64,000 nucleotides of DNA. Source: Erysipelotrichaceae bacterium (GTDB taxonomy: Bacteria; Bacillota_I; Bacilli_A; Erysipelotrichales; Erysipelotrichaceae). A program made the translations under genes and the position numbers. Shown here piece by piece: positions 1 to 64,000 of the stretch (its first letter is position 1; each line of letters starts with the position of its first letter). The stretch is from NCBI GenBank assembly GCA_015058875.1, contig SVBN01000005.1:1-64000 (forward strand), given 5' to 3'. The notes beneath the pieces are model-generated. The model saw only the letters and a list, made by a program, of their open reading frames with translations. It did not search any database and had not been told where the DNA came from.

Positions 1-711
1 TTCTCCGCTGTATGTCCAGCCGTGATCGTCATGGTAGATCATCAGCTTCGTCATCCCGCCGTCAATGCAGATATTCTCCCCGGTAATAAATCCCGCTTTC
101 TGCGAGCAGAGATACAGCACCATATTCGCGATGTCCATGGGATTGCCGACCCTTCCGGCAGGCTGCTGCAGAGCATCCGGTCCTTCATAGACCCGGAAGG
201 ATGTATCGATCCATCCCGGCGACACCGAATTCACGCGGATCCGGGGTCCCAGGGAAACCGCCATTGCATGCGTCAGGGCGCTGATCGCTCCTTTTGCGGC
301 GGTATAACTTTCGGTCTCAGGCTGGCTCATGCGGTCGCGGGAAGAGGAAATATTCACGACTGCGGCGTTCTCATTGAAATACGGCAGGAACAGCTTCGTC
401 AGATAAAACGGAGCGGCAGCCCCGACTGCCAGTGCATTCATGAATTCCTCATAAGAGCATTCATGAATCCCCTTCATCTTCGGCAAAGCGTTGTTAATCA
501 GATAATCGATATGTCCGTGTTTTCCGATCACATAGGAGACAAACTGTTCCAGCACAGCGGGATCGGAAATATCCCCGGTGTACCAGTCTCCTTCCTGAAT
601 GTCGATGATCTCAACTGATGCACCTTCTTCTTCAAATTGCTGTGCAATGCATTTTCCGATGCCCTGTGCTCCGCCGGTAATGACCGCTGTTTTTCCTTCA
701 AATTCCTTCAT
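1..711 (-). CDS. SDR-family oxidoreductase (3' end outside window)
   Basis: Read on the minus strand, this frame opens at an ATG preceded by CGGAGGT and stays open to base 1, giving 237 residues without a stop. It is a classical short-chain dehydrogenase/reductase: the N-terminal Rossmann motif TGGAQGIG follows a beta strand, NN appears near residue 90, the catalytic Ser lies in NISSS, and SYTAAK supplies the Tyr and Lys. The late PGWI and GENICIDGG segments are also typical. The family reduces or oxidises alcohols and ketones with NAD(P); the substrate cannot be told from sequence. Only about 10-20 residues should be missing. The ORF track lists only its antisense shadow. Confidence 0.88.
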   Translation of the reverse strand, partial: MKEFEGKTAVITGGAQGIGKCIAQQFEEEGASVEIIDIQEGDWYTGDISDPAVLEQFVSYVIGKHGHIDYLINNALPKMKGIHECSYEEFMNALAVGAAAPFYLTKLFLPYFNENAAVVNISSSRDRMSQPETESYTAAKGAISALTHAMAVSLGPRIRVNSVSPGWIDTSFRVYEGPDALQQPAGRVGNPMDIANMVLYLCSQKAGFITGENICIDGGMTKLMIYHDDHGWTYSGE

Positions 712-1047
712 GTATGACCTCCGATGTAATCACGAATCCATCGTACCATGTATCACCGGATATCAGATATTCCTTCAGAAAAACACGATTTTCTTTTTTC
801 TGATGCAGATCCAGGGCACATCCCATATGACAGGCCGCAGCCGGTGCATTTTCAGCTGCAGATCATACGATATATCTTTTTTGCATTCCGCGATTCAAAG
901 CCTGCTGATATATAATCCCGTACCCTGATTCAGACTGAATGCAGATAAAAAAAGGCCATACCACAGACACTGATGTGACCGTCATATGACCTTATTCTGT
1001 TTCTGCTCTTTGCTGTCTTTCTGCAGGCGCAGCACTGCATTTCAGAA
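712..1047. other. Intergenic region between SDR gene and surface-protein gene
   Basis: About 336 bases with no credible gene. It holds the terminator of the upstream surface-protein gene near its right end and the untranslated upstream region of the SDR gene at its left end. The 109-residue plus-strand ORF spanning the SDR start has no family likeness and overlaps a real gene. I see no convincing -35/-10 pair. Confidence 0.6.
947..993 (-). terminator. Rho-independent terminator of LPXTG protein gene
   Basis: On the minus strand AAGGTCATA pairs with TATGGCCTT (one G-U pair) around a long loop and is followed by seven T residues. It lies about 55 bases after the stop of the surface-protein gene. 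Confidence 0.7.
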
Positions 1048-4000
1048 TCAGCCGAATATCTTTTTTCCGGTTGTGATCAATACTGTCAGACCGGTTAATG
1101 AAATCAGCAGGATGCACGCCCACAATCCCGGATCAGACGAATCACCGGTATCCGGCAGATAAGTGATCACCCTGGATTCACCGGACCCGGAAGATCCGGA
1201 AGATGTTTTTTCCGGCTTCGGCCTGTCCTTTATTGTCAGCGTTGTCTCAGCACTGCCGTCTCTGAAGTTAAACTTTACGGTATGTACACCCGCAGACAAT
1301 TTATTCAGATAAGAAGCATTCAGCGCGGCATTCAGACTGCCTGAAGCTGCCGTATAGTTTGATGCCGCAATGACTGTACCATCCACTTCGATGCTTTCAA
1401 ACAGTGAGAATGTTTTGCTGTCATTGATATTTCTTTCGATCGTATAATCTGTTCCTGCCGCAGATCCTTTCTGCCACTGCGCATCCGTGCCCTTTGTGAC
1501 CGTATAGGCAATCACGTCTTCCGTGTATCTGAACAGCAATGTCACGGCATCTCCGGAAGGACTGCCGGTAATCTCCTCAAATTCGAGCTTTGCTTCGACA
1601 GCGGAACGAATGATATTGTTCTTGATCTCAGGCAGGAACATGATCAGCTGCTTTCCTGTTTCATATGAACTTGTATCTTTCATATAAACCTGGAAATAAT
1701 ACGTTGTTCCCTTTACCGGCGGCGCGGTGATGACATCACTACAGCCGCTGTCAGTGCACAGATGACCCAGTTCAATCGAAACCTCACCGGTTTTCTTCTC
1801 AAAGAGAGGTTTCATTGTAGTCGTCTTCAGACGATAGTATGTACTGTCTGCTTCCGTACCGTCCGCATAGATCATGAAACCATTTACATTCATGCACATT
1901 TTTCCATACAGAATCAGATTTGCCGTTACCGTGGAAGAGAAATCATATAAATTCGTATAATTCTCATCCGTGTACCAGCCCATGAATGTATATCCTGTTT
2001 CTGCCGGATCTTCCGGTTTCTGAACTTTTTCGCCATCTTTTACAAATACGGGCTCCGGAGTTGTTCCCTGACCATTCATGTCAAAAGTCACAACATGAGT
2101 CCCTTTGGGAGCGATAACAACTTTCTCCGCTATATCTGCAGTTGATATTGATTTGCTGATGGTGAGGTGCGTGCCATATGGGTGTATTCCGGTAGTTTTA
2201 TGAGCCGGATGCGGCTCTGTAATCATATCTGAATCAATATCGATAGCATCGTATGCAAGAACAGCATACTCCCCTTCGGCAATAACGCCCGTTATGCCCG
2301 GACCGACCTTGATCGTTCCATATGCATAGAGGCCGGAATTATATTCATCTGTGTTTTTCGAAAGATCCGCAAAAACAGTCCCTCCGTTGATATAAATATT
2401 TCCTTTTCTCTTGTAATAATCATCACCAGCCTTGATCGGACCGGTCACTGTCCCGCCGTTGATCACAGCATCCCCTTCATACACATGTATACCCGTCGTA
2501 TCTACAGTTCCGTCTTCAATCACGAGGCCTTTAAGGGCCAGCATTCCGCCGGAACCGCCTGTAGCAGTCACTGTTCCGCTTTTGACTGTAATATAATCGG
2601 CATAGATTCCGTCATGGTTTCCTCCGCTTCCCAATGCTTCAATATGACTGTTCTGGATTGTGACTTCTGATGCTCCGCCGGTGCCAACAATCGGATCTGA
2701 CGGATCATCGAAGACAATATCCGCACCATCGAAGATCAGTTTTGCACTGTTATCCGCCCTGATACCGTCCGCAAGCTGAAAATGAGAATCAAATACTGCC
2801 TGACCGGTAATCGTCAGTTCGAAGCCGCCGGTGCCATCAACTTCAATGAGTGCTTTTGCTACGGAAAGAGAAATATCATTTTTCAGCTTCGGATTATCCA
2901 GGGTCAATGTATGTGTTGCGGAATCATATTTCACGGAACCTCCGTCATGATATACGTCGTCGCAGTTCTCGCTTGTAATCTGTTCTCCGAAAAACTTTAC
3001 GGGATATGTTTCTGCCGGGTCTGTCACTTCTATGACATATTCAATACCATTGATCGTTACTGTCAGGGTTTCAGCCGTATCAAAGGAATGATGAGAGATG
3101 ACCATCCATTCACCATCCTGATTCTCGACTGAGAACAGTTCCGGGGCACTGCTGAGTGCCGATGTCACTTCACCGCTCAATCCCAGGGCATTCAGGATTG
3201 TATTGAGTTCAACGGATGTTCCTCCGGACAGTACATACTGCAGAGTGTTATAGGTAAACTCAACGGTATAGAAAGAGAAACCTTCTGTTTCTGCTTTTAC
3301 CGCATTTCCTTCCGCACTGATCTCCAGCAATTCAGCCTCTCCGTCCGCGACATGATATACAGCCGCGTCCAGATTATGATCCCCGATTTCGGCTGCGGCG
3401 AATTCAATTGTCACTTTCGTGCCGTCCGCCGGCTGAACTTCATTGCCGTCCTGATCGAGCACTTTAATATCAAATGTATAGGAAACGGCGACTGTTACAT
3501 CCGCGGCCCGGACATTTTCCACTGCCGCATCAACATCCTGCCGGCACTCATCTGCAGCAGGTTCAACAGAAAGAGATACACCTTCCGGGAAAACCCCTTC
3601 TCCGGCAGTTAAGGCAACGGTTACGCCGCCTGCTGTTTTTGTATCCGTGAAGGCAGGATAAAAAATCTCTGCCGGACCTTGTTCCATCACCTCGGCATCC
3701 TGTGATTCCGATTCATTTTCTGCCGCTTCCGGAACAGATTCCCCGTCAGTATCCGAATTGTCTTCTGCGGCTGCAGTTTCATCCGGGCTGTCTGTAATCT
3801 GACTGCTGTCTGCTTCAGCCTCATCTGCTTCCGCAGAAACCGAATCTTCCCGCATGCCGGTTTCTTCCGAAACGGGTGTCAGGCTTTCTTCCGGAATTTC
3901 TTCATCAGACTCCGCATCTTCGGATCGTTCTTCTTCCTCTTCACGATAGTCTGCTTCAGCGGTTTCCTCCGCCTCCTCTTCCGGAGCAGATTCTGCGGCA

Positions 4001-4197
4001 TTTCCCATGCTGTTTTCCACATCAGCAAAGCTTTCCGGAACAGCGTCCTCTGCTGTCTCTTCCATAGTAATTGTTTCTGCAGACTGTTCTTCTGTTTCCG
4101 CTTCGGCACGGACTGTGGTCGGCAATAAATGCAGATGGCCTGACAGCAATGAGATGGCTGTCACGATACTGATGATTTTCAAGTCTGATCTTCTCAT
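1048..4197 (-). CDS. LPXTG-anchored cell-surface protein with acidic stalk, beta-helix and InlB-type repeat
   Basis: This 1,049-residue protein is built for export and sortase attachment. It has a signal peptide (MRRSDLK, hydrophobic core, cut near VRAEA), then about 150 residues rich in Glu, Ala, Ser and Asp that look like an extended stalk. The middle (about 420-700) has short Gly/Asn-rich repeats such as LIFDGADIVFDD and VINGGTVTG, resembling a right-handed beta-helix. One Listeria-Bacteroides (InlB B) repeat ending in GYTFMGWYTDENY follows. The C-terminus is the sorting signal LPDTG, a hydrophobic helix and a basic KK tail. The start has GGGGAG about 8 bases upstream. The likely role is adhesion or glycan binding; the ligand is unknown. 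Confidence 0.9.
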   Translation of the reverse strand: MRRSDLKIISIVTAISLLSGHLHLLPTTVRAEAETEEQSAETITMEETAEDAVPESFADVENSMGNAAESAPEEEAEETAEADYREEEEERSEDAESDEEIPEESLTPVSEETGMREDSVSAEADEAEADSSQITDSPDETAAAEDNSDTDGESVPEAAENESESQDAEVMEQGPAEIFYPAFTDTKTAGGVTVALTAGEGVFPEGVSLSVEPAADECRQDVDAAVENVRAADVTVAVSYTFDIKVLDQDGNEVQPADGTKVTIEFAAAEIGDHNLDAAVYHVADGEAELLEISAEGNAVKAETEGFSFYTVEFTYNTLQYVLSGGTSVELNTILNALGLSGEVTSALSSAPELFSVENQDGEWMVISHHSFDTAETLTVTINGIEYVIEVTDPAETYPVKFFGEQITSENCDDVYHDGGSVKYDSATHTLTLDNPKLKNDISLSVAKALIEVDGTGGFELTITGQAVFDSHFQLADGIRADNSAKLIFDGADIVFDDPSDPIVGTGGASEVTIQNSHIEALGSGGNHDGIYADYITVKSGTVTATGGSGGMLALKGLVIEDGTVDTTGIHVYEGDAVINGGTVTGPIKAGDDYYKRKGNIYINGGTVFADLSKNTDEYNSGLYAYGTIKVGPGITGVIAEGEYAVLAYDAIDIDSDMITEPHPAHKTTGIHPYGTHLTISKSISTADIAEKVVIAPKGTHVVTFDMNGQGTTPEPVFVKDGEKVQKPEDPAETGYTFMGWYTDENYTNLYDFSSTVTANLILYGKMCMNVNGFMIYADGTEADSTYYRLKTTTMKPLFEKKTGEVSIELGHLCTDSGCSDVITAPPVKGTTYYFQVYMKDTSSYETGKQLIMFLPEIKNNIIRSAVEAKLEFEEITGSPSGDAVTLLFRYTEDVIAYTVTKGTDAQWQKGSAAGTDYTIERNINDSKTFSLFESIEVDGTVIAASNYTAASGSLNAALNASYLNKLSAGVHTVKFNFRDGSAETTLTIKDRPKPEKTSSGSSGSGESRVITYLPDTGDSSDPGLWACILLISLTGLTVLITTGKKIFG

Positions 4198-4346
4198 CGT
4201 CCAACTCCCCGAAAAATGCAGTCACCCGATGTCTTCGGATGATATTCTAACTGTATCATACAATGGGATCTTACATAATGAAAAATCTGTTGAATGATCA
4301 TCAGAAAAGCACCTTTCCGATGCATCGGAATATCTCAGCAGTTTCT

Positions 4347-5249
4347 TCATATGATCAGATTGATCAGGATTCCGCTCATCAGGGAATACAGCATGATGAA
4401 GGCAATATATACCGCAAACAGCCTGATGCCCATGACGATTTTCAGGGCGCCGAGATTGGTGATCTTTGTGGCCGGGCCGGTAATCATGAAAGCCGCCGCA
4501 CTGCCCATGCTCATGCCCATCTCCAGCCATTCCTGCAGAAGCGGGATCGTGCCCCCGCCGCAGGCATACAGCGGTACGCCGACCGTCGCAGCCATCAATA
4601 CGCCCCAGGCCTGACTCCCTCCGAAAAGATCCGTCATGACATGCCCGGGAACATAGCGCTGAAACAATGCGGAAAAAACAATGCCCGCAAAGAAATATCC
4701 GCCCGTTGCCCTCAGATTCCGCCCGAGATTTTTAACATAACGCACAAACAGATTCGGATCTGTATCTCTGCCGGATCGTTCTTCAAATCCGGAGAAATCA
4801 AAGAAATCCCTGTCCGCATAAAACAGATGTACAGCAAGACCTGCCGCAATGCCGCAGATAAAGCAGGAGATGATTCTCACCACCAGCGCTTTTGTACCAA
4901 GCGCCGCGCTGTAGATAATCAGCTGCGGATTCAGCAGGATCGAAGCCATCATAAATGCGGCCAGCCAGTCTTCCCGCATGCCCTGTCTGCGGAAGGATGC
5001 CGCAACCGGTATTGTTCCGTACATGCAAAGCGGGGATGCAATGCCGAGCAGACATGCCGGCACGATGCCGGAGATCCCCCATTTCGTATTCTTCATCCGC
5101 ACAAACATCCGGTGTATCCCGTCTTTGGCAAAGACCGAGATAAATGAACCGATCATCATGCCGAGCGCCCAGTAGACAATGATCTGCCGGAACTGCAGCT
5201 CCGCGTAATACCAGAGATAAACCAGTTCCCGCTTCAGTATCTCAATCAT
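4347..5249 (-). CDS. YraQ/ArsP-type membrane permease
   Basis: A roughly 300-residue integral membrane protein of the UPF0718/YraQ (ArsP_1) permease family. It has about eight hydrophobic helices with the family signatures ASPLCMYGTIPVA near the first third and GVPLYACGGGTIPLL near the last third. ArsP members export organoarsenicals; the substrate of most YraQ proteins is unknown. The ORF track begins further upstream, but the ATG at 5249 overlaps the stop of the preceding gene (ATGATTGA), suggesting translational coupling. An alternative ATG six codons earlier has GGAAG too close to serve. It shares a transcript with the DUF362 lipoprotein. Confidence 0.82.
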   Translation of the reverse strand: MIEILKRELVYLWYYAELQFRQIIVYWALGMMIGSFISVFAKDGIHRMFVRMKNTKWGISGIVPACLLGIASPLCMYGTIPVAASFRRQGMREDWLAAFMMASILLNPQLIIYSAALGTKALVVRIISCFICGIAAGLAVHLFYADRDFFDFSGFEERSGRDTDPNLFVRYVKNLGRNLRATGGYFFAGIVFSALFQRYVPGHVMTDLFGGSQAWGVLMAATVGVPLYACGGGTIPLLQEWLEMGMSMGSAAAFMITGPATKITNLGALKIVMGIRLFAVYIAFIMLYSLMSGILINLII

Positions 5250-6270
5250 CAATATTGACCAGTTCATACTTCCGGGTACCAAGCCCGATCGCTTCCCCAT
5301 GTTCCAGTGCATGAATGCCGTGCTTTGATTCGATCCGCTTCACCAGCGATGCGCTGCCTTCCGCCTGATAAACCAGATCCACGCACGCCTGATCCAGCGC
5401 CACCGGATCAAAGGAAGCCAGGATGCCGATATCATGGATATCCGGCTCTGCCGGGTTTCCGTCGCAGTCGCAGTCCACGGACAGACGGTTCATGACATTG
5501 ATGTAGATAATATGATCCTCACCGACATGATCCTTTACCGCACTGACCATCTCCGCCAGCGCTTCCAGCCAGGCGTCCTGATCGCTGTGCATGATACTGC
5601 CCGAGGTTCGTGTTCCGGCGCTGTGCACCAGCACCTTGCCGGAAGCCGAGGACATTCCGATGCCGACATTCTTGATCGCGCCGCCGAAGCCTGCCATGGC
5701 GTGTCCCTTGAAATGGGAAAGAATGATCCAGTCGGTGTAATTCTCCGCATGAGAGCCGAGAATCGCCCGGTCCAGACGCGTTCCGCCGGTGACCGGCCAT
5801 TCCGTTTCCCCTTCCTCATCCATCAGGTCAAACGCCGCGATTGCCGTGAAGCCGTGATCTTCCGCAACCTGTTTATGCATGGCAGAAGAAGCGCGGGATC
5901 CGCCGTACGCCGTATTGCATTCCACGATGGTTCCGTCCACTTTCCCAACAAGATCTGCGATCAGTTCCGGACGCAGATAATTGCTTGCCGGAGGTTCTCC
6001 GGTGGAAATCTTGACTGCCGTATTTCCCGAAGGCTGCCAGCCCAGCCGATCATACAGACGGACCAGTCCTTCCGCGGAAATATCCGAGGTGAAATAAACT
6101 GCCGCAGCATCTGTTTCCGCTTCCGCCGATGCAGGCGCTTCGGATACCTCTGCAGGCACATCTGCCGCATCGCTTCCGGCAGTGACTGCAGGTTCTTCCT
6201 GTTTCTGCGTGCCGCAGCCGCTCATCACAAATGCAAGGGCAGAAATGATTCCGATCAGTTTTCTGTTCAT
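5242..6270 (-). CDS. DUF362-domain lipoprotein
   Basis: A 342-residue protein with a lipoprotein signal (MNRKLIGIISALAFVMSGC), so residue 19 should be the lipidated Cys on the outer face of the membrane. After a low-complexity Ala/Glu linker the rest is a DUF362 domain, with VDCDCDGNPAEPDIHDIGILAS and DPVALDQACVDL near the end. DUF362 is common next to iron-sulfur or metal functions, but its reaction is not established, and I see no ferredoxin-type Cys cluster here. AGGAGGAACCGGT precedes the ATG. The last bases overlap the start of the permease gene, so the two products may work together. Confidence 0.85.
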   Translation of the reverse strand: MNRKLIGIISALAFVMSGCGTQKQEEPAVTAGSDAADVPAEVSEAPASAEAETDAAAVYFTSDISAEGLVRLYDRLGWQPSGNTAVKISTGEPPASNYLRPELIADLVGKVDGTIVECNTAYGGSRASSAMHKQVAEDHGFTAIAAFDLMDEEGETEWPVTGGTRLDRAILGSHAENYTDWIILSHFKGHAMAGFGGAIKNVGIGMSSASGKVLVHSAGTRTSGSIMHSDQDAWLEALAEMVSAVKDHVGEDHIIYINVMNRLSVDCDCDGNPAEPDIHDIGILASFDPVALDQACVDLVYQAEGSASLVKRIESKHGIHALEHGEAIGLGTRKYELVNIDD

Positions 6271-6301
6271 ACCGGTTCCTCCTGTTCTGATTGATACGCG
6301 T

Positions 6302-6331
6302 ACAATATGACATGCGTGTCTTATATGTCAA
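6302..6331 (-). promoter_or_regulatory. Sigma-A type promoter for DUF362-permease operon
   Basis: TTGACA, 18 bases, TATTGT on the minus strand, about 32 bases upstream of the start codon. The spacer is framed by the inverted repeat TGACAT...ATGTCA and contains the near-perfect palindrome GACACGCATGTC, placed where a repressor would block RNA polymerase. Confidence 0.7.
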
Positions 6332-6368
6332 TCATATACCCATATTTTCATTTAAGACAGAAACATGC

Positions 6369-6407
6369 AAAAACCGGAATGATCTGCCTGCGGCGGAACG
6401 TTCCGGT
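6369..6407 (-). terminator. Terminator after ruvB
   Basis: ACCGGAA and TTCCGGT pair around a 21-base loop and are followed by TTTTT on the minus strand, directly downstream of the ruvB stop. Confidence 0.75.
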
Positions 6408-6413
6408 CTGTTT

Positions 6414-7433
6414 TCAGAATAATGTGTTCTGGTTATGATGCGTGATGCCGAGATGCTTATATGCCTTCTCGGTCGCAACGCGTCCCCTGGAAGTGCGGTT
6501 GATAAAGCCGATCTGAATCAGATACGGTTCATAAACATCTTCCAGTGTCGTTGTTTCCTCACTGATGGAATTGGCCAGCGCTTCCAGTCCGACCGGTCCG
6601 CCATGGAACCGTTCGATAATGCCTCTGAGATATCTCAGGTCGACTTCATCCAGACCCAGGGAGTCCACCTGAAGACGGTTCAGGGAAGAATCCGCCAGTT
6701 CTCTGGAAATCACGCCGTTATTGAGCACCTGTGCAAAGTCGCGGATGCGTCTCAGCAGACGGTTGGCAATTCGCGGCGTACCGCGGGAGCGTCTTGCGAT
6801 CTCGGTCACGGCATCCGGATCGATTTCCACATTCAGAACCCTGGCCGTTCTGCGCACGATCTGCTCGAGCTGTTCTGTCGTGTAATACTCCAGCTTGGAC
6901 ACAATGCCGAAGCGGTCGCGCAGCGGCGCGGAAAGATCGCCTGCTCTGGTGGTCGCGCCGACCAGCGTGAACGGCGGCAGCTCCAGCCGCACACTTCTGG
7001 CACTGGTGCCTTCGTTTCCGATCATGACGTCGATGACAAAGTCTTCCATGGCCGGATACAGCACTTCTTCCACGACCTTGGGCAGTCTGTGAATCTCATC
7101 GATAAACAGCACGTCGCCCGGATCCAGTACGGACAATACCGCCGCAAGATCCCCGGCCTTGGCGACGCTCGGTCCGCTGACCGTGCGGACTCTGGTGTGC
7201 ATTTCGTTTGCGAGAATGTAGGACAGCGTTGTCTTGCCGAGTCCCGGAGGACCGTACAGCAGCACATGGTCCAGCGCTTCATCCCTCTGCAGTGCAGCCT
7301 GGATAAAGATCTTCAGATTCTCCTTGAGCTTGTCCTGACCGACATACTCATCCAATGTCCGGGGACGGATCTGTTCCTCTTCATCTCCCGGCACGGCTTC
7401 GGCAGAAAGCAGTCTTTCGTTTTCACTCATCAT
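6414..7433 (-). CDS. ruvB: Holliday junction branch migration ATPase RuvB
   Basis: RuvB is the AAA+ hexameric motor that, with RuvA, drives branch migration of Holliday junctions in recombinational repair. The 339-residue product has the normal family length. Walker [10 protein letters not shown] is at residues 61-69 and the Walker B DEIHR near 112. [17 protein letters not shown] and the C-terminal winged-helix sequence [21 protein letters not shown] are intact. The start is the first of two ATGs; its GGAGG lies inside the end of ruvA, seven bases upstream. It is the last gene of its operon. Confidence 0.97.
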
Positions 7434-7436
7434 TTA

Positions 7437-8033
7437 TCAGCCTCCAAGCTTCTGCTTCATCAGGAACTGCAGTCCCATCTTCAGATACTGCTGGCTTGTC
7501 AGTCCGGGCTTTTCACTCATCGCCTTTGCGGCCGAATTGATCTCGGCGCCCTTATAGCCGAGATTCTTCAGTCCCTCCAGCGCATCGCTGATTTCCGGCG
7601 GATACGACACCGCTTCACTCTTTGAGGAAGCGGACGGAACCTGAATCAGCTTGCCCTTCAGATCCAGGACGATCTGACTGGCTGTCTTTGCCCCGACGCC
7701 CGGCAGTGCCTTCAGTGCGGATACATTTCCCTGCTCCACAGCAGCTATAATGTTATTCATGCTGGATTTCCCGAGCATGTTCATTGCGGTCTTGGGACCG
7801 AGTCCCTTGACGGCAATCAGGCGGATAAACAGATCCTGTTCCTCCTGGGAAGAGAAGCCGTATAAAGCAACATCATTTTCCGTGATGTGCATGTAGGTAT
7901 AGATTCTGACTTCCTGATTCAGTGATATTTCATCGGTATGCGGATATGCGATGCGCCAGCCGATTCCCTGATTGTCCAGGATCACCCAGTCCGCGCCGTA
8001 CGCCGCTACTTTTCCCTGTATAAATGCAATCAC
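7437..8033 (-). CDS. ruvA: Holliday junction DNA-binding protein RuvA
   Basis: RuvA binds four-way junctions as a tetramer and loads RuvB. The 198 residues show an N-terminal OB-fold (MIAFIQGKV, GIGWRIAYP), a central pair of helix-hairpin-helix motifs (VKGLGPKTAMNML and LPGVGAKTASQIVLDL) and, after a flexible linker, the small C-terminal domain that contacts RuvB (EGLKNLGYKGAEINSA). Translation starts at GTG with GAGAGG upstream. It follows obgE by 17 bases and precedes ruvB by three. Confidence 0.96.
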   Translation of the reverse strand: MIAFIQGKVAAYGADWVILDNQGIGWRIAYPHTDEISLNQEVRIYTYMHITENDVALYGFSSQEEQDLFIRLIAVKGLGPKTAMNMLGKSSMNNIIAAVEQGNVSALKALPGVGAKTASQIVLDLKGKLIQVPSASSKSEAVSYPPEISDALEGLKNLGYKGAEINSAAKAMSEKPGLTSQQYLKMGLQFLMKQKLGG

Positions 8034-8050
8034 GGCCGTTCCTCTCTTTC

Positions 8051-9325
8051 CTATTCCTTAAAGTCCATAATATATGTTCCGACAATGACCTGGTCGCCAT
8101 CCTGTACTCCTGCTTCATAAAGCGCTGCTTCAACGCCCATTTTCTGCAGCGTTACAGCAAAGCGGTAGGTCTCTTCTTCCTTGTCGAAGTCCACCTGTTC
8201 CGCCAGACGGTCGATCTTGTCGCTCTCGACCTTCCATCTGCCGTTTCCGAGATTGATGATTTCAAACGCCGGACGCTTCGGTTCATAGCGGTAGACAACC
8301 GTCTCTTCCGGCGTCTCCGGATTCTCCTCTGCTTCTTTTCTGGCCTGCTCAATGCATTCCATTGCCGCATAGAGCACTTCCTTCAGTCCCTTATGTTCCA
8401 GCGTGCTGGTCTCATAGACTTTTACATCCGGATAGGCTTCACGGAACAGTTCCAGGAATTCCGGCGCCAGTTCATCGTCCATTTTGTTGGCGACGACAAT
8501 CTGCGGTTTCTTTTCCAGGTCCATGTCATATCTGGCAAGTTCTTCATTGATGATCCGGTAGTCATCCCGCGGATCGCGTTCCTCGCCGGACATGTCAATG
8601 ACATGGATCAGAACACGGCATCTGCGGATATGGCGCAGGAACTCATGTCCCAGACCCTTTCCTTCGGATGCGCCTTCGATCAGTCCGGGCATATCCGCCA
8701 GCACAAAGCTTCTGTCCTCATCCAGTGCAACGACACCGATGTTGGGCTCCAGCGTTGTAAACGGGTAGGAAGCGATTTCCGGACGGGCCGCACTGACAAC
8801 CGACAGGAATGTTGATTTGCCGACCGACGGGAAGCCGATCAGCCCGGCGTCCGCCAGCAGTCTGAGTTCCAATTGCAGCTCAAAGCTTTCGCCGATTTCA
8901 CCCGGCTGGGCATACTCCGGCGCGTTGTCCCTGGCTGTCGCAAAGTGATGGTTTCCGAGTCCGCCTTTGCCGCCGTGGGCAATGAGCACCTTCTGTCCCG
9001 GTTTCGTCAGATCCGCCATCAGGTCATTGTTGGCGGCGTTGCGCACCATCGTGCCGAGCGGCACCCGGATGGTCACATCCTCGCCGTCCTTGCCGTGCAT
9101 TTTCTTTGTCAGGCCGGGACTTCCGTTTCCGGCTTTGACGCTCTTTGTATAGCGCAGGCGGATCAGCGTTGTTTCATTCGTATCCACCTGGATGTAGATG
9201 TTTCCGCCGCGGCCTCCGTCTCCTCCGGAAGGGCCTCCGTTCGGGTAATATTTCTCATGACGGAATGCGACCGCGCCTTTGCCGCCGTCTCCCGCCTTTA
9301 CCTTGATTTTAATGAGATCAATCAT
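8051..9325 (-). CDS. obgE: Obg family GTPase
   Basis: Obg is an essential GTPase that associates with the 50S subunit and is linked to ribosome maturation and stress control. The 424 residues contain the Gly-rich Obg fold (GDGGKGAVAFRHEKY, GGPSGGDGGRGGNIY), a G domain with GFPSVGKST, DMPGLIEGA and ANKMD, and the C-terminal OCT domain. I moved the start from the track's upstream codon to ATG at 9325 because AGGAGG lies five bases before it and MIDLIKIKVKAGDGG is the usual N-terminus. A terminator lies between rpmA and this start. Confidence 0.96.
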   Translation of the reverse strand: MIDLIKIKVKAGDGGKGAVAFRHEKYYPNGGPSGGDGGRGGNIYIQVDTNETTLIRLRYTKSVKAGNGSPGLTKKMHGKDGEDVTIRVPLGTMVRNAANNDLMADLTKPGQKVLIAHGGKGGLGNHHFATARDNAPEYAQPGEIGESFELQLELRLLADAGLIGFPSVGKSTFLSVVSAARPEIASYPFTTLEPNIGVVALDEDRSFVLADMPGLIEGASEGKGLGHEFLRHIRRCRVLIHVIDMSGEERDPRDDYRIINEELARYDMDLEKKPQIVVANKMDDELAPEFLELFREAYPDVKVYETSTLEHKGLKEVLYAAMECIEQARKEAEENPETPEETVVYRYEPKRPAFEIINLGNGRWKVESDKIDRLAEQVDFDKEEETYRFAVTLQKMGVEAALYEAGVQDGDQVIVGTYIMDFKE

Positions 9326-9340
9326 CTGTGCCTCCTTCCG

Positions 9341-9370
9341 AAAAAAGCCCCCGATCAAATATCAGGAGCT
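9341..9370 (-). terminator. Terminator between rpmA and obgE
   Basis: AGCTCCTGAT pairs with ATCGGGGGCT (two G-U pairs) over a five-base loop, followed by TTTTTT on the minus strand. The Shine-Dalgarno of obgE starts only a few bases later, so obgE probably depends on read-through, which would keep its expression below that of the ribosomal proteins. Confidence 0.8.
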
Positions 9371-9394
9371 GTGTCTGCAAATCTGCTGAGCTGA

Positions 9395-9679
9395 TTAAGC
9401 CTTGGGATAAACAGAAACCTGTTTCTTGTCTCTGCCCAGACGCTCGTACTTCACAACACCGTCAGCCAGTGCGAATAAAGTATCATCTCCGCCCTTGGAT
9501 ACATTCTTACCGGGATAGATTCTTGTGCCTCTCTGACGGTAAATAATGGATCCTGCTGTGCAGAACTGTCCGTCTGCAACCTTGGCACCGAGTCTGCGGC
9601 CAGCGGAATCACGGCCGTTCTTGGTGGAAGATACACCCTTCTTGGATGCGAAGAACTGAATATCAAGCGTGAATTTCAT
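9395..9679 (-). CDS. rpmA: 50S ribosomal protein L27 with cleavable N-terminal extension
   Basis: L27 lies near the peptidyl transferase centre. The 94 residues have the conserved core ([31 protein letters not shown]). The N-terminus is [10 protein letters not shown] followed by ASKKG. In Firmicutes this prefix is known to be cut after the two Phe residues by the Cys protease Prp, exposing the functional Ala-Ser-Lys-Lys end. The prp gene sits immediately upstream, supporting that processing here. Confidence 0.97.
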
Positions 9680-9683
9680 GGGA

Positions 9684-9995
9684 TTACACCTCCGTTTTTT
9701 TAATCTGTATAAATTGTTCTGCGATTTCCCGGATTGTCTCCAGCTGAATCATTCCCGTTTCCAGAACCGTCTGGGTCTTCTCGGAATCGTCTTCAGTTGT
9801 GATGGTGATCCGGTTGTTTTCAACCGTGCATTCCGCATCGCACTGCAGTTCGTACAATGCATTGCATAAGCCGGTCGATACTGCACTTACTGCCGCACAA
9901 ATCAGATCTTTTCCCGATTCGGCCGAACCGCTGTGGCCGCTGAGTTCAATCCTGCGGATTTTCCCTCCGTGCGTGCAAGTGCGGACTTTGATCAT
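9684..9995 (-). CDS. prp: Ribosomal-processing cysteine protease Prp
   Basis: Prp (YsxB family) removes the N-terminal extension of L27. The 103-residue product has the family size and its two catalytic residues: His21 in [13 protein letters not shown] and Cys33 in ICAAVSAVS. It lies between rplU and rpmA with gaps of 1 and 4 bases, the standard Firmicutes order, so protease and substrate are made from one message. Confidence 0.95.
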
Positions 9996-9996
9996 C

Positions 9997-10308
9997 TTAA
10001 GCCTCGATGGAAACGACTGTCAGCTTTGTATACGGCTGACGATGACCCTGCTTGCGGCGTGTGGAACCCTTCTTGGACTTGTACTTGAAGATGATGATCT
10101 TCTTGTCCTTGCCCTGCTTTTCAACCTTGCAGGTAACCTTCGCACCGTCTACATACGGTGTTCCGATCTTTGTTGCTGTGCCGGATACGAAGTTGACTTT
10201 GTCAAATACAACTTCATCCCCCGGATTGACATCCAGCTTTTCTACGAAGATGGACATTCCCTCTTCTACTTTCAGCTGTTTTCCGCCTGTTTCGATAACT
10301 GCGTACAT
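9997..10308 (-). CDS. rplU: 50S ribosomal protein L21
   Basis: L21 is an early-assembly 50S protein that binds 23S rRNA. The 103 residues begin [14 protein letters not shown] and end with [20 protein letters not shown], both diagnostic. AGGAGGTGCAAAA precedes the start. It is the first gene of the rplU-prp-rpmA transcription unit. Confidence 0.97.
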
Positions 10309-10413
10309 TTTTGCACCTCCTGTCAGATTATCATAAGACGCGCCATGAAGGAGACTTTCGTGCTTAAATCCTTTTCTGAGCGGTTACAGACCTCTGTTAA
10401 GAGGGCTGATAAC
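10309..10413 (-). ncRNA. Probable L21 leader (5' UTR of rplU)
   Basis: About 105 transcribed but untranslated bases lie between a strong promoter and rplU. They contain the stem-loop CCTCT-TAAC-AGAGG and a second possible pairing of AAAGGA with TCCTT near the ribosome binding site. Firmicutes L21 messages carry a structured autoregulatory leader; I assign this one by position and stems, without a covariance-model match. Confidence 0.5.
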
Positions 10414-10419
10414 ATATAG

Positions 10420-10448
10420 ATATTAGCAGAAGACGTGTGCACCGTCAA
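10420..10448 (-). promoter_or_regulatory. Promoter of rplU-prp-rpmA
   Basis: TTGACG, 17 bases, TAATAT on the minus strand, a near-consensus sigma-A promoter about 110 bases upstream of the rplU start. Confidence 0.85.
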
Positions 10449-10500
10449 CAGATTTTTCACTTTCCGGACGGACAGAAACGGTACGCCTGTTTCCGCCGGA

Positions 10501-12240
10501 TCAGCCTTCTTTTTCGGACAGTTCCATCCATCTGAGCTCTGCTTCTTCCAGGGCGTTTCTTGTCTCCTCCAGCAGATCTCCGGTCTCGCGGATCTTTTCA
10601 AAATCCGTGAGCTCATTCAGCAGATTCTCAAGATTTCCAATCTTTTCCTCCAGCTCCGGCATCTGCTCTTCCAGCGCCGCCAGTTCTTTCTTTTCCATAT
10701 AAGTCAGACGTCCGGAAGCCTTTTTTGCCTGCACGGGCGCCGGGGCATGTTCCGTTCTGTTTTCCGTCTTCTTTTCCTTGTTCTCCAGGTAATCGGAATA
10801 CGTCTCCTGAACCACTCTGATTGTACCGTCTTCAAATACAAGCAGCCGGTCGGCGATCTTATCGAGGAAGTACCGGTCATGTGAGACCGTGAGCACAGCT
10901 CCTTTGAAATCGTCCAGATAGTTTTCCAGGATCGTCAGTGTTTCCGTATCCAGATCATTGGTCGGCTCATCCAGCACGAGGATGTTCGGCGCCCTCATCA
11001 GGATTGAGCAGAGATAAAGTCTCCGCTTTTCTCCGCCGGAACATTTGGAAATCGGTTTATACTGTTCATCTTTGAAAAAGAGAAAACGCTCCAGCATCTG
11101 GCTCGCTGTGATCGGATCGCCTTCCGCGGTATATACGATTTCCCCGAAGTCTTTCAGATAATCGATCACCCGCCTGTCTTTTTCGAACACTTCATTCTGC
11201 TGGGCAAAATAACCGATCCGCACGGTATCGCCGATCCTGACGCTGCCGGTATCCGGCGCCAGCTGTCCTGTCAGAATCTTCAGCAATGTGCTTTTGCCGC
11301 AGCCGTTGGGGCCGATGATGCCGACCCTGTCCATTCTCGCCACGTTGTAGCTGAAGCCCTGGAAGAGCTGTTTCCCGCCGTATGATTTTGAAATGCCGGA
11401 AGCTTCGATCGTCACGCCGCCGAGACGGGTATTCGCCGACTTCAGTTCCAGCGTATTCCTTTCCTGAGGCGCTTCCATCGCCGCGATCTGTTCAAAGCGC
11501 TGAATCCTGCCCTTCTGCTTGGTCGATCGGGCAGGCGCTCCCGCCCGGATCCACTCGATCTCGGTGCGCAGGAAATTCCGGCGTTTCTGTTCTGCGGCCA
11601 GAGCCTGCTGATACCGGACTTCACGCTGTTCCAGATAATCGGCGTAGTTTCCGTCATATGTATACAGACGGCCTTTATCTATCTCCACGATATGGTTTGT
11701 GATGCGGGAAAGGAAATATCTGTCATGGGTAACCAGCACAACCGCTTTTGATACTCTCTGCAGATACCGTTCCAGCCAGACGATCATATCCTGATCCAGA
11801 TGGTTGGTCGGTTCATCCAGCAGATACAGATCCGCTTTGCGGATCAGGGAGATCGCCAGCGCGACTCTTTTTTTCTGTCCGCCAGAAAGAACATCGATCA
11901 TCTCTTCATGATCGGTGATGCCGAGCTTATTCAGAATGGATCGGATCTGATATACTTCCGTATCATCCGACACGTATGAGCGCACCGTATCATAAACCGT
12001 CCTTCCGGGCGGAAATTCCATTGACTGCGGGCAGTAGGATATTTTGTATTTCTTCAGGAACACCGCCTGACCTTCATCGGGCTTTTCGATTCCTGCCATG
12101 ATCCTGAGAAGCGTGGACTTTCCGGCGCCGTTCAAACCTACCACGCCCCACTTGTCCTTCTCGTTCACAACAAAATTCACATGATCGAGGATCGGTTCCG
12201 TTACATATCTGAAGCTGACATTTTCCAGGGAAAGAATCAT
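10501..12240 (-). CDS. ABC-F family ATPase, Uup/YfmR-like
   Basis: A soluble protein of 579 residues with two ABC ATPase cassettes and no membrane segment. Walker A motifs are GLNGAGKST (about 36-44) and GPNGCGKST (about 315), with signature sequences LSGGQKKR and CSGGEKRR and two LLDEPTNHLD/VLDEPTNDLD Walker B boxes. The linker EWIRAGAPARSTKQKGRIQRFE and the C-terminal coiled coil (MEKKELAALEEQMPELEEKI) are typical of the Uup/YfmR branch, which acts on the ribosome. Sequence alone does not indicate antibiotic resistance. It has its own promoter. Confidence 0.9.
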   Translation of the reverse strand: MILSLENVSFRYVTEPILDHVNFVVNEKDKWGVVGLNGAGKSTLLRIMAGIEKPDEGQAVFLKKYKISYCPQSMEFPPGRTVYDTVRSYVSDDTEVYQIRSILNKLGITDHEEMIDVLSGGQKKRVALAISLIRKADLYLLDEPTNHLDQDMIVWLERYLQRVSKAVVLVTHDRYFLSRITNHIVEIDKGRLYTYDGNYADYLEQREVRYQQALAAEQKRRNFLRTEIEWIRAGAPARSTKQKGRIQRFEQIAAMEAPQERNTLELKSANTRLGGVTIEASGISKSYGGKQLFQGFSYNVARMDRVGIIGPNGCGKSTLLKILTGQLAPDTGSVRIGDTVRIGYFAQQNEVFEKDRRVIDYLKDFGEIVYTAEGDPITASQMLERFLFFKDEQYKPISKCSGGEKRRLYLCSILMRAPNILVLDEPTNDLDTETLTILENYLDDFKGAVLTVSHDRYFLDKIADRLLVFEDGTIRVVQETYSDYLENKEKKTENRTEHAPAPVQAKKASGRLTYMEKKELAALEEQMPELEEKIGNLENLLNELTDFEKIRETGDLLEETRNALEEAELRWMELSEKEG

Positions 12241-12263
12241 CTGACATCTCCGTTCACCTGATT

Positions 12264-12292
12264 ATTGTATACGATTCCCGCGTATTTCTGAA
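12264..12292 (-). promoter_or_regulatory. Probable promoter of the ABC-F gene
   Basis: TTCAGA, 17 bases, TACAAT on the minus strand, ending about 24 bases before the ABC-F start codon. The short leader leaves no room for an attenuator of the kind seen at antibiotic-inducible ABC-F genes. Confidence 0.55.
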
Positions 12293-12406
12293 AAGAACCT
12301 TTTCACACTCCGCCTGTTATCAGTAAAAGCCGGGATCCCCGGTGTTTTCAGCCGCGGTATTCATCCGCACGCACAGTCCTCATACGAACGATCTCCGGAA
12401 ATGCAC

Positions 12407-12432
12407 AAAAAAGAGGACGCTCAGGTCCTCCG
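12407..12432 (-). terminator. Terminator of the pyr operon
   Basis: GAGGAC-CTGAGC-GTCCTC followed by TTTTTT, about 20 bases after the pyrE stop. Confidence 0.85.
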
Positions 12433-12451
12433 TAAATATCGTATGTATTGA

Positions 12452-13113
12452 TTATTCCGTCGCACCGTACTGCGCGTAATATGCGTCAATGCGGGCTTTC
12501 AGATCAGCATCCAGCATGCCCTTTTCTTCGAGGATCTCAACGACCTCCGGCATGGAGACGATTGCGGCTGTTTCGAATCCGTATGTTTCCGCGACTTCCT
12601 TCAGGGCCGTCTTTGTGCCCTTGCCCTTTTCATGGCGGTCCAGGGAAACCATCAGGCCGACGATCTCGACATTGGCCTGTCCGCGGACGATCGGAACTGT
12701 TTCTTCCATGGACTTGCCGGAAGTCGTGACATCTTCAATCATGACAACCCGGTCGCCGTCATTCAGCTTCGATCCGAGCAGAATTCCCGTCTCGCCGTGG
12801 TCCTTCGCTTCCTTGCGGTTTGTGCAATAGCGTACTTCTTTCCCGTAAAGCTCATAGATTGCCATCGCTGTGGCGACGGAAAGCGGAATGCCCTTGTAGG
12901 CAGGTCCGAACAGGACGTCGAAATCCAGTCCGAAGCGGTCATGGATTGCCTTTGCATAATAGCAGGCAAGATCATGGAGCTGTCTGCCGGTCACATATGC
13001 GCCGGCGTTCATGAAGAACGGTGATTTTCTTCCGGACTTCAGTGTGAAGTCGCCGAACTTCAGTGCCTGGCAGTCCAGCATGAATTCGGTAAATTCCTTT
13101 TTGTATTCCTGCA

Positions 13114-13114
<1 letters not shown>
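12452..13114 (-). CDS. pyrE: Orotate phosphoribosyltransferase
   Basis: PyrE joins orotate to PRPP to give OMP, the fifth step of UMP synthesis. The 220 residues carry the PRPP-binding motif VVMIEDVTTSGKS and the N-terminal orotate-site segment FTLKSGRKSPFFMNAG. KGIPL and YCTNRKEAKDHGE form the dimer-interface catalytic loop region. Its start touches the pyrF stop by one base, and a terminator follows, making it the last cistron of the operon. Confidence 0.96.
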
Positions 13115-15447
<2,333 letters not shown>

Positions 15448-15451
<4 letters not shown>

Positions 15452-18400
15452 CGTTCGGCCTCCATCTCGTTCATGGATACCATTGCGAAGCTTCTGCTTT
15501 CGAGCACCTTCAGCAGCGCATCGGCTGTATCCAGGCTGGTCATGCAGGAGATATTGTTTTCCGCTGACACGCGGCGGATCAGGAATCCGTCCTCACGCTT
15601 GGAGCGGCTCGCGGCGTCCATTGTATTGACGACGAAGCTGACCTTGCCCTTCTGGATCACATCCAGAACGGATTCGTTTTCGCTTTCTTCGCTGATCTTT
15701 GCGGTATGGTGCACGAACAGTCCGTTTTCCTCGAGGAACTGTGCGGTGCCTTCCGTCGCATACAGGCCGTATCCGATCGCATAGAACCGCTTCGCAAGAT
15801 CCAGGGCAGCCTGCTTGTCGTCGCGGGCAATCGTGAAGAGCACATTGCCGTACTGCGGAATCCGTACGCCGCTTCCGAGCAGCGCCTTGTACAGAGCTTT
15901 TTCCAGACTTGTATCGGCGCCGAGCGCTTCACCGGTTGACTTCATTTCCGGGCCGAGCACCGTATCGACGCTACGCAGCTTCGCAAAGGAGAATACCGGC
16001 GCCTTGACATAGACGCGTCCGCGCTGGTCCTGATGATAACCGGGCGTATATCCCTGTTCCGGAATGCTTTCGCCGAGGATCGCCTTGGTGGCAACCTGGC
16101 ACATCGGAACGCCGGTGATCTTGGAGAGGAACGGCACCGTTCTGGAAGATCTCGGGTTGACTTCCAGGACATATACCTTGTTGTTTCTGTCCACAATGAA
16201 CTGGATGTTGTAGAGTCCGATGAAATGGAATCCCTTTCCGATCCGCAGACCGTAATCGATGATGGTGTTCTTCACCTCTTCGGACACCGTCTGGGTCGGA
16301 TAGACGGAAATGGAGTCGCCGGAGTGGATGCCGGCGCGCTCGATATGTTCCATGACGCCCGGGATATATACATTCTCGCCGTCCGCAATCGCATCGATCT
16401 CCAGCTCCTTGCCGAGCACATAGCGGTCGATCAGGATCGGGGAATCATGGCTGATTTCCTTGACGGCAGTCGACATGTAAACCTTCAGTTCTTCTTCGTT
16501 ATGAACGATTTCCATCGCTCTTCCGCCGAGCACATAGCTCGGTCTGACCAGTACCGGATAACCGATCCGTCCGGCAATTTCCAGCGCCTTTTCGACGGTC
16601 ACCGCCGTATCGCCTTCCGGCTGCGGGATGCCGAGTCTGTCCAGCATGGTTTCAAATTCATGACGGTCTTCGGCCGCGTTGATATTCTCCAGCGTTGTGC
16701 CGAGGATCTTTACGCCGTGCTTCACCAGGCTGTCCGCCAGGTTGATCGCGGTCTGTCCGCCGAACTGGACAATCACGCCGAGCGGCTGTTCCAGATCGAC
16801 GATATGCATGACGTCTTCCGTCGTCAGCGGTTCAAAATACAGCTTGTCGGAAATCGAGAAGTCCGTGGATACGGTTTCCGGATTGTTGTTGATGATGATG
16901 GCTTCATAGCCTTCCTCGTGCAGGGTCTGCACGCAGTGCACGGTCGCATAATCGAATTCCACGCCCTGGCCGATGCGGATCGGACCGGAGCCGAGAACGA
17001 TGATCTTCTTTTTATCGCTCGGAACGGATTCGTTTTCCTGCTCATAGGCGGAATAGAGATACGGCGTTTCGCTCGGATATTCCCCGGCGCATGTGTCGAC
17101 CATCTTGTAGACCGGCGTGATGCCGTTCTGCTTTCTCAGATCATACAGATCCGCTTCCTTCATCTTCCACTGGCGGCTGATCCAGGCGTCGGAGAAGCCT
17201 GTCTTTTTCGCGGTGCGCAGCACGTCCACATCTCCGGGATGTTCCTTTACCAGCGTTTCAATTTCCAGAATCTTATAGAGACGGTCGAAATAGAAGCGGT
17301 CGATGTTGGTGATCTTCTGCATTTCGTCCGCGTCATAGCCTCTTCTCAGCCATTCCGCAAGGGCGAAGAAGCGTTCGTCATCCCTGCCCTTGATCTTGCT
17401 GAAGAGTTCTTCCTTCGAAGCTTCGGTGAGCTCCTTCCGCTCAATGTGGTCCACCTTGGTCTCCAGGGAACGGACGGATTTCAGGAAGGATTCCTCAAAG
17501 GTTCTGCCGATGGACATGACCTCGCCGGTCGCCTTCATCTGGGTGCCGAGCTGTCTGTCCGCATTCGGGAACTTATCGAACGGCATGCGCGGGAACTTGG
17601 TGACGATATAGTCGACCGAAGGTTCGAAGCATGCATAGGTTGTCTTCGTGACCGGATTCAGGATTTCATCCAGCGTCAGGCCGACCGCGAGCTTGGCGGA
17701 CACGCGGGCAATCGGATAGCCGGTTGCCTTGGAGGCCAGCGCCGAGGAACGGGAGACACGCGGATTGACTTCGATGACATAGTATTTGAAGCTCTTCGGA
17801 TCCAGAGCGAGCTGAACATTGCAGCCGCCGCAGATCCGCAGGGCGCGGATGATCTTGTGGGCAACCGATGACAGCATATGGTTTTCATAGTCCGTCAGCG
17901 TCTGAACCGGAGCCACGACGATCGAGTCGCCGGTATGGATGCCGACCGGGTCGACATTTTCCATGCTGCAGATCGTGATCGCATTGTCCTTCGCATCGCG
18001 CATGACTTCATATTCGATTTCCTTGTATCCGGCAATCGACTGTTCGATCAGGCACTGATGCACCGGGGACATCTTCAGACCGGTATCGGTAATATGACGG
18101 AGTTCCTCCTCATTGTGGGCGAATCCGCCGCCGGTGCCGCCCAATGTATAGGCAGGTCTGACAACCAGCGGATATCCCTGTCTGTCGCCGAAGGCGACCG
18201 CTTCCTCAATGGAATGAACGATCACACTCTCGGGAATCGGTTCATGGATTTCCTGCATCAGGGAACGGAACATCTCGCGGTCTTCCGCCTGGTTGATCGC
18301 ATTCAGATCCGTGCCGAGAACTTCGACGCCGAATTCATCCAGAATGCCGTCCTCATGCAGATCGACAACCAGATTCAGTCCGGTCTGTCCGCCCAGCGAT

Positions 18401-18663
18401 CCGAGAATCGCATCCGGGCGCTCCTTGAAGATCACGCGCTTGGCGGATTCCAGCGTCAGCGGTTCGATATAAACCCGGTCGGCAATTGCCGTATCGGTCA
18501 TGATCGTGGCCGGGTTGGAATTGATCAGAACAACTTCGTAGCCTTCTTCACGCAGGGAGGCGCACGCCTGGCTGCCGGCATAGTCGAACTCGGCCGCCTG
18601 GCCGATGACGATCGGGCCGGAGCCGATTACCATGATTTTATGAATATCCGTACGTCTGGGCAT
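15448..18663 (-). CDS. carB: Carbamoyl-phosphate synthase large subunit
   Basis: CarB makes carbamoyl phosphate from bicarbonate, ammonia and two ATP. The 1,071 residues contain the two homologous halves: [20 protein letters not shown] near residue 15 and [19 protein letters not shown] near 560, each followed by an ATP-grasp domain ([29 protein letters not shown]). A C-terminal MGS-like domain follows. Nothing in the synthetase looks damaged, which matters because its glutaminase partner CarA does. It is one base downstream of carA. Confidence 0.97.
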
Positions 18664-18664
18664 C

Positions 18665-19711
18665 TTATTCTTCCCCCTTCATTGCACATTCAAAGTTATC
18701 GAAGAAGCAGCTGTCCGGTTCAAATTCAATGCCGGAGCATTTTCTCTGCCCGTCGCGGAAGCCTTCCACGCTTCCGTCATTCAGCGAGCGGTATGTGACG
18801 CTCAGCCCTGCCTTTTCAGCAGACTGTGCATCCGGGGCATAATCATGATTCTGACGGGTAATCTGCACGCTGCCGTCGGAAAGATCGACAACCGCCTGGT
18901 TGGGACCGTGGTGGCCGTGCTTCAGGGCATTCAGCGTGCATCCGCAGGCAAGCGCCAGCACTTCACCGCCGAGTCCGTATCCGAATACCGGAACCTGTCC
19001 GATCAGCTGCCGGACGGTTTCCGTTTCTTCCTTCAGTCCTTCCGGATTGCCCGGACCGCCGGAAAGCAGAACGCCTTCGGGATGATAGCCCAGGATTGTT
19101 TCCGCGGAAGTATTGTGCGGGACAATGATCAGATCATAATCGCGCTCGGCGCACTCTCTCAGCACGCTCAGCCGCACGCCGTAGTCCACCATGACAACCT
19201 TATGGCTTCTGCCCGGGATCGGGTAGATGGAACGGGTGGAAACGGTTCTGACCGGATGCTCTTCCGGTTCATATGCACGGATCTTCTCCAGCAGTGCGGG
19301 GACTTCTTCCTCCGTATTGCAGAAGCCGGCGCGCATTGTGCCGCTGTTTCTCAGACGGCGGACAATCGCGCGGGTATCCACGCCCTGGATGCCGGGAATG
19401 TCCATGCGCTTCATGTAGCTTTCCAGTGTTTCCTCACTGCGGAAATTGGAAGGCTTATCCGCGGCTGTTCTTACGACAAGTCCGAACAGCGACGGCTTCA
19501 GGCTCTCATTGTCTTCACGGTTGATGCCGTAGGCACCGATCAGAGGGTAAGTCATTACGACAATCTGCCCGCAGTGCACGCTGTCAGTGATAATCTCCTG
19601 ATAGCCTGTCATGCTGGTGTTGAAAATCAGACTTCCGATCCGGAAACGGTCTGATCCGAGGGCTTCTCCCGTATAGAAGGAGCCGTCTTCCAGTACAAGT
19701 ATTCGTTTCAT
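18665..19711 (-). CDS. carA: Carbamoyl-phosphate synthase small subunit with degenerate glutaminase site
   Basis: CarA normally hydrolyses glutamine and channels ammonia to CarB. This 348-residue copy has the complete N-terminal CarA domain ([34 protein letters not shown]) and a full-length class I amidotransferase fold. The nucleophile elbow, usually GICLGHQ, reads GYGLGGE, so the catalytic Cys is Gly and the Gln-binding His-Gln pair is Gly-Glu. The usual F-HPEASPGP reads [11 protein letters not shown], removing the catalytic His and Glu. The codons leave no ambiguity. Free ammonia or a partner may feed CarB. The start was moved to ATG at 19711, next to the pyrC stop, with GGGAG upstream. 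Confidence 0.93.
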
Positions 19712-19712
19712 C

Positions 19713-20981
19713 CTATTCTCCCTTCCAGACTGTTCTGCCGTTTTTGATCGTTTCACGGACAGATGCGTATACCGTCCAGCCGTCAAACGGGGTATTTCTT
19801 CCTTTTGAAAGGAATGTGTTCTTATCAATCACCCGCTCGCTCTTCAGATCCGCAAGCACCAGGTCGGAATGATATCCGGCTTCGATTCTTCCGGTCTTTT
19901 CCAGACCGAAGCGCTGCGCCGGCTTCCATGACATCCAGTCCGCGAGCTGTGCAAGGGTCCAGCGTTTCTGCCTGCAGACAAATTCCGTATACAGCAGCGG
20001 GAAGCTGGTTTCCAGCGAGATGATTCCAAAGGCGGCGGACGCCATCGGCTGATCCTTGTCCTTCAGCGTATGCGGCGCATGGTCGTTCGCAATGAAGTCC
20101 AGCGTTCCGTCTTCCAGCGCTTCAATCAGCGCCATTCTGTCTTCATGGCTGCGCAGCGGCGGATTCATCTTCCAGTTGGGTCCCTTGACGTCCCTGTCTT
20201 CCAGCAGAAGATGGTGGGCCGTCACTTCCGCGCTGACATCCCATCCGGCAGCCTTTGCCTTCCGTATGCCTTCCACGCTTTCCTTTGCCGAAATATGGCA
20301 GCCGTGATAGCGGAGGCCGATTTCTCCGGCCATCTCCATATCGCGGATCAGCTGGGCGCTTTCGCATGCGGAAGGAATTCCGCCCCAGCCCATCATCCGG
20401 GCATATTCCGATTCATGTACGGAAGCTCCCGGCTTCCGGTAATTCATATCTTCGGTATGGCAGGAAAACAGCACATCTGCCTGCTTTGCTTCAAGCATTG
20501 CCTGGCGCATCACCTGCGCGTCCGCAACCCCGACGCCGTCATCAGAGAACCAGCGGATGCCGAGTTCCTTCATGCCGGCATAATCGGAAGGCTCCTGCCC
20601 TTTTTCATCCCTCGTGATCGTACCGAACGGATAAACCGTGACCACGGCGTCCCGTTCAATCAGATCCAGGTAGTTTTTCATCGCTGAAGGATCATTGGGA
20701 AACGGCTTGACGTTGGGCATCGCAAATACGGTTGTAAATCCGCCGTGCGCCGCCGCCCGGCTGCCGGTCGCAATCGTTTCCTTCTGTTCCTGACCCGGCT
20801 CTCTGAGATGCACATGCGTATCCACCAGCCCGGGCAGCACCGTCAGGCCTGTTCCGTCGACGATTTCGCATTCCGCATCGATATGATCCGCCACTTCCAG
20901 GATCTGTGATTCATCAAAGAGAACTTCCTTTTTCTGAACTTTTCCCCGGTAAAGCACTTCCGCATTTCTGATCAGTCTCAT
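19713..20981 (-). CDS. pyrC: Dihydroorotase
   Basis: PyrC cyclises carbamoyl aspartate to dihydroorotate. The 422-residue product is the class I, zinc-dependent amidohydrolase type. It has DTHVHLREPGQEQKETIATGSRAAAHGGFTTVFAMPN near residue 50, later metal-ligand histidines in FSCHTED and AEVTAHHLLLED, and the catalytic Asp in FIANDHAPHT. It sits between pyrB and carA with an 18-base gap on one side and one base on the other. Confidence 0.97.
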   Translation of the reverse strand: MRLIRNAEVLYRGKVQKKEVLFDESQILEVADHIDAECEIVDGTGLTVLPGLVDTHVHLREPGQEQKETIATGSRAAAHGGFTTVFAMPNVKPFPNDPSAMKNYLDLIERDAVVTVYPFGTITRDEKGQEPSDYAGMKELGIRWFSDDGVGVADAQVMRQAMLEAKQADVLFSCHTEDMNYRKPGASVHESEYARMMGWGGIPSACESAQLIRDMEMAGEIGLRYHGCHISAKESVEGIRKAKAAGWDVSAEVTAHHLLLEDRDVKGPNWKMNPPLRSHEDRMALIEALEDGTLDFIANDHAPHTLKDKDQPMASAAFGIISLETSFPLLYTEFVCRQKRWTLAQLADWMSWKPAQRFGLEKTGRIEAGYHSDLVLADLKSERVIDKNTFLSKGRNTPFDGWTVYASVRETIKNGRTVWKGE

Positions 20982-20999
20982 ATTCCTGCCTCAGAAATT

Positions 21000-21881
21000 T
21001 TAAAAGCCGAAGGCACGCTTGATCACAGCCTTGCGCACCAGTACGCCGTTTGCCATCTGCGGGAAGATTCTGCTCTTTTCAGCTTCCACAAGATCAGTGT
21101 CGATTTCCACGCCGCGGTTGACCGGTGCCGGATGCATGACGATCGCACTGTCCTTCATCCTTGCATAACGTTCTCTGGACAGGCCGTACCGGTTCAGATA
21201 ATCCCCGTCGCTGACCTCTTCCAGGGCAGCGCCGCGCTCTTTCTGGATTCTCAGCATCATGACGACATCCGCTTCCGGAATTGCTTCGTCAAAGTCAACG
21301 ACCTCAAAGCCCTCGCGCTCCCATTCCTTCGGTCCGGCAAAGCGGACGGTGGAGCCGAGCTTTTCCAGTGCTTCCTTATTGCTGGAAGCGACGCGGCTGT
21401 GGGCGATATCACCGCAGATCACGACGTTCAGTCCCTGCAGTGTTCCGAATTCCTTATACATCGTAAGCAGATCCAGCAGGCACTGGGTCGGGTGATCCCC
21501 TTTTCCGTCTCCGGCGTTCAGGATCGGCACATTGATGTTTTCCAGTTCCTTGTAATACTCATCCTGCGGATGGCGGATTACAAAGAGATCATAGCCAACC
21601 ATTTCCAGTGTTTTCAGCGTATCATACAGCGTTTCACCTTTGGTCACGGAGCTCTGGGATACGGCAATATCCGCCACTTTCATACCAAGCTGAAGCTGGG
21701 CGCTTTCAAATGAATAATGCGTTCTCGTCGATGCTTCAAAAAAAAGATTGGCCGCAAGTGCTTTCGACAAGGGAAGCTGCCAATCTTTGAATTCGTTATC
21801 GAATAATAAAGCATCATCGAGGATCTGTACAATATCCTTCGCGGTAAGATCACGCATGGACAATAAGGAATGTCTGTTCAT
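21000..21881 (-). CDS. pyrB: Aspartate carbamoyltransferase catalytic subunit
   Basis: PyrB condenses carbamoyl phosphate with aspartate, the committed step of pyrimidine synthesis. The 293 residues show the carbamoyl-phosphate loop FFEASTRTHYSFE, the SVTKGETLYDT loop, IRHPQ, GDGKGDHPTQCLLD and the aspartate-site MLRIQKER. No pyrI follows, so this is an unregulated trimer of the Bacillus type. It is the first cistron of the operon, with CGGAGG upstream of its ATG. Confidence 0.96.
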   Translation of the reverse strand: MNRHSLLSMRDLTAKDIVQILDDALLFDNEFKDWQLPLSKALAANLFFEASTRTHYSFESAQLQLGMKVADIAVSQSSVTKGETLYDTLKTLEMVGYDLFVIRHPQDEYYKELENINVPILNAGDGKGDHPTQCLLDLLTMYKEFGTLQGLNVVICGDIAHSRVASSNKEALEKLGSTVRFAGPKEWEREGFEVVDFDEAIPEADVVMMLRIQKERGAALEEVSDGDYLNRYGLSRERYARMKDSAIVMHPAPVNRGVEIDTDLVEAEKSRIFPQMANGVLVRKAVIKRAFGF

Positions 21882-21899
21882 ATAGTCCTCCGTCTTCTC

Positions 21900-21940
21900 A
21901 AAAAAAGGAAGAAAGCAGTTTCTGCTCAGATTCCTTTTTC
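21900..21940 (-). promoter_or_regulatory. Terminator-like hairpin in the pyr operon leader
   Basis: On the minus strand AAAAAGGAATC-TGAGCAG-AAA-CTGCTTTCTTCCTTTTTTT forms a strong stem-loop ending in seven T residues. It lies between the pyrB promoter and the pyrB ribosome binding site and so would stop transcription unless overcome. This is the layout of pyrimidine-operon attenuators. I see no clear anti-terminator or PyrR binding loop, so how it is relieved is unknown. Confidence 0.6.
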
Positions 21941-21949
21941 TCTGCTGTG

Positions 21950-21977
21950 ATTATACAGTAGTATCGCAGGATTTCAA
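21950..21977 (-). promoter_or_regulatory. Promoter of the pyr operon
   Basis: TTGAAA, 16 bases, TATAAT on the minus strand. The transcript would begin about ten bases before the leader hairpin, roughly 60-65 bases upstream of the pyrB start codon. Confidence 0.8.
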
Positions 21978-21987
21978 TACTCAGATT

Positions 21988-22005
21988 CATGAAAATATTT
22001 TCATG
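21988..22005. repeat. 18-bp perfect palindrome upstream of the pyr promoter
   Basis: CATGAAAATATTTTCATG is identical on both strands. It lies between the xerC stop and the pyr -35 box, ten bases from the latter. It has no T tract on the minus strand, so it suits a dimeric regulator site better than a terminator. Confidence 0.5.
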
Positions 22006-22009
22006 TGAT

Positions 22010-22924
22010 TTATTTGACTTTTGCGTGCGGATGTGCGTGGTTCACCACCTGTTTCAGCCGGTCTTCGGTCACATGCGTGTAGATCTGCGTCGTGGACAGA
22101 CTCTCGTGCCCGAGCAGTTCCTGCACGATCCTCAGATCCGCCCCGTTGTCCAGCATATGCGTCGCAAAGCTGTGGCGGATCATATGCGGGTGCACATGAA
22201 CGGAAAGGCCCGCCCTCTCTCCGGCTTCCTCGCAGATATTCTGGATGCTGCGGGAGGACAGCGGTGTTCCCCGCTGCGACACAAAGGCAATGTCGTGATC
22301 TTCCTTCACGAATAACGGCCTTGCTTCGCTCAGATAGTATTCCAGAAGCTGCGCTTCCCGAGGATAGAACGGAATCATCCGCTCCTTGCTTTCCTTTCCG
22401 AGCACGGTAAGAAACCGTTCGGACAGATTGATCCGGGATACCTGCAGGGATGCGCATTCGCTGACACGCAGTCCGCAGGCATACATCGTTTCAATCACGC
22501 AGCGGTCCCGCACCTGAACCGGATCGCTCAGATCAAACTGCGACAGCATCGTCTCCATCTGATCGAAGGTCAGAAACTCCGGCAGCTTCCGCCTGCCGGA
22601 AGCGCCGTGCACCCCGTGCATCGGATTGTTTTCAATGCCGTACTGCCGGTAAAGATATTTATAGAATGAGCGCAGTGCCGACAGATGCCGGGAATAGCTG
22701 GCGTTGGACAGCTTTGTTCCGGTGATTTTTCCGCTGCGCAGCTCCGTCACATAGGCGCTGATATCGTTTCTTGTCACATCATTCAGCGAAGGTATCTCCT
22801 GGGCTTCCACATATTCCAGAAAATGCGTCACATCCCGCCGGTAGGCGTCGCGGGTATCATCGGACCCGGTGCGCGACAGCGAAATATGGTTCAGGAAACC
22901 TTCCAGCTCTTCTTCATAGCGCAT
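22010..22924 (-). CDS. xerC: Tyrosine recombinase XerC (CodV-like)
   Basis: A 304-residue tyrosine recombinase that resolves chromosome dimers at dif. It has the N-terminal SAM-like domain ([12 protein letters not shown]) and a C-terminal catalytic domain with Arg in YACGLRVSE, Lys in [19 protein letters not shown], His in [16 protein letters not shown] and the nucleophile Tyr in that last motif. XerC and XerD are hard to separate by eye; I choose XerC because it directly follows trmFO, as codV does in Bacillus. The start overlaps trmFO by 11 bases. Confidence 0.88.
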
Positions 22925-24209
22925 GGGTACGGATCAAATCCTCAATGATCGGAAGCGACTGGGCGGAATAAGCCGCCTTGCGGTCCTTCTTCTTCACGTA
23001 TGCATCCAGATGGAAGATGCCGAAATTGGCGTTCATCGGCTGGAAATTCTGCGGATCGGCGTGCGTGATGTAATGCTGCATGGCGCCGATCATCGTTTCC
23101 GGACCGGGAACGCAAAGTTTTTCGCCCTTAATGTAATGGGCCATATTGATGCCCGCCAGCATGCCCGAAGCGGCGCTTTCGATATATCCTTCCACGCCGG
23201 TCATCTGTCCGGCGAAGAACAGATCATCCCTGACTCTGGACTGGGTGGTTTCCCGCAGGCAGTTCGGAGCGTTGATATAGGTATTCCTGTGCATAACGCC
23301 GTAGCGGACAAACTCGCAGTTTTCCAGTCCGGGAATCATCCGGATCACTTCTCTCTGCGCCGGCCAGGTCAGATGCGTCTGGAAGCCGACGATGTTGTAG
23401 AGACTGGCTTCGGCGTTGTCCTGGCGCAGCTGCACGACCGCATAGGGACGCTCGCCTTCCCGCTCCAGTCCGACCGGCTTCAGCGGACCGTACAGCAGGG
23501 TCTGCCGGCCGCGCTTTGCCATAACTTCAAACGGCATGCAGCCTTCGAAATAAACTTCTTTTTCAAACTCCCGGATGCCGACGGTATCCGCCGTGATCAG
23601 CGCCTCATAGAACCGGTTGAATTCATCCTCGCTCATCGGGCAGTTGATATAGTCGGCCGTCCCCTTGTCATAGCGGGACTTCCGGTAGGCTTTGCTCATA
23701 TCGATGGATTCCGCGGTGACAATCGGCGCTTCGGCGTCATAGAAATAGCAGTATTTTTCATCCAGAAGTTCTCTGACCGGCTTCATCAGCGCTTCGCTCG
23801 TCAGCGGTCCGGTCGCAATGATCACCGGGCCGTCCGGTATGGCGTCCATCTCGCATGATTCAAAACGGATCAGCGGGTGCGCCTTCAATGCTTTTGTGAC
23901 ATCTTCGGAGAATTTCACGCGGTCCACCGCCAGCGCGCTGCCGGCAGGCACTTTGTTCTTATCAGCGTTCTCCATGATCACGGAGCCGATCATCCGCATT
24001 TCCTGCTTGAGCAGACCGACCGCATTGGTCAGGGCGTCCGAGCGCAGGGAGTTGGAACATACCAGCTCGGCAAATGTATCGCTGACGTGCGCCGGGCTTT
24101 TCTTCTGAGGCTTCATATCGATCAGACGTACCGGTATGCCGCGCTTTGCCAGCTGCCAGGCGGCTTCGCTTCCGGCCAGTCCCGCTCCGATTACCGTGAC
24201 TTCCGTCAT
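22914..24209 (-). CDS. trmFO: Folate-dependent tRNA (uracil-54) methyltransferase TrmFO
   Basis: TrmFO makes m5U54 in the T loop of tRNA using methylenetetrahydrofolate and FAD. The 431 residues start with the FAD motif [19 protein letters not shown] and continue with [38 protein letters not shown] and the C-terminal [20 protein letters not shown], all diagnostic of TrmFO/Gid. It overlaps topA by four bases. Confidence 0.97.
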
Positions 24210-26266
24210 TTCGCTTTTCTCCTGCCGCGGGCAGTTCCGGACGCGCTCTTCGCAGCCGTTTTCCCCTTGGCCTTCGGCACGATTTCCTCACCGTCCAGTG
24301 TTTCCATGTGACGGCACTTCGGGAAATTCGAACAGCCGATGAAATAAGTTCCGTATCTGGACTTCCGCTTCAGCAGCTCGCTGCCGCATTTCGGACATGT
24401 TTTACCGGTCGGCTCGGGTTTTTCCTTTTCCTCACCGCCGAGCTGTCTGGTATAGCGGCAGGTCGGGAAATTGGAACAGGAAATGAACTTGCCGAAACGG
24501 CCGTTGCGGTAAACCAGTTCGCTGCCGCAGTCCGGACAGAGCTCTCCGACCTTTTCCGGCTGGACCTTTTCCATCTTTTCATATGCTTCATCGAGCAGCG
24601 GCGTGAACTTGTTCCAGAACTCCTGCAGAACTCTCAGCTCATCCGCGTTTCCTTCCGCAATGCCGTCCAGCTCCGACTCCATCATCGCCGTATATTTCGT
24701 ATTGATGATCGAGGAGAAATACTGGTCCAGCTTCTCCACCGTCAGGATGCCCTGCTCGGTCGGGAAGAATACCTTGGTCTTGGATTTCGGCGTGCTCGGC
24801 TTCAGCTCGGTATAGCCTCTTGCCTGAATCGTATCGATGATCATCGCATAGGTGGAAGGCCGGCCGATGCCGTCATCCTCCATCTGCTTGATCAGACGCG
24901 CTTCCGTATATCTTGCGGGCGGTTCGGTGAAGTGCTGGTTTTTCGTCAGCTCTTTTGCCGTCAGCTTTTCGCCTTCGCTCAATTGCGGCAGGACGGTATC
25001 CTTGCTGGCGTAATAATCGCCGTATACCTTCAGCCAGCCGTCGAATTCCATCCGGCTGCCGCTGGCGTTGAAATCATAGCCGTTCTGGGAAATCACGATG
25101 CTTTCCCCGCTGAACTTTGCGGCGGACATCTGGGACGCCAGCGCTCTGGCATAGATCAGCTTATACAGACGGTACTGCTCGTTTGTCAGATACTGCTTAA
25201 TGCTTTCCGGATCATGGTCAAGATTTGTCGGACGAATCGCCTCATGCGCATCCTGGGCGTTGGCGTCGACCTTTGCCTTATAGAATCCGGCGTACTCCTT
25301 TCCGTATTCGGACATGATCCTGTTTCTTGCGGAAGCCATGAACACATCGGACAGACGGTTGCTGTCGGTACGCATATAGGTGATCAGACCTTCTTCCCCG
25401 TTTCCGAGATCAATTCCTTCATACAGTCTCTGGGCAACGGACATGGTCCGCTTTGCCGAGAAATTCAGCTTTGTGGAAGCTTCCTGCTGCAGCGTGGAAG
25501 TGATGAACGGACGGAACGGCGCGACCGATTTTGTCGTCGGCCTGATTGAGGAAACGGTAAACTCGCCGAGGCACGCCTGATAGGCTTTTTCCGCCTCTTC
25601 CCCGTTATGGATCTCGGCCTTTTCACCGTTGATCTTTGCAAGGCTTGCCGTGAACTCTTTTCCGTCCTTGCGGAACTTCGCATCGAGCGTCCAGTACTCT
25701 TCCGGCTGAAAAGCCTGAATTTCCTTTTCCCGCTCCACAATCAGCTTCAGCGCAACCGACTGCACGCGGCCGGCGGACTTGGATTTGATTTTGTTGTTGA
25801 GCAGCTTGGAAAGCTTGAAGCCGATGATTCTGTCCAGGATTCTTCTGGTCTCCTGGGAATGCACCAGATCCATATCAATCGCCCGCGGCTGGGCAAACGC
25901 ATCGATTACGGCGTCATGCGTGATTTCATGGAACGTCACGCGGTCCGCGGCGTTTTCATCCAGTTCCAGCACTTCGGCAAGATGCCAGGATATCGCTTCT
26001 CCCTCACGGTCAGGGTCGGTTGCCAGATATACTTTATCGGCCTTCTTTGCCTGTTTCTGAAGATCTTTGACAACATCCTGCTTGTCTTTCGATACGGCAT
26101 AGGTCGGCACAAAACCGGCGTCGATATCGACACCCAGTCCGTCTTTTCCCTTGATGGCCAGATCGCGGATATGTCCCTTGCTGGAGACAACCGTGTAATC
26201 CGGTCCCAGATATTTCTGAATCGTCTTCGACTTGGAAGGCGACTCGACAATCACAAGATTCTTCAT
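24206..26266 (-). CDS. topA: DNA topoisomerase I
   Basis: TopA relaxes negative supercoils by a type IA mechanism. The 686 residues have a Toprim domain ([36 protein letters not shown]), the active-site Tyr in [14 protein letters not shown], and two C-terminal four-Cys zinc ribbons ([27 protein letters not shown] and [28 protein letters not shown]). Three ribbons are common, so this copy is slightly short at the C-terminus. The start was moved five codons downstream to MKNLVIVES, which has GAGAGG seven bases before it. Confidence 0.97.
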
Positions 26267-26337
26267 AATGTTACCTCTCATGCTTCAAGCGTTACCTAGA
26301 ATAGCGCAAATAACGTGATGTTTGCAAGATGTCTGAA

Positions 26338-27084
26338 TCAATGCAGAAAATCATCCAGCTGAGCCGGATCATACAGCATATTGGCTCCCTGCTGGATCAG
26401 CAGGCTGCATCCCCCGCCTTCCTCACTGCCGTAAGGATACGGAACGCACCAGATTTCCCGGTTCAGCGCAAGTCCCTCATTGACCGTTAACATCGTTCCC
26501 GATTTCAGGGCCGCCTGGCTGACCACAATCCGTTCGCTCAATGCCGCAAGGATCCGGTTGCGCCAGGGGAAGTGCTCTTTCCTGACGCCGGTATCATACG
26601 GATATTCGCTCAGGATCAGATGCTTCTGTGCCATGATCCGGTACAGCTGTTCATTCTCTTTCGGATAATGGGTCTTCAGCCCGCTGCCGGTAACCCCGAT
26701 CGTGCTGCCTCCGGCTTCGATCGCACTCCGGTGCGCTTCGCCGTCCGCGCCTTTGGCAAGGCCCGATACAATCACATATCTGCCGGCGAGCCTGCGGACA
26801 ATTTCATGCGTCATCTTTCTTCCGTATTCACTCAGGCTGCGGGATCCGATGACGGTAATGCTCTGCCGTTTCAGCAGGGAAAGATCCCCCTGATAAAACA
26901 GCACCCAGGGCGGATAGCGCAGGGCTTTCAGCTGCTCGGGATAATCTTCATCAAGCACCGTAATATAGCCGGTGGGAATCGTGCACGGCAGCGGCGCTCT
27001 GCGCTGTGCCAGTGCTTCGGCAATTCTGCTCCAGTCGCCGTGGTACATACAGGAATATGCCGCAAGTGTTTCTGAGTCTGTCAT
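26338..27084 (-). CDS. dprA: DNA processing protein DprA/Smf
   Basis: DprA loads RecA on incoming single-stranded DNA during transformation and is kept in many bacteria not known to be competent. The 248 residues contain the Rossmann-like core: GSRSLSEYGRKMTHEIVRRLAG, VSGLAKGADGEAHRSAIEAGGSTIGVTGSGL and FPWRNRILAALSERIVVSQAALKSGTM. It is shorter than the usual 280-370 residues because the C-terminal winged helix is absent. The order rnhB-dprA-topA is conserved in Bacillota. Confidence 0.93.
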   Translation of the reverse strand: MTDSETLAAYSCMYHGDWSRIAEALAQRRAPLPCTIPTGYITVLDEDYPEQLKALRYPPWVLFYQGDLSLLKRQSITVIGSRSLSEYGRKMTHEIVRRLAGRYVIVSGLAKGADGEAHRSAIEAGGSTIGVTGSGLKTHYPKENEQLYRIMAQKHLILSEYPYDTGVRKEHFPWRNRILAALSERIVVSQAALKSGTMLTVNEGLALNREIWCVPYPYGSEEGGGCSLLIQQGANMLYDPAQLDDFLH

Positions 27085-27122
27085 CTCAAATACCCTCCTA
27101 CTATTCCTATACGCTTTTTTTC

Positions 27123-27755
27123 TCAGTTTCCCCCGAAAAGATCGAGTTTCGGCTGATAAACTGCCACCGGAGCGAAGCTTCTGCGGTGAATCGGCGTGAT
27201 TCCGTACTTCGCGATCGCCTCCATATGCTGTTTGGTGCCGTACCCCTTGTTCTTTGCAAAACCGTATTCCGGATACAGGAGATCATACTCCTTCATCAGC
27301 CGGTCGCGGTAAACCTTGGCAAGAATCGAAGCCGCCGCAATGGATACGCTTTTCTGATCCCCTTTGACCAGGGAAATGCATTCCCTGTCAATCTCCAGCG
27401 GCATGGCGTCGGTCAGCACGGCGCCGCTGGGAATGGTCTGTGCAATTTCGGTAAATGCAAGCTGGTCCGCGCGGTAAATATTGTACTGATCGATTACTTC
27501 GCGGGGAACGATATCGATAAACCAGTACAGCGCATTTTCGGTAATAACATCGAAAAGCTCTTCCCTTTTCTTTTCGGAAAGCGCCTTGGAATCATAGATT
27601 TCCGGATGCTCATACCAGGGCTCAAACACCACCCCGGCGACCGTCAGCGGTCCGGCCAGCGGTCCCCTTCCGGCCTCGTCGATGCCGAGCACCGTCAGTC
27701 CTTTTTCCCAGAAATCATGCTCATATTCATTCGGACATGTTTTATTCCGCTTCAT
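27123..27755 (-). CDS. rnhB: Ribonuclease HII
   Basis: RnhB cuts the RNA strand of RNA-DNA hybrids and removes misincorporated ribonucleotides. The 210 residues carry GIDEAGRGPLAGPLTVAGVV with the first Asp-Glu of the metal site, DSKALSEKKREELF, AASILAKVYRDRLM and the terminal GYGTKQHMEAIAKYGITPIHRRSF. The start lies 14 bases inside the end of rbgA, with TGGAG seven bases upstream. Confidence 0.96.
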   Translation of the reverse strand: MKRNKTCPNEYEHDFWEKGLTVLGIDEAGRGPLAGPLTVAGVVFEPWYEHPEIYDSKALSEKKREELFDVITENALYWFIDIVPREVIDQYNIYRADQLAFTEIAQTIPSGAVLTDAMPLEIDRECISLVKGDQKSVSIAAASILAKVYRDRLMKEYDLLYPEYGFAKNKGYGTKQHMEAIAKYGITPIHRRSFAPVAVYQPKLDLFGGN

Positions 27756-28599
27756 CGGGTTTCTCCAATGTCAGTCTGCCGTATCTGGATTTCCGCAGCT
27801 CGTGCAGGAACATATCCGCCGCCCGCTCCGTATCCGGTTCATCTCCCGGCTTCATCAGATGCCGCTTCAGCGCGGCGGCCTTCAGCACCTCTTCCTTCGT
27901 GCATCCGGCTTCACATTCAAATTCCTTTTCCAGAAGTCCGGGATACATCTTCTGCAGATCCGCAATCACATATAAGGCAATCTGGGACGTATTCAGGATG
28001 TCCTCATTCACCGATCCGAGTGCCGCCAGCAGAACGCCGGTGCGCTCATCTTCAAACTTCGGCCACAGCACGCCCGGCGTATCCAGCAGCTCCAGCTTTT
28101 CATCCGCATGGATCCATGAAAGGCTTCTTGTCACGCCCGGTTTGTCCGCGGTTTTTGCCCGGTTCTTTCCGGCGATCCGGTTGATCAGCGTGCTTTTGCC
28201 CACGTTCGGAATACCGCAGGCCATCGCCCGCATCGCCCGCGGACGGATGCCTCTTGCGATCATGCGCTCGCGCTTCTTTTCCGTCAGTTTCAGGCAGGCC
28301 TGGATCACCTTCTGCTTTGCCCGGTGGTCATTCAGCAGATCCAGCGTCATTGCCGTCTGGTTTTCGGACGTCAGCTTTTCAATCCAGGCTTCGCTCATCT
28401 CAGGATCCGCCAGATCGCTCTTGGAAAAAACAATCAGACGCGGCTTTTCCCCGATCATCTGGTCCAGCATCGGATTGCGGGAAGCACGGGGAATCCGCGC
28501 ATCGCGGATCTCGATCACCATATCCACCTGCTTCAGCGCATTCTGCATATCCCTGCGGGCTTTTTCCATATGCCCGGGATACCACTGGACTGCTACCAT
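27742..28599 (-). CDS. rbgA: Ribosome biogenesis GTPase RbgA (YlqF)
   Basis: RbgA is a circularly permuted GTPase needed for a late step of 50S assembly. In the 285 residues the motif order is G4 (VFSKSDLAD), G5, G1 (CGIPNVGKSTLIN), G2 and G3 (LLDTPGVLWP), which is the permuted order. The N-terminus MVAVQWYPGHMEKARR is typical of the family. It overlaps lepB by seven bases. Confidence 0.96.
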   Translation of the reverse strand: MVAVQWYPGHMEKARRDMQNALKQVDMVIEIRDARIPRASRNPMLDQMIGEKPRLIVFSKSDLADPEMSEAWIEKLTSENQTAMTLDLLNDHRAKQKVIQACLKLTEKKRERMIARGIRPRAMRAMACGIPNVGKSTLINRIAGKNRAKTADKPGVTRSLSWIHADEKLELLDTPGVLWPKFEDERTGVLLAALGSVNEDILNTSQIALYVIADLQKMYPGLLEKEFECEAGCTKEEVLKAAALKRHLMKPGDEPDTERAADMFLHELRKSRYGRLTLEKPDEAE

Positions 28600-29153
28600 G
28601 ATTTCACTCCGAAATCCGCAAACGGATAAAGGATCACAGCGCCCTTGCAGCGGATCTGCGAACGGTCAAAAGGACCGTAGAAACGGGAATCCTTGCTGTT
28701 GGGACGGTTGTCGCCGAGACAGTAATATTCATCTTCACCGAGTGTGATCTCATCCACATCCGCCATGAATACGCCGCTGTAGGAGGAGCGGTATTCCGTA
28801 TCCAGGAAATTCTCCTCAACCGCTTCCCCGTTGATATAAAGGGTTCCGCTGCGGTAGGCAACGGTTTCACCGGGCAGTCCGATGATCCGCTTGACCAGAT
28901 ACTTCTGCTCTTCCTTTATATAGATAATGGCAATGTCAAACCGGTTCAGATCATGCATGCGCACGCTCAGAACATTCGCGATGCCGAGAGCGTCCGACTC
29001 CAGTGTCGGATACATGGAAGATCCTTCCACGCGGATCGGACGGATCAGAAAATTTACGGTCACAAATGCAATGACCATGCTGGTGCCGATCGTTTTGATC
29101 AGTTCAATTGCTTCCGTCTTAACGGCAGATGTAATACTTTTCTTTTCATTCAT
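28593..29153 (-). CDS. lepB: Signal peptidase I
   Basis: LepB removes signal peptides at the outer face of the membrane. This short Gram-positive type has 186 residues, one N-terminal membrane helix (about 20-38), the nucleophile Ser in RVEGSSMYPTL, the general-base Lys in KYLVKRIIGLPGE and the closing box LGDNRPNSKDSR. The ribosome binding site is weak (CGGA), and the gene follows the rplS terminator closely, so expression may be modest or by read-through. Confidence 0.95.
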   Translation of the reverse strand: MNEKKSITSAVKTEAIELIKTIGTSMVIAFVTVNFLIRPIRVEGSSMYPTLESDALGIANVLSVRMHDLNRFDIAIIYIKEEQKYLVKRIIGLPGETVAYRSGTLYINGEAVEENFLDTEYRSSYSGVFMADVDEITLGEDEYYCLGDNRPNSKDSRFYGPFDRSQIRCKGAVILYPFADFGVKSW

Positions 29154-29175
29154 ATCCGATATCTTAAATCAAAGG

Positions 29176-29204
29176 CAAAAAAAAGAGAAGGTTTTCCTTC
29201 TCTC
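29176..29204 (-). terminator. Terminator after rplS
   Basis: AGAGAAGG-AAAA-CCTTCTCT followed by eight T residues; a perfect eight-base stem eleven bases after the rplS stop. Confidence 0.92.
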
Positions 29205-29214
29205 TTTTCCCAAA

Positions 29215-29562
29215 TTAACGATCTTCCTTAATACGGGCATTCTTAGCGGACAGACCCTTCAGGTATGTCAGCTTCGCACGGCGGACCTTACCTCTGCGGA
29301 CAACCTCGATACGGTCAAGTACCGGGCTGTGAACAGGGAATGTTCTCTGAACGCCGATGCCGTTGGAAATCTTACGGACGGTGAATGTCTCGGAGATACC
29401 GCCGTTGTTGCGGCCTACGCATACACCTTCAAACATCTGGATACGTGTTTTGCTGCCTTCGTGAATACGTACATAAACCTTCAGCGTATCACCGGGCTTG
29501 AACTGCGGAACATCTGTACGGAGCTGTTCCTTTGTGATCTTGTTTACGAGATCAAGTTTCAT
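29215..29562 (-). CDS. rplS: 50S ribosomal protein L19
   Basis: L19 sits at the 30S-50S interface. The 115 residues have the family sequence [35 protein letters not shown] and end [39 protein letters not shown] precedes the ATG. It appears to be monocistronic: own promoter and leader upstream, strong terminator downstream. Confidence 0.97.
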
Positions 29563-29648
29563 GTTATTACTCCTCCTGTAACCGATTGATCTGTCTGCTC
29601 TTAGTCACGAACCGGCCAGCGGAACAGAAGACGCGCTCGACTTGCGCA
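29563..29648 (-). ncRNA. Probable L19 leader (5' UTR of rplS)
   Basis: About 85 untranslated bases separate the promoter from rplS. They include the pairable segments GCGCAAGTCGAGCGC and CCGCTGGCCGG. Firmicutes L19 genes often have a conserved structured leader; this call rests on position and stems, with no model match. Confidence 0.45.
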
Positions 29649-29654
29649 TTAGGG

Positions 29655-29684
29655 ATAATAACACAGAACTGTACGGTTATGCAA
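29655..29684 (-). promoter_or_regulatory. Promoter of rplS
   Basis: TTGCAT, 18 bases, TATTAT on the minus strand, placed at the very end of the upstream HAD gene. Confidence 0.7.
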
Positions 29685-29688
29685 ACAT

Positions 29689-30459
29689 TTATTGCCTGAT
29701 CCATCCGAATTTCAGACAGGCGTTGCGGATTCCGTCATCAACATTCGCATCGGTGACATAATCCGCCTTTTCTTTCAGTTCCGGTTTCGCATTGCCCATG
29801 GCGATGGAAGTCCATGCCGGATCAAACATGACCAGATCATTCAGATCATCCCCGAATACCACCGCATCGCAGAGATCCGCATTCAGGTGCCTCAGCATCC
29901 GGATGATGCCGTCTTTTTTCGCATCGTACTGGAACACAACGTAATTCCGCGAAAGTCTCAGATGACCGAGCTCATTGATCCATTCCGGTTCATTTTCCGC
30001 AGTGCATGCAAGATAGATCTTCAGAATGTCTTCCGCTTCATAATCATATTCCGGTTCATACAAGTAGGTTGTCAGTTCCTTCCTGAGACCCGCCTGTTCC
30101 AGAAAGCGGTAATCGCGCATTACGACGCTGTCGCTGTCGCGCCGCATCACAACCCAGCCGATCCCTTCCGCATCCGCATGTCTCAGAATCCGGACCGCTT
30201 TCTCATGATCCAGCGGCTGATTTTCAATCAGCACGCCGTCGATGACCAGCGCGCCGCCTCCGCAGCAGACAATATTGTCAATACCGACAGATTCCGCAAA
30301 GCCCTTTGTTTTGTAATATGCCCTGCCGGTCGCAATTGCCGTAAAATGGCCGGCTTCCTGCAGCTCATGTATTGCCTGCCTGGCCGAAGGAACAACCCGG
30401 TGGGTACGGTTGTCGGTCAGTGTTCCGTCAATATCAAAGAAGAAATATCTGCGTCTCAT
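29689..30459 (-). CDS. Cof-type HAD-IIB sugar-phosphatase-like hydrolase
   Basis: A 256-residue haloacid dehalogenase of the Cof subclass, likely a phosphatase on sugar phosphates or similar metabolites. Motif I is FFDIDGTLTD, motif II the Thr in AIATGRAYY, and motif IV is VVFGDDLNDLVMF with the preceding Lys region KKDGI. A Cof cap domain lies between motifs II and IV. It overlaps the comB-like gene by four bases and so is translated with it. The substrate cannot be predicted. Confidence 0.88.
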   Translation of the reverse strand: MRRRYFFFDIDGTLTDNRTHRVVPSARQAIHELQEAGHFTAIATGRAYYKTKGFAESVGIDNIVCCGGGALVIDGVLIENQPLDHEKAVRILRHADAEGIGWVVMRRDSDSVVMRDYRFLEQAGLRKELTTYLYEPEYDYEAEDILKIYLACTAENEPEWINELGHLRLSRNYVVFQYDAKKDGIIRMLRHLNADLCDAVVFGDDLNDLVMFDPAWTSIAMGNAKPELKEKADYVTDANVDDGIRNACLKFGWIRQ

Positions 30460-31148
30460 ATCAAAACCTTTTCCGTCCTTACCAGATCCCCGTCCGCTTC
30501 CATGCGGATCACAAAATCAAAGCGGTCATGCGCAATGCACATCGCAAAGTCGCCCTGCGGGAATACATCCTGCTGAGATGGATCGAAGAATTTCTTTCCT
30601 TCGGTATATTTCAGGTTTTCCGCCTGCTCTGCGATATCTTCCAGCGGATGTCCTTCCAGGATGGAGCGGATATATTCCGCGCATAATACATCTTCTTCCG
30701 TATCCTTCTGTCCTTCCCATCCCATGCACACCAGCGAAACAATATCCGGATTCTTTTGTTTCAGATACCGGGCAATCGCCGAAGCGTTGAGCAGACTGCC
30801 GGAAAGGATCTCATCCGCACCTGAGGCAAGAGACACGCCCTGGGTGCCGGCGCTGGTGGTATGGACTACGGTCTTTCCACGGATCTTTTCCGGATTGACG
30901 GTGGAGGGAGAATTGCCGAAATCAAATCCGGGAAGAATCTTCCCGTGGCGCTCCCCGATCAGAACATAATCGGGATGTTCCTGTTTCAGACGGTATGCTA
31001 GAACCAGATCCGCAGCCGGATAAATCATTTCCGCACCCCATTCATACAGCCACGTCTCCAGAGAAAAAGCACGGAACACATCAATGATCACGGCGGTGCC
31101 TTCCGCCATTGCCGCGCCTTCCTTCAGATGCAGTATCCTGATCTCCAT
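30456..31148 (-). CDS. ComB-like 2-phosphosulfolactate phosphatase family protein
   Basis: 230 residues matching the ComB family, which in methanogens dephosphorylates 2-phosphosulfolactate during coenzyme M synthesis. Seen motifs are AVIIDVFRAFS, LIGERHGKILPGFDFGNSP, and VVHTTSAGTQGVSLASGADEIL. The other coenzyme M genes are not in the window, so the substrate may be a different phospho-hydroxyacid. It overlaps the HAD phosphatase downstream and follows a small membrane-protein gene by three bases. Confidence 0.85.
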   Translation of the reverse strand: MEIRILHLKEGAAMAEGTAVIIDVFRAFSLETWLYEWGAEMIYPAADLVLAYRLKQEHPDYVLIGERHGKILPGFDFGNSPSTVNPEKIRGKTVVHTTSAGTQGVSLASGADEILSGSLLNASAIARYLKQKNPDIVSLVCMGWEGQKDTEEDVLCAEYIRSILEGHPLEDIAEQAENLKYTEGKKFFDPSQQDVFPQGDFAMCIAHDRFDFVIRMEADGDLVRTEKVLI

Positions 31149-31151
31149 CGC

Positions 31152-31391
31152 TCAATACCCCTCATATTCTTCCAGGCGTTCCCTGGTTTTTTTCAGTTTT
31201 GCGGCAAGCTGCTTCGTTCTCTGCTTATACGCAGCCCGCTCAATCAGAAAGAGCGTGATACCGATCACGCCGAATATATAATGACCGAGGATGTCCATGA
31301 ACGAATGAAATGCGATATTTCCCGTACTGATGGAATATCCGTCGATACAGAACTGTATGAGCAGAATAATAATCCCTGTAATTCCCAGCAT
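31152..31391 (-). CDS. Small two-helix membrane protein
   Basis: 79 residues with two hydrophobic segments (about 3-17 and 31-50) and a highly charged C-terminal helix (KQRTKQLAAKLKKTRERLEEYE) likely in the cytoplasm. CAGGGGGAAACA precedes the ATG and the gene is three bases from the ComB-like gene, which supports it as real. I recognise no family. Confidence 0.65.
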   Translation of the reverse strand: MLGITGIIILLIQFCIDGYSISTGNIAFHSFMDILGHYIFGVIGITLFLIERAAYKQRTKQLAAKLKKTRERLEEYEGY

Positions 31392-31465
31392 TGTTTCCCC
31401 CTGAGCAGATTGACATCATTCTAGCTCATTCTCAGCCAAAGGGAAAGTTTGCGGCTTTTTATCAC

Positions 31466-31492
31466 GGAAAACGGGAAGCATTCCGCCTCCCG
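31466..31492 (-). terminator. Weak terminator-like hairpin after the small HTH gene
   Basis: CGGGA and TCCCG pair around a partly paired loop on the minus strand and are followed by TTTTCC. The stem is short. Confidence 0.35.
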
Positions 31493-31500
31493 CATTTCCT

Positions 31501-31773
31501 TTATCCGCCGGATCTCATATTCTCCGGCGGATATACCGCTTTGATCAGTCTGCTTCTTTTCACCAGATGATCCATCACGCCGTACCAGTATCCGGCAGTA
31601 TCACGCCGTATGCCTGTTCTGCGGGCGCATTCGGATATGCTGTACCGGTTTACCATGCAGTCGATGATCCGGACACACTCTTCCGGAGTCACGTCGTAAT
31701 CCGCATGGGAATACGGGTCGATGGTCTGAAGCCACAGCAGGCTCGGTTCAATGTTTGCAAAATGCAGTGCCAT
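31501..31773 (-). CDS. Small helix-turn-helix protein
   Basis: A 90-residue protein whose centre, YSISECARRTGIRRDTAGYWYGVMDHLVKRSR, reads as a helix-turn-helix of the resolvase/transposase-like sort. It could be a small regulator. The start was taken at ATG 31773, which has a very strong GGAGGTGATC; the longer ORF in the track has none. The site is flanked by the inverted repeat ATGATCA/TGATCAT. It lies 76 bases after the 6-phospho-beta-glucosidase gene, beyond a terminator. No family name can be given. Confidence 0.65.
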   Translation of the reverse strand: MALHFANIEPSLLWLQTIDPYSHADYDVTPEECVRIIDCMVNRYSISECARRTGIRRDTAGYWYGVMDHLVKRSRLIKAVYPPENMRSGG

Positions 31774-31774
31774 A

Positions 31775-31797
31775 ATGATCACCTCCACAATGATCAT
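31775..31797. repeat. Inverted repeat around the ribosome binding site of the small HTH gene
   Basis: ATGATCA, nine bases containing GGAGG, TGATCAT. It could be a hairpin that displays the ribosome binding site in its loop, or an operator for the encoded HTH protein. Confidence 0.45.
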
Positions 31798-31810
31798 AGA
31801 ACCGCTTCAG

Positions 31811-31839
31811 AAAAACGCTGTACCGTATATGGTACAGCG
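31811..31839 (-). terminator. Terminator after the GH1 gene
   Basis: CGCTGTACC-ATATAC-GGTACAGCG followed by TTTTT; a perfect nine-base stem ten bases after the stop. Confidence 0.9.
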
Positions 31840-31848
31840 CAGTATTTT

Positions 31849-33399
<1,551 letters not shown>

Positions 33400-33414
33400 T
33401 TACATAATTCATCA

Positions 33415-33441
33415 AAAGCGGCAGTATGATCCTGCCGCTTT
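33415..33441 (-). terminator. Intercistronic hairpin between EIIC and GH1 genes
   Basis: AAAGCGGCAG-GATCATA-CTGCCGCTTT, a perfect ten-base stem, followed only by TTGATG. It could be a leaky terminator or an mRNA processing and stability element. Confidence 0.6.
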
Positions 33442-33451
33442 GCTTTATCTG

Positions 33452-34741
33452 TCAGTCTGCTTCAGCCGCGCTCATGGCAGCTTCGTCTCTGCAGAGCTTT
33501 GCGTCGTATGCCTTCAGGAACGGCAGATACAGGAATGTATCCGCGACAAGGCACAGTGTCGGGCCGACAACGCCGAGGATACTGCCGGTCATCAGCGGGC
33601 CGAGGATGAAGAACGGCATGAATGTATTGAAGGATGCACCGGTCGGTACGAACAGTCCGATCTTGTACAGAATCATCAGGATCAGCAGGTTCATCAGCGG
33701 TGCCAGCAGATAAGGCACGGCCAGGAACGGGTTCAGAATGATCGGCATGCCGAATACCAGCGGTTCGTTGATATTGAAGAGACTGGAAGGCAGTGCCAGT
33801 TTGCCAAGCGCCTTGAGCTGCTCGGATTTGACAAGCTTCGTATTCATCAGAAGGTTCATGCCCAGCGTAGCTCCGCCTCCGCCGATCAGGCAGATGAATG
33901 TGGCGATTGCCCATTCCGGATGCGGGCACGGTACGCCGGCCGCAAATGCAGCGAGATTTTCGGCGTTGACAACGCTCATGATCGGAGCGAAGGCAACATA
34001 GGCAACCATGCCGCCGTGGATGCCGAACAGCCAGAAGAAGCTTGTGGCCAGCATCTTGACGATCAGTCCTGCCCAGCCGCCGCCGACTGCCATCAGCGGA
34101 GTCTGAATCAGTCCGTAAATGAAGTTCTGCGCCGTCTCGAAGGATGTCAGGCTGAAGCCGTAGCGGATCAGCAGGAAGACAAGGAATGTCAGACCGCCGG
34201 GAATCAGACTTGCGAACATGCCGGAAACATTGGGCGGAACGGAGTCGGGCATTTTAATGACCCAGCCTCTGTCCAGGAAGAAGACATACAGTCTTGCGGC
34301 AAGCATGCCGGTGAAGATGGCCAGGAACATGCCTCTTGCGCCGATAACCCCGGCAGGAATAATGCCGTTTGCCATCAGGGACTGCGTACGGTCGGCGGAA
34401 TAAACCATTCCGGAGAACGGTGTCAGAAGCAGGAAGCATCCCAGTCCGACAAGAGCGGCGGAGAAGCCGTCTCTGTTGAAGCTTTTGGCTGTCTGGTATG
34501 CCATGGAAAGCACAACGTAGAGTGCGATGGCATCGGTTGTGATGGTAACCGGAATGGAGAGCAGATCTCCGAGTCCGGAGGATGCGAGGAATGCTGTCCA
34601 CGGTCCGAACGGGATCGATTTCAGCAGTGTAAACAGTGAACCGCAGATTGTGATTGCCGTGATTCCCATGAAGCCGTTCATCAGGACTTTCATGTAGCGG
34701 GTGTTGGTGAATTCCGTGATTTTCTGAATTGCGTTATCCAT
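33452..34741 (-). CDS. PTS EIIC, lactose/cellobiose (CelB) family
   Basis: The 429-residue permease domain of a phosphotransferase system for a beta-glucoside or disaccharide. It has about ten membrane helices. Family-typical stretches are NINEPLVFGMPIILNPFLAVPYLLAP and PCPHPEWAIATFICLIGGGGATLGM. The start was moved to ATG 34741 (MDNAIQKITEF) because GGGGG lies eight bases before it. A matching stand-alone EIIA is not seen nearby, while EIIB seems to be supplied by the upstream fusion protein or from elsewhere. Confidence 0.9.
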   Translation of the reverse strand: MDNAIQKITEFTNTRYMKVLMNGFMGITAITICGSLFTLLKSIPFGPWTAFLASSGLGDLLSIPVTITTDAIALYVVLSMAYQTAKSFNRDGFSAALVGLGCFLLLTPFSGMVYSADRTQSLMANGIIPAGVIGARGMFLAIFTGMLAARLYVFFLDRGWVIKMPDSVPPNVSGMFASLIPGGLTFLVFLLIRYGFSLTSFETAQNFIYGLIQTPLMAVGGGWAGLIVKMLATSFFWLFGIHGGMVAYVAFAPIMSVVNAENLAAFAAGVPCPHPEWAIATFICLIGGGGATLGMNLLMNTKLVKSEQLKALGKLALPSSLFNINEPLVFGMPIILNPFLAVPYLLAPLMNLLILMILYKIGLFVPTGASFNTFMPFFILGPLMTGSILGVVGPTLCLVADTFLYLPFLKAYDAKLCRDEAAMSAAEAD

Positions 34742-34805
34742 ATTCAGAACCCCCTTTTCTTTACACCCATAGAATGCCACAGCATCCAAACCCTTTCCTT
34801 ATCAG

Positions 34806-34831
34806 AACAGTTCCCTCTGAAGGGAACTGTT
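34806..34831 (-). terminator. Hairpin directly after the EIIB-membrane fusion gene
   Basis: AACAGTTCCC-TTCAGA-GGGAACTGTT is a perfect ten-base stem beginning at the stop codon. The T tract is poor, so partial termination or message processing is more likely than full termination. Confidence 0.5.
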
Positions 34832-35681
34832 ACAGCAGAGAAAACACGATTGTGCGGAATACCAGCATCACCGCCATGACAAGCGAGATGGGAATTGCCG
34901 TAAAAAGCATAAAGTTGCGGTCGGCAACACGATGGAAGATTTCCGTATAATACTTCTCCGTTATTTTCAATCCCCCAAGGATAAGATTCACAAACAGGCA
35001 CCCCGCCGCGAGAGTAAAAGGAAGATACGGCAGAGACCAGTACCGGATTTCCGCAACCCTGCCCGAAACCGAAAAAGCATCTTCCGCATAGGCAATATCA
35101 TGACGGAACGGCGTGAGAACCAGCAGTACCAGCAGACCGGACAGAAGACCGGCCATCCTGCTTTCGCCTCTCTGCCGAAAGAGCGCATACCCAAGTGCCG
35201 GCAATGCATAAAGGCTGATGATTCCGGTGGTTGTGCAGAAAATCTCGTGCATGATCAGACTGCCGGACAGTTTCGAAACAGCCTCCGCACAGATGCCCGC
35301 GGCAATCAGCGGCGAGATCATGATCAGCGTATCAAGGAGGCTGTGCAGTGTATCGGAACGGGATGGCGCCTTCTTATCGCCGAGCGCCCTGACAATGTTC
35401 TCATATGTTTCTTCCGTCTTCTGGAATGAAATCATTGTATCCGCCAGAATCAGACACTCCGCCCCATGCTTTTCAGCTGTTTCCTCCGCTTTAGCCAGAC
35501 GGTCTTTGACCTGCGGCGTCAGGATGACATAATCCGCCCATTCCATATGCTTTTCAGCATCCGCGGCGCCTGAGGAACGGAAGCTGTATTCCTGTTTCCT
35601 CTGCTGCGCAGTCATATTCAGTTTTCTTGCCAGGATACCGGATGTCAGTCCCTGGATACAGATAATCAGTATGTTTTTCAT
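34830..35681 (-). CDS. PTS EIIB domain fused to a five-helix membrane domain
   Basis: A 283-residue protein. Residues 1-102 resemble lactose/cellobiose EIIB, with MKNILIICIQGLTSGILARKLN placing Cys8 where the phosphorylated Cys should be and WADYVILTPQV following. Residues 110-283 hold about five hydrophobic segments and match no EIIC I recognise. The true EIIC is encoded next, so this may be an EIIB tethered to the membrane or a sensor. The ATG overlaps the regulator's TGA (ATGA), implying coupled translation; the longer N-terminus in the track would run inside the regulator gene. Confidence 0.72.
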   Translation of the reverse strand: MKNILIICIQGLTSGILARKLNMTAQQRKQEYSFRSSGAADAEKHMEWADYVILTPQVKDRLAKAEETAEKHGAECLILADTMISFQKTEETYENIVRALGDKKAPSRSDTLHSLLDTLIMISPLIAAGICAEAVSKLSGSLIMHEIFCTTTGIISLYALPALGYALFRQRGESRMAGLLSGLLVLLVLTPFRHDIAYAEDAFSVSGRVAEIRYWSLPYLPFTLAAGCLFVNLILGGLKITEKYYTEIFHRVADRNFMLFTAIPISLVMAVMLVFRTIVFSLL

Positions 35682-37513
35682 GAGTTCATGCACGCCGTCA
35701 GTTCTTCCGCACACGGATTGTTTTCCAGGCGTTTCAGCAGTCTTCTGTCACAGGCTGTTTTCGTAATGCCGTCGATGATCCGCAGCCGCTGCGGATCGTC
35801 CGCAGATGTGGACACAAAGAATACGAACCGGACTTTCCCGTTTTCCCACCGCACCGGTTTCTTCAGAATATATACCAGCAGAACGGTCTGTTCCGGCAGA
35901 CAGTCATACGGATGCGGCAGAGCGCATTCATTGCCGATTTCCGTCGCCGACATTTCCTCCCGCTTCACAAGATTCTCATACAGCGCTTCCGCACTCGCAA
36001 AATACTGTCCCGCCCGTTCCGCAATATCCTTAAGGATTTCTTCCCTGTTTCTGAACTGCACTCCGGAAATGATCTGCCCGTCCGAAATGATACCCGTCCG
36101 CTTTTCCGCTTCGTGTTCCAGGAATTCACGGATTCTCCCGCTGCTTGCCGTATCAAGGGAAGGATGGATCAGAATAACGGGAATCGCGGTTTCAAACGGT
36201 ATGGCAACAGTCGAAAAGATGCACCGGTAGCCGCTCAGGTCCCTGTCGCGCAGAGCAACGGATGAACCGAAATCAATATTTGCGGCATCCAGTCCGAATT
36301 CATGGACCAGCTGATATTGCAGTATTCTGGCGGTTCCCCTGCCGGTGGAGCATACCAGCAGATACCTGTTTTCCTTCTTCTGTTCACTACGGTTCTCGGA
36401 TTCCAGATTGCTGAGCTCGAGGGAAAAGTGCATCGCCAGATAGCTGCATTCCTGATTATTCATATCATATCCGTATGCCTCACGGATCACTTCACCGGCA
36501 ACCAGAGCCAGATCATATCCCATGGTCATTTCCCTGCGTACCTGCTCAAACAGCGGATTCTCCTGCGGGATATGATATTTCAGCCGTATCAGCATCGGCT
36601 GCAGATGCAGTGCCAGGTTGACTATCAGATCAAAGCGGCCTGTCAGATCAATTCCTTTGACTTCCCGGATCCGCTCAAGGATCTGATGCGTCAGTTCCAT
36701 CACATTCTCATCCAGCTCGCTGTTTTCCGTAATCACTTCCTTGCCCAGAAGATGCAGAAGAACGTAATTCACCTCTTCCTGCGGAATATCCACATGGAAA
36801 TCTTCAGAAATCCGGGCAATCAGTTCATGAGCGATTTTCTCCTGCACCGGATAAGACTGATTCAGCACGATCGGTTCCATAATAAACTGATTCTCGTGCA
36901 CACGCTTCACGGTAATCAGAAGATGATAAACAAGATTATTGAAATTCAGATCCGAAATTTCATAATCATTCTCCTGCAGTATTTCATACAGTGCTTTCTG
37001 CATCTTCTGTTCCGAATGGGTATCTTCCATTTCACCTGTCAGCGACCTTGCATAGCACAGCCGCTTATTCTTTTCGGATCCATCAATCCGTATTCCGTAT
37101 TTCGGCCGTGCTGTCAGTTCCAGATCAAACCCGGCAAGTTCTTCCTTGACTGCTTTGATGATTCTGTCCATTGCGGTCCGGGAAACGAAAAACTGATCGG
37201 CAAGATCGTCAATGCGGACATAATCGTTCCGGTTAAGAAGATCATAAAGAACTTCTTTCTTCATCTCTTCCGAGGCATCGCTGCCGCTGAATGCGGCGGA
37301 AAACGCGCTGCTGTCATGGATGATCAAACGGACGTCCCTGCGGAATGAGCTTTCCAGCGAGAAACCTTCCGCTCTGTTCTCAGGTGCGCTCTCTTTCAGA
37401 ATCTGACGGATATAGCGGGGTGTGAATCCGGTACGTTCCGCCAGTTCCTGTACCGGAAGCGCCGCATTTTCCGCAGACAGAATTCTGACAATTTCCTTTA
37501 CCGAGTCTTTCAT
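35678..37513 (-). CDS. PRD-containing transcriptional regulator (LicR/MtlR type)
   Basis: A 611-residue multidomain activator that senses PTS phosphorylation. N-terminal helix-turn-helix regions (LAERTGFTPRYIRQIL; IDDLADQFFVSRTAMDRIIK) bind DNA. Two PRDs follow, with probable His sites in YHLLITVKRVHEN and LALHLQPML/YLAMHFSLEL. An EIIB-like domain has LLVCSTGRGTARILQYQL, and a C-terminal Fru/Mtl-type EIIA has NECALPHPYD. It should control the adjoining PTS and glucosidase genes. I see no Shine-Dalgarno; the ATG follows TAAAAT by only a few bases. Confidence 0.9.
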   Translation of the reverse strand: MKDSVKEIVRILSAENAALPVQELAERTGFTPRYIRQILKESAPENRAEGFSLESSFRRDVRLIIHDSSAFSAAFSGSDASEEMKKEVLYDLLNRNDYVRIDDLADQFFVSRTAMDRIIKAVKEELAGFDLELTARPKYGIRIDGSEKNKRLCYARSLTGEMEDTHSEQKMQKALYEILQENDYEISDLNFNNLVYHLLITVKRVHENQFIMEPIVLNQSYPVQEKIAHELIARISEDFHVDIPQEEVNYVLLHLLGKEVITENSELDENVMELTHQILERIREVKGIDLTGRFDLIVNLALHLQPMLIRLKYHIPQENPLFEQVRREMTMGYDLALVAGEVIREAYGYDMNNQECSYLAMHFSLELSNLESENRSEQKKENRYLLVCSTGRGTARILQYQLVHEFGLDAANIDFGSSVALRDRDLSGYRCIFSTVAIPFETAIPVILIHPSLDTASSGRIREFLEHEAEKRTGIISDGQIISGVQFRNREEILKDIAERAGQYFASAEALYENLVKREEMSATEIGNECALPHPYDCLPEQTVLLVYILKKPVRWENGKVRFVFFVSTSADDPQRLRIIDGITKTACDRRLLKRLENNPCAEELTACMNS

Positions 37514-37625
37514 ATTTTTATTTTAACGCGCTGAACGGGACATCCGCACATCTGAAGTTCAATCCCGTCATTTTTCTCAGGAAAGCAGACGATTGTCTGA
37601 GAGAGAAATCTTTCTTCACTTTCCG

Positions 37626-37660
37626 AAAAAAAGAATATCCTTATCAGATACAGGATATTC
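37626..37660 (-). terminator. Terminator after the Rpn-tail gene
   Basis: GAATATCC-TGTATCTGATAA-GGATATTC followed by seven T residues on the minus strand, about 80 bases after the stop. Confidence 0.8.
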
Positions 37661-37741
37661 TCTGCTTCTTCTGAATCGCCGGAATCACCTCCCGGTTCTC
37701 TTCTTTTCATATTTCTGAAGGTATTTCAGCGGTTTCTGTTC

Positions 37742-37981
37742 TCATTGATCCGCATCTTTATCAGAGATGATTTTCCCAATCTCTTCCGGAGTGAATTCGG
37801 GATACCCATCACAGACAGCCTGAATCGCCTGTTCAGATGATCCGGTCAGTTCAAACAGTGCTTCGTACATTTTTGCCGCATTCTCTCTTTTCACTTCCAT
37901 GAGACCTTCGGCATAACCTTCTGCATAACCTTCAGCTCTTCCAATCTCTTTCCACTCGAGTTCATGCTGTTTCATTTCCAT
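37742..37981 (-). pseudogene. Duplicated C-terminal fragment of the Rpn-family gene
   Basis: 79 residues that repeat the last part of the adjacent Rpn protein: MEMKQHELEWKEIGRAEGYAEGYAEG, then an acidic helix ending in AVCDGYPEFTPEEIGKII, against MEMKQHELEWKEIGKAEGLAEG and AVCDKYPEFTAEEIRSIL. The similarity begins abruptly at GAAGGTACGCT just before the ATG, in the middle of the parent reading frame, so this is a partial tandem duplication. The nuclease domain is absent. It could still be translated as a small coiled-coil protein. Confidence 0.75.
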
Positions 37982-38012
37982 ACAGCGTACCTTCTCTCAG
38001 TCTGCAAAATCT

Positions 38013-38912
38013 TTATTGCACTGCAATACTCTCATTCATCTCTGATGACAGGATACTTCTGATCTCTTCAGCGGTGAATTCGGGATACTTATCGCAGACA
38101 GCACGGAAAGCATTTTCTGCAGATCCTGTCATTTCAATCCCTGCCGCATACAGGTTCATCATTCCGCGTCTGCGTTCTTCTGCTTTTCCCTCAGCCAGTC
38201 CTTCAGCTTTACCTTCTGCCAGTCCTTCAGCTTTTCCTTCAGCCAGTCCTTCAGCCTTTCCTATCTCTTTCCACTCAAGTTCATGCTGTTTCATTTCCAT
38301 ATAGCGTACCTTCCATTCCGGATTTCTGCTGTAGTACTGTACGCTTTTATCAATTGCTTCAACGAACTCGTCAGTACCGTCATTATCCCCTGTCAGAACA
38401 TAATCACAGAACGGCACAAGCTCCGGATACTGCTCCCTGTTTTTTCCGGAACAGTTCAGATATATCGTATATCTCTCGTCATCCAGTACTTTTCCCGTCT
38501 CAAGACATACCGTCCTGTATGTGTATACCATTATATCATCCCCGATCATGTCTTTCGGACTGATTATGATCACGTATGTTGCTTTCAGATTGCTGTAATA
38601 CCTGTCGATTTTATTCAGCTGTCTCATATCGTTCATGGAATGATAGTATCTTCCCCTTTTCGGCATGAAGTCACTTCCCCTCACCTGCATCTCAACGATA
38701 TACACAACGCTTCCGTCTTCGGCGCAGATATCCAGACGGATCCCTTTCAGCAGCGGATCTTCATCAACCGTTCTTTCCCTGATGATTGTCAGTCCTTCCA
38801 GGGAAACATCCGGCAGGATCCGTTTCAGAAGCTCCCTCAGTTTTTTCTCATCTTCAAAGACAGTTGTGAACATGAAGTTATTCTGCAGCGATATTTTGAT
38901 CTTTTCAGTCAT
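38013..38912 (-). CDS. Rpn-family PD-(D/E)XK nuclease / putative transposase-like protein
   Basis: The Rpn (recombination-promoting nuclease) group, often labelled putative transposase, are PD-(D/E)XK endonuclease-fold proteins. The 299 residues show NNFMFTTVFEDEKKL, DPLLKGIRLDICAEDGSVVYIVEMQ with the Asp and Glu-x-Gln of the nuclease core, and YYHSMNDMRQL. A tract of three GLAEGKAE units encoded by 24-bp tandem repeats precedes the C-terminal helix. The ATG at 38912 gives the usual MTEKIKISLQNNFMF start. The physiological role is unknown. Confidence 0.85.
   Translation of the reverse strand: MTEKIKISLQNNFMFTTVFEDEKKLRELLKRILPDVSLEGLTIIRERTVDEDPLLKGIRLDICAEDGSVVYIVEMQVRGSDFMPKRGRYYHSMNDMRQLNKIDRYYSNLKATYVIIISPKDMIGDDIMVYTYRTVCLETGKVLDDERYTIYLNCSGKNREQYPELVPFCDYVLTGDNDGTDEFVEAIDKSVQYYSRNPEWKVRYMEMKQHELEWKEIGKAEGLAEGKAEGLAEGKAEGLAEGKAEERRRGMMNLYAAGIEMTGSAENAFRAVCDKYPEFTAEEIRSILSSEMNESIAVQ
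38192..38263. repeat. Three 24-bp in-frame tandem repeats within the Rpn gene
   Basis: Three near-identical 24-base units each encode GLAEGKAE. Loss or gain of a unit would change the helical tail by eight residues without a frameshift. Confidence 0.8.
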
Positions 38913-39066
38913 CTGATTTACCATCCTTCTGTTAATAACATTTGCCAGAAAAATCAAAAACCACCTGGGCAGCATAAAAAAATTTCACTTTTTTCATCAA
39001 TACAGCAAAAACCGTTTGATTATTGCCTCATATTTCAAAACTTCAAATGATAAGAGATGCTAAGAC

Positions 39067-39097
39067 ACAAAAAGATGAAGAACTTCAGCTTCATCTT
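39067..39097 (-). terminator. Terminator after aldo/keto reductase gene
   Basis: AAGATGAAG-CTGAAGTT-CTTCATCTT followed by TTTG on the minus strand, about 35 bases after the stop. Confidence 0.7.
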
Positions 39098-39130
39098 TTC
39101 TTCAATATAAGACTAGGGTTGTTCACTGTG

Positions 39131-39982
39131 TCACTCCATGTCCAGAGGAACCTTATGCTTCGGCGCCGGGAATGCATGACTCAGCACATCCAATTCCTGT
39201 TCAGTGAACACAATTTCCGCTGCCTGACGGTTGCTTTCCGCATGCGCCGCTGTCGAAGCTTTCGGAATCGATATCACAAGGTCCTTCTGCATTGTAAATG
39301 CCAGCAGAACCTGCATGATTGTCAGTCCTCTGTTCTCCGCAATCTCTTTCAGTTCCGGAGAGCTGAGCAGTTTCTGTTTCAGTCTTCCGCCCTGTGCGAG
39401 CGGACAGTATGCCATCATCGGGATATGATGCTCTTCCAGCCATGGAAGCAGATCATACTCTACGCCTCTGCTTCCGAGATGATAAAGGACCTGATTCACC
39501 TGACACTGGTCTCCGTCTTTTACTCTGAGCAATTCCTTCATATCTGCCGTGTCAAAATTTGAAACGCCCCAGCGCAGAATCTTTCCCTGCTTTTTCAGTT
39601 CCTCCATGCACGCAACCGTTTCAGCAAGCGGTATGCTTCCCTTCCAGTGCAGAAGATACAGATCCAGATAATCCGTCCCCATCCGCATCAGACTATCCTC
39701 ACAGCTTGCGAAAATATTGTTTCTGCCCGCATTCCATGGATATACCTTGGAAACAAGAAACAGTTTTTCACGCTCATACGGACTGATCGCATCACCGGTC
39801 AGCTCCTCTGCGGCACCATCGCCGTACATCTCTGCCGAGTCAATCAGCGTCATTCCGTGTTCAATGCCCCAGCGCAGTGTTTCAAGTTCACTATGATATT
39901 TTTGTCTGTTTTCGCCCAGGTTCCATGTTCCCTGTCCAAGCTGCGGAACAGCCGTTCCGTCTTTCAATAATACTGCCTTCAT
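39131..39982 (-). CDS. Aldo/keto reductase
   Basis: A 283-residue NADPH-dependent reductase of the AKR superfamily. The catalytic tetrad is visible: Asp in MTLIDSAEMYGDG, Tyr in the same segment, Lys in FLVSKVYPWN and His in YLLHWKGS. The cofactor-side motifs ILRWGVSNFD and SIPKAST are present. It resembles YeaE-like AKRs that act on small carbonyls such as methylglyoxal, though the substrate is not provable. AAGGAAG precedes the start, and terminators on both sides make it monocistronic. Confidence 0.9.
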   Translation of the reverse strand: MKAVLLKDGTAVPQLGQGTWNLGENRQKYHSELETLRWGIEHGMTLIDSAEMYGDGAAEELTGDAISPYEREKLFLVSKVYPWNAGRNNIFASCEDSLMRMGTDYLDLYLLHWKGSIPLAETVACMEELKKQGKILRWGVSNFDTADMKELLRVKDGDQCQVNQVLYHLGSRGVEYDLLPWLEEHHIPMMAYCPLAQGGRLKQKLLSSPELKEIAENRGLTIMQVLLAFTMQKDLVISIPKASTAAHAESNRQAAEIVFTEQELDVLSHAFPAPKHKVPLDME

Positions 39983-40063
39983 AAAACTTCCTTATTCCAA
40001 TTTCATTCTAACCTGCCCGGCGGGGAAACAGATGAGATATGCACTTCGGTTTCTCTCATATTC

Positions 40064-40093
40064 AAAAAACCGGACACTTATGAGCATCCGGTT
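40064..40093 (-). terminator. Terminator of the pgk-tpiA-eno operon
   Basis: ACCGGA-TGCTCATAAGTG-TCCGGT followed by TTTTT, 25 bases after the eno stop. Confidence 0.85.
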
Positions 40094-40117
40094 TATCTGA
40101 CTAAGATTTAAGAATGA

Positions 40118-41530
<1,413 letters not shown>

Positions 41531-41555
41531 TCAAATACCGAATGCATTATGATTC

Positions 41556-41585
41556 ACGAAGGACAGACAGCTGCCTGTCCTTCGT
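41556..41585 (-). other. Stem-loop between tpiA and eno
   Basis: ACGAAGGACAG and CTGTCCTTCGT pair perfectly over an eight-base loop in the 84-base tpiA-eno gap. There is no T tract, so it looks like a processing or stability element that could raise eno expression relative to tpiA. Confidence 0.55.
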
Positions 41586-41596
41586 AGAAACCAGAT

Positions 41597-42349
41597 TTAT
41601 TTTGTTGCGTCAATGATTTCCTTGAAGGAATCAACCTTCAGGGATGCGCCGCCGATCAGTGCACCGTCAATATCCGGGCATGCCATATATTCTTTGATAT
41701 TGGTCGGCTTAACGCTTCCGCCGTACTGTACGCGGACTGCTTCAGCTGTAGCCTCGTCATAGAGGTCCTTCACAGTGTCACGTACGAGCTTGCAGCAGTT
41801 TTCAGCGATTTCCTGGTCAGCGCTCTTGCCTGTTCCGATCGCCCAGATCGGTTCATAAGCGATAACCATCTTCGCAACTTCCTCACCGGTCAGTCCTGCA
41901 AGAGAACCGGCAAGCTGGGACTTGATTACATTCGCTGTTTCGCCTGCATCATACTGAGCTTCTGTCTCACCGATGCAGAGAATCGGAATGATATTGTCCG
42001 CAAGCAGTCTCTTTGCCTTGGCAGCGCATGCAGCGTCTGTTTCAGCATAGTATGTTCTTCTTTCGGAATGGCCGATAATGCAGTAAGTAATACCGACTTC
42101 CTTCAGCATCGGAACAGAAACTTCACCTGTATAGGCACCGCTGTCCTTTTCGTTGCAGTTTTCAGCAGCGATGATCAGGTTCTTTGCGTTCTTTACGCAT
42201 ACGTCCAGATCAACATACGGTGCGCCGATACCGTAATCAGCACCTTCTTCACCGGTCAGAACAGCTTCGATTCCCTTCATAAATTCAAGAGCTTCAGAAG
42301 GTGTCTTGTTCATTTTCCAGTTGCCGACAATAATAGGTTTTCTAGCCAT
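41597..42349 (-). CDS. tpiA: Triosephosphate isomerase
   Basis: TpiA interconverts dihydroxyacetone phosphate and glyceraldehyde 3-phosphate. The 250-residue barrel has the N-terminal Lys in VGNWKMNK, catalytic His in CIIGHSERR, catalytic Glu in VIAYEPIWAIGTGKSA and phosphate loops YGGSVKP and GALIGGASL. It lies six bases after pgk. Confidence 0.97.
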   Translation of the reverse strand: MARKPIIVGNWKMNKTPSEALEFMKGIEAVLTGEEGADYGIGAPYVDLDVCVKNAKNLIIAAENCNEKDSGAYTGEVSVPMLKEVGITYCIIGHSERRTYYAETDAACAAKAKRLLADNIIPILCIGETEAQYDAGETANVIKSQLAGSLAGLTGEEVAKMVIAYEPIWAIGTGKSADQEIAENCCKLVRDTVKDLYDEATAEAVRVQYGGSVKPTNIKEYMACPDIDGALIGGASLKVDSFKEIIDATK

Positions 42350-42355
42350 GTCTGA

Positions 42356-43534
42356 TTATTTCTCCGGGATGATAGCTACACCCGGGAGCTCCTTTCCTTC
42401 CATATATTCCAGGGAAGCGCCGCCGCCCGTGGAAATGTGAGAGAACTTCTCAGCGAAGCCGAGGTTCTTGGCTGCGGAAGCGGAGTCGCCGCCGCCGATG
42501 ATTGTTGTTGCGCCTTCGAGTTCAGCCAGAGTCTTGCAGACTTCAACTGTACCTACAGCGAAACGAGGATCTTCGAACACGCCCATCGGTCCGTTCCAGA
42601 AGACTGTCTTTGCGCCTTCGAGTTCTTTCTTGAAGAGAGCGATTGTTTCAGGACCGATATCGAGACCCATGAATCCTTCAGGGATTTCACCGGCTTTGAC
42701 TGTCTTGATTTCTGTCGGGTTGGAGAAGTCGTTTGCAACAACTGTGTCAACCGGCAGGATCAGCTTGCCGGCACCCTTTTTCATGAATTCCTTAGCGAGT
42801 TCAACCTTGTCAGCTTCGAGCAGGGAAGTACCGATTTCGCCGCCCTGTGCCTTGGAGAATGTATAGGACATGCCGCCGCCGATGATAACCTTGTCAGCGA
42901 TCTTGAGCAGGTTCTCGATAACACCGATCTTATCGGAAACCTTGGCACCGCCGAGGATTGCAACGAACGGTCTTGCCGGATCATTCAGTGCGCCGCCGAG
43001 CACGTTCAGTTCCTTTTCAACCAGGAAGCCGACTGCTGCAGGCAGATGTGTAGGAATACCTACTGTGGAAGCGTGAGCTCTGTGTACGGAACCGAACGCA
43101 TCGCAGACGAACAGATCGCCCAGGGATGCCCAGTAAGCACCGAGTTCAGGATCGTTTTTGGATTCACCCTTTTCATAACGGGTGTTCTGCATCAGAACAA
43201 TTTCGCCTTCCTTGAGGTTTGCGACTGCTTCTTCGAGTTCAGGGCCGCGGGTTGCATTGACAAACTTGACCGGTGCACTCTGCAGGGAAGCAAGGCAGTC
43301 AGCAACGATGCTCATATCGTTCTTTACCTTGTCTTCGTCTGTCTTAACCTTTCCGAGATGGCTGAGCAGGATAACCTTTGCGCCGTTTTCGGTCAGGTAG
43401 TTGATTGTCGGGAGTGCTGCACGGACACGATTGTCGTCTGTGATTACCCCGTTCTTGTGAGGGACGTTAAAGTCAACACGTACGATGACGCGCTTTCCCT
43501 TAACATCCAGATCTTTGACTGTTACTTTAGACAT
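42356..43534 (-). CDS. pgk: Phosphoglycerate kinase
   Basis: Pgk makes ATP from 1,3-bisphosphoglycerate. The 392 residues contain [67 protein letters not shown] and GGGDSASA near the end, all expected. AAAGGAGG precedes the ATG. It is first in the operon; gapA and a phosphoglycerate mutase, which often accompany it in Bacillota, are absent here. Confidence 0.97.
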
Positions 43535-43559
43535 GAAGAATCCTCCTTTTTGCGTAACA

Positions 43560-43589
43560 ATTATATCACCCGGCTATGATCCGCGTAAA
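43560..43589 (-). promoter_or_regulatory. Promoter of pgk-tpiA-eno
   Basis: TTTACG, 18 bases, TATAAT on the minus strand, leaving a very short leader of about 20 bases before pgk. Confidence 0.7.
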
Positions 43590-43648
43590 CGGACACAGGC
43601 TAATTTCGTGTACGGTTTCACAAATTTTTTCAGCCTGCTTCCGTGCAG

Positions 43649-43663
43649 AATTACCGCGTAATT
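43649..43663. repeat. 15-bp inverted repeat upstream of the pgk promoter
   Basis: AATTAC-CGC-GTAATT lies between the cre box and the promoter and could be a second regulator site. No family can be assigned. Confidence 0.35.
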
Positions 43664-43676
43664 TCATAATGATTTT

Positions 43677-43690
43677 TGTCACCGTTTACA
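43677..43690 (-). promoter_or_regulatory. CcpA cre box upstream of pgk
   Basis: TGTAAACGGTGACA on the minus strand fits the cre consensus TGWAANCGNTNWCA at every position. It is about 90 bases upstream of the pgk -35 box and overlaps the end of the preceding gene. Upstream cre sites are usually associated with CcpA activation of glycolytic operons. Confidence 0.7.
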
Positions 43691-43922
43691 TCAGCCGCCA
43701 GACAAGCAGCGCAATCATTCCGATTCCGATGATCCCGGCTGAAACGGCCATCAGCGTCTGCCGTTCTTTCAGATATTTTACCACTATCCTGGCTGTCAGA
43801 AACACCCAGAATACCGCAAGTATGACAGCCAGAGCCGTAAAGCTCAGTATTCCTGCGGACTGCAGCAGAATCAGTCCCAGCGCCGCGATGCCGATGACCA
43901 GGTTGAATTTCTTTTCATCCAT
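43686..43922 (-). CDS. Small two-helix membrane protein
   Basis: 78 residues starting MDEKKFNLVIGIAALGLI, with one long and one shorter hydrophobic stretch at the N-terminus and another at the C-terminus, separated by a basic loop (KYLKERQ). The track's longer ORF begins inside the upstream lipoprotein gene, so I chose the ATG just after that gene's stop. No family recognised. It is probably co-transcribed with the lipoprotein. Confidence 0.6.
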   Translation of the reverse strand: MDEKKFNLVIGIAALGLILLQSAGILSFTALAVILAVFWVFLTARIVVKYLKERQTLMAVSAGIIGIGMIALLVWRLM

Positions 43923-43923
43923 A

Positions 43924-44979
43924 TCAGTATATTTCCACCGCTCCGGGATAAATGCTCCAGACGTTTTTAAACTGCTGGAATCCGATCCAGTACTGTCCTT
44001 CCTGATATCCGGTCGGATCAGCGACAAGGAATGAATTGTTTCCTTCATCATATCCGCACAATACCATCACACACGGGTTGGTACGGTACGTGCCCCACGG
44101 GAATTTTGCCGGCTGCGTCGTCTGGAAGCGGCCGCTCACCCAGACAATTACCGGGTGGGAAGCCATGACTTTTTCGATCAGTTCTTCGGGATCGCATCCG
44201 CTGATATCTTCCGCATTGCCGTAGTTGTTCCCCCACTCCGCCAGGGCGGAAGGAAGAATCGCATCGATCTGGTCGCTGTCTGCCCAGAGATCTCCGGCAA
44301 ATCCGTGTTCCGGATTGCCGTCATAGGAATACGGTATGTTTTTCAGAAATGACGGGAAGTCATAATCCAGGGCATGACCGGACGCCTGCAGCGCCATCAG
44401 CAGGGAAGCGGCTTCCGTGCCGTTCACCACGCCGTAATCATTCTGGCTGATCAGATTCATGATCTTGATTTCGTTATAATTCAGCTCTTTCCACAGCGCG
44501 TGGAACGTGACATCCTCCGTCACTTCAAACGAGCCGGAATACGGTTCCTGATATGCGGTGTCATAGAACCATCCCTGGAAGCTGTAGCCCTCCCTGGCAA
44601 GCGACATGGAAGGCATGGCAAAAACCGATCCGTAAGGCAGTGTTACGGATTCCAGCGGATCGGCACCGCCGGTATCAAACGATATTGTTTTCGTCTGCTT
44701 TGTCCAGCTGGCGTACAGAACGGTATCTTCCGTCACCTTGTCATCTTTATTCCATTTTGCGGAAAGGTCCGGACTGGAATACCATCCGTCGAACGTATAC
44801 CCTTCACGTACCGGATCTTCCACTTCCAGCGTCTGTCCGTATTCCACAGACGCTGCCGGAATCGCTTCGCCGCCGCGGGTATCAAAAGAAACAGAACAGA
44901 CCGTACCTTTCTTACTGTCGGAACAGCCTGTTATTACAGCAACACTGATGATCAGAAACAGCTTCAGTAAACGATGCAT
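43924..44979 (-). CDS. Lipoprotein with two InlB-type repeats and a degenerate C39-like domain
   Basis: A 351-residue lipoprotein; the signal MHRLLKLFLIISVAVITGC supplies the lipobox. Two Listeria-Bacteroides repeats follow (GYTFDGWYSSPDL, GYSFQGWFYDTAY). The C-terminal 200 residues resemble the C39-like peptidase family: a helix after VVNGTEAASLLMALQ, then NPCVMVLCGYDEGNNSFLVADPTG. Active members have Cys in the first motif (as in NGCEATS) and His in the second. Here these are Thr and, apparently, Cys, so proteolysis is unlikely. The ATG at 44979 has GGAG eight bases upstream. Confidence 0.75.
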   Translation of the reverse strand: MHRLLKLFLIISVAVITGCSDSKKGTVCSVSFDTRGGEAIPAASVEYGQTLEVEDPVREGYTFDGWYSSPDLSAKWNKDDKVTEDTVLYASWTKQTKTISFDTGGADPLESVTLPYGSVFAMPSMSLAREGYSFQGWFYDTAYQEPYSGSFEVTEDVTFHALWKELNYNEIKIMNLISQNDYGVVNGTEAASLLMALQASGHALDYDFPSFLKNIPYSYDGNPEHGFAGDLWADSDQIDAILPSALAEWGNNYGNAEDISGCDPEELIEKVMASHPVIVWVSGRFQTTQPAKFPWGTYRTNPCVMVLCGYDEGNNSFLVADPTGYQEGQYWIGFQQFKNVWSIYPGAVEIY

Positions 44980-45061
44980 TGACAATCTCCATGTGTATGC
45001 ATGATCATGCATTTCTTTCTGTATTTTACAACAATTCACAGCATAATTTGCGCCGGACATG

Positions 45062-45100
45062 AAAAAAAGATAAGATTTTCCGTTTCCGGAAAACCTTATC
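45062..45100 (-). terminator. Terminator of the glgCDA operon
   Basis: GATAAGGTTTTCCG-GAAA-CGGAAAATCTTATC followed by seven T residues; a fourteen-base stem with one G-U pair, just after the glgA stop. Confidence 0.92.
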
Positions 45101-45111
45101 CTTCAATTCAA

Positions 45112-46563
45112 TCAGTCAGGCCAGTTGCAGATCTGATAATAGAGTTCTTCATAGATGCCTGCAGACTTGTTCCAGGAAACATCTGTAGTCATCGCACTCT
45201 TGATCAGGCCCTTCCATCCCGGCTTATTGTTGTAATACTGCTCAACAGCATAGCGGAGTGTATAAACCATATCATCCGCATTCGCTGCCCAGAAGCTGAA
45301 TCCGTTGCCTTCGCCCGTATACTGGTTGAATGGCTGAACGGTATCCTTCAGACCGCCGGTTTCACGGACAAGCGGCAGTGTGCCGTAATGCATCGCATTC
45401 AGCTGTCCGATTCCGCACGGTTCATACAGGGAAGGCATCAGGAAGATGTCGGCACCGGCATAGATGCGGTGTGCCAGATCCTCGTTGTATCCGCAGTAGA
45501 ATACAGCCTTGCCCTTGTATTCATTTTCCATCCACTTGAATGCATTCTCGGCATTGGTTTCACCTGTGCCGAGCACGGCAAACTGAACATCCATTCCCAT
45601 GATTTCATGGAGACGGTCGGTAATCAGATAAATGCCCTTCTGGTTTGTCAGTCTGGATACCAGTCCGATCAGCGGTACATCGTCTCTGACTTCAAGTCCG
45701 AGTTCTTCCTGCAGCGCATTCTTGTTTGCCTTCTTGCCGGAAACATAGCTTCTCAGATCATAGTTCTTGGCAAGATGCGGATCGGTCTTCGGATCCCATG
45801 TCACGGTATCGATACCGTTGACGATGCCCCAGAGATCGTCTCTTCTATAGCGCAGAATGGAATCCATTCTCTCGCCGAAGGACTCTGTCAGGATTTCATT
45901 TGCATATGTCGGAGATACGGTTGTAATCTTGTCGGCATATACGATACCGGCTTTCATGAAGCTGATGCCGGAATCAAACTTGATGGATCCGTTGTCAAAA
46001 TAGTAGTAATCCAGTCCCAGGCATGTCGGCAGCATATCCACACCGAAGTTGCCCTGGAAGGCAAGGTTATGGATTGTGTATACATGCTTGATCTGCTGGT
46101 ATCTCTGATCATCCGCATAGCATGCATGGCACATCAGCGGAATCATGCCTGTCTGCCAGTCATTGCTGTGGATGATATTCGGCCACCAGTTGATGAAATA
46201 GATCATATCCAGAACAGCTCTCTGGAAGAACGCGAAGCGCTCGCCGTCATCCTCGTATCCGTAGAGGCCTTCTCTTTCGAAATAGCCCTGGTGTTCAATG
46301 AAGTAATATACAACACCGTCCACAACTGCGGAATAGTATGTAGCCGGCTGATCAATCCATCCCGAATGGACCTGAATCGTTCCGAGACGTGTCAGCTTGT
46401 CATAATGCTTTTCAATGATTTTGCTGTAAAGCGGAAGAACAACACGCACATCATGGCCGCGCTGAGCCAGTGCCTTCGGCAGACTGCCGATGACATCCGC
46501 CAGGCCGCCTGTCTTAACGAATGGCAGACCTTCTCCCGCAGCAAACAGAATGGATCTTGTCAT
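45112..46563 (-). CDS. glgA: Glycogen synthase (ADP-glucose type)
   Basis: GlgA transfers glucose from ADP-glucose to growing alpha-1,4-glucan. The 483 residues are a GT5 GT-B fold: GLPFVKTGGLADVIGSLPKAL with the ADP-glucose KTGGL motif, HSNDWQTG, YTIHNLAFQG, the middle VSRLTNQKG, and the C-terminal EPCGIGQLNAMHYGTLPLVRETGGL with the two catalytic Glu positions. It is last in glgC-glgD-glgA, 16 bases after glgD. Confidence 0.97.
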   Translation of the reverse strand: MTRSILFAAGEGLPFVKTGGLADVIGSLPKALAQRGHDVRVVLPLYSKIIEKHYDKLTRLGTIQVHSGWIDQPATYYSAVVDGVVYYFIEHQGYFEREGLYGYEDDGERFAFFQRAVLDMIYFINWWPNIIHSNDWQTGMIPLMCHACYADDQRYQQIKHVYTIHNLAFQGNFGVDMLPTCLGLDYYYFDNGSIKFDSGISFMKAGIVYADKITTVSPTYANEILTESFGERMDSILRYRRDDLWGIVNGIDTVTWDPKTDPHLAKNYDLRSYVSGKKANKNALQEELGLEVRDDVPLIGLVSRLTNQKGIYLITDRLHEIMGMDVQFAVLGTGETNAENAFKWMENEYKGKAVFYCGYNEDLAHRIYAGADIFLMPSLYEPCGIGQLNAMHYGTLPLVRETGGLKDTVQPFNQYTGEGNGFSFWAANADDMVYTLRYAVEQYYNNKPGWKGLIKSAMTTDVSWNKSAGIYEELYYQICNWPD

Positions 46564-46579
46564 AGTGTCATCCCCCTCT

Positions 46580-47692
46580 TCAGATGCGGTCTCTGCGCTT
46601 TACATAAACCGGCTCTTTGTCTGTTCCTTCAAGCTTCTTGACATGATGCACGATGGCATACTTGTCAACGATTACATGGTCGAGCTTGGCTCTTTCTCCG
46701 ATATATGCACCCGGCAGGATAATGGAATCCTTTACTTCCGCACCCTTGCGGATTGTGACATTGCGGCTGACGATGGAGCCTTCCACCTTGCCTTCAATGA
46801 CGCATCCGTTCGCAATCAGGGAATCCGTCACTTCGGCAGTTCCTGTATAGCGTGTCGGGCAGGAGTCATTTGTCTGGGTGTAAATCGGCCATGACGGCTT
46901 GACCAGTGATACGGACTCGTCATGATCGCGGAGTTCCATGCTTGTACGATAATACTCAGGCAATGAGTTCAGGCAGGAAACATAACCCTTGACACCGTAT
47001 CCGCGGATGTCAAGTTCGCCTGCGGACTCGGCCAGAACATCTTTGAACCAGTACAGGGAAGATGTTCTTGCGGCTTTTTCAACCAGTTCGACGAACAGTT
47101 TCTTTGTCATGACATAGCACTCCAGGGAAACGTTTCTGTTCTTGTAGTTGCCGCGGTTCTTGGCAAATTCCGTAACCTTCTTTTCCTTATCAAGCATCAG
47201 CACATCGCAGCCCAGGAATCTTTCCTTGGCTTCGTTTGTGGATGTGTACAGCACTGTAACATCTGCTTTGGAGTCAATGTGTGACTGCAGAACAGGGTTG
47301 AAATCAAGAGAGTATACAAAGTAGCTCGGTGCTACGATGACATACGGATTTGTATCCTCTTCAATGTACTGCATGTTCAGGATGAAGTTTGCAATGTCAT
47401 TGTTGTATACCGGTGAGGAGAAGCTCTTTTCTCCGAAGAGAATACGGAGCTGTCCGCGCTTGGAGTTGATATTGTAATGTGTTCCGTCGCCCAGATGGTC
47501 GAACAGATTACGCGGTTTTTCCTTGCAGTATACATGAACGTTGCTGATGCCGGAATTGGTCATGTTGCTGAGAATAAAGTCAATGACGCGGTAGCGTCCG
47601 AGGAAGGCGATAGCCGGTACCGGTCTGAATTCGCCGAGACCTTCGATATGGGCGTTATCGTCTTCAAAATTGATAATTCCTAATGCGCGCAT
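46580..47692 (-). CDS. glgD: Glucose-1-phosphate adenylyltransferase, GlgD subunit
   Basis: GlgD is the non-catalytic or regulatory partner of GlgC in Bacillota. The 370 residues have the nucleotidyltransferase fold (FLGRYRVIDFILSNMTNSGISNVHV) and a C-terminal left-handed beta-helix (SLIANGCVIEGKVEGSIVSRNVTIRKGAEV). The N-terminal GGRGTRL loop required for catalysis is replaced by FEDDNAHIEGLGEF. AGGAGGAATATC precedes the chosen ATG; the longer ORF in the track overlaps glgC. Confidence 0.94.
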   Translation of the reverse strand: MRALGIINFEDDNAHIEGLGEFRPVPAIAFLGRYRVIDFILSNMTNSGISNVHVYCKEKPRNLFDHLGDGTHYNINSKRGQLRILFGEKSFSSPVYNNDIANFILNMQYIEEDTNPYVIVAPSYFVYSLDFNPVLQSHIDSKADVTVLYTSTNEAKERFLGCDVLMLDKEKKVTEFAKNRGNYKNRNVSLECYVMTKKLFVELVEKAARTSSLYWFKDVLAESAGELDIRGYGVKGYVSCLNSLPEYYRTSMELRDHDESVSLVKPSWPIYTQTNDSCPTRYTGTAEVTDSLIANGCVIEGKVEGSIVSRNVTIRKGAEVKDSIILPGAYIGERAKLDHVIVDKYAIVHHVKKLEGTDKEPVYVKRRDRI

Positions 47693-47702
47693 GATATTCC
47701 TC

Positions 47703-48833
47703 CTACTCCATGTTCTTCGCAATGAGCTCGATGTGTTCGCTCTCTGCGTCACCGAGTACAGCACCCGGAGCTACAACAACATCATCAGCGACGATGCAGC
47801 GTGTAACTTTTGCGCCTTCACCGATTTTTGCACCAGGCATGATAACGGAATCGATTACCTTTGCACGTTCTTCGATTGTGCAGTTTGTGCCGAGTACAGA
47901 ATTCTTTACTTCACCCAGGATTACGCTTCCCTGTGTGACATAGCTGTTTTCAACATGTGCATCTGCACCGATGTACTGCGGGAGCGCATTGACATCTTCG
48001 GTATAGATCTTCCAGGTCTGATCGCCGAGATCAAGCTCGGAATCCGCATTCAGCAGATCCATATTTGCTTCCCAGAGGGAGTCGATGGTTCCTACATCCT
48101 TCCAATAGCCCTTGAAGCGCCATGCCACCAGTGTACGCTTGTCATTCAGATAAGCAGGGATGATGTCCTTGCCGAAGTCATGATCGGAATTTTCCTTCTT
48201 GAGGTCGGCCATCAGATACTTTCTGAGTGTCTTGTAAGTGAAGATGTAAATACCCATGGATGCCAGATTGCTCTTCGGCTCTTTCGGCTTTTCTTCGAAT
48301 TCAACGATTGTATCGTTTTCATCGCAGTTCATGATGCCGAAACGGGAAGCTTCCTTCAGAGGAACTTCAAGAACGGCAATCGTCGCATCCGCTTTTCTTT
48401 CCTTATGGTAAGCCAGCATCTTGTCATAATTCATCTTGTAGATGTGGTCGCCGGAAAGAATCAGAATGTATTCCGGATCTACGCTGTCCAGAAAATCGAT
48501 GTTCTGTGTGATTGCGTCAGCTGTTCCCAGATATACCTGGAAGTTCTGCTGGTCGCGCTCACGAGGTGTCAGAACGAAAACACCGCCGTCGTTTGTGTCT
48601 AATCCCCAGTTATGGTCTTTTGCAACATAAGAGTTCAGCAGAATAGACTCATACTGAGTCAGCACACCTACCGTGCTGATGCCGGAATTAGCACAATTGC
48701 TGAGAGGGAAATCGATGATACGATACTTTCCTCCAAAATGTACCGCTGGTTTTGCCACCTTCTTGGTCAGTTCAAAAAGACGTGTGCCTCTTCCTCCTGC
48801 AAGAATCATGGCCACCATACTGTTTGCTCGCAT
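47703..48833 (-). CDS. glgC: Glucose-1-phosphate adenylyltransferase, catalytic subunit
   Basis: GlgC makes ADP-glucose from ATP and glucose 1-phosphate, the committed step of glycogen synthesis. The 376 residues show [56 protein letters not shown] and the C-terminal beta-helix [26 protein letters not shown] start it at ATG 48833, where GGAGGTAATT is present. A cre box lies at its transcription start. Confidence 0.97.
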
Positions 48834-48853
48834 AATTACCTCCTGCACAAACA

Positions 48854-48867
48854 TGTTACCGCTTTCA
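48854..48867 (-). promoter_or_regulatory. CcpA cre box at the glgC promoter
   Basis: TGAAAGCGGTAACA on the minus strand matches the cre consensus at every position. It begins at the last base of a TATAAT -10 box (48867-48872) and so covers the expected transcription start, a position where CcpA normally represses. Confidence 0.75.
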
Positions 48868-48872
48868 TTATA
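48867..48872 (-). promoter_or_regulatory. -10 box of the glgC promoter
   Basis: A perfect TATAAT 34 bases before the glgC start. The hexamer 17 bases upstream (CACAAA) is a poor -35, so an activator may be needed. Confidence 0.55.
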
Positions 48873-48924
48873 ATACCATGAAGAATCTGTTTGTGAGAGT
48901 TTCTGTTCATTTTTCACGAAAATG

Positions 48925-48957
48925 AAAAAAAACAGAACCGCCATGCATGCAGTTCTG
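48925..48957 (-). terminator. Terminator after folC
   Basis: CAGAACTGC-ATGCATG-GCGGTTCTG followed by eight T residues on the minus strand, closing the DUF885-ung-folC unit before glgC. Confidence 0.9.
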
Positions 48958-48968
48958 CATTAAAACTG

Positions 48969-50180
48969 TTAAGGTCTGCTGACAAATGTGCCGCGTACCG
49001 TACTGACAAAATACAGCGATCCGGTAATCACAACCGTCCCGTTTTTTCCTGCGGATTCCTCCGCCGCTTCTATCGCTTCGTGCCAGTTCGCGATGACTCT
49101 GCCGTGTCCTCCGGAAAGCTCCTTCGCATTATCCGCACGGTACATTTCAAACTCCGTGACGATCAGCTCATCGCACGCTTCTTCCAGCATCGCGGCCATT
49201 TCCGTCCCCTGTTTGTCGCGCAGTGCGCTGAACACGCAGATCAGCGGACGGGGCAGATGCTGCATGGAGCGGATCAGGGCAGCCACGCCGTGCGGATTAT
49301 GCGCACCGTCCAGTATCACCCTGGGGGAATAGCTCACCGTTTCAAACCTTCCGGTCCAGCTGCTGGAGTACAGTGCTTTCCGCACTGCTTCCGAATGAAT
49401 ATCAAGTCCGATCTCCTCCGCGGCGCGCAGTGCCAGCGCGGCATTTTCCACCTGGTACACCGCATCCGTGCAGAGCTCATACGCCTCATTCCGGTAGATC
49501 AGCCTGCGCACGCCGCCGTCGCGGTATCCGGGCAGCCTCAGCAGCTGCGCGTGCTTCCGTGCAGCTTCGGCTTCAATGACCGACATGGCTTCCTCCGGCA
49601 CATTTCCCGCCAGGATTTTCCCGTTTTCCGGAATGATGCCCGCCTTATGCCAGGCAATCTTTCCGAGGGTATCCCCGAGACGGTCCATGTGGTCAAAGCC
49701 GATCGTCGTAATTACCGCCAGCACCGTTCTTTCAAGAACATTTGTACTGTCATATCTGCCGCCGAGTCCGCATTCAATCACCGCAATATCAATCTTTTCA
49801 TCCCTGTACCAGGAAAGCGCAATCAGCACATCCGTTTCAAACATCGTCATGTTTTCCCGGACAATCAGATCATAGTATTCATTCACATAGCGCAGGAATG
49901 TATCCTCCGGGATCCATTCTCCGTCAATACGGATCCGGTCGCGGTGGTTTACCATATGCGGTGAAGTGAACATGCCGGTTTTCTTTCCGGAAGCCCTCAG
50001 CATATCGCTGAGATAATTCACAAAGGAACCCTTTCCGTTTGTACCTGCGGCGTGGACACAGTCATAGTATTTCTGCGGATTGCCCGCTTCCGCAAGAATC
50101 CGTTTCATTCCTTCGGGATCATGGGCATGGCCTCTGCGGCTCATCACCCATTCCATGGCTTCATTGATTTCAGTGAACAT
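48969..50180 (-). CDS. folC: Folylpolyglutamate synthase / dihydrofolate synthase
   Basis: FolC adds glutamate to dihydropteroate and folates. The 403 residues have the Mur-ligase ATP loop HAAGTNGKGSFVNYLSDML, FTSPHMVNHRDRIRI, ECGLGGRYDSTNV, GFDHMDRLGDTLGKIAWHKAGII and the C-terminal DGAHNPHGVAAL. It overlaps ung by 11 bases. TrmFO elsewhere in the window depends on the folate pool that this enzyme retains. Confidence 0.95.
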   Translation of the reverse strand: MFTEINEAMEWVMSRRGHAHDPEGMKRILAEAGNPQKYYDCVHAAGTNGKGSFVNYLSDMLRASGKKTGMFTSPHMVNHRDRIRIDGEWIPEDTFLRYVNEYYDLIVRENMTMFETDVLIALSWYRDEKIDIAVIECGLGGRYDSTNVLERTVLAVITTIGFDHMDRLGDTLGKIAWHKAGIIPENGKILAGNVPEEAMSVIEAEAARKHAQLLRLPGYRDGGVRRLIYRNEAYELCTDAVYQVENAALALRAAEEIGLDIHSEAVRKALYSSSWTGRFETVSYSPRVILDGAHNPHGVAALIRSMQHLPRPLICVFSALRDKQGTEMAAMLEEACDELIVTEFEMYRADNAKELSGGHGRVIANWHEAIEAAEESAGKNGTVVITGSLYFVSTVRGTFVSRP

Positions 50181-50847
50181 AAAGATCCGGTATCTGCCAG
50201 TTTACGGCAGCCCTCCCATGAGCTACGAGAAACTGATTTGCCTGCGAAAAATGCCGGCAGCCGAAAAAGCCGTTATACGCAGACAGCGGCGAGGGATGTG
50301 CCGCCTCCAGCACCAGATGTCTGCTGCGGTCAATCATCGGCGCCTTCATTCTTGCCGGTCTGCCCCACAGCAGAAAGACTACAGGCTCTTCTTTTTCATT
50401 GATCTTTGCGATCGCATGATCGGTAAATGTCTCCCAGCCGTGATTTGCGTGGGAGAGCGGTTTTGACGCCTCTACGGTCAGAACGGTATTGAGCAGAAAG
50501 ACGCCCTGCTGCGCCCACGGCATCAGATATCCGTTGTCGGGGATGCGGCAGCCGAGGTCATCATGCAGTTCTTTGAAAATATTCTGCAGGCTGGGCGGTA
50601 TCCGGATGCCCGGATTTACCGAAAAGCACATGCCGTGCGCCTGATGGGGCTGATGGTACGGATCCTGTCCGAGAATGACGACGCGGATATCGGGAAGATC
50701 CGCGGTTTCAAACGCGCTGAATACCTGGACCTTCGGCGGATAGATGGTCTTATGCTCATACTCCTCATGAATAAATGCTGCGAGCTGAGTGAAATACGGC
50801 TGTGAAAATTCGTTCTGCAGCCACGGATACCAGACGTTATGCTTCAT
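50170..50847 (-). CDS. ung: Uracil-DNA glycosylase
   Basis: Ung removes uracil from DNA. The 225 residues have the catalytic Asp in VVILGQDPYHQPHQAHGMCFSV, the PPSLQNIFKEL segment, LLNTVLTVEASKPLSHANHGWE and the minor-groove loop HPSPLSAYNGFFG. It is five bases after the DUF885 gene and overlaps folC. Confidence 0.97.
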   Translation of the reverse strand: MKHNVWYPWLQNEFSQPYFTQLAAFIHEEYEHKTIYPPKVQVFSAFETADLPDIRVVILGQDPYHQPHQAHGMCFSVNPGIRIPPSLQNIFKELHDDLGCRIPDNGYLMPWAQQGVFLLNTVLTVEASKPLSHANHGWETFTDHAIAKINEKEEPVVFLLWGRPARMKAPMIDRSRHLVLEAAHPSPLSAYNGFFGCRHFSQANQFLVAHGRAAVNWQIPDLYVH

Positions 50848-50852
50848 ATGCT

Positions 50853-52718
50853 TCAGTTCCCGAAGATCTTCTTCTTTTTCGCCCGGCGCATCAGGAACCA
50901 GACAAGTACGGCCGCAATCAGAAGACCGCCGGCAATCATATATCCCTTCATCGTATTCTGACGCATTTCACCTTCATGCGGATCGGGAATATCCCCTCCG
51001 TCGATCAGGCCTTCGGCACCGGATCCCTTAATCCAGTCATTCAGATCAGCCTCTACCATTTCAAATTCGCGGTCTCCGTATTCCAGAAGCACGCGGTTGA
51101 ATTCCGCTTCATCGAAATCATCGCCGAGGGTCGCTTCCGCCCGTGTCCTGAGATCAATGAACTGGGCAAGTCCGCATCCGTAATTCAGCAGCCTGCCGGG
51201 CATGCTGACGGCTTCATCATAAAGATCCTGCGAAATATCCGTGTTCAGATACATTGCCTCAACAGCGGTATTGACGTCTTCAATTGTCCATCCCAGACCG
51301 TTGACCCCGAGGTCAATCACGCACGGAGCCACATATCCGATGACGGTCATAATCCTGTTGTATTCCGAAGCACTGCGTGACATCCCGCTGTATTTCAGCT
51401 GATTTGTCTCGGCATACATCGCCCATCCTTCCGTATAGCCGCCGTGGCTGATTACGCTGCGGATCGGATTGGGATGAGTGTTCAGGAACCATGTGATCTG
51501 ATACTGATGTCCCGGAAATCCTTCATGGGAAAGTGTCATGAACAGTTCGGTGGAATCGCCGACAGCGCTTCCGTTCACCCGGATGACATTGTTCTCCGGA
51601 GTATCCACACACGGTGTCAGATAATAGGCGACGATATTCGGATTGGTAATGGATGGATCCAGATAGGAAACCCGGTATTCTTTATTGGCCCCTTCCGGAT
51701 ATTCCGAAAGGTGTTCCGTAAGATAGTCCAGAACCTCTTCCGCCTCATCCATGTTTACCGTTTCTTCCGTTTCCTCAATATTGCCGTAAACCATATCGAA
51801 GATCGCATTGACAACCGTATTCTGACAGAGTTCTATCAGTTCTTCGATCGATTTGGATGTACTTGCCTCGCGGCGTACGAACATGCGGTAGTAATCTTCG
51901 CCGTCCGGATATTGGGCAAGTCCTCCGGACACGGAACGGGATCCTCTCAGTTTCTCCAGTTCTTCGGATACCTTCTGATATGCAGGAATGTAGCTTTCCC
52001 GGATCAGTTTCTCATTTCTTTCGCAGTATTCCTTTTTCTCGGCGTCACTCAGAAAACTCAGACTTTCGATATCTTCATTGAAATCCACAATCAGCGGATT
52101 TGCCTCAGTCTCCTCGACAAACTTCTGTATGCCGTCCCGGACATCATCGAGGGCGCTGTCCGCCAGGAAATGACCGCGCGAAGCCTGGTCCCTGGTCACT
52201 TCGAGTGCCTTATCCATATAATCCGGAACCTCTTCCACCATCGTCAGATAGTCTTCCACATCCTGCTTTGAATAAAAGACATATTCCGTGAAATTTGTAA
52301 TCAGTGCATCAGTCAGGCCGTTGACCGCGTCAAACAGCATGTCATAGTCATTGTATTTGCAGGATTCCAGATCCAGCATCAGATCCGTCTCCAGAATGTC
52401 ATAGTCATGCTGCTGGGAAGCGCTTAATGTACTGCGGTCAAATTCATGGAGACGGTCAAGATATTCCTGCGTTTCCGTACCGTCATCAAACTCGATCTCT
52501 CCGAGTGTCGCTTCCGGCCGTTGAATGCCGAAAGACTCATAATCCCGGACGGTATAATGCATGGAAAGATAATCTGTTTCCATGATTTCGGCAAACAGAT
52601 CATTCAGAAACTCATCAAATTCCGGATTTCCTTCCTCCTCTGCCCTTACGGTGATCTGAGGAATGCACAGAACAGCCGACAGGAAAAGCACTGTCATTTT
52701 ATATAGTAGGTTTCTCAT
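50853..52718 (-). CDS. Membrane-anchored DUF885 protein (putative metallopeptidase)
   Basis: A 621-residue exported protein with a signal peptide (cut near VRAEE) and a C-terminal membrane helix followed by RRAKKKK, so the bulk should face outward. The body is DUF885, a largely helical family with a thermolysin-like zinc motif: LSHEGFPGHQYQ with HEGFPGH, and GGYTEGWAMYAE carrying the likely third ligand. Peptidase activity is inferred from this motif. GGAGG precedes the start. It heads the DUF885-ung-folC transcription unit. Confidence 0.85.
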   Translation of the reverse strand: MRNLLYKMTVLFLSAVLCIPQITVRAEEEGNPEFDEFLNDLFAEIMETDYLSMHYTVRDYESFGIQRPEATLGEIEFDDGTETQEYLDRLHEFDRSTLSASQQHDYDILETDLMLDLESCKYNDYDMLFDAVNGLTDALITNFTEYVFYSKQDVEDYLTMVEEVPDYMDKALEVTRDQASRGHFLADSALDDVRDGIQKFVEETEANPLIVDFNEDIESLSFLSDAEKKEYCERNEKLIRESYIPAYQKVSEELEKLRGSRSVSGGLAQYPDGEDYYRMFVRREASTSKSIEELIELCQNTVVNAIFDMVYGNIEETEETVNMDEAEEVLDYLTEHLSEYPEGANKEYRVSYLDPSITNPNIVAYYLTPCVDTPENNVIRVNGSAVGDSTELFMTLSHEGFPGHQYQITWFLNTHPNPIRSVISHGGYTEGWAMYAETNQLKYSGMSRSASEYNRIMTVIGYVAPCVIDLGVNGLGWTIEDVNTAVEAMYLNTDISQDLYDEAVSMPGRLLNYGCGLAQFIDLRTRAEATLGDDFDEAEFNRVLLEYGDREFEMVEADLNDWIKGSGAEGLIDGGDIPDPHEGEMRQNTMKGYMIAGGLLIAAVLVWFLMRRAKKKKIFGN

Positions 52719-52763
52719 TCAGGGTGCCTCCGTAATACGTTTTCAATGATAACAGAAATCACA

Positions 52764-52787
52764 CAAAAAGCGGAGAGACTCCGCTTC
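52764..52787 (-). terminator. Terminator after pulA
   Basis: AAGCGGAG-TCT-CTCCGCTT followed by TTTG, a perfect eight-base stem just after the pulA stop. Confidence 0.8.
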
Positions 52788-52792
52788 TGCTT

Positions 52793-54922
52793 TCAGATCA
52801 GTTCAGCCGCAATTACGCTGCATGCCTCGAGATGTATTTCCTTGCCTGCCTCGGTATGCGCGCCGCCGTTTTCATCGAATATTACCCGGTAGTCGTCTTC
52901 ATACCGGTATGTCCAGGACTGCATGGAAGGATTCATCAGAACCCTGATGCCTCTTGTTCCGCGCTTTTCATCCGGATACAGAATATCGTACTGCAGTATG
53001 CCGCCTTCCAGGACATTCAGCCGGACATACTTCTTCACGTCTTCCCCGGTTGTCAGACGGAAAGCGGGATGCGTCATTCTTGTGCGGATAGCCGCCCTGG
53101 TATATTCCACTACATCATAATTGAAGATCATCCGCTCCCAGTTCATGCCGTTGATTGCATCTCCGGCATTGTAGGAGTTGGAATTATCCTGCTTTGTTCC
53201 GCAGAATTCCATACCTGCGTGAATGAACGGAACACCCTGGGCAAACATCATTGCCGCAATCATCATTTTCTGACGCTTTTTTCTGACTTCTCTCGGTTCC
53301 TCGCTGCAGCAGGAACGCATTTTATCCCAGGCAGTCGCATTATCATGCGTTTCAATTGCATTGATGCTCTGGGTCGGATTGTCAAAGCGCATGAAATAAG
53401 GTGATCCGAGCGTATTCCCGGTCATAGCTCCGCAGGCCTCATGAGCCATACCCAGATTCCCGGTCAGATATCCTCTGGCATTTTTCTGATAATCGCTGGT
53501 GCTTCCTTTCAGAACATCGCGGAACGTATCATTGAAGTGACCGATTTCCGGCATCAGATGCTGGTTGAAAATCTTCGCCTTCTTCTCATCCGCCAGCGCT
53601 GTAGGCATATCCCATCCTTCGCCGTATACAATTGCGTCCTTGCGGATCTTCTGGACTTCCCGGCGGATTTCATTCATTGTATCCACATCAAGAATGCCCA
53701 TCAGATCAAAGCGGAATCCGTCGACGCAGTAGGCTGTCATCAGGAACCTGACGGCATAGAGCAGAAGACTGCGCATCATCGGTTTCAGAGAATTCACATC
53801 ATTTCCGCAGAATGAACCGTTGGACAGTCCCCCCGATTCATTGAAGCGGAAGTAGTAATAAGGAACGGTTTTCTCCAGTGCCGATGCGGCGATGTCATAG
53901 ACGTGGTTGTATTCAAGGTCCAGCGTCACCCGGAGCCCCTGGGAATGAAGCGCGGTTACCAGCTTCCTCATTTCCAGCATTCTTGCGTAAGGATCATTCG
54001 GGCTGCTGGAATAGGAGCCTTCCAGAGCAATAAACTGAGCGGCGTCATAACCCCAGTTATAATTCCATTCGGGATGGTTTTCGTCCACTGTCGCAAAATC
54101 AACGACCGGCTGAAGCTGGATGTGGGTCACACCGAGCCTGCACAGATAATCAAAACCTGTCGCTCTGCCGTTCAGCTGTGTTCCCTGTTCAATAAAAGCG
54201 GTATATGTACCGTGGTATCTGTGCCCTTCATCCACGCGGCTGCTGGTCAGATCACGTACATTCACTTCATAAATCACCGCATCCGCCGCACTTTTCAGAA
54301 GCGGTGTCACGGGCTTGTCCTGAATTGCCCGGAGTGCCGTCATATCAATGACAGCACTTTCCATGCTGTTGGCATTTGAGCTCAGTCCGTACGGATCCAG
54401 AGATTCCACGGTTTCACCGTTTCTGGTCACCAGATAGACATAGGTGGCACGCTTCAGATCTCCTGCCCACTTTGCCCGCCATACGCCTTCCTTGGAACGG
54501 CGCATGCTCAGGATGTTTGTCTTGCGGTCATGACGGATCCGCACCATCACCTGTACTGCCGTCGGCGCCCAGAGTGCAAATGTCGTATAGGTCGGATGAT
54601 AGATGGCACCGAGGTCTTTGCCCTCATAGGAGAAAAGTCTGTCAAACTGAGGCTTCTGAACAATATAGCGGTACTGTATCTCACATCTTCTGCCATGCGA
54701 TTCATAAATATAATACCGGATGCCGAAGCCCATATCCGAAGGTACTGTCAGTTCATAGATAATGGCATCCTGGCGCTCTTCCACACTTCTGACTACACAT
54801 TCCCACGAATCGCCCTGTTCATTCGTCAGATGGAAAGAATCAGTTTTTCCACCGAAAAAATTCCGTGAAATATGAACTGTCACTTTTCCGAAGTCATCCA
54901 TAAAAGCGTTCATTACTGTCAT
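52793..54922 (-). CDS. pulA: Type I pullulanase (glycogen debranching)
   Basis: PulA cuts alpha-1,6 branches. The 709 residues have an N-terminal beta domain, a CBM48-like domain (YTTFALWAPTAVQVMV), the type I pullulanase signature YNWGYDA and a GH13 barrel with VTLDLEYNHVYD, the nucleophile Asp in VDGFRFDLMGILD, Glu in YGEGWDMP, and IETHDNATAW. There is no signal peptide, so it acts in the cytoplasm on stored glycogen. I start it at ATG 54922, with AGGAG seven bases upstream. Confidence 0.94.
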   Translation of the reverse strand: MTVMNAFMDDFGKVTVHISRNFFGGKTDSFHLTNEQGDSWECVVRSVEERQDAIIYELTVPSDMGFGIRYYIYESHGRRCEIQYRYIVQKPQFDRLFSYEGKDLGAIYHPTYTTFALWAPTAVQVMVRIRHDRKTNILSMRRSKEGVWRAKWAGDLKRATYVYLVTRNGETVESLDPYGLSSNANSMESAVIDMTALRAIQDKPVTPLLKSAADAVIYEVNVRDLTSSRVDEGHRYHGTYTAFIEQGTQLNGRATGFDYLCRLGVTHIQLQPVVDFATVDENHPEWNYNWGYDAAQFIALEGSYSSSPNDPYARMLEMRKLVTALHSQGLRVTLDLEYNHVYDIAASALEKTVPYYYFRFNESGGLSNGSFCGNDVNSLKPMMRSLLLYAVRFLMTAYCVDGFRFDLMGILDVDTMNEIRREVQKIRKDAIVYGEGWDMPTALADEKKAKIFNQHLMPEIGHFNDTFRDVLKGSTSDYQKNARGYLTGNLGMAHEACGAMTGNTLGSPYFMRFDNPTQSINAIETHDNATAWDKMRSCCSEEPREVRKKRQKMMIAAMMFAQGVPFIHAGMEFCGTKQDNSNSYNAGDAINGMNWERMIFNYDVVEYTRAAIRTRMTHPAFRLTTGEDVKKYVRLNVLEGGILQYDILYPDEKRGTRGIRVLMNPSMQSWTYRYEDDYRVIFDENGGAHTEAGKEIHLEACSVIAAELI

Positions 54923-55001
54923 GCGTTTTCTCCTGCAGCTGTCGGGAAGAGCCAATCGTAAGTATATGATGATTAGGGCTGTTTAGCAAATCGTTTCCGT
55001 G

Positions 55002-56858
55002 TCAATCTGCCTTTTTCTCTGCCTTTTTCGGGCATGTGAACCAGATTCCCGCAAACGGAGCGATCCGGATGGTAATCTGATAATCAAACGCAGCGCCGGG
55101 CCAGGGGTTCTTCACCGCTTTTACCGGCTTGAAATTGCACATGTTGCAGCCGTCATAAATATCTTTTTCCGAGTTCAGGATCTCCGTGTAGCTGCCCTTT
55201 GCCGGAACGCCGAGATTGAACTCCTCATAGGCAACCGGCGTCATATTCAGCACGCAGACTAGATATTCCTTTTCATCTTCACGATAGAACATGAAAACGG
55301 ACTGCTTCGCATTATCCGCATCGATCCAGCGGAATCCCTTATTGTCATAGTCATATCTGCTGAGGCATTTATGCGACTTGTATATTTTATTCAGATCGGT
55401 AAAGTATCTCAGGAATGCATCATGCGCAGGATACTCCAGCAGGAACCAGTCCAGTTCCTTGGCTTCATCAAATTCACGGAATGTGGCGATTTCATTTCCC
55501 ATGAAATTCAGTTTCTTTCCGGGATGCGCATACATATATGCATACAGGTTCCTTGCCTGTGCGAACTTCTGCTTATAATCACCCCACATACGGTCAATGA
55601 CCGTATGCTTTCCGTGCACATTTTCATCATGGCTCAGCGGCATGATAAACCGCTCGGAATAGAAATAAGCCATGGAGAAAGTGATTTTATGGTGATCCCA
55701 CTGCCGGTAGATCGGATCGGTTTCATAATACTTCAGGGTGTCATTCATCCATCCGAGATCCCATTTATAGTCAAATCCGAGTCCGCCGTCCAGCGTGGAG
55801 CCCGTGACCTTCGGATAGTCGGAACTGTCTTCCGCAATCAGCATCACTTCGGGGAATTCGCGGCTGAGATAATAATTCATGCGCTTCATGAAGATCAGAG
55901 ATCCTTCATTGACGCCGCGGTCACGGTTTCCCGCCCAGTAGATCAGATTGGATACCGCATCAATGCGGATGCCGTCCACATGATATACATCGCACCAGAA
56001 TGCTGCGGCGCTCATCAGGAAAGAACGCACCTCTTCATTCCACAGGTCAAAATTGCATGTTCCCCACTGGGATTCCGCATCGTAGGATTTCTGGTATTCA
56101 TACAGCGGCTCGCCGTCAAACAGTCTCAGGCCGAACGCATCCTTTACAAAATGCACCGGAACCATATCGATGATGACGCCGATTCCCGCTTTATGCGCCG
56201 CATTGACAAAAGAGGCGAATTCCGTCGGATTTCCGTAACGGGATGTCACGGAATAATAACCGCTGGCCTGATATCCCCAGGAACCGTCAAACGGATATTC
56301 ATTTAACGGCATCATTTCGATATGTGTAAAGCCGTGCTCGGACACGTAGGGTATCAGTTCTTTCTCCAGCATCCCGTAGGTATACGGATATTCTCCGTTC
56401 CGCTTCCATCCGCCGGCATACACCTCATAGATATTCAGCGGGCGGTCATAGTTTTTTGAGCGCTTTTTCATCCAGGCGCCGTCGCTCCAGTGAATATCCT
56501 TCAGGTTATATGTTTTGGAAGCATTTTCCGGCCGCGTTTCACTGTAAAAAGCATACGGATCCGACTTATCCAGTTTCTGCCCGTTCCGTGTTTCAATTCT
56601 GTATTTATATGATTCCCATTCGCCGACGCCCGGCACAAAAATACTCCAGACGCCATTGAATCCGGTGCGTTCCATGACGGCCGCATTCTCGTCCCAGTTA
56701 TTAAAACTGCCGATTACACTGATCCTTCTTGCATGAGGTGCATATACCGTAAAGCGCACGCCGCTGCATCCTTCATATACAAAATGGGCACCGAAAAACT
56801 CATACGCATCAAGACAGTGTCCCTGGTGAAAACTCTCCATAATACGGGTCTGGTCCAT
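55002..56858 (-). CDS. glgB: 1,4-alpha-glucan branching enzyme
   Basis: GlgB introduces alpha-1,6 branches in glycogen. The 618 residues have CBM48 (GVRFTVYAPHARRISVIGSFNNWDE), and a GH13 domain with GIGVIIDMVPVHFV, nucleophile Asp in VDGIRIDAVSNLIYW, catalytic Glu in LIAEDSSDYP, and LSHDENVHGK. The ATG at 56858 has GGAGGAATAT upstream. It forms a pair with pulA (79-base gap). Confidence 0.95.
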   Translation of the reverse strand: MDQTRIMESFHQGHCLDAYEFFGAHFVYEGCSGVRFTVYAPHARRISVIGSFNNWDENAAVMERTGFNGVWSIFVPGVGEWESYKYRIETRNGQKLDKSDPYAFYSETRPENASKTYNLKDIHWSDGAWMKKRSKNYDRPLNIYEVYAGGWKRNGEYPYTYGMLEKELIPYVSEHGFTHIEMMPLNEYPFDGSWGYQASGYYSVTSRYGNPTEFASFVNAAHKAGIGVIIDMVPVHFVKDAFGLRLFDGEPLYEYQKSYDAESQWGTCNFDLWNEEVRSFLMSAAAFWCDVYHVDGIRIDAVSNLIYWAGNRDRGVNEGSLIFMKRMNYYLSREFPEVMLIAEDSSDYPKVTGSTLDGGLGFDYKWDLGWMNDTLKYYETDPIYRQWDHHKITFSMAYFYSERFIMPLSHDENVHGKHTVIDRMWGDYKQKFAQARNLYAYMYAHPGKKLNFMGNEIATFREFDEAKELDWFLLEYPAHDAFLRYFTDLNKIYKSHKCLSRYDYDNKGFRWIDADNAKQSVFMFYREDEKEYLVCVLNMTPVAYEEFNLGVPAKGSYTEILNSEKDIYDGCNMCNFKPVKAVKNPWPGAAFDYQITIRIAPFAGIWFTCPKKAEKKAD

Positions 56859-56953
56859 ATATTCCTCCGATGAAAAGAATGACTGCACATATCATAGCAG
56901 AAAGAACATGCAGGTCTTCAGTCAAATTCAAAAATGTCTCTGCGGAATCAGAT

Positions 56954-56988
56954 TAAAACAGGGGAAGTACCTGCCTCCCCCTGTTTTT
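56954..56988 (-). terminator. Terminator after ptsH
   Basis: AACAGGGG and CCCCTGTT pair around a GAGGCAGGTACTT loop on the minus strand, then TTAATC. The A-rich strand on the other side is typical of these hairpins. Confidence 0.65.
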
Positions 56989-57006
56989 CTGTTTTCACCG
57001 TTTGAA

Positions 57007-57273
57007 TTATGCGATGACCTTCTGAGCGCGAAGAACTTCTTCAATTGTCTTGACAGCGACATCTTCGTCATCACCCTCACATGTGATGGTGATTTCGGAC
57101 TGTGTCGGAATGCCGAGAGACATAACGCCCATGATGGACTTCATGTTTACAGTGCGTCCCTTGTAAGCAACTTTTACTTCACTCTTGAATTTGCTTGCTG
57201 CATTTACTGCTACAGTAGCCGGACGTGCATGTAATCCTACCGGATCAACAACTGTGACTGAAATCTGCTTCAT
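57007..57273 (-). CDS. ptsH: Phosphocarrier protein HPr
   Basis: HPr relays phosphate from EI to PTS EIIA domains. When phosphorylated on Ser46 by HPr kinase it is the co-repressor of CcpA. The 88 residues have the active His15 in DPVGLHARPATV and Ser46 in NMKSIMGVMSLG. ptsI does not follow; a terminator ends the gene, so ptsH is monocistronic here. Confidence 0.97.
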   Translation of the reverse strand: MKQISVTVVDPVGLHARPATVAVNAASKFKSEVKVAYKGRTVNMKSIMGVMSLGIPTQSEITITCEGDDEDVAVKTIEEVLRAQKVIA

Positions 57274-57300
57274 GTTAATTTCCTCCTGCTTGCTGATAGT

Positions 57301-57329
57301 ATTTTAACTCATCAGTCATAGCTTTACAA
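57301..57329 (-). promoter_or_regulatory. Promoter of ptsH
   Basis: TTGTAA, 17 bases, TAAAAT on the minus strand. A cre-like sequence with two mismatches (TACAAGCGGTTACA on the plus strand, 57325-57338) overlaps the -35 box. Confidence 0.65.
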
Positions 57330-57363
57330 GCGGTTACATTTTGACATCCCGCCTGTTTTGCAC

Positions 57364-58068
57364 TCAGAAGATTCCTGTCAGAAGACCCGCAAACACCAGT
57401 GCCGGCAGCATATTTGCGACCTTGACATGGAACGGGAAAAAGAGATTGACGCCGACGCAGAAGATGAGCACGGACCCCACCATCGACAGATTTGCAATCA
57501 CGGCATCCGTCAGAATACCTGCCAGAAGCGACGCCAGAAGAGTAATGCCGCCTTCCAGAATCAGGATCGGAATGGCCGAGAAAATTGATCCGATTCCCAA
57601 TGTGGCGGTAAATACCATGACAATCGGAAAGTCCAGAATCGCCTTTGTATACAGCATGGAAGGATCATGGAGAATTCCGTCATTCAGCGATCCGACAATC
57701 GCCATTGCGCCGATGCAGATGGTCAGGGAGGTATTCACGAATGCTTCAATGAATCTGGAATCCCCGGATCCTGCCTTCTTTTTCAGCCATCCCCCGAACT
57801 GTTCAAACTTCCCTTCGATATTCAGCGCTTCCCCGACGATTGCCCCGGCAGCCATGGACAATGACAGCAGAATCGCTCCGCCTGAAGACAGGCCGTTCCC
57901 ACTGACCGTCATCATCTTTTCCATCGCACCGGAAATACCGATAAACAGCACCGATACCCCCAGTGCCGACATAATAATATCTTCATATCTCTGCTTCAGT
58001 CCCTGCTTCAGAATCAGTCCGACGATCCCGCCGAGAAGAACTGCCGCCGTATTTACAAGAGCTCCCAT
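57364..58068 (-). CDS. DUF554 membrane protein
   Basis: 234 residues with about six membrane helices and the DUF554 pattern: GALVNTAAVLLGGIVGLILKQ at the start, GVSVLFIGISGAM, CIGAMAIVGSLNDG and GITLLAS. The family is widespread and resembles YdfK. Its function is not known, though a transport role has been suggested. A TATAAT box lies upstream of the start. The gene has no visible functional link with ptsH. Confidence 0.88.
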   Translation of the reverse strand: MGALVNTAAVLLGGIVGLILKQGLKQRYEDIIMSALGVSVLFIGISGAMEKMMTVSGNGLSSGGAILLSLSMAAGAIVGEALNIEGKFEQFGGWLKKKAGSGDSRFIEAFVNTSLTICIGAMAIVGSLNDGILHDPSMLYTKAILDFPIVMVFTATLGIGSIFSAIPILILEGGITLLASLLAGILTDAVIANLSMVGSVLIFCVGVNLFFPFHVKVANMLPALVFAGLLTGIF

Positions 58069-58142
58069 AGTTTTTACCGTATCTTCTTTTTTCTCTCAGT
58101 ATTATAATCGTCTGTCTTCGGGAAATGACACCGAAATGCAGA

Positions 58143-58167
58143 ACAGCCCGCATTTGCTGCGGACTGT
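58143..58167 (-). other. Stem-loop between rlmH and the DUF554 gene
   Basis: ACAGTCCGCA and TGCGGGCTGT pair with one G-U over a five-base loop. The following bases (TCTGCATTT) are only partly T-rich, so it is at best a weak terminator for rlmH. Confidence 0.45.
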
Positions 58168-58190
58168 CCGATGTTCTTTTCATGATATTT

Positions 58191-58667
58191 TCATTTGTGG
58201 TATGGTTCATTGTTCATGATCCGGAACGCCCGGTAGATCTGTTCGAGGACAATGATCCTGCAGAGCTGATGGGGAAAGGTATTGTCCGAAATCTTCCATC
58301 TGTCATCCGCACGGCGGATCAGCTCGTCGCTGAGCCCCAGGGATCCTCCGATCACAAAGTCAATCCGGCTCTGGCCTCTTGTCTGCAATAATGCAATCTT
58401 ATCCGCAAGCCCTTCGGAGCTGCAGGTCTTTCCGGCCAGATCCAGCAGAATCACATATTCATTTTCATGAATCGCCCTGAGCAGACGCGCTCCTTCGATT
58501 TCCTTAACCTTCCGGTTTTCCGCATCTGAATTCGACTGCGGCGCTTTCTCATCCGCAACTTCCGTCACTTCAATGCGGTCATAGGCCCCGATGCGCTTCA
58601 GATATTCCGCAGCACCTTCCTTCATCCATTTCTCACGCATCCTGCCGCAGGCAATCACGCGGATCAT
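58191..58667 (-). CDS. rlmH: 23S rRNA (pseudouridine-1915-N3) methyltransferase
   Basis: RlmH is a small SPOUT methyltransferase acting on helix 69 of the ribosome. The 158 residues have the knot motifs YVILLDLAGK, DFVIGGSLGLSDEL and the C-terminal FPHQLCRIIVLEQIYRAFRIMNNEPYHK. Its position after the htrC-like gene matches the Bacillus yycK-yydA order. The start overlaps that gene by four bases. Confidence 0.97.
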   Translation of the reverse strand: MIRVIACGRMREKWMKEGAAEYLKRIGAYDRIEVTEVADEKAPQSNSDAENRKVKEIEGARLLRAIHENEYVILLDLAGKTCSSEGLADKIALLQTRGQSRIDFVIGGSLGLSDELIRRADDRWKISDNTFPHQLCRIIVLEQIYRAFRIMNNEPYHK

Positions 58668-59755
58668 TTCAGCACCGCTTCCAGGGTCATGGTTTCCCCC
58701 TGGCGTATCAGATGCAGCTGCACGGTTTCTTCCGGAGACAGACTGTACAGCATTTCCATCAGTTCCCTGCTGTTTCCGATTTCGGTTTCATTTATTCCGG
58801 TCAGGATATCCCCTTCCAGAACTCCGGCTTCTTCCGCCGGTGATCCGACAGCGACGAATATGATATAAATTCCGTCAATCTGTTCCAGAGACATATTCAG
58901 AGCGCTCTTCTGGTATACTTCCATCTCTTCGATATTGGTTCCGGACGCTCCGAGATACCCCCGTATCACTTCCCTGTCCCTTCTGATTTCATCTGCGATC
59001 AGCCGCGCTTCATTAGAGCAGACACCGTAGATCATGCCGGCAGAAGCACTGTAGGAAGTAAGCGCCTGCGAAAGGACTGCAGACACCTCCCCGCTGAGAT
59101 TCAGAAGCGGCCCGCCGGTATTTGTCTGATTCAGGGATGCATCGGATTCAATGACGGAAAGAAGCCACGGTGAGGAAGATTCATCCCCGGCTCTGAACAT
59201 CTGTCCGGGTGAGGAAACCACGCCGAAACTCACGGTGCTGTGCAGGGTATCGGTTCTCCGGCCGCTGACCGTGATCATATATTCCCCCTGCTTGATTCTG
59301 TCCGAATCCGTCAGATGCATCGGTTCCGCCTGAAATTCCGGATGTGTTCTGAGTACGGCAAGATCCGATTTCGCATCGCTGCCGAGCACTTCCGCATCCA
59401 GTTCGATTCCATTGTCAAAGCGGACTGTGATTCTCACATCCTCTTCGATGATCCGGGCGTTTGTCAGGATGTCGCATCCTTCTCCGGAACTGCTGTAAAT
59501 AATACCTGAGATCGAGCGGATCCGCTCCGTCTCCATATAGGAAGTAACCGTAACCATGCCCTGCTGGGCTTTTGAAACAGCTTCGGTAACGTCGGTTGTA
59601 TAGCCGTTGACCGTATGATCGACATACATTGTGCCTTCACCGGTTTCCGGGATGGATGCTTCCTGTTCAGCTGCCGATAATTTCTGAAGGCTGTAAGTCA
59701 GCCAGATGTTCCATGCCAGCAGTACAGCAGCAGCTGCCATAATCAGTTTCTTCAC
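58664..59755 (-). CDS. HtrC-like PDZ protein with a degenerate serine protease site
   Basis: 363 residues with an N-terminal membrane anchor, a trypsin-like domain and a C-terminal PDZ domain (GIYIIFVAVGSPAEEAGVLEGDILTGIN). Position after yycJ and overall layout match HtrC/YycK. The catalytic His motif, normally TNNHV, reads ILTNARII, so His is Arg. The Ser motif, normally GNSGGPL, reads TNTGGPL, so Ser is Thr. Only the Asp (SDLAVL) is kept. It is therefore likely a non-proteolytic binding or scaffold protein. The start is GTG with AGGAGG eight bases before it, well inside the end of yycJ. Confidence 0.85.
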   Translation of the reverse strand: MKKLIMAAAAVLLAWNIWLTYSLQKLSAAEQEASIPETGEGTMYVDHTVNGYTTDVTEAVSKAQQGMVTVTSYMETERIRSISGIIYSSSGEGCDILTNARIIEEDVRITVRFDNGIELDAEVLGSDAKSDLAVLRTHPEFQAEPMHLTDSDRIKQGEYMITVSGRRTDTLHSTVSFGVVSSPGQMFRAGDESSSPWLLSVIESDASLNQTNTGGPLLNLSGEVSAVLSQALTSYSASAGMIYGVCSNEARLIADEIRRDREVIRGYLGASGTNIEEMEVYQKSALNMSLEQIDGIYIIFVAVGSPAEEAGVLEGDILTGINETEIGNSRELMEMLYSLSPEETVQLHLIRQGETMTLEAVLK

Positions 59756-60497
59756 CCCAGTCACCTCCTTTTATCATTTCGTATTGTCCCGCGGCCGCAA
59801 TGATCAGATCCTTACGGACTCCCGGGCAGTGCCGCAGACATTCCGCACTGACCGCCAATGCGGCTTCACGGGTATTCGCTTCCTGGGAAATATGCGCGAG
59901 AATGACGGCTCTGGTCCGCTGTGTCACGGCTTTTTCCAGGATCGCAGCGCAGTCCTCATTGCACAGATGACCCGTATCCGAGAAGATTCTTGCCTTCAGA
60001 TACTGCGGTCTGGATGTCCCCATCAGCATCTCCACATCATGGTTGCTTTCCAGGATATAATAGTCCGCCCCTCTGATCAGAGGCAGATATTCGTCTTTCA
60101 GATAGCCGGTATCCGTAATATATACCAGCTTGTTCTGCCATGTTTCCAGAATATAGCCGACTGTCGGCCCGGCGTCATGCGACAGTGCAAGCGGTGTTAC
60201 CGTTACGTGCTCCACATGGAATTTTCCGCCCGGTCTGACGGGAATTGTCTCTATCCCGCTGATCTGCACGGGAGAATATACCGGACGGTCCGCAAATTTC
60301 CTGATCTGGGCGATATGATCAGAATGATTGTGGGTAATCAGAACGGCGTCGAGATCCGATATCTTTGTATTCAGTGATTCAAAGCAGCTCTTCAGATATT
60401 TCACTGTCGTGCCGCAGTCAATCATCAGGCGGGTATTCTCATCATAAAAGAGAAAGCAGTTCCCTTTTGACCCGCTCGCCAGCAATGCGAACCTCAT
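59667..60497 (-). CDS. yycJ: YycJ/WalJ-type metallo-beta-lactamase-fold hydrolase
   Basis: YycJ is a metallo-beta-lactamase-fold protein encoded with WalKR in many Bacillota and linked to cell wall and DNA-repair phenotypes. The 276 residues have FALLASGSKGNCFL at the start, metal ligands THNHSDHIAQI, LSHDAGPTVGYIL, ITDTGYL, and LAHISQEANTREAA near the end. The ATG overlaps the M23 gene stop (TGATG). Its last ~90 bases overlap the htrC-like gene. Confidence 0.9.
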   Translation of the reverse strand: MRFALLASGSKGNCFLFYDENTRLMIDCGTTVKYLKSCFESLNTKISDLDAVLITHNHSDHIAQIRKFADRPVYSPVQISGIETIPVRPGGKFHVEHVTVTPLALSHDAGPTVGYILETWQNKLVYITDTGYLKDEYLPLIRGADYYILESNHDVEMLMGTSRPQYLKARIFSDTGHLCNEDCAAILEKAVTQRTRAVILAHISQEANTREAALAVSAECLRHCPGVRKDLIIAAAGQYEMIKGGDWGEETDYGSCCCTAGMEHLADLQPSEIIGS

Positions 60498-62017
60498 CAG
60501 TGCAGCGCCGTACAATCAAGGAATCCGTTGCACGGATTCAGCTTGACCCCTTCGTGCGCAATATAGAAATGGACATGCGGACCGGTTGCTCTTCCGGTCA
60601 TTCCGATATCACCGATATAGTCGCCCTTGTCGACAACCGCGCCGACCGGTATCGGACTTCTCGCAATCATGTGTCCGTAATAGGTTGTATATCCGTCTCC
60701 GTGATCAATGACCACATAGTTTCCGCTGATCCAGTTATAGGAATTCTCAATCACCGTTCCGCGGTCTGCCGCATAGATTTTATCCCATTTGCTGTAAGCA
60801 TTCTGAATATCAATCGCTTCATGACCGTAATAGCATCCCCAGCCGCATGAAATGATGACATTCTCAATCGGCCAGCGGTATGTTCCGGTACCGATGCCGG
60901 GAATCACCATCGTGCCGACCCCGATCACCTCATCGATTGCCTGGAGCGTATCCACGCTGCTCACCAGGGAACCGGACACCAGTACGCCGTTGATCCATTT
61001 TTCCGAATACAGGGAATTCTTCCATCCGCTGACGCCTTTTGTCAGCAGCTGCGTCTTTCCTTCGCGCAGCGTTTCATCTTCGGCATAGACTGTCTCCGGA
61101 TAGATTTCTTCCTTTTTCATCCGTTCACGCGTCACCGTTATATCAAAGATCGGGTCAAAATAAGTCACGCACAGCTGTTCGCCTTCACTGAGCACCTGAT
61201 CGGTGCCTGAGATTTTATCGCGGTTGATATTCATGACCTGGGTGGCGGAAAGACCGTCGTTTTTGGATCCTACACCGGCGACCGTATCATATTTCTGCAC
61301 GGTGTAATACTCTTTGTCCTCATGGCCGCTGTATTCAATATATTCAAGCACCTCTTCGACGCTTGTCATAATCTCATCCGCAGGCGCATAGTCATCCTTG
61401 ATCTCTATCTTCTGGTTGATCTGTACTCCGACCGTCCGGCTTCCGTATGTGCGCAGGGCGGGCGTTCCCTGTCCGCTGCGCAGCTGCTTCAGTTCCTCCC
61501 CGTCCACAAAATAAGACAGATATGTTTCCATCGCCTGCTCATACAGCTCCGGGCTGGCAACATAGATCTGGGCATAGACATCATTTTCGTCGGAGAACTC
61601 CACTGCGGTCGTTCCGATCGTAAACAGATTCCGGCTTTTCAGATATTCAAAGATTTTCTCATCGATATTTTCATACCTGAAATAATTCTGTTCGCGGGTC
61701 AGATAAATATCATCGCTCAGATGTACATCCGTGCCGGGAAAGCTCTCCGCGTAGTTTTCCTGATATACCGTTTTCAGAAATGCATTCAGACTCTTCTCAC
61801 TGCTGATCACGCCGATCAGTCTGCCGCTGTCATAGATACGGCACACCTCATGCGGTTCTTTCAGTACATCGGTCACTTTCTGAGCCAGCAGACTGCGCTG
61901 CTTTTCCTCGATTCTTGCATTCGCATCTTCTTCCGCCCCGTTTGTCAGATAGGGCATGCCGAAAACAATCAGTGCCGCAGCCGCAAAACATCCGAGTATT
62001 GTCAGAAATCGCTTCAT
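60497..62017 (-). CDS. LysM/M23 peptidoglycan peptidase
   Basis: 506 residues with an N-terminal signal or anchor helix, a LysM-like segment (YYTVQKYDTVAGVGSKNDGLSATQVMNIN), a G5-like strand-rich region and a C-terminal M23 endopeptidase. Zinc and catalytic residues are visible in CGWGCYYGHEAIDIQN, YTTYYGHM and GPHVHFYI. It should cut peptide cross-links in the wall. It stands between dnaB and yycJ, where walKR-yycHI sit in Bacillus, with GGGGGAGGAAT upstream of its ATG. Confidence 0.9.
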   Translation of the reverse strand: MKRFLTILGCFAAAALIVFGMPYLTNGAEEDANARIEEKQRSLLAQKVTDVLKEPHEVCRIYDSGRLIGVISSEKSLNAFLKTVYQENYAESFPGTDVHLSDDIYLTREQNYFRYENIDEKIFEYLKSRNLFTIGTTAVEFSDENDVYAQIYVASPELYEQAMETYLSYFVDGEELKQLRSGQGTPALRTYGSRTVGVQINQKIEIKDDYAPADEIMTSVEEVLEYIEYSGHEDKEYYTVQKYDTVAGVGSKNDGLSATQVMNINRDKISGTDQVLSEGEQLCVTYFDPIFDITVTRERMKKEEIYPETVYAEDETLREGKTQLLTKGVSGWKNSLYSEKWINGVLVSGSLVSSVDTLQAIDEVIGVGTMVIPGIGTGTYRWPIENVIISCGWGCYYGHEAIDIQNAYSKWDKIYAADRGTVIENSYNWISGNYVVIDHGDGYTTYYGHMIARSPIPVGAVVDKGDYIGDIGMTGRATGPHVHFYIAHEGVKLNPCNGFLDCTALH

Positions 62018-62029
62018 ATTCCTCCCCCG

Positions 62030-63388
62030 TCAGGGTTCCCTTGTCCGTTCAATATTCATCAGGGCATTGGTAGATGGTTCAAATGCAACTTCAATTCTTC
62101 TGGTCGCGCCGTTGCGGTGCTTTGCCAGATTGATCTCAATCGGCTCGGTCGCATTCGGTTCCATATTATCGCGTGCTTCCTGGTTGTAGTAAGAATCACG
62201 GTACAGCATCATGACGATATCCGCGTCCTGCTCGATTGCGCCTGATTCACGCAGGTCGGAAAGCTGGGGACGCTTGTTTTCACGCTGTTCAACCGTACGG
62301 CTGAGCTGGGAAAGCGCAATTACCGGGATATTCAGTTCACGGGCCAGCGCCTTCAGGTTTCTGGATATTTCAGACACTTCCTGCTGGCGGTTGACATCCC
62401 TGCCGTTTCCGCTGCCGGTAATCAGCTGGATGTAGTCGATCACCACAAGGGAAAGACCGTGCTCCGCCTGAAGACGGCGGCATTTGCTGAAGATATCGGC
62501 TGTTTTGACGCCCGGTTTATCATCAATGAACAGCTTCAGCATTTTCAGCTCGCCTGCCGCTTCATTGACTTTGTTCCATTCATCATTGCTCAGGAAGCCG
62601 GTTTTCAGCTTGTCGCCTTCCACCCGGCTGCGTGCGCTCAACAGACGCATAGCCAGCTGCTCCGCCGACATTTCCAGTGAGAAAATCGCAACCGCTTCCT
62701 TCGGCTGATAGGCCGCCACATTCAGTGCCAGATTCAGCGCAACTGCCGTTTTCCCCATGGAAGGTCTTGCGGCAAGAATGATCAGATCGCCTCTCTGAAG
62801 TCCGTGTGTCAGATGATCAAGATCACGGAATCCGGTCTTGATTCCGGTAATATCGGAATGGTTGTCCGACATTTTCTGAATATTTCCGATCACCGCCGTC
62901 ATCAGTTCGACAGATCCCTTGAATTCCGAAGTTCTGCGGTTGCGCGAGATATCAAGAATTGCCTTTTCCGATTCATCCAGAAATTCATTGACGTCCGGCT
63001 GGCCGCTCATGCCGTTTTCGGCAATGCCCTGGGCTGCTTCAATCAGCTTTCTGATCACAGCCTTGTCATGAATCAGCGATACATAGTTTTTCGTATTTGC
63101 ACTGGTGACTGCCGCATCCGTCAGGGATGTCAGATAAGCATATCCGCCGACCAGGTCCAGTACGCCCATATCCTTCAGCCGTGTGGAAACCGTGGTCAGA
63201 TCGATCGGCGTGCCTTCGTGGTAAAGAGAAAAAGCCGCAGTAAAAATACGGCGGTTAACGTCGATAAAGAAGTCATCCTCGCTCAGCCCTTCTTCCATTG
63301 CGGTTCTGGCTGCGTTGGGATAGACCATCATTGTCCCGAGCAGGCTCGCTTCGGCCTCGGGTGCGGAAGGCAGTGCGGAAACGGGCAT
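62030..63388 (-). CDS. dnaB: Replicative DNA helicase
   Basis: The ring helicase of the replication fork (called DnaC in Bacillus). The 452 residues have the N-terminal domain (PSAPEAEASLLGTMMV), Walker A in LAARPSMGKTAVALNLALN, FSLEMSAEQLAMRLLSA, the Walker B segment LVVIDYIQLI and the RLRESGAIEQDADIV-like region (SDLRESGAIEQDADIVMML). It is five bases after rplI. Confidence 0.97.
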   Translation of the reverse strand: MPVSALPSAPEAEASLLGTMMVYPNAARTAMEEGLSEDDFFIDVNRRIFTAAFSLYHEGTPIDLTTVSTRLKDMGVLDLVGGYAYLTSLTDAAVTSANTKNYVSLIHDKAVIRKLIEAAQGIAENGMSGQPDVNEFLDESEKAILDISRNRRTSEFKGSVELMTAVIGNIQKMSDNHSDITGIKTGFRDLDHLTHGLQRGDLIILAARPSMGKTAVALNLALNVAAYQPKEAVAIFSLEMSAEQLAMRLLSARSRVEGDKLKTGFLSNDEWNKVNEAAGELKMLKLFIDDKPGVKTADIFSKCRRLQAEHGLSLVVIDYIQLITGSGNGRDVNRQQEVSEISRNLKALARELNIPVIALSQLSRTVEQRENKRPQLSDLRESGAIEQDADIVMMLYRDSYYNQEARDNMEPNATEPIEINLAKHRNGATRRIEVAFEPSTNALMNIERTREP

Positions 63389-63393
63389 AACGG

Positions 63394-63843
63394 TTACGCT
63401 TCGCTTCCCTTCAGCTGGACATTCAATGTAGCGACAACGCCCTTGTACAGTTCCACTCTCACTTTGGTTACGCCAAGGCTTGCGACCGGATATGTATCAA
63501 GGAACTTTTTCTTGTCAACTTTATAACCCTGTTTCTGAAGCTGCTGGGCAATCTGCTTTGTGGATACGGATCCGAACACTTTGCCGTCCTTTCCGGTATT
63601 CACCTGGAATGTGAGCATCATCTTTTCCAGCTTATCCGCAAGTTCCTGTGCCTCCTGGCGCCTCTTTTCATCGAGTTCCTTTTCCGCTTCCTTCTGCTCA
63701 GAAAGAATTTCCATGGATTTCTCGGTAGAAGCCACAGCCAGCCCTCTGGCAATCAGGTAGTTTCTTGCATATCCATCGGAAACTTCGACGATTTCGCCTC
63801 TTTTTCCGACTTTCTTCACATCTGTTTTAAGAATCACTTTCAT
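63394..63843 (-). CDS. rplI: 50S ribosomal protein L9
   Basis: L9 binds the L1 side of the 50S subunit. The 149 residues start MKVILKTDVKKVGKRGEIVEVSDGYARNYLIARGLA, the canonical N-domain and long helix, and end with the second RNA-binding domain (GSVSTKQIAQQLQKQGYKVDKKKF). I trimmed the ORF to ATG 63843, which follows GGGAGG. Confidence 0.97.
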   Translation of the reverse strand: MKVILKTDVKKVGKRGEIVEVSDGYARNYLIARGLAVASTEKSMEILSEQKEAEKELDEKRRQEAQELADKLEKMMLTFQVNTGKDGKVFGSVSTKQIAQQLQKQGYKVDKKKFLDTYPVASLGVTKVRVELYKGVVATLNVQLKGSEA

Positions 63844-64000
63844 TTGTATCTTCCTCCCTGAAATAGTTTTCCAATACATCGATCAGTTCCTTCCGGAGGT
63901 CATCGATGCTGCACTTCGGGCGCTGCATTGCCGCAGCTGTCATATGACCGCCGCCGTGCATGTTCTCCATGATCACCTGGACGTTGACGCGTCCGTTGGA
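63827..64000 (-). CDS. gdpP: C-terminal end of a DHH/DHHA1 phosphodiesterase, probably GdpP (5' part outside window)
   Basis: The minus strand from base 64000 is open for 57 codons to a TAA that lies just inside rplI. The translation SNGRVNVQVIMENMHGGGHMTAAAMQ contains the GGGH motif of the DHHA1 domain. In Bacillota the cyclic-di-AMP phosphodiesterase GdpP (YybT) is encoded right before rplI and dnaB, which is the context here. Most of the protein is outside the window. The ORF track does not list it. Confidence 0.85.
   Translation of the reverse strand, partial: SNGRVNVQVIMENMHGGGHMTAAAMQRPKCSIDDLRKELIDVLENYFREEDTNESDS

Follow-up and report, generated by a model that had tools for sequence, protein, structure and literature searches.

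As a glutamine amidotransferase with a tunnel for ammonia, carbamoyl-phosphate synthase (CPS) is a textbook case, and the bacterial enzyme is taught as glutamine-dependent. The large subunit of E. coli CPS can use ammonia to make carbamoyl phosphate (PMC6245113), and it does the same in vivo according to the title of Rubino 1987, which is cited in that paper. E. coli CPS with a blocked or perforated tunnel is described as normally active with external ammonia, and CPS1 as unable to use glutamine, its catalytic Cys having become Ser and its S2 domain being inactive (PMC4655335). A preceding sequence-only reading of the locus described below had noted that vertebrate CPS I lost the same Cys and uses free ammonia. 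The E. coli precedent and the CPS1 case therefore lead us to expect that loss of the catalytic triad leaves an ammonia-dependent enzyme.

Two further systems provide partial parallels. Single-domain, ammonia-dependent NadE belongs to the ATP-dependent amidotransferases, and bacteria use ammonia there without a glutaminase (PMC3376133); its ammonia form is thought ancestral, whereas the CPS glutaminase appears to have been lost secondarily and many times. The carbamate-kinase-like CPS of Pyrococcus likewise synthesizes carbamoyl phosphate from ammonia (PMC6022934), but it has another protein fold, and no carbamate kinase was found in the 93%-complete genome studied here. A survey of 600 genomes in 2012 described carAB as fused, clustered or remote, and its Table 1 lists none without glutaminase (PMC3376133, Table 1). 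In a search confined largely to the open-access literature, we found no report of a triad-less or CarA-less bacterial CPS.

The locus lies in a 64,000-nucleotide contig stretch from an Erysipelotrichaceae bacterium (hereafter the window). By sequence comparison and analogy with characterized enzymes, it very probably encodes a pyrimidine-operon CPS that is unable to hydrolyse glutamine and uses free ammonia. It resembles E. coli CarAB (CPS II) in its two-subunit architecture, operon partner, CarA fold (TM 0.94 to 1c30_B) and 1071-aa CarB with the same conserved catalytic residues; unlike E. coli CarAB, it has no triad, its CarA loop is deleted, and CarB Q262 and R265 are replaced. It would thus work like the engineered E. 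coli Cys mutants, but as a natural enzyme. With vertebrate CPS I (mitochondrial and ammonia-specific) it shares an inactive glutaminase-like domain that is kept with its fold, and ammonia, the nitrogen donor in CPS I, is presumably also the donor here. It differs from CPS I in being bacterial, in having separate rather than fused subunits, in having lost the whole triad, and in belonging to a pyrimidine operon rather than to the urea cycle; the two enzymes are of independent origin.

A complete pyrimidine operon with an inactivated CarA

The window belongs to a fragmented, 3.03-Mb assembly that is 93% complete. Its pyrimidine operon runs pyrB-pyrC-carA-carB-pyrK-pyrD-pyrF-pyrE from 21881 to 12452 on the minus strand, with names assigned by similarity and gene order:

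21000-21881, minus strand: pyrB, aspartate transcarbamoylase, the sole transcarbamoylase found in the genome
19713-20981, minus strand: pyrC, dihydroorotase
18665-19711, minus strand: carA, CPS small subunit with an inactivated class-I glutaminase domain; open reading frame of 348 aa
15448-18663, minus strand: carB, complete large subunit of 1071 aa, identified by profiles and catalytic-residue comparison
14714-15451, minus strand: pyrK
13806-14714, minus strand: pyrD
13114-13809, minus strand: pyrF
12452-13114, minus strand: pyrE

All eight genes are present, as the sequence-only reading had stated for the remaining pyr enzymes, and carA and carB are two separate genes with carA immediately upstream. 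Ahead of pyrB, positions 21913-21977 hold a promoter-like TTGAAA-16-TATAAT and a weak terminator-like hairpin, possibly an attenuator; the pyr operon gave no Rfam match for an RNA leader.

A single PF00988 match, corresponding to one CarA, was found in the 93%-complete genome, along with one CarB. A search for a second carA returned none in this fragmented assembly, and none in five related genomes (G019, G020, G027, G030 and G037). Within the window's 93%-complete genome we likewise found no carbamate kinase, no OTC or other transcarbamoylase besides PyrB, and no AmtB ammonium transporter; a glutamine synthetase is present. With a single CarA and CarB, one transcarbamoylase and no carbamate kinase, CarAB therefore appears to be the one source of carbamoyl phosphate in evidence, with pyrimidines as the one transcarbamoylase sink.

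The window CarA was matched over its full length by TIGR01368 (336.2 bits against a cut-off of 307.35), and profile searches recovered both the PF00988 and PF00117 domains. Alignment placed three altered sites in its glutaminase half:

18962-18982, minus strand: degenerate nucleophile elbow GYGLGGE, usual form GICLGHQ (alignment with more than 100 CarA sequences)
18713-18721, minus strand: degenerate His-Pro-Glu motif, Glu331-Pro332-Asp333 (EFEPDS)
18707-18712, minus strand: Ser334-Cys335, site of an 8-residue loop deletion (alignment with more than 100 CarA sequences)

The triad Cys is replaced by Gly246 (codon GGA, 18974-18976), the triad His by Glu331 (18719-18721) and the triad Glu by Asp333 (18713-18715), while the equivalents of elbow residues H272 and Q273 are Gly249 and Glu250. 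The claims of the sequence-only reading that the triad and the Gln-contacting His-Gln pair were lost in a sound reading frame are thus upheld, the frame being open and matched to CarA throughout. The missing loop, of the ASPGPHD type, lies just after the His/Glu motif, and its deletion takes out the E. coli P358-G359-P360-H361 region in numbering derived from the alignment. The GGPG oxyanion region and the QNH motif are still present.

An AlphaFold2 model of this CarA reached a pLDDT of 95.6. Its best Foldseek match was the E. coli structure named above, a C269S mutant, and human CPS1 was matched at TM 0.88; the dead glutaminase domain is accordingly modelled as still folded. The "glutamine-hydrolysing" label of the family model is very likely wrong for such proteins.

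CarB keeps its catalytic residues and changes at positions 262 and 265

The window CarB scored 1500 bits against TIGR01369 (cut-off 1027), with two ATP-grasp halves and the oligomerisation and MGS domains present. The comparison covered the catalytic positions of E. coli CarB for which conservation holds among family members whose CarA is intact. The window protein keeps R129, R169, E215, Q285, E299, N301, R303 and R715, as well as E761, Q829, E841, N843, R845 and others, and these positions are also retained in all groups with dead, truncated or absent CarA.

A co-change scan covered the 356 CarB columns with a conservation of 90% or more where CarA is intact; where CarA is dead, a column was on average changed in 1.7% of the CarBs. 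Ranked by phylogenetically independent pairs, Q262 and R265 came first and second of the 356, and both are replaced in the window:

17869-17880, minus strand: CarB residues 262-265 (E. coli Q262 to His, R265 to Ser), by column comparison

Q262 is changed in 17 of 21 CarBs with dead CarA, in 3/3 with truncated CarA and in all 28 without an adjacent CarA, against 1 of 49 with intact CarA; the corresponding counts for R265 are 8/21 (dead), 28/28 (no adjacent CarA) and 0/49 (intact). For Q262, 6.4 of 9 independent pairs ran in the expected direction and 0 in the opposite one (median p of 0.031 in a sign test, without correction for the 356-column scan by which the position was found). CarB thus co-evolves with glutaminase loss at Q262 and R265.

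"Perforated tunnel" mutants of E. coli CPS were reportedly described by Kim and Raushel in 2004, in a study that PMC6245113 cites, and we take CarA P360/H361 and arginine 265 to be the residues mutated in that study. By analogy, with P360/H361 deleted and CarB R265 replaced, the window CPS would be a natural perforated tunnel.

Dead, truncated and absent CarA recur within the family

The same replacements (Cys to Gly, Gln to Glu, His to Glu or Asp, and Glu to Asp), together with the loop loss, occur in G019, G020, G027, G030 and G037. The Cys and His columns are therefore lost in five other species, giving six species of one genus with a common dead CarA (CarA identity 67-72%). Two of these genomes are public MAGs labelled "Solobacterium sp.": G019 (L002) comes from cow duodenum and G020 (L003) from goat jejunum. 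Other congeners (G046, G055, G002, G035, G048 and G025) retain Cys, His and Glu, and in G021 and G057 the Cys was lost differently (Gly, Asp). CarA of G057 lacks the Cys and still has HPE, and likely represents an earlier stage of glutaminase loss.

The genus sample comprised 60 genomes, with CarA in 34 and CarB in 48. Fourteen genomes of the genus have CarB without a CarA match; one of these (G006) reflects a contig break, leaving 13. The absence of CarA from one MAG may be a gap, but hardly so in all 13, and their CarBs form one CarA-less clade, which is well supported and contains 23 sequences. Several of the CarA-less genomes, and second copies elsewhere, show the order pyrC-carB-pyrK-pyrD-pyrF without carA (L145, L148, L155), and others have a lone carB that is not part of a pyr operon. 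Direct succession of pyrC and carB with no carA was seen in the window's genus at L145, L147, L148, L155, L156, L157, L158 and L161.

In genus g22, dead CarA occurs in G129 and G193, both single contigs. In G173, G188 and G198 of the same genus, only a CarA of about 130 residues lies between pyrC and carB, with a PF00988 match and no GATase domain:

L200:5588-5980, L201:5843-6241, L202:9144-9542: mini-CarA of about 132 residues, N-terminal CPSase_sm_chain domain only (g22)

The mini-CarA has a dN/dS of 0.058 between G188 and G198.

CarA could be read in 91 genomes of the genus and order samples: 63 have only intact CarA, 23 dead, 3 truncated, and 2 dead plus intact, and all dead or truncated forms in these samples fall within the window's family. 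Since the window's genus is over-represented in this material, the counts should not be read as frequencies. In G104 (L278) and G164 (L279), one pyr operon holds two carA-carB pairs in tandem, the one with a dead and the other with an intact CarA. On the CarB tree the dead state required 10 changes, 8-9 of them forced by well-supported branches; a quick tree of 112 rows and a mixture-model tree of 63 rows both gave 10. Because regaining a triad is implausible, these roughly 10 changes would mostly be separate glutaminase losses. The sequence-only reading had treated the dead CarA as a single oddity; it is instead recurrent in the family.

Ammonia as the probable nitrogen donor

An ammonia-dependent bacterial CPS, as proposed from the sequence alone, is the reading best supported by these comparisons, which point to a single CarA, an intact CarB and purifying selection. 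It is further supported by the lack of any other carbamoyl-phosphate source found and by relatives that have dropped either the GATase domain or the entire CarA and still have CarB in a pyr operon. The absence of an AmtB match from the 93%-complete genome speaks against it. CarB would do all the chemistry: bicarbonate would be phosphorylated, ammonia would attack, and the resulting carbamate would be phosphorylated. CarA would persist in folded form but without catalytic function, holding and probably stabilising CarB, a need that can fade, as the truncated and CarA-less lineages show. Ammonia from bulk solvent would probably enter near the CarA-CarB junction, which appears remodelled on both sides by the CarA loop deletion and the replacement of CarB Q262 and R265. 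We infer this use of ammonia in vivo, its entry route and the structural role of CarA. Ammonia is plentiful in the ruminant gut, and an ammonia-dependent CPS should be affordable where it is plentiful.

The GATase half might instead have gained a new activity or regulatory ligand, for example ammonium sensing through Glu250, Glu331 and Asp333; we regard this as unlikely, and such a role could coexist with ammonia dependence. The replacements of Gln by Glu, His by Glu or Asp, and Glu by Asp are found in all six clade members even though the rest of the domain diverges, which speaks for a new role. However, other dead-CarA lineages carry different residues at these positions than the window clade, and the whole domain is deleted in g22 mini-CarAs; no common new role is apparent.

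It is quite improbable that CarAB is still glutamine-dependent, with another glutaminase docking on CarB or on the dead CarA and feeding it ammonia. Stand-alone amidotransferase subunits do serve more than one enzyme in some bacteria, as TrpG/PabA illustrates, and in G104 and G164 the neighbouring dead and intact CarAB pairs of the operon would permit subunit exchange. In the window's genome, however, no TrpG, PabA or HisH occurs among the PF00117 matches; the other class-I GATase matches are PyrG (CTP synthase, fused, triad intact) and a stand-alone peptidase-C26-like hydrolase. Neither would be a normal CPS partner, leaving no plausible stand-in amidotransferase by sequence. Moreover, the 13 CarA-less relatives have a CarB and no CarA to dock on, and conservation of CarB is lost at positions 262 and 265, which fits an enzyme for which delivery from CarA has ceased to matter. 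The supply by another protein that had been offered as a second option is thus disfavoured.

Decay of carA, and perhaps of the whole pathway, with pyrimidines being salvaged, is very improbable, although dead CarA evolves far faster than its intact counterparts. At 90-95% CarB identity, CarA identity is about 95% in pairs with intact CarA (n = 11, mostly from one bacillus genus), whereas it is only 67-71% in dead-CarA pairs (n = 3), where CarB is at 91%; several genomes of the genus also lack both CarA and CarB. Yet the frame is open in all six species, CarB is 91% conserved with its catalytic residues kept, and the operon is complete. CarA dN/dS is 0.080 for G019/G020 and 0.055 for G027/G037 (partial gene), and that of CarB is 0.06-0.07 (wider pairs); a pseudogene reading of carA is rejected by these values of 0.055-0.08 in close pairs.

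The two halves of dead CarA differ in constraint. The GATase half has a dN/dS of 0.28 against 0.11 for the N-terminal half in the pair of the window and G027, and 0.20 against 0.08 in that of the window and G030; intact-CarA pairs show no consistent contrast between halves. The closest pair has no faster GATase half. In G019/G020, this half alone has a dN/dS of 0.053. The per-half and whole-gene values therefore show that the dead CarA is retained as a protein while its former glutaminase half is under relaxed constraint.

There is next to no chance that a sequencing, assembly or binning error made the dead CarA, even though the source assembly is fragmented and metagenome-type, because six species share the changes in one syntenic operon in independent assemblies from other hosts, and a parallel state exists in the single-contig genomes G129 and G193; a base-calling or assembly artefact is therefore rejected.

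A graded natural series

Within the family, CarA ranges from intact through triad-dead and GATase-less (mini-CarA) to absent, in most cases in the setting of a pyr operon, and these states form a graded series that occurs in nature. On the ammonia-dependent reading, we consider it likely that Erysipelotrichaceae switched their pyrimidine CPS from glutamine to ammonia about 10 times, leaving such a series behind and remodelling CarB 262-265 for direct ammonia use. If true, the CarB-only pyr operons would be the first natural stand-alone ATP-grasp ammonia CPS found in bacteria, as far as we have searched, and the engineered-mutant experiment would have been repeated many times naturally in one gut family with every intermediate preserved. 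With the series, it becomes possible to test why the glutaminase is usually retained (ammonia scarcity), what role a dead CarA plays, and by which route ammonia reaches the active site without a glutaminase.

Occurrences outside the family

Beyond the family, a triad-less CarA lies in the pyr operon of Siminovitchia, whose genome has a second CarA, and in that of an Enterococcaceae MAG with a single CarA. In the Clostridia MAGs L049 and L062, the sole CarA is triad-less and sits in an arginine operon, argC-argB-argD-carA-carB-argF; glutaminase loss is therefore not confined to pyrimidine CPS.

Two observations concern CarB itself. Arginine-operon CarBs of about 1343 aa were seen at L172:8102-12133, L173:9164-13195 and others, and that of L172, beside an intact CarA and argF, has a C-terminal diaminopimelate-epimerase-like domain (PF01678). 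In the sister family f2 (L210, L211, L216), a second, very divergent CarB of about 1072 aa is common besides the intact CarA-CarB.
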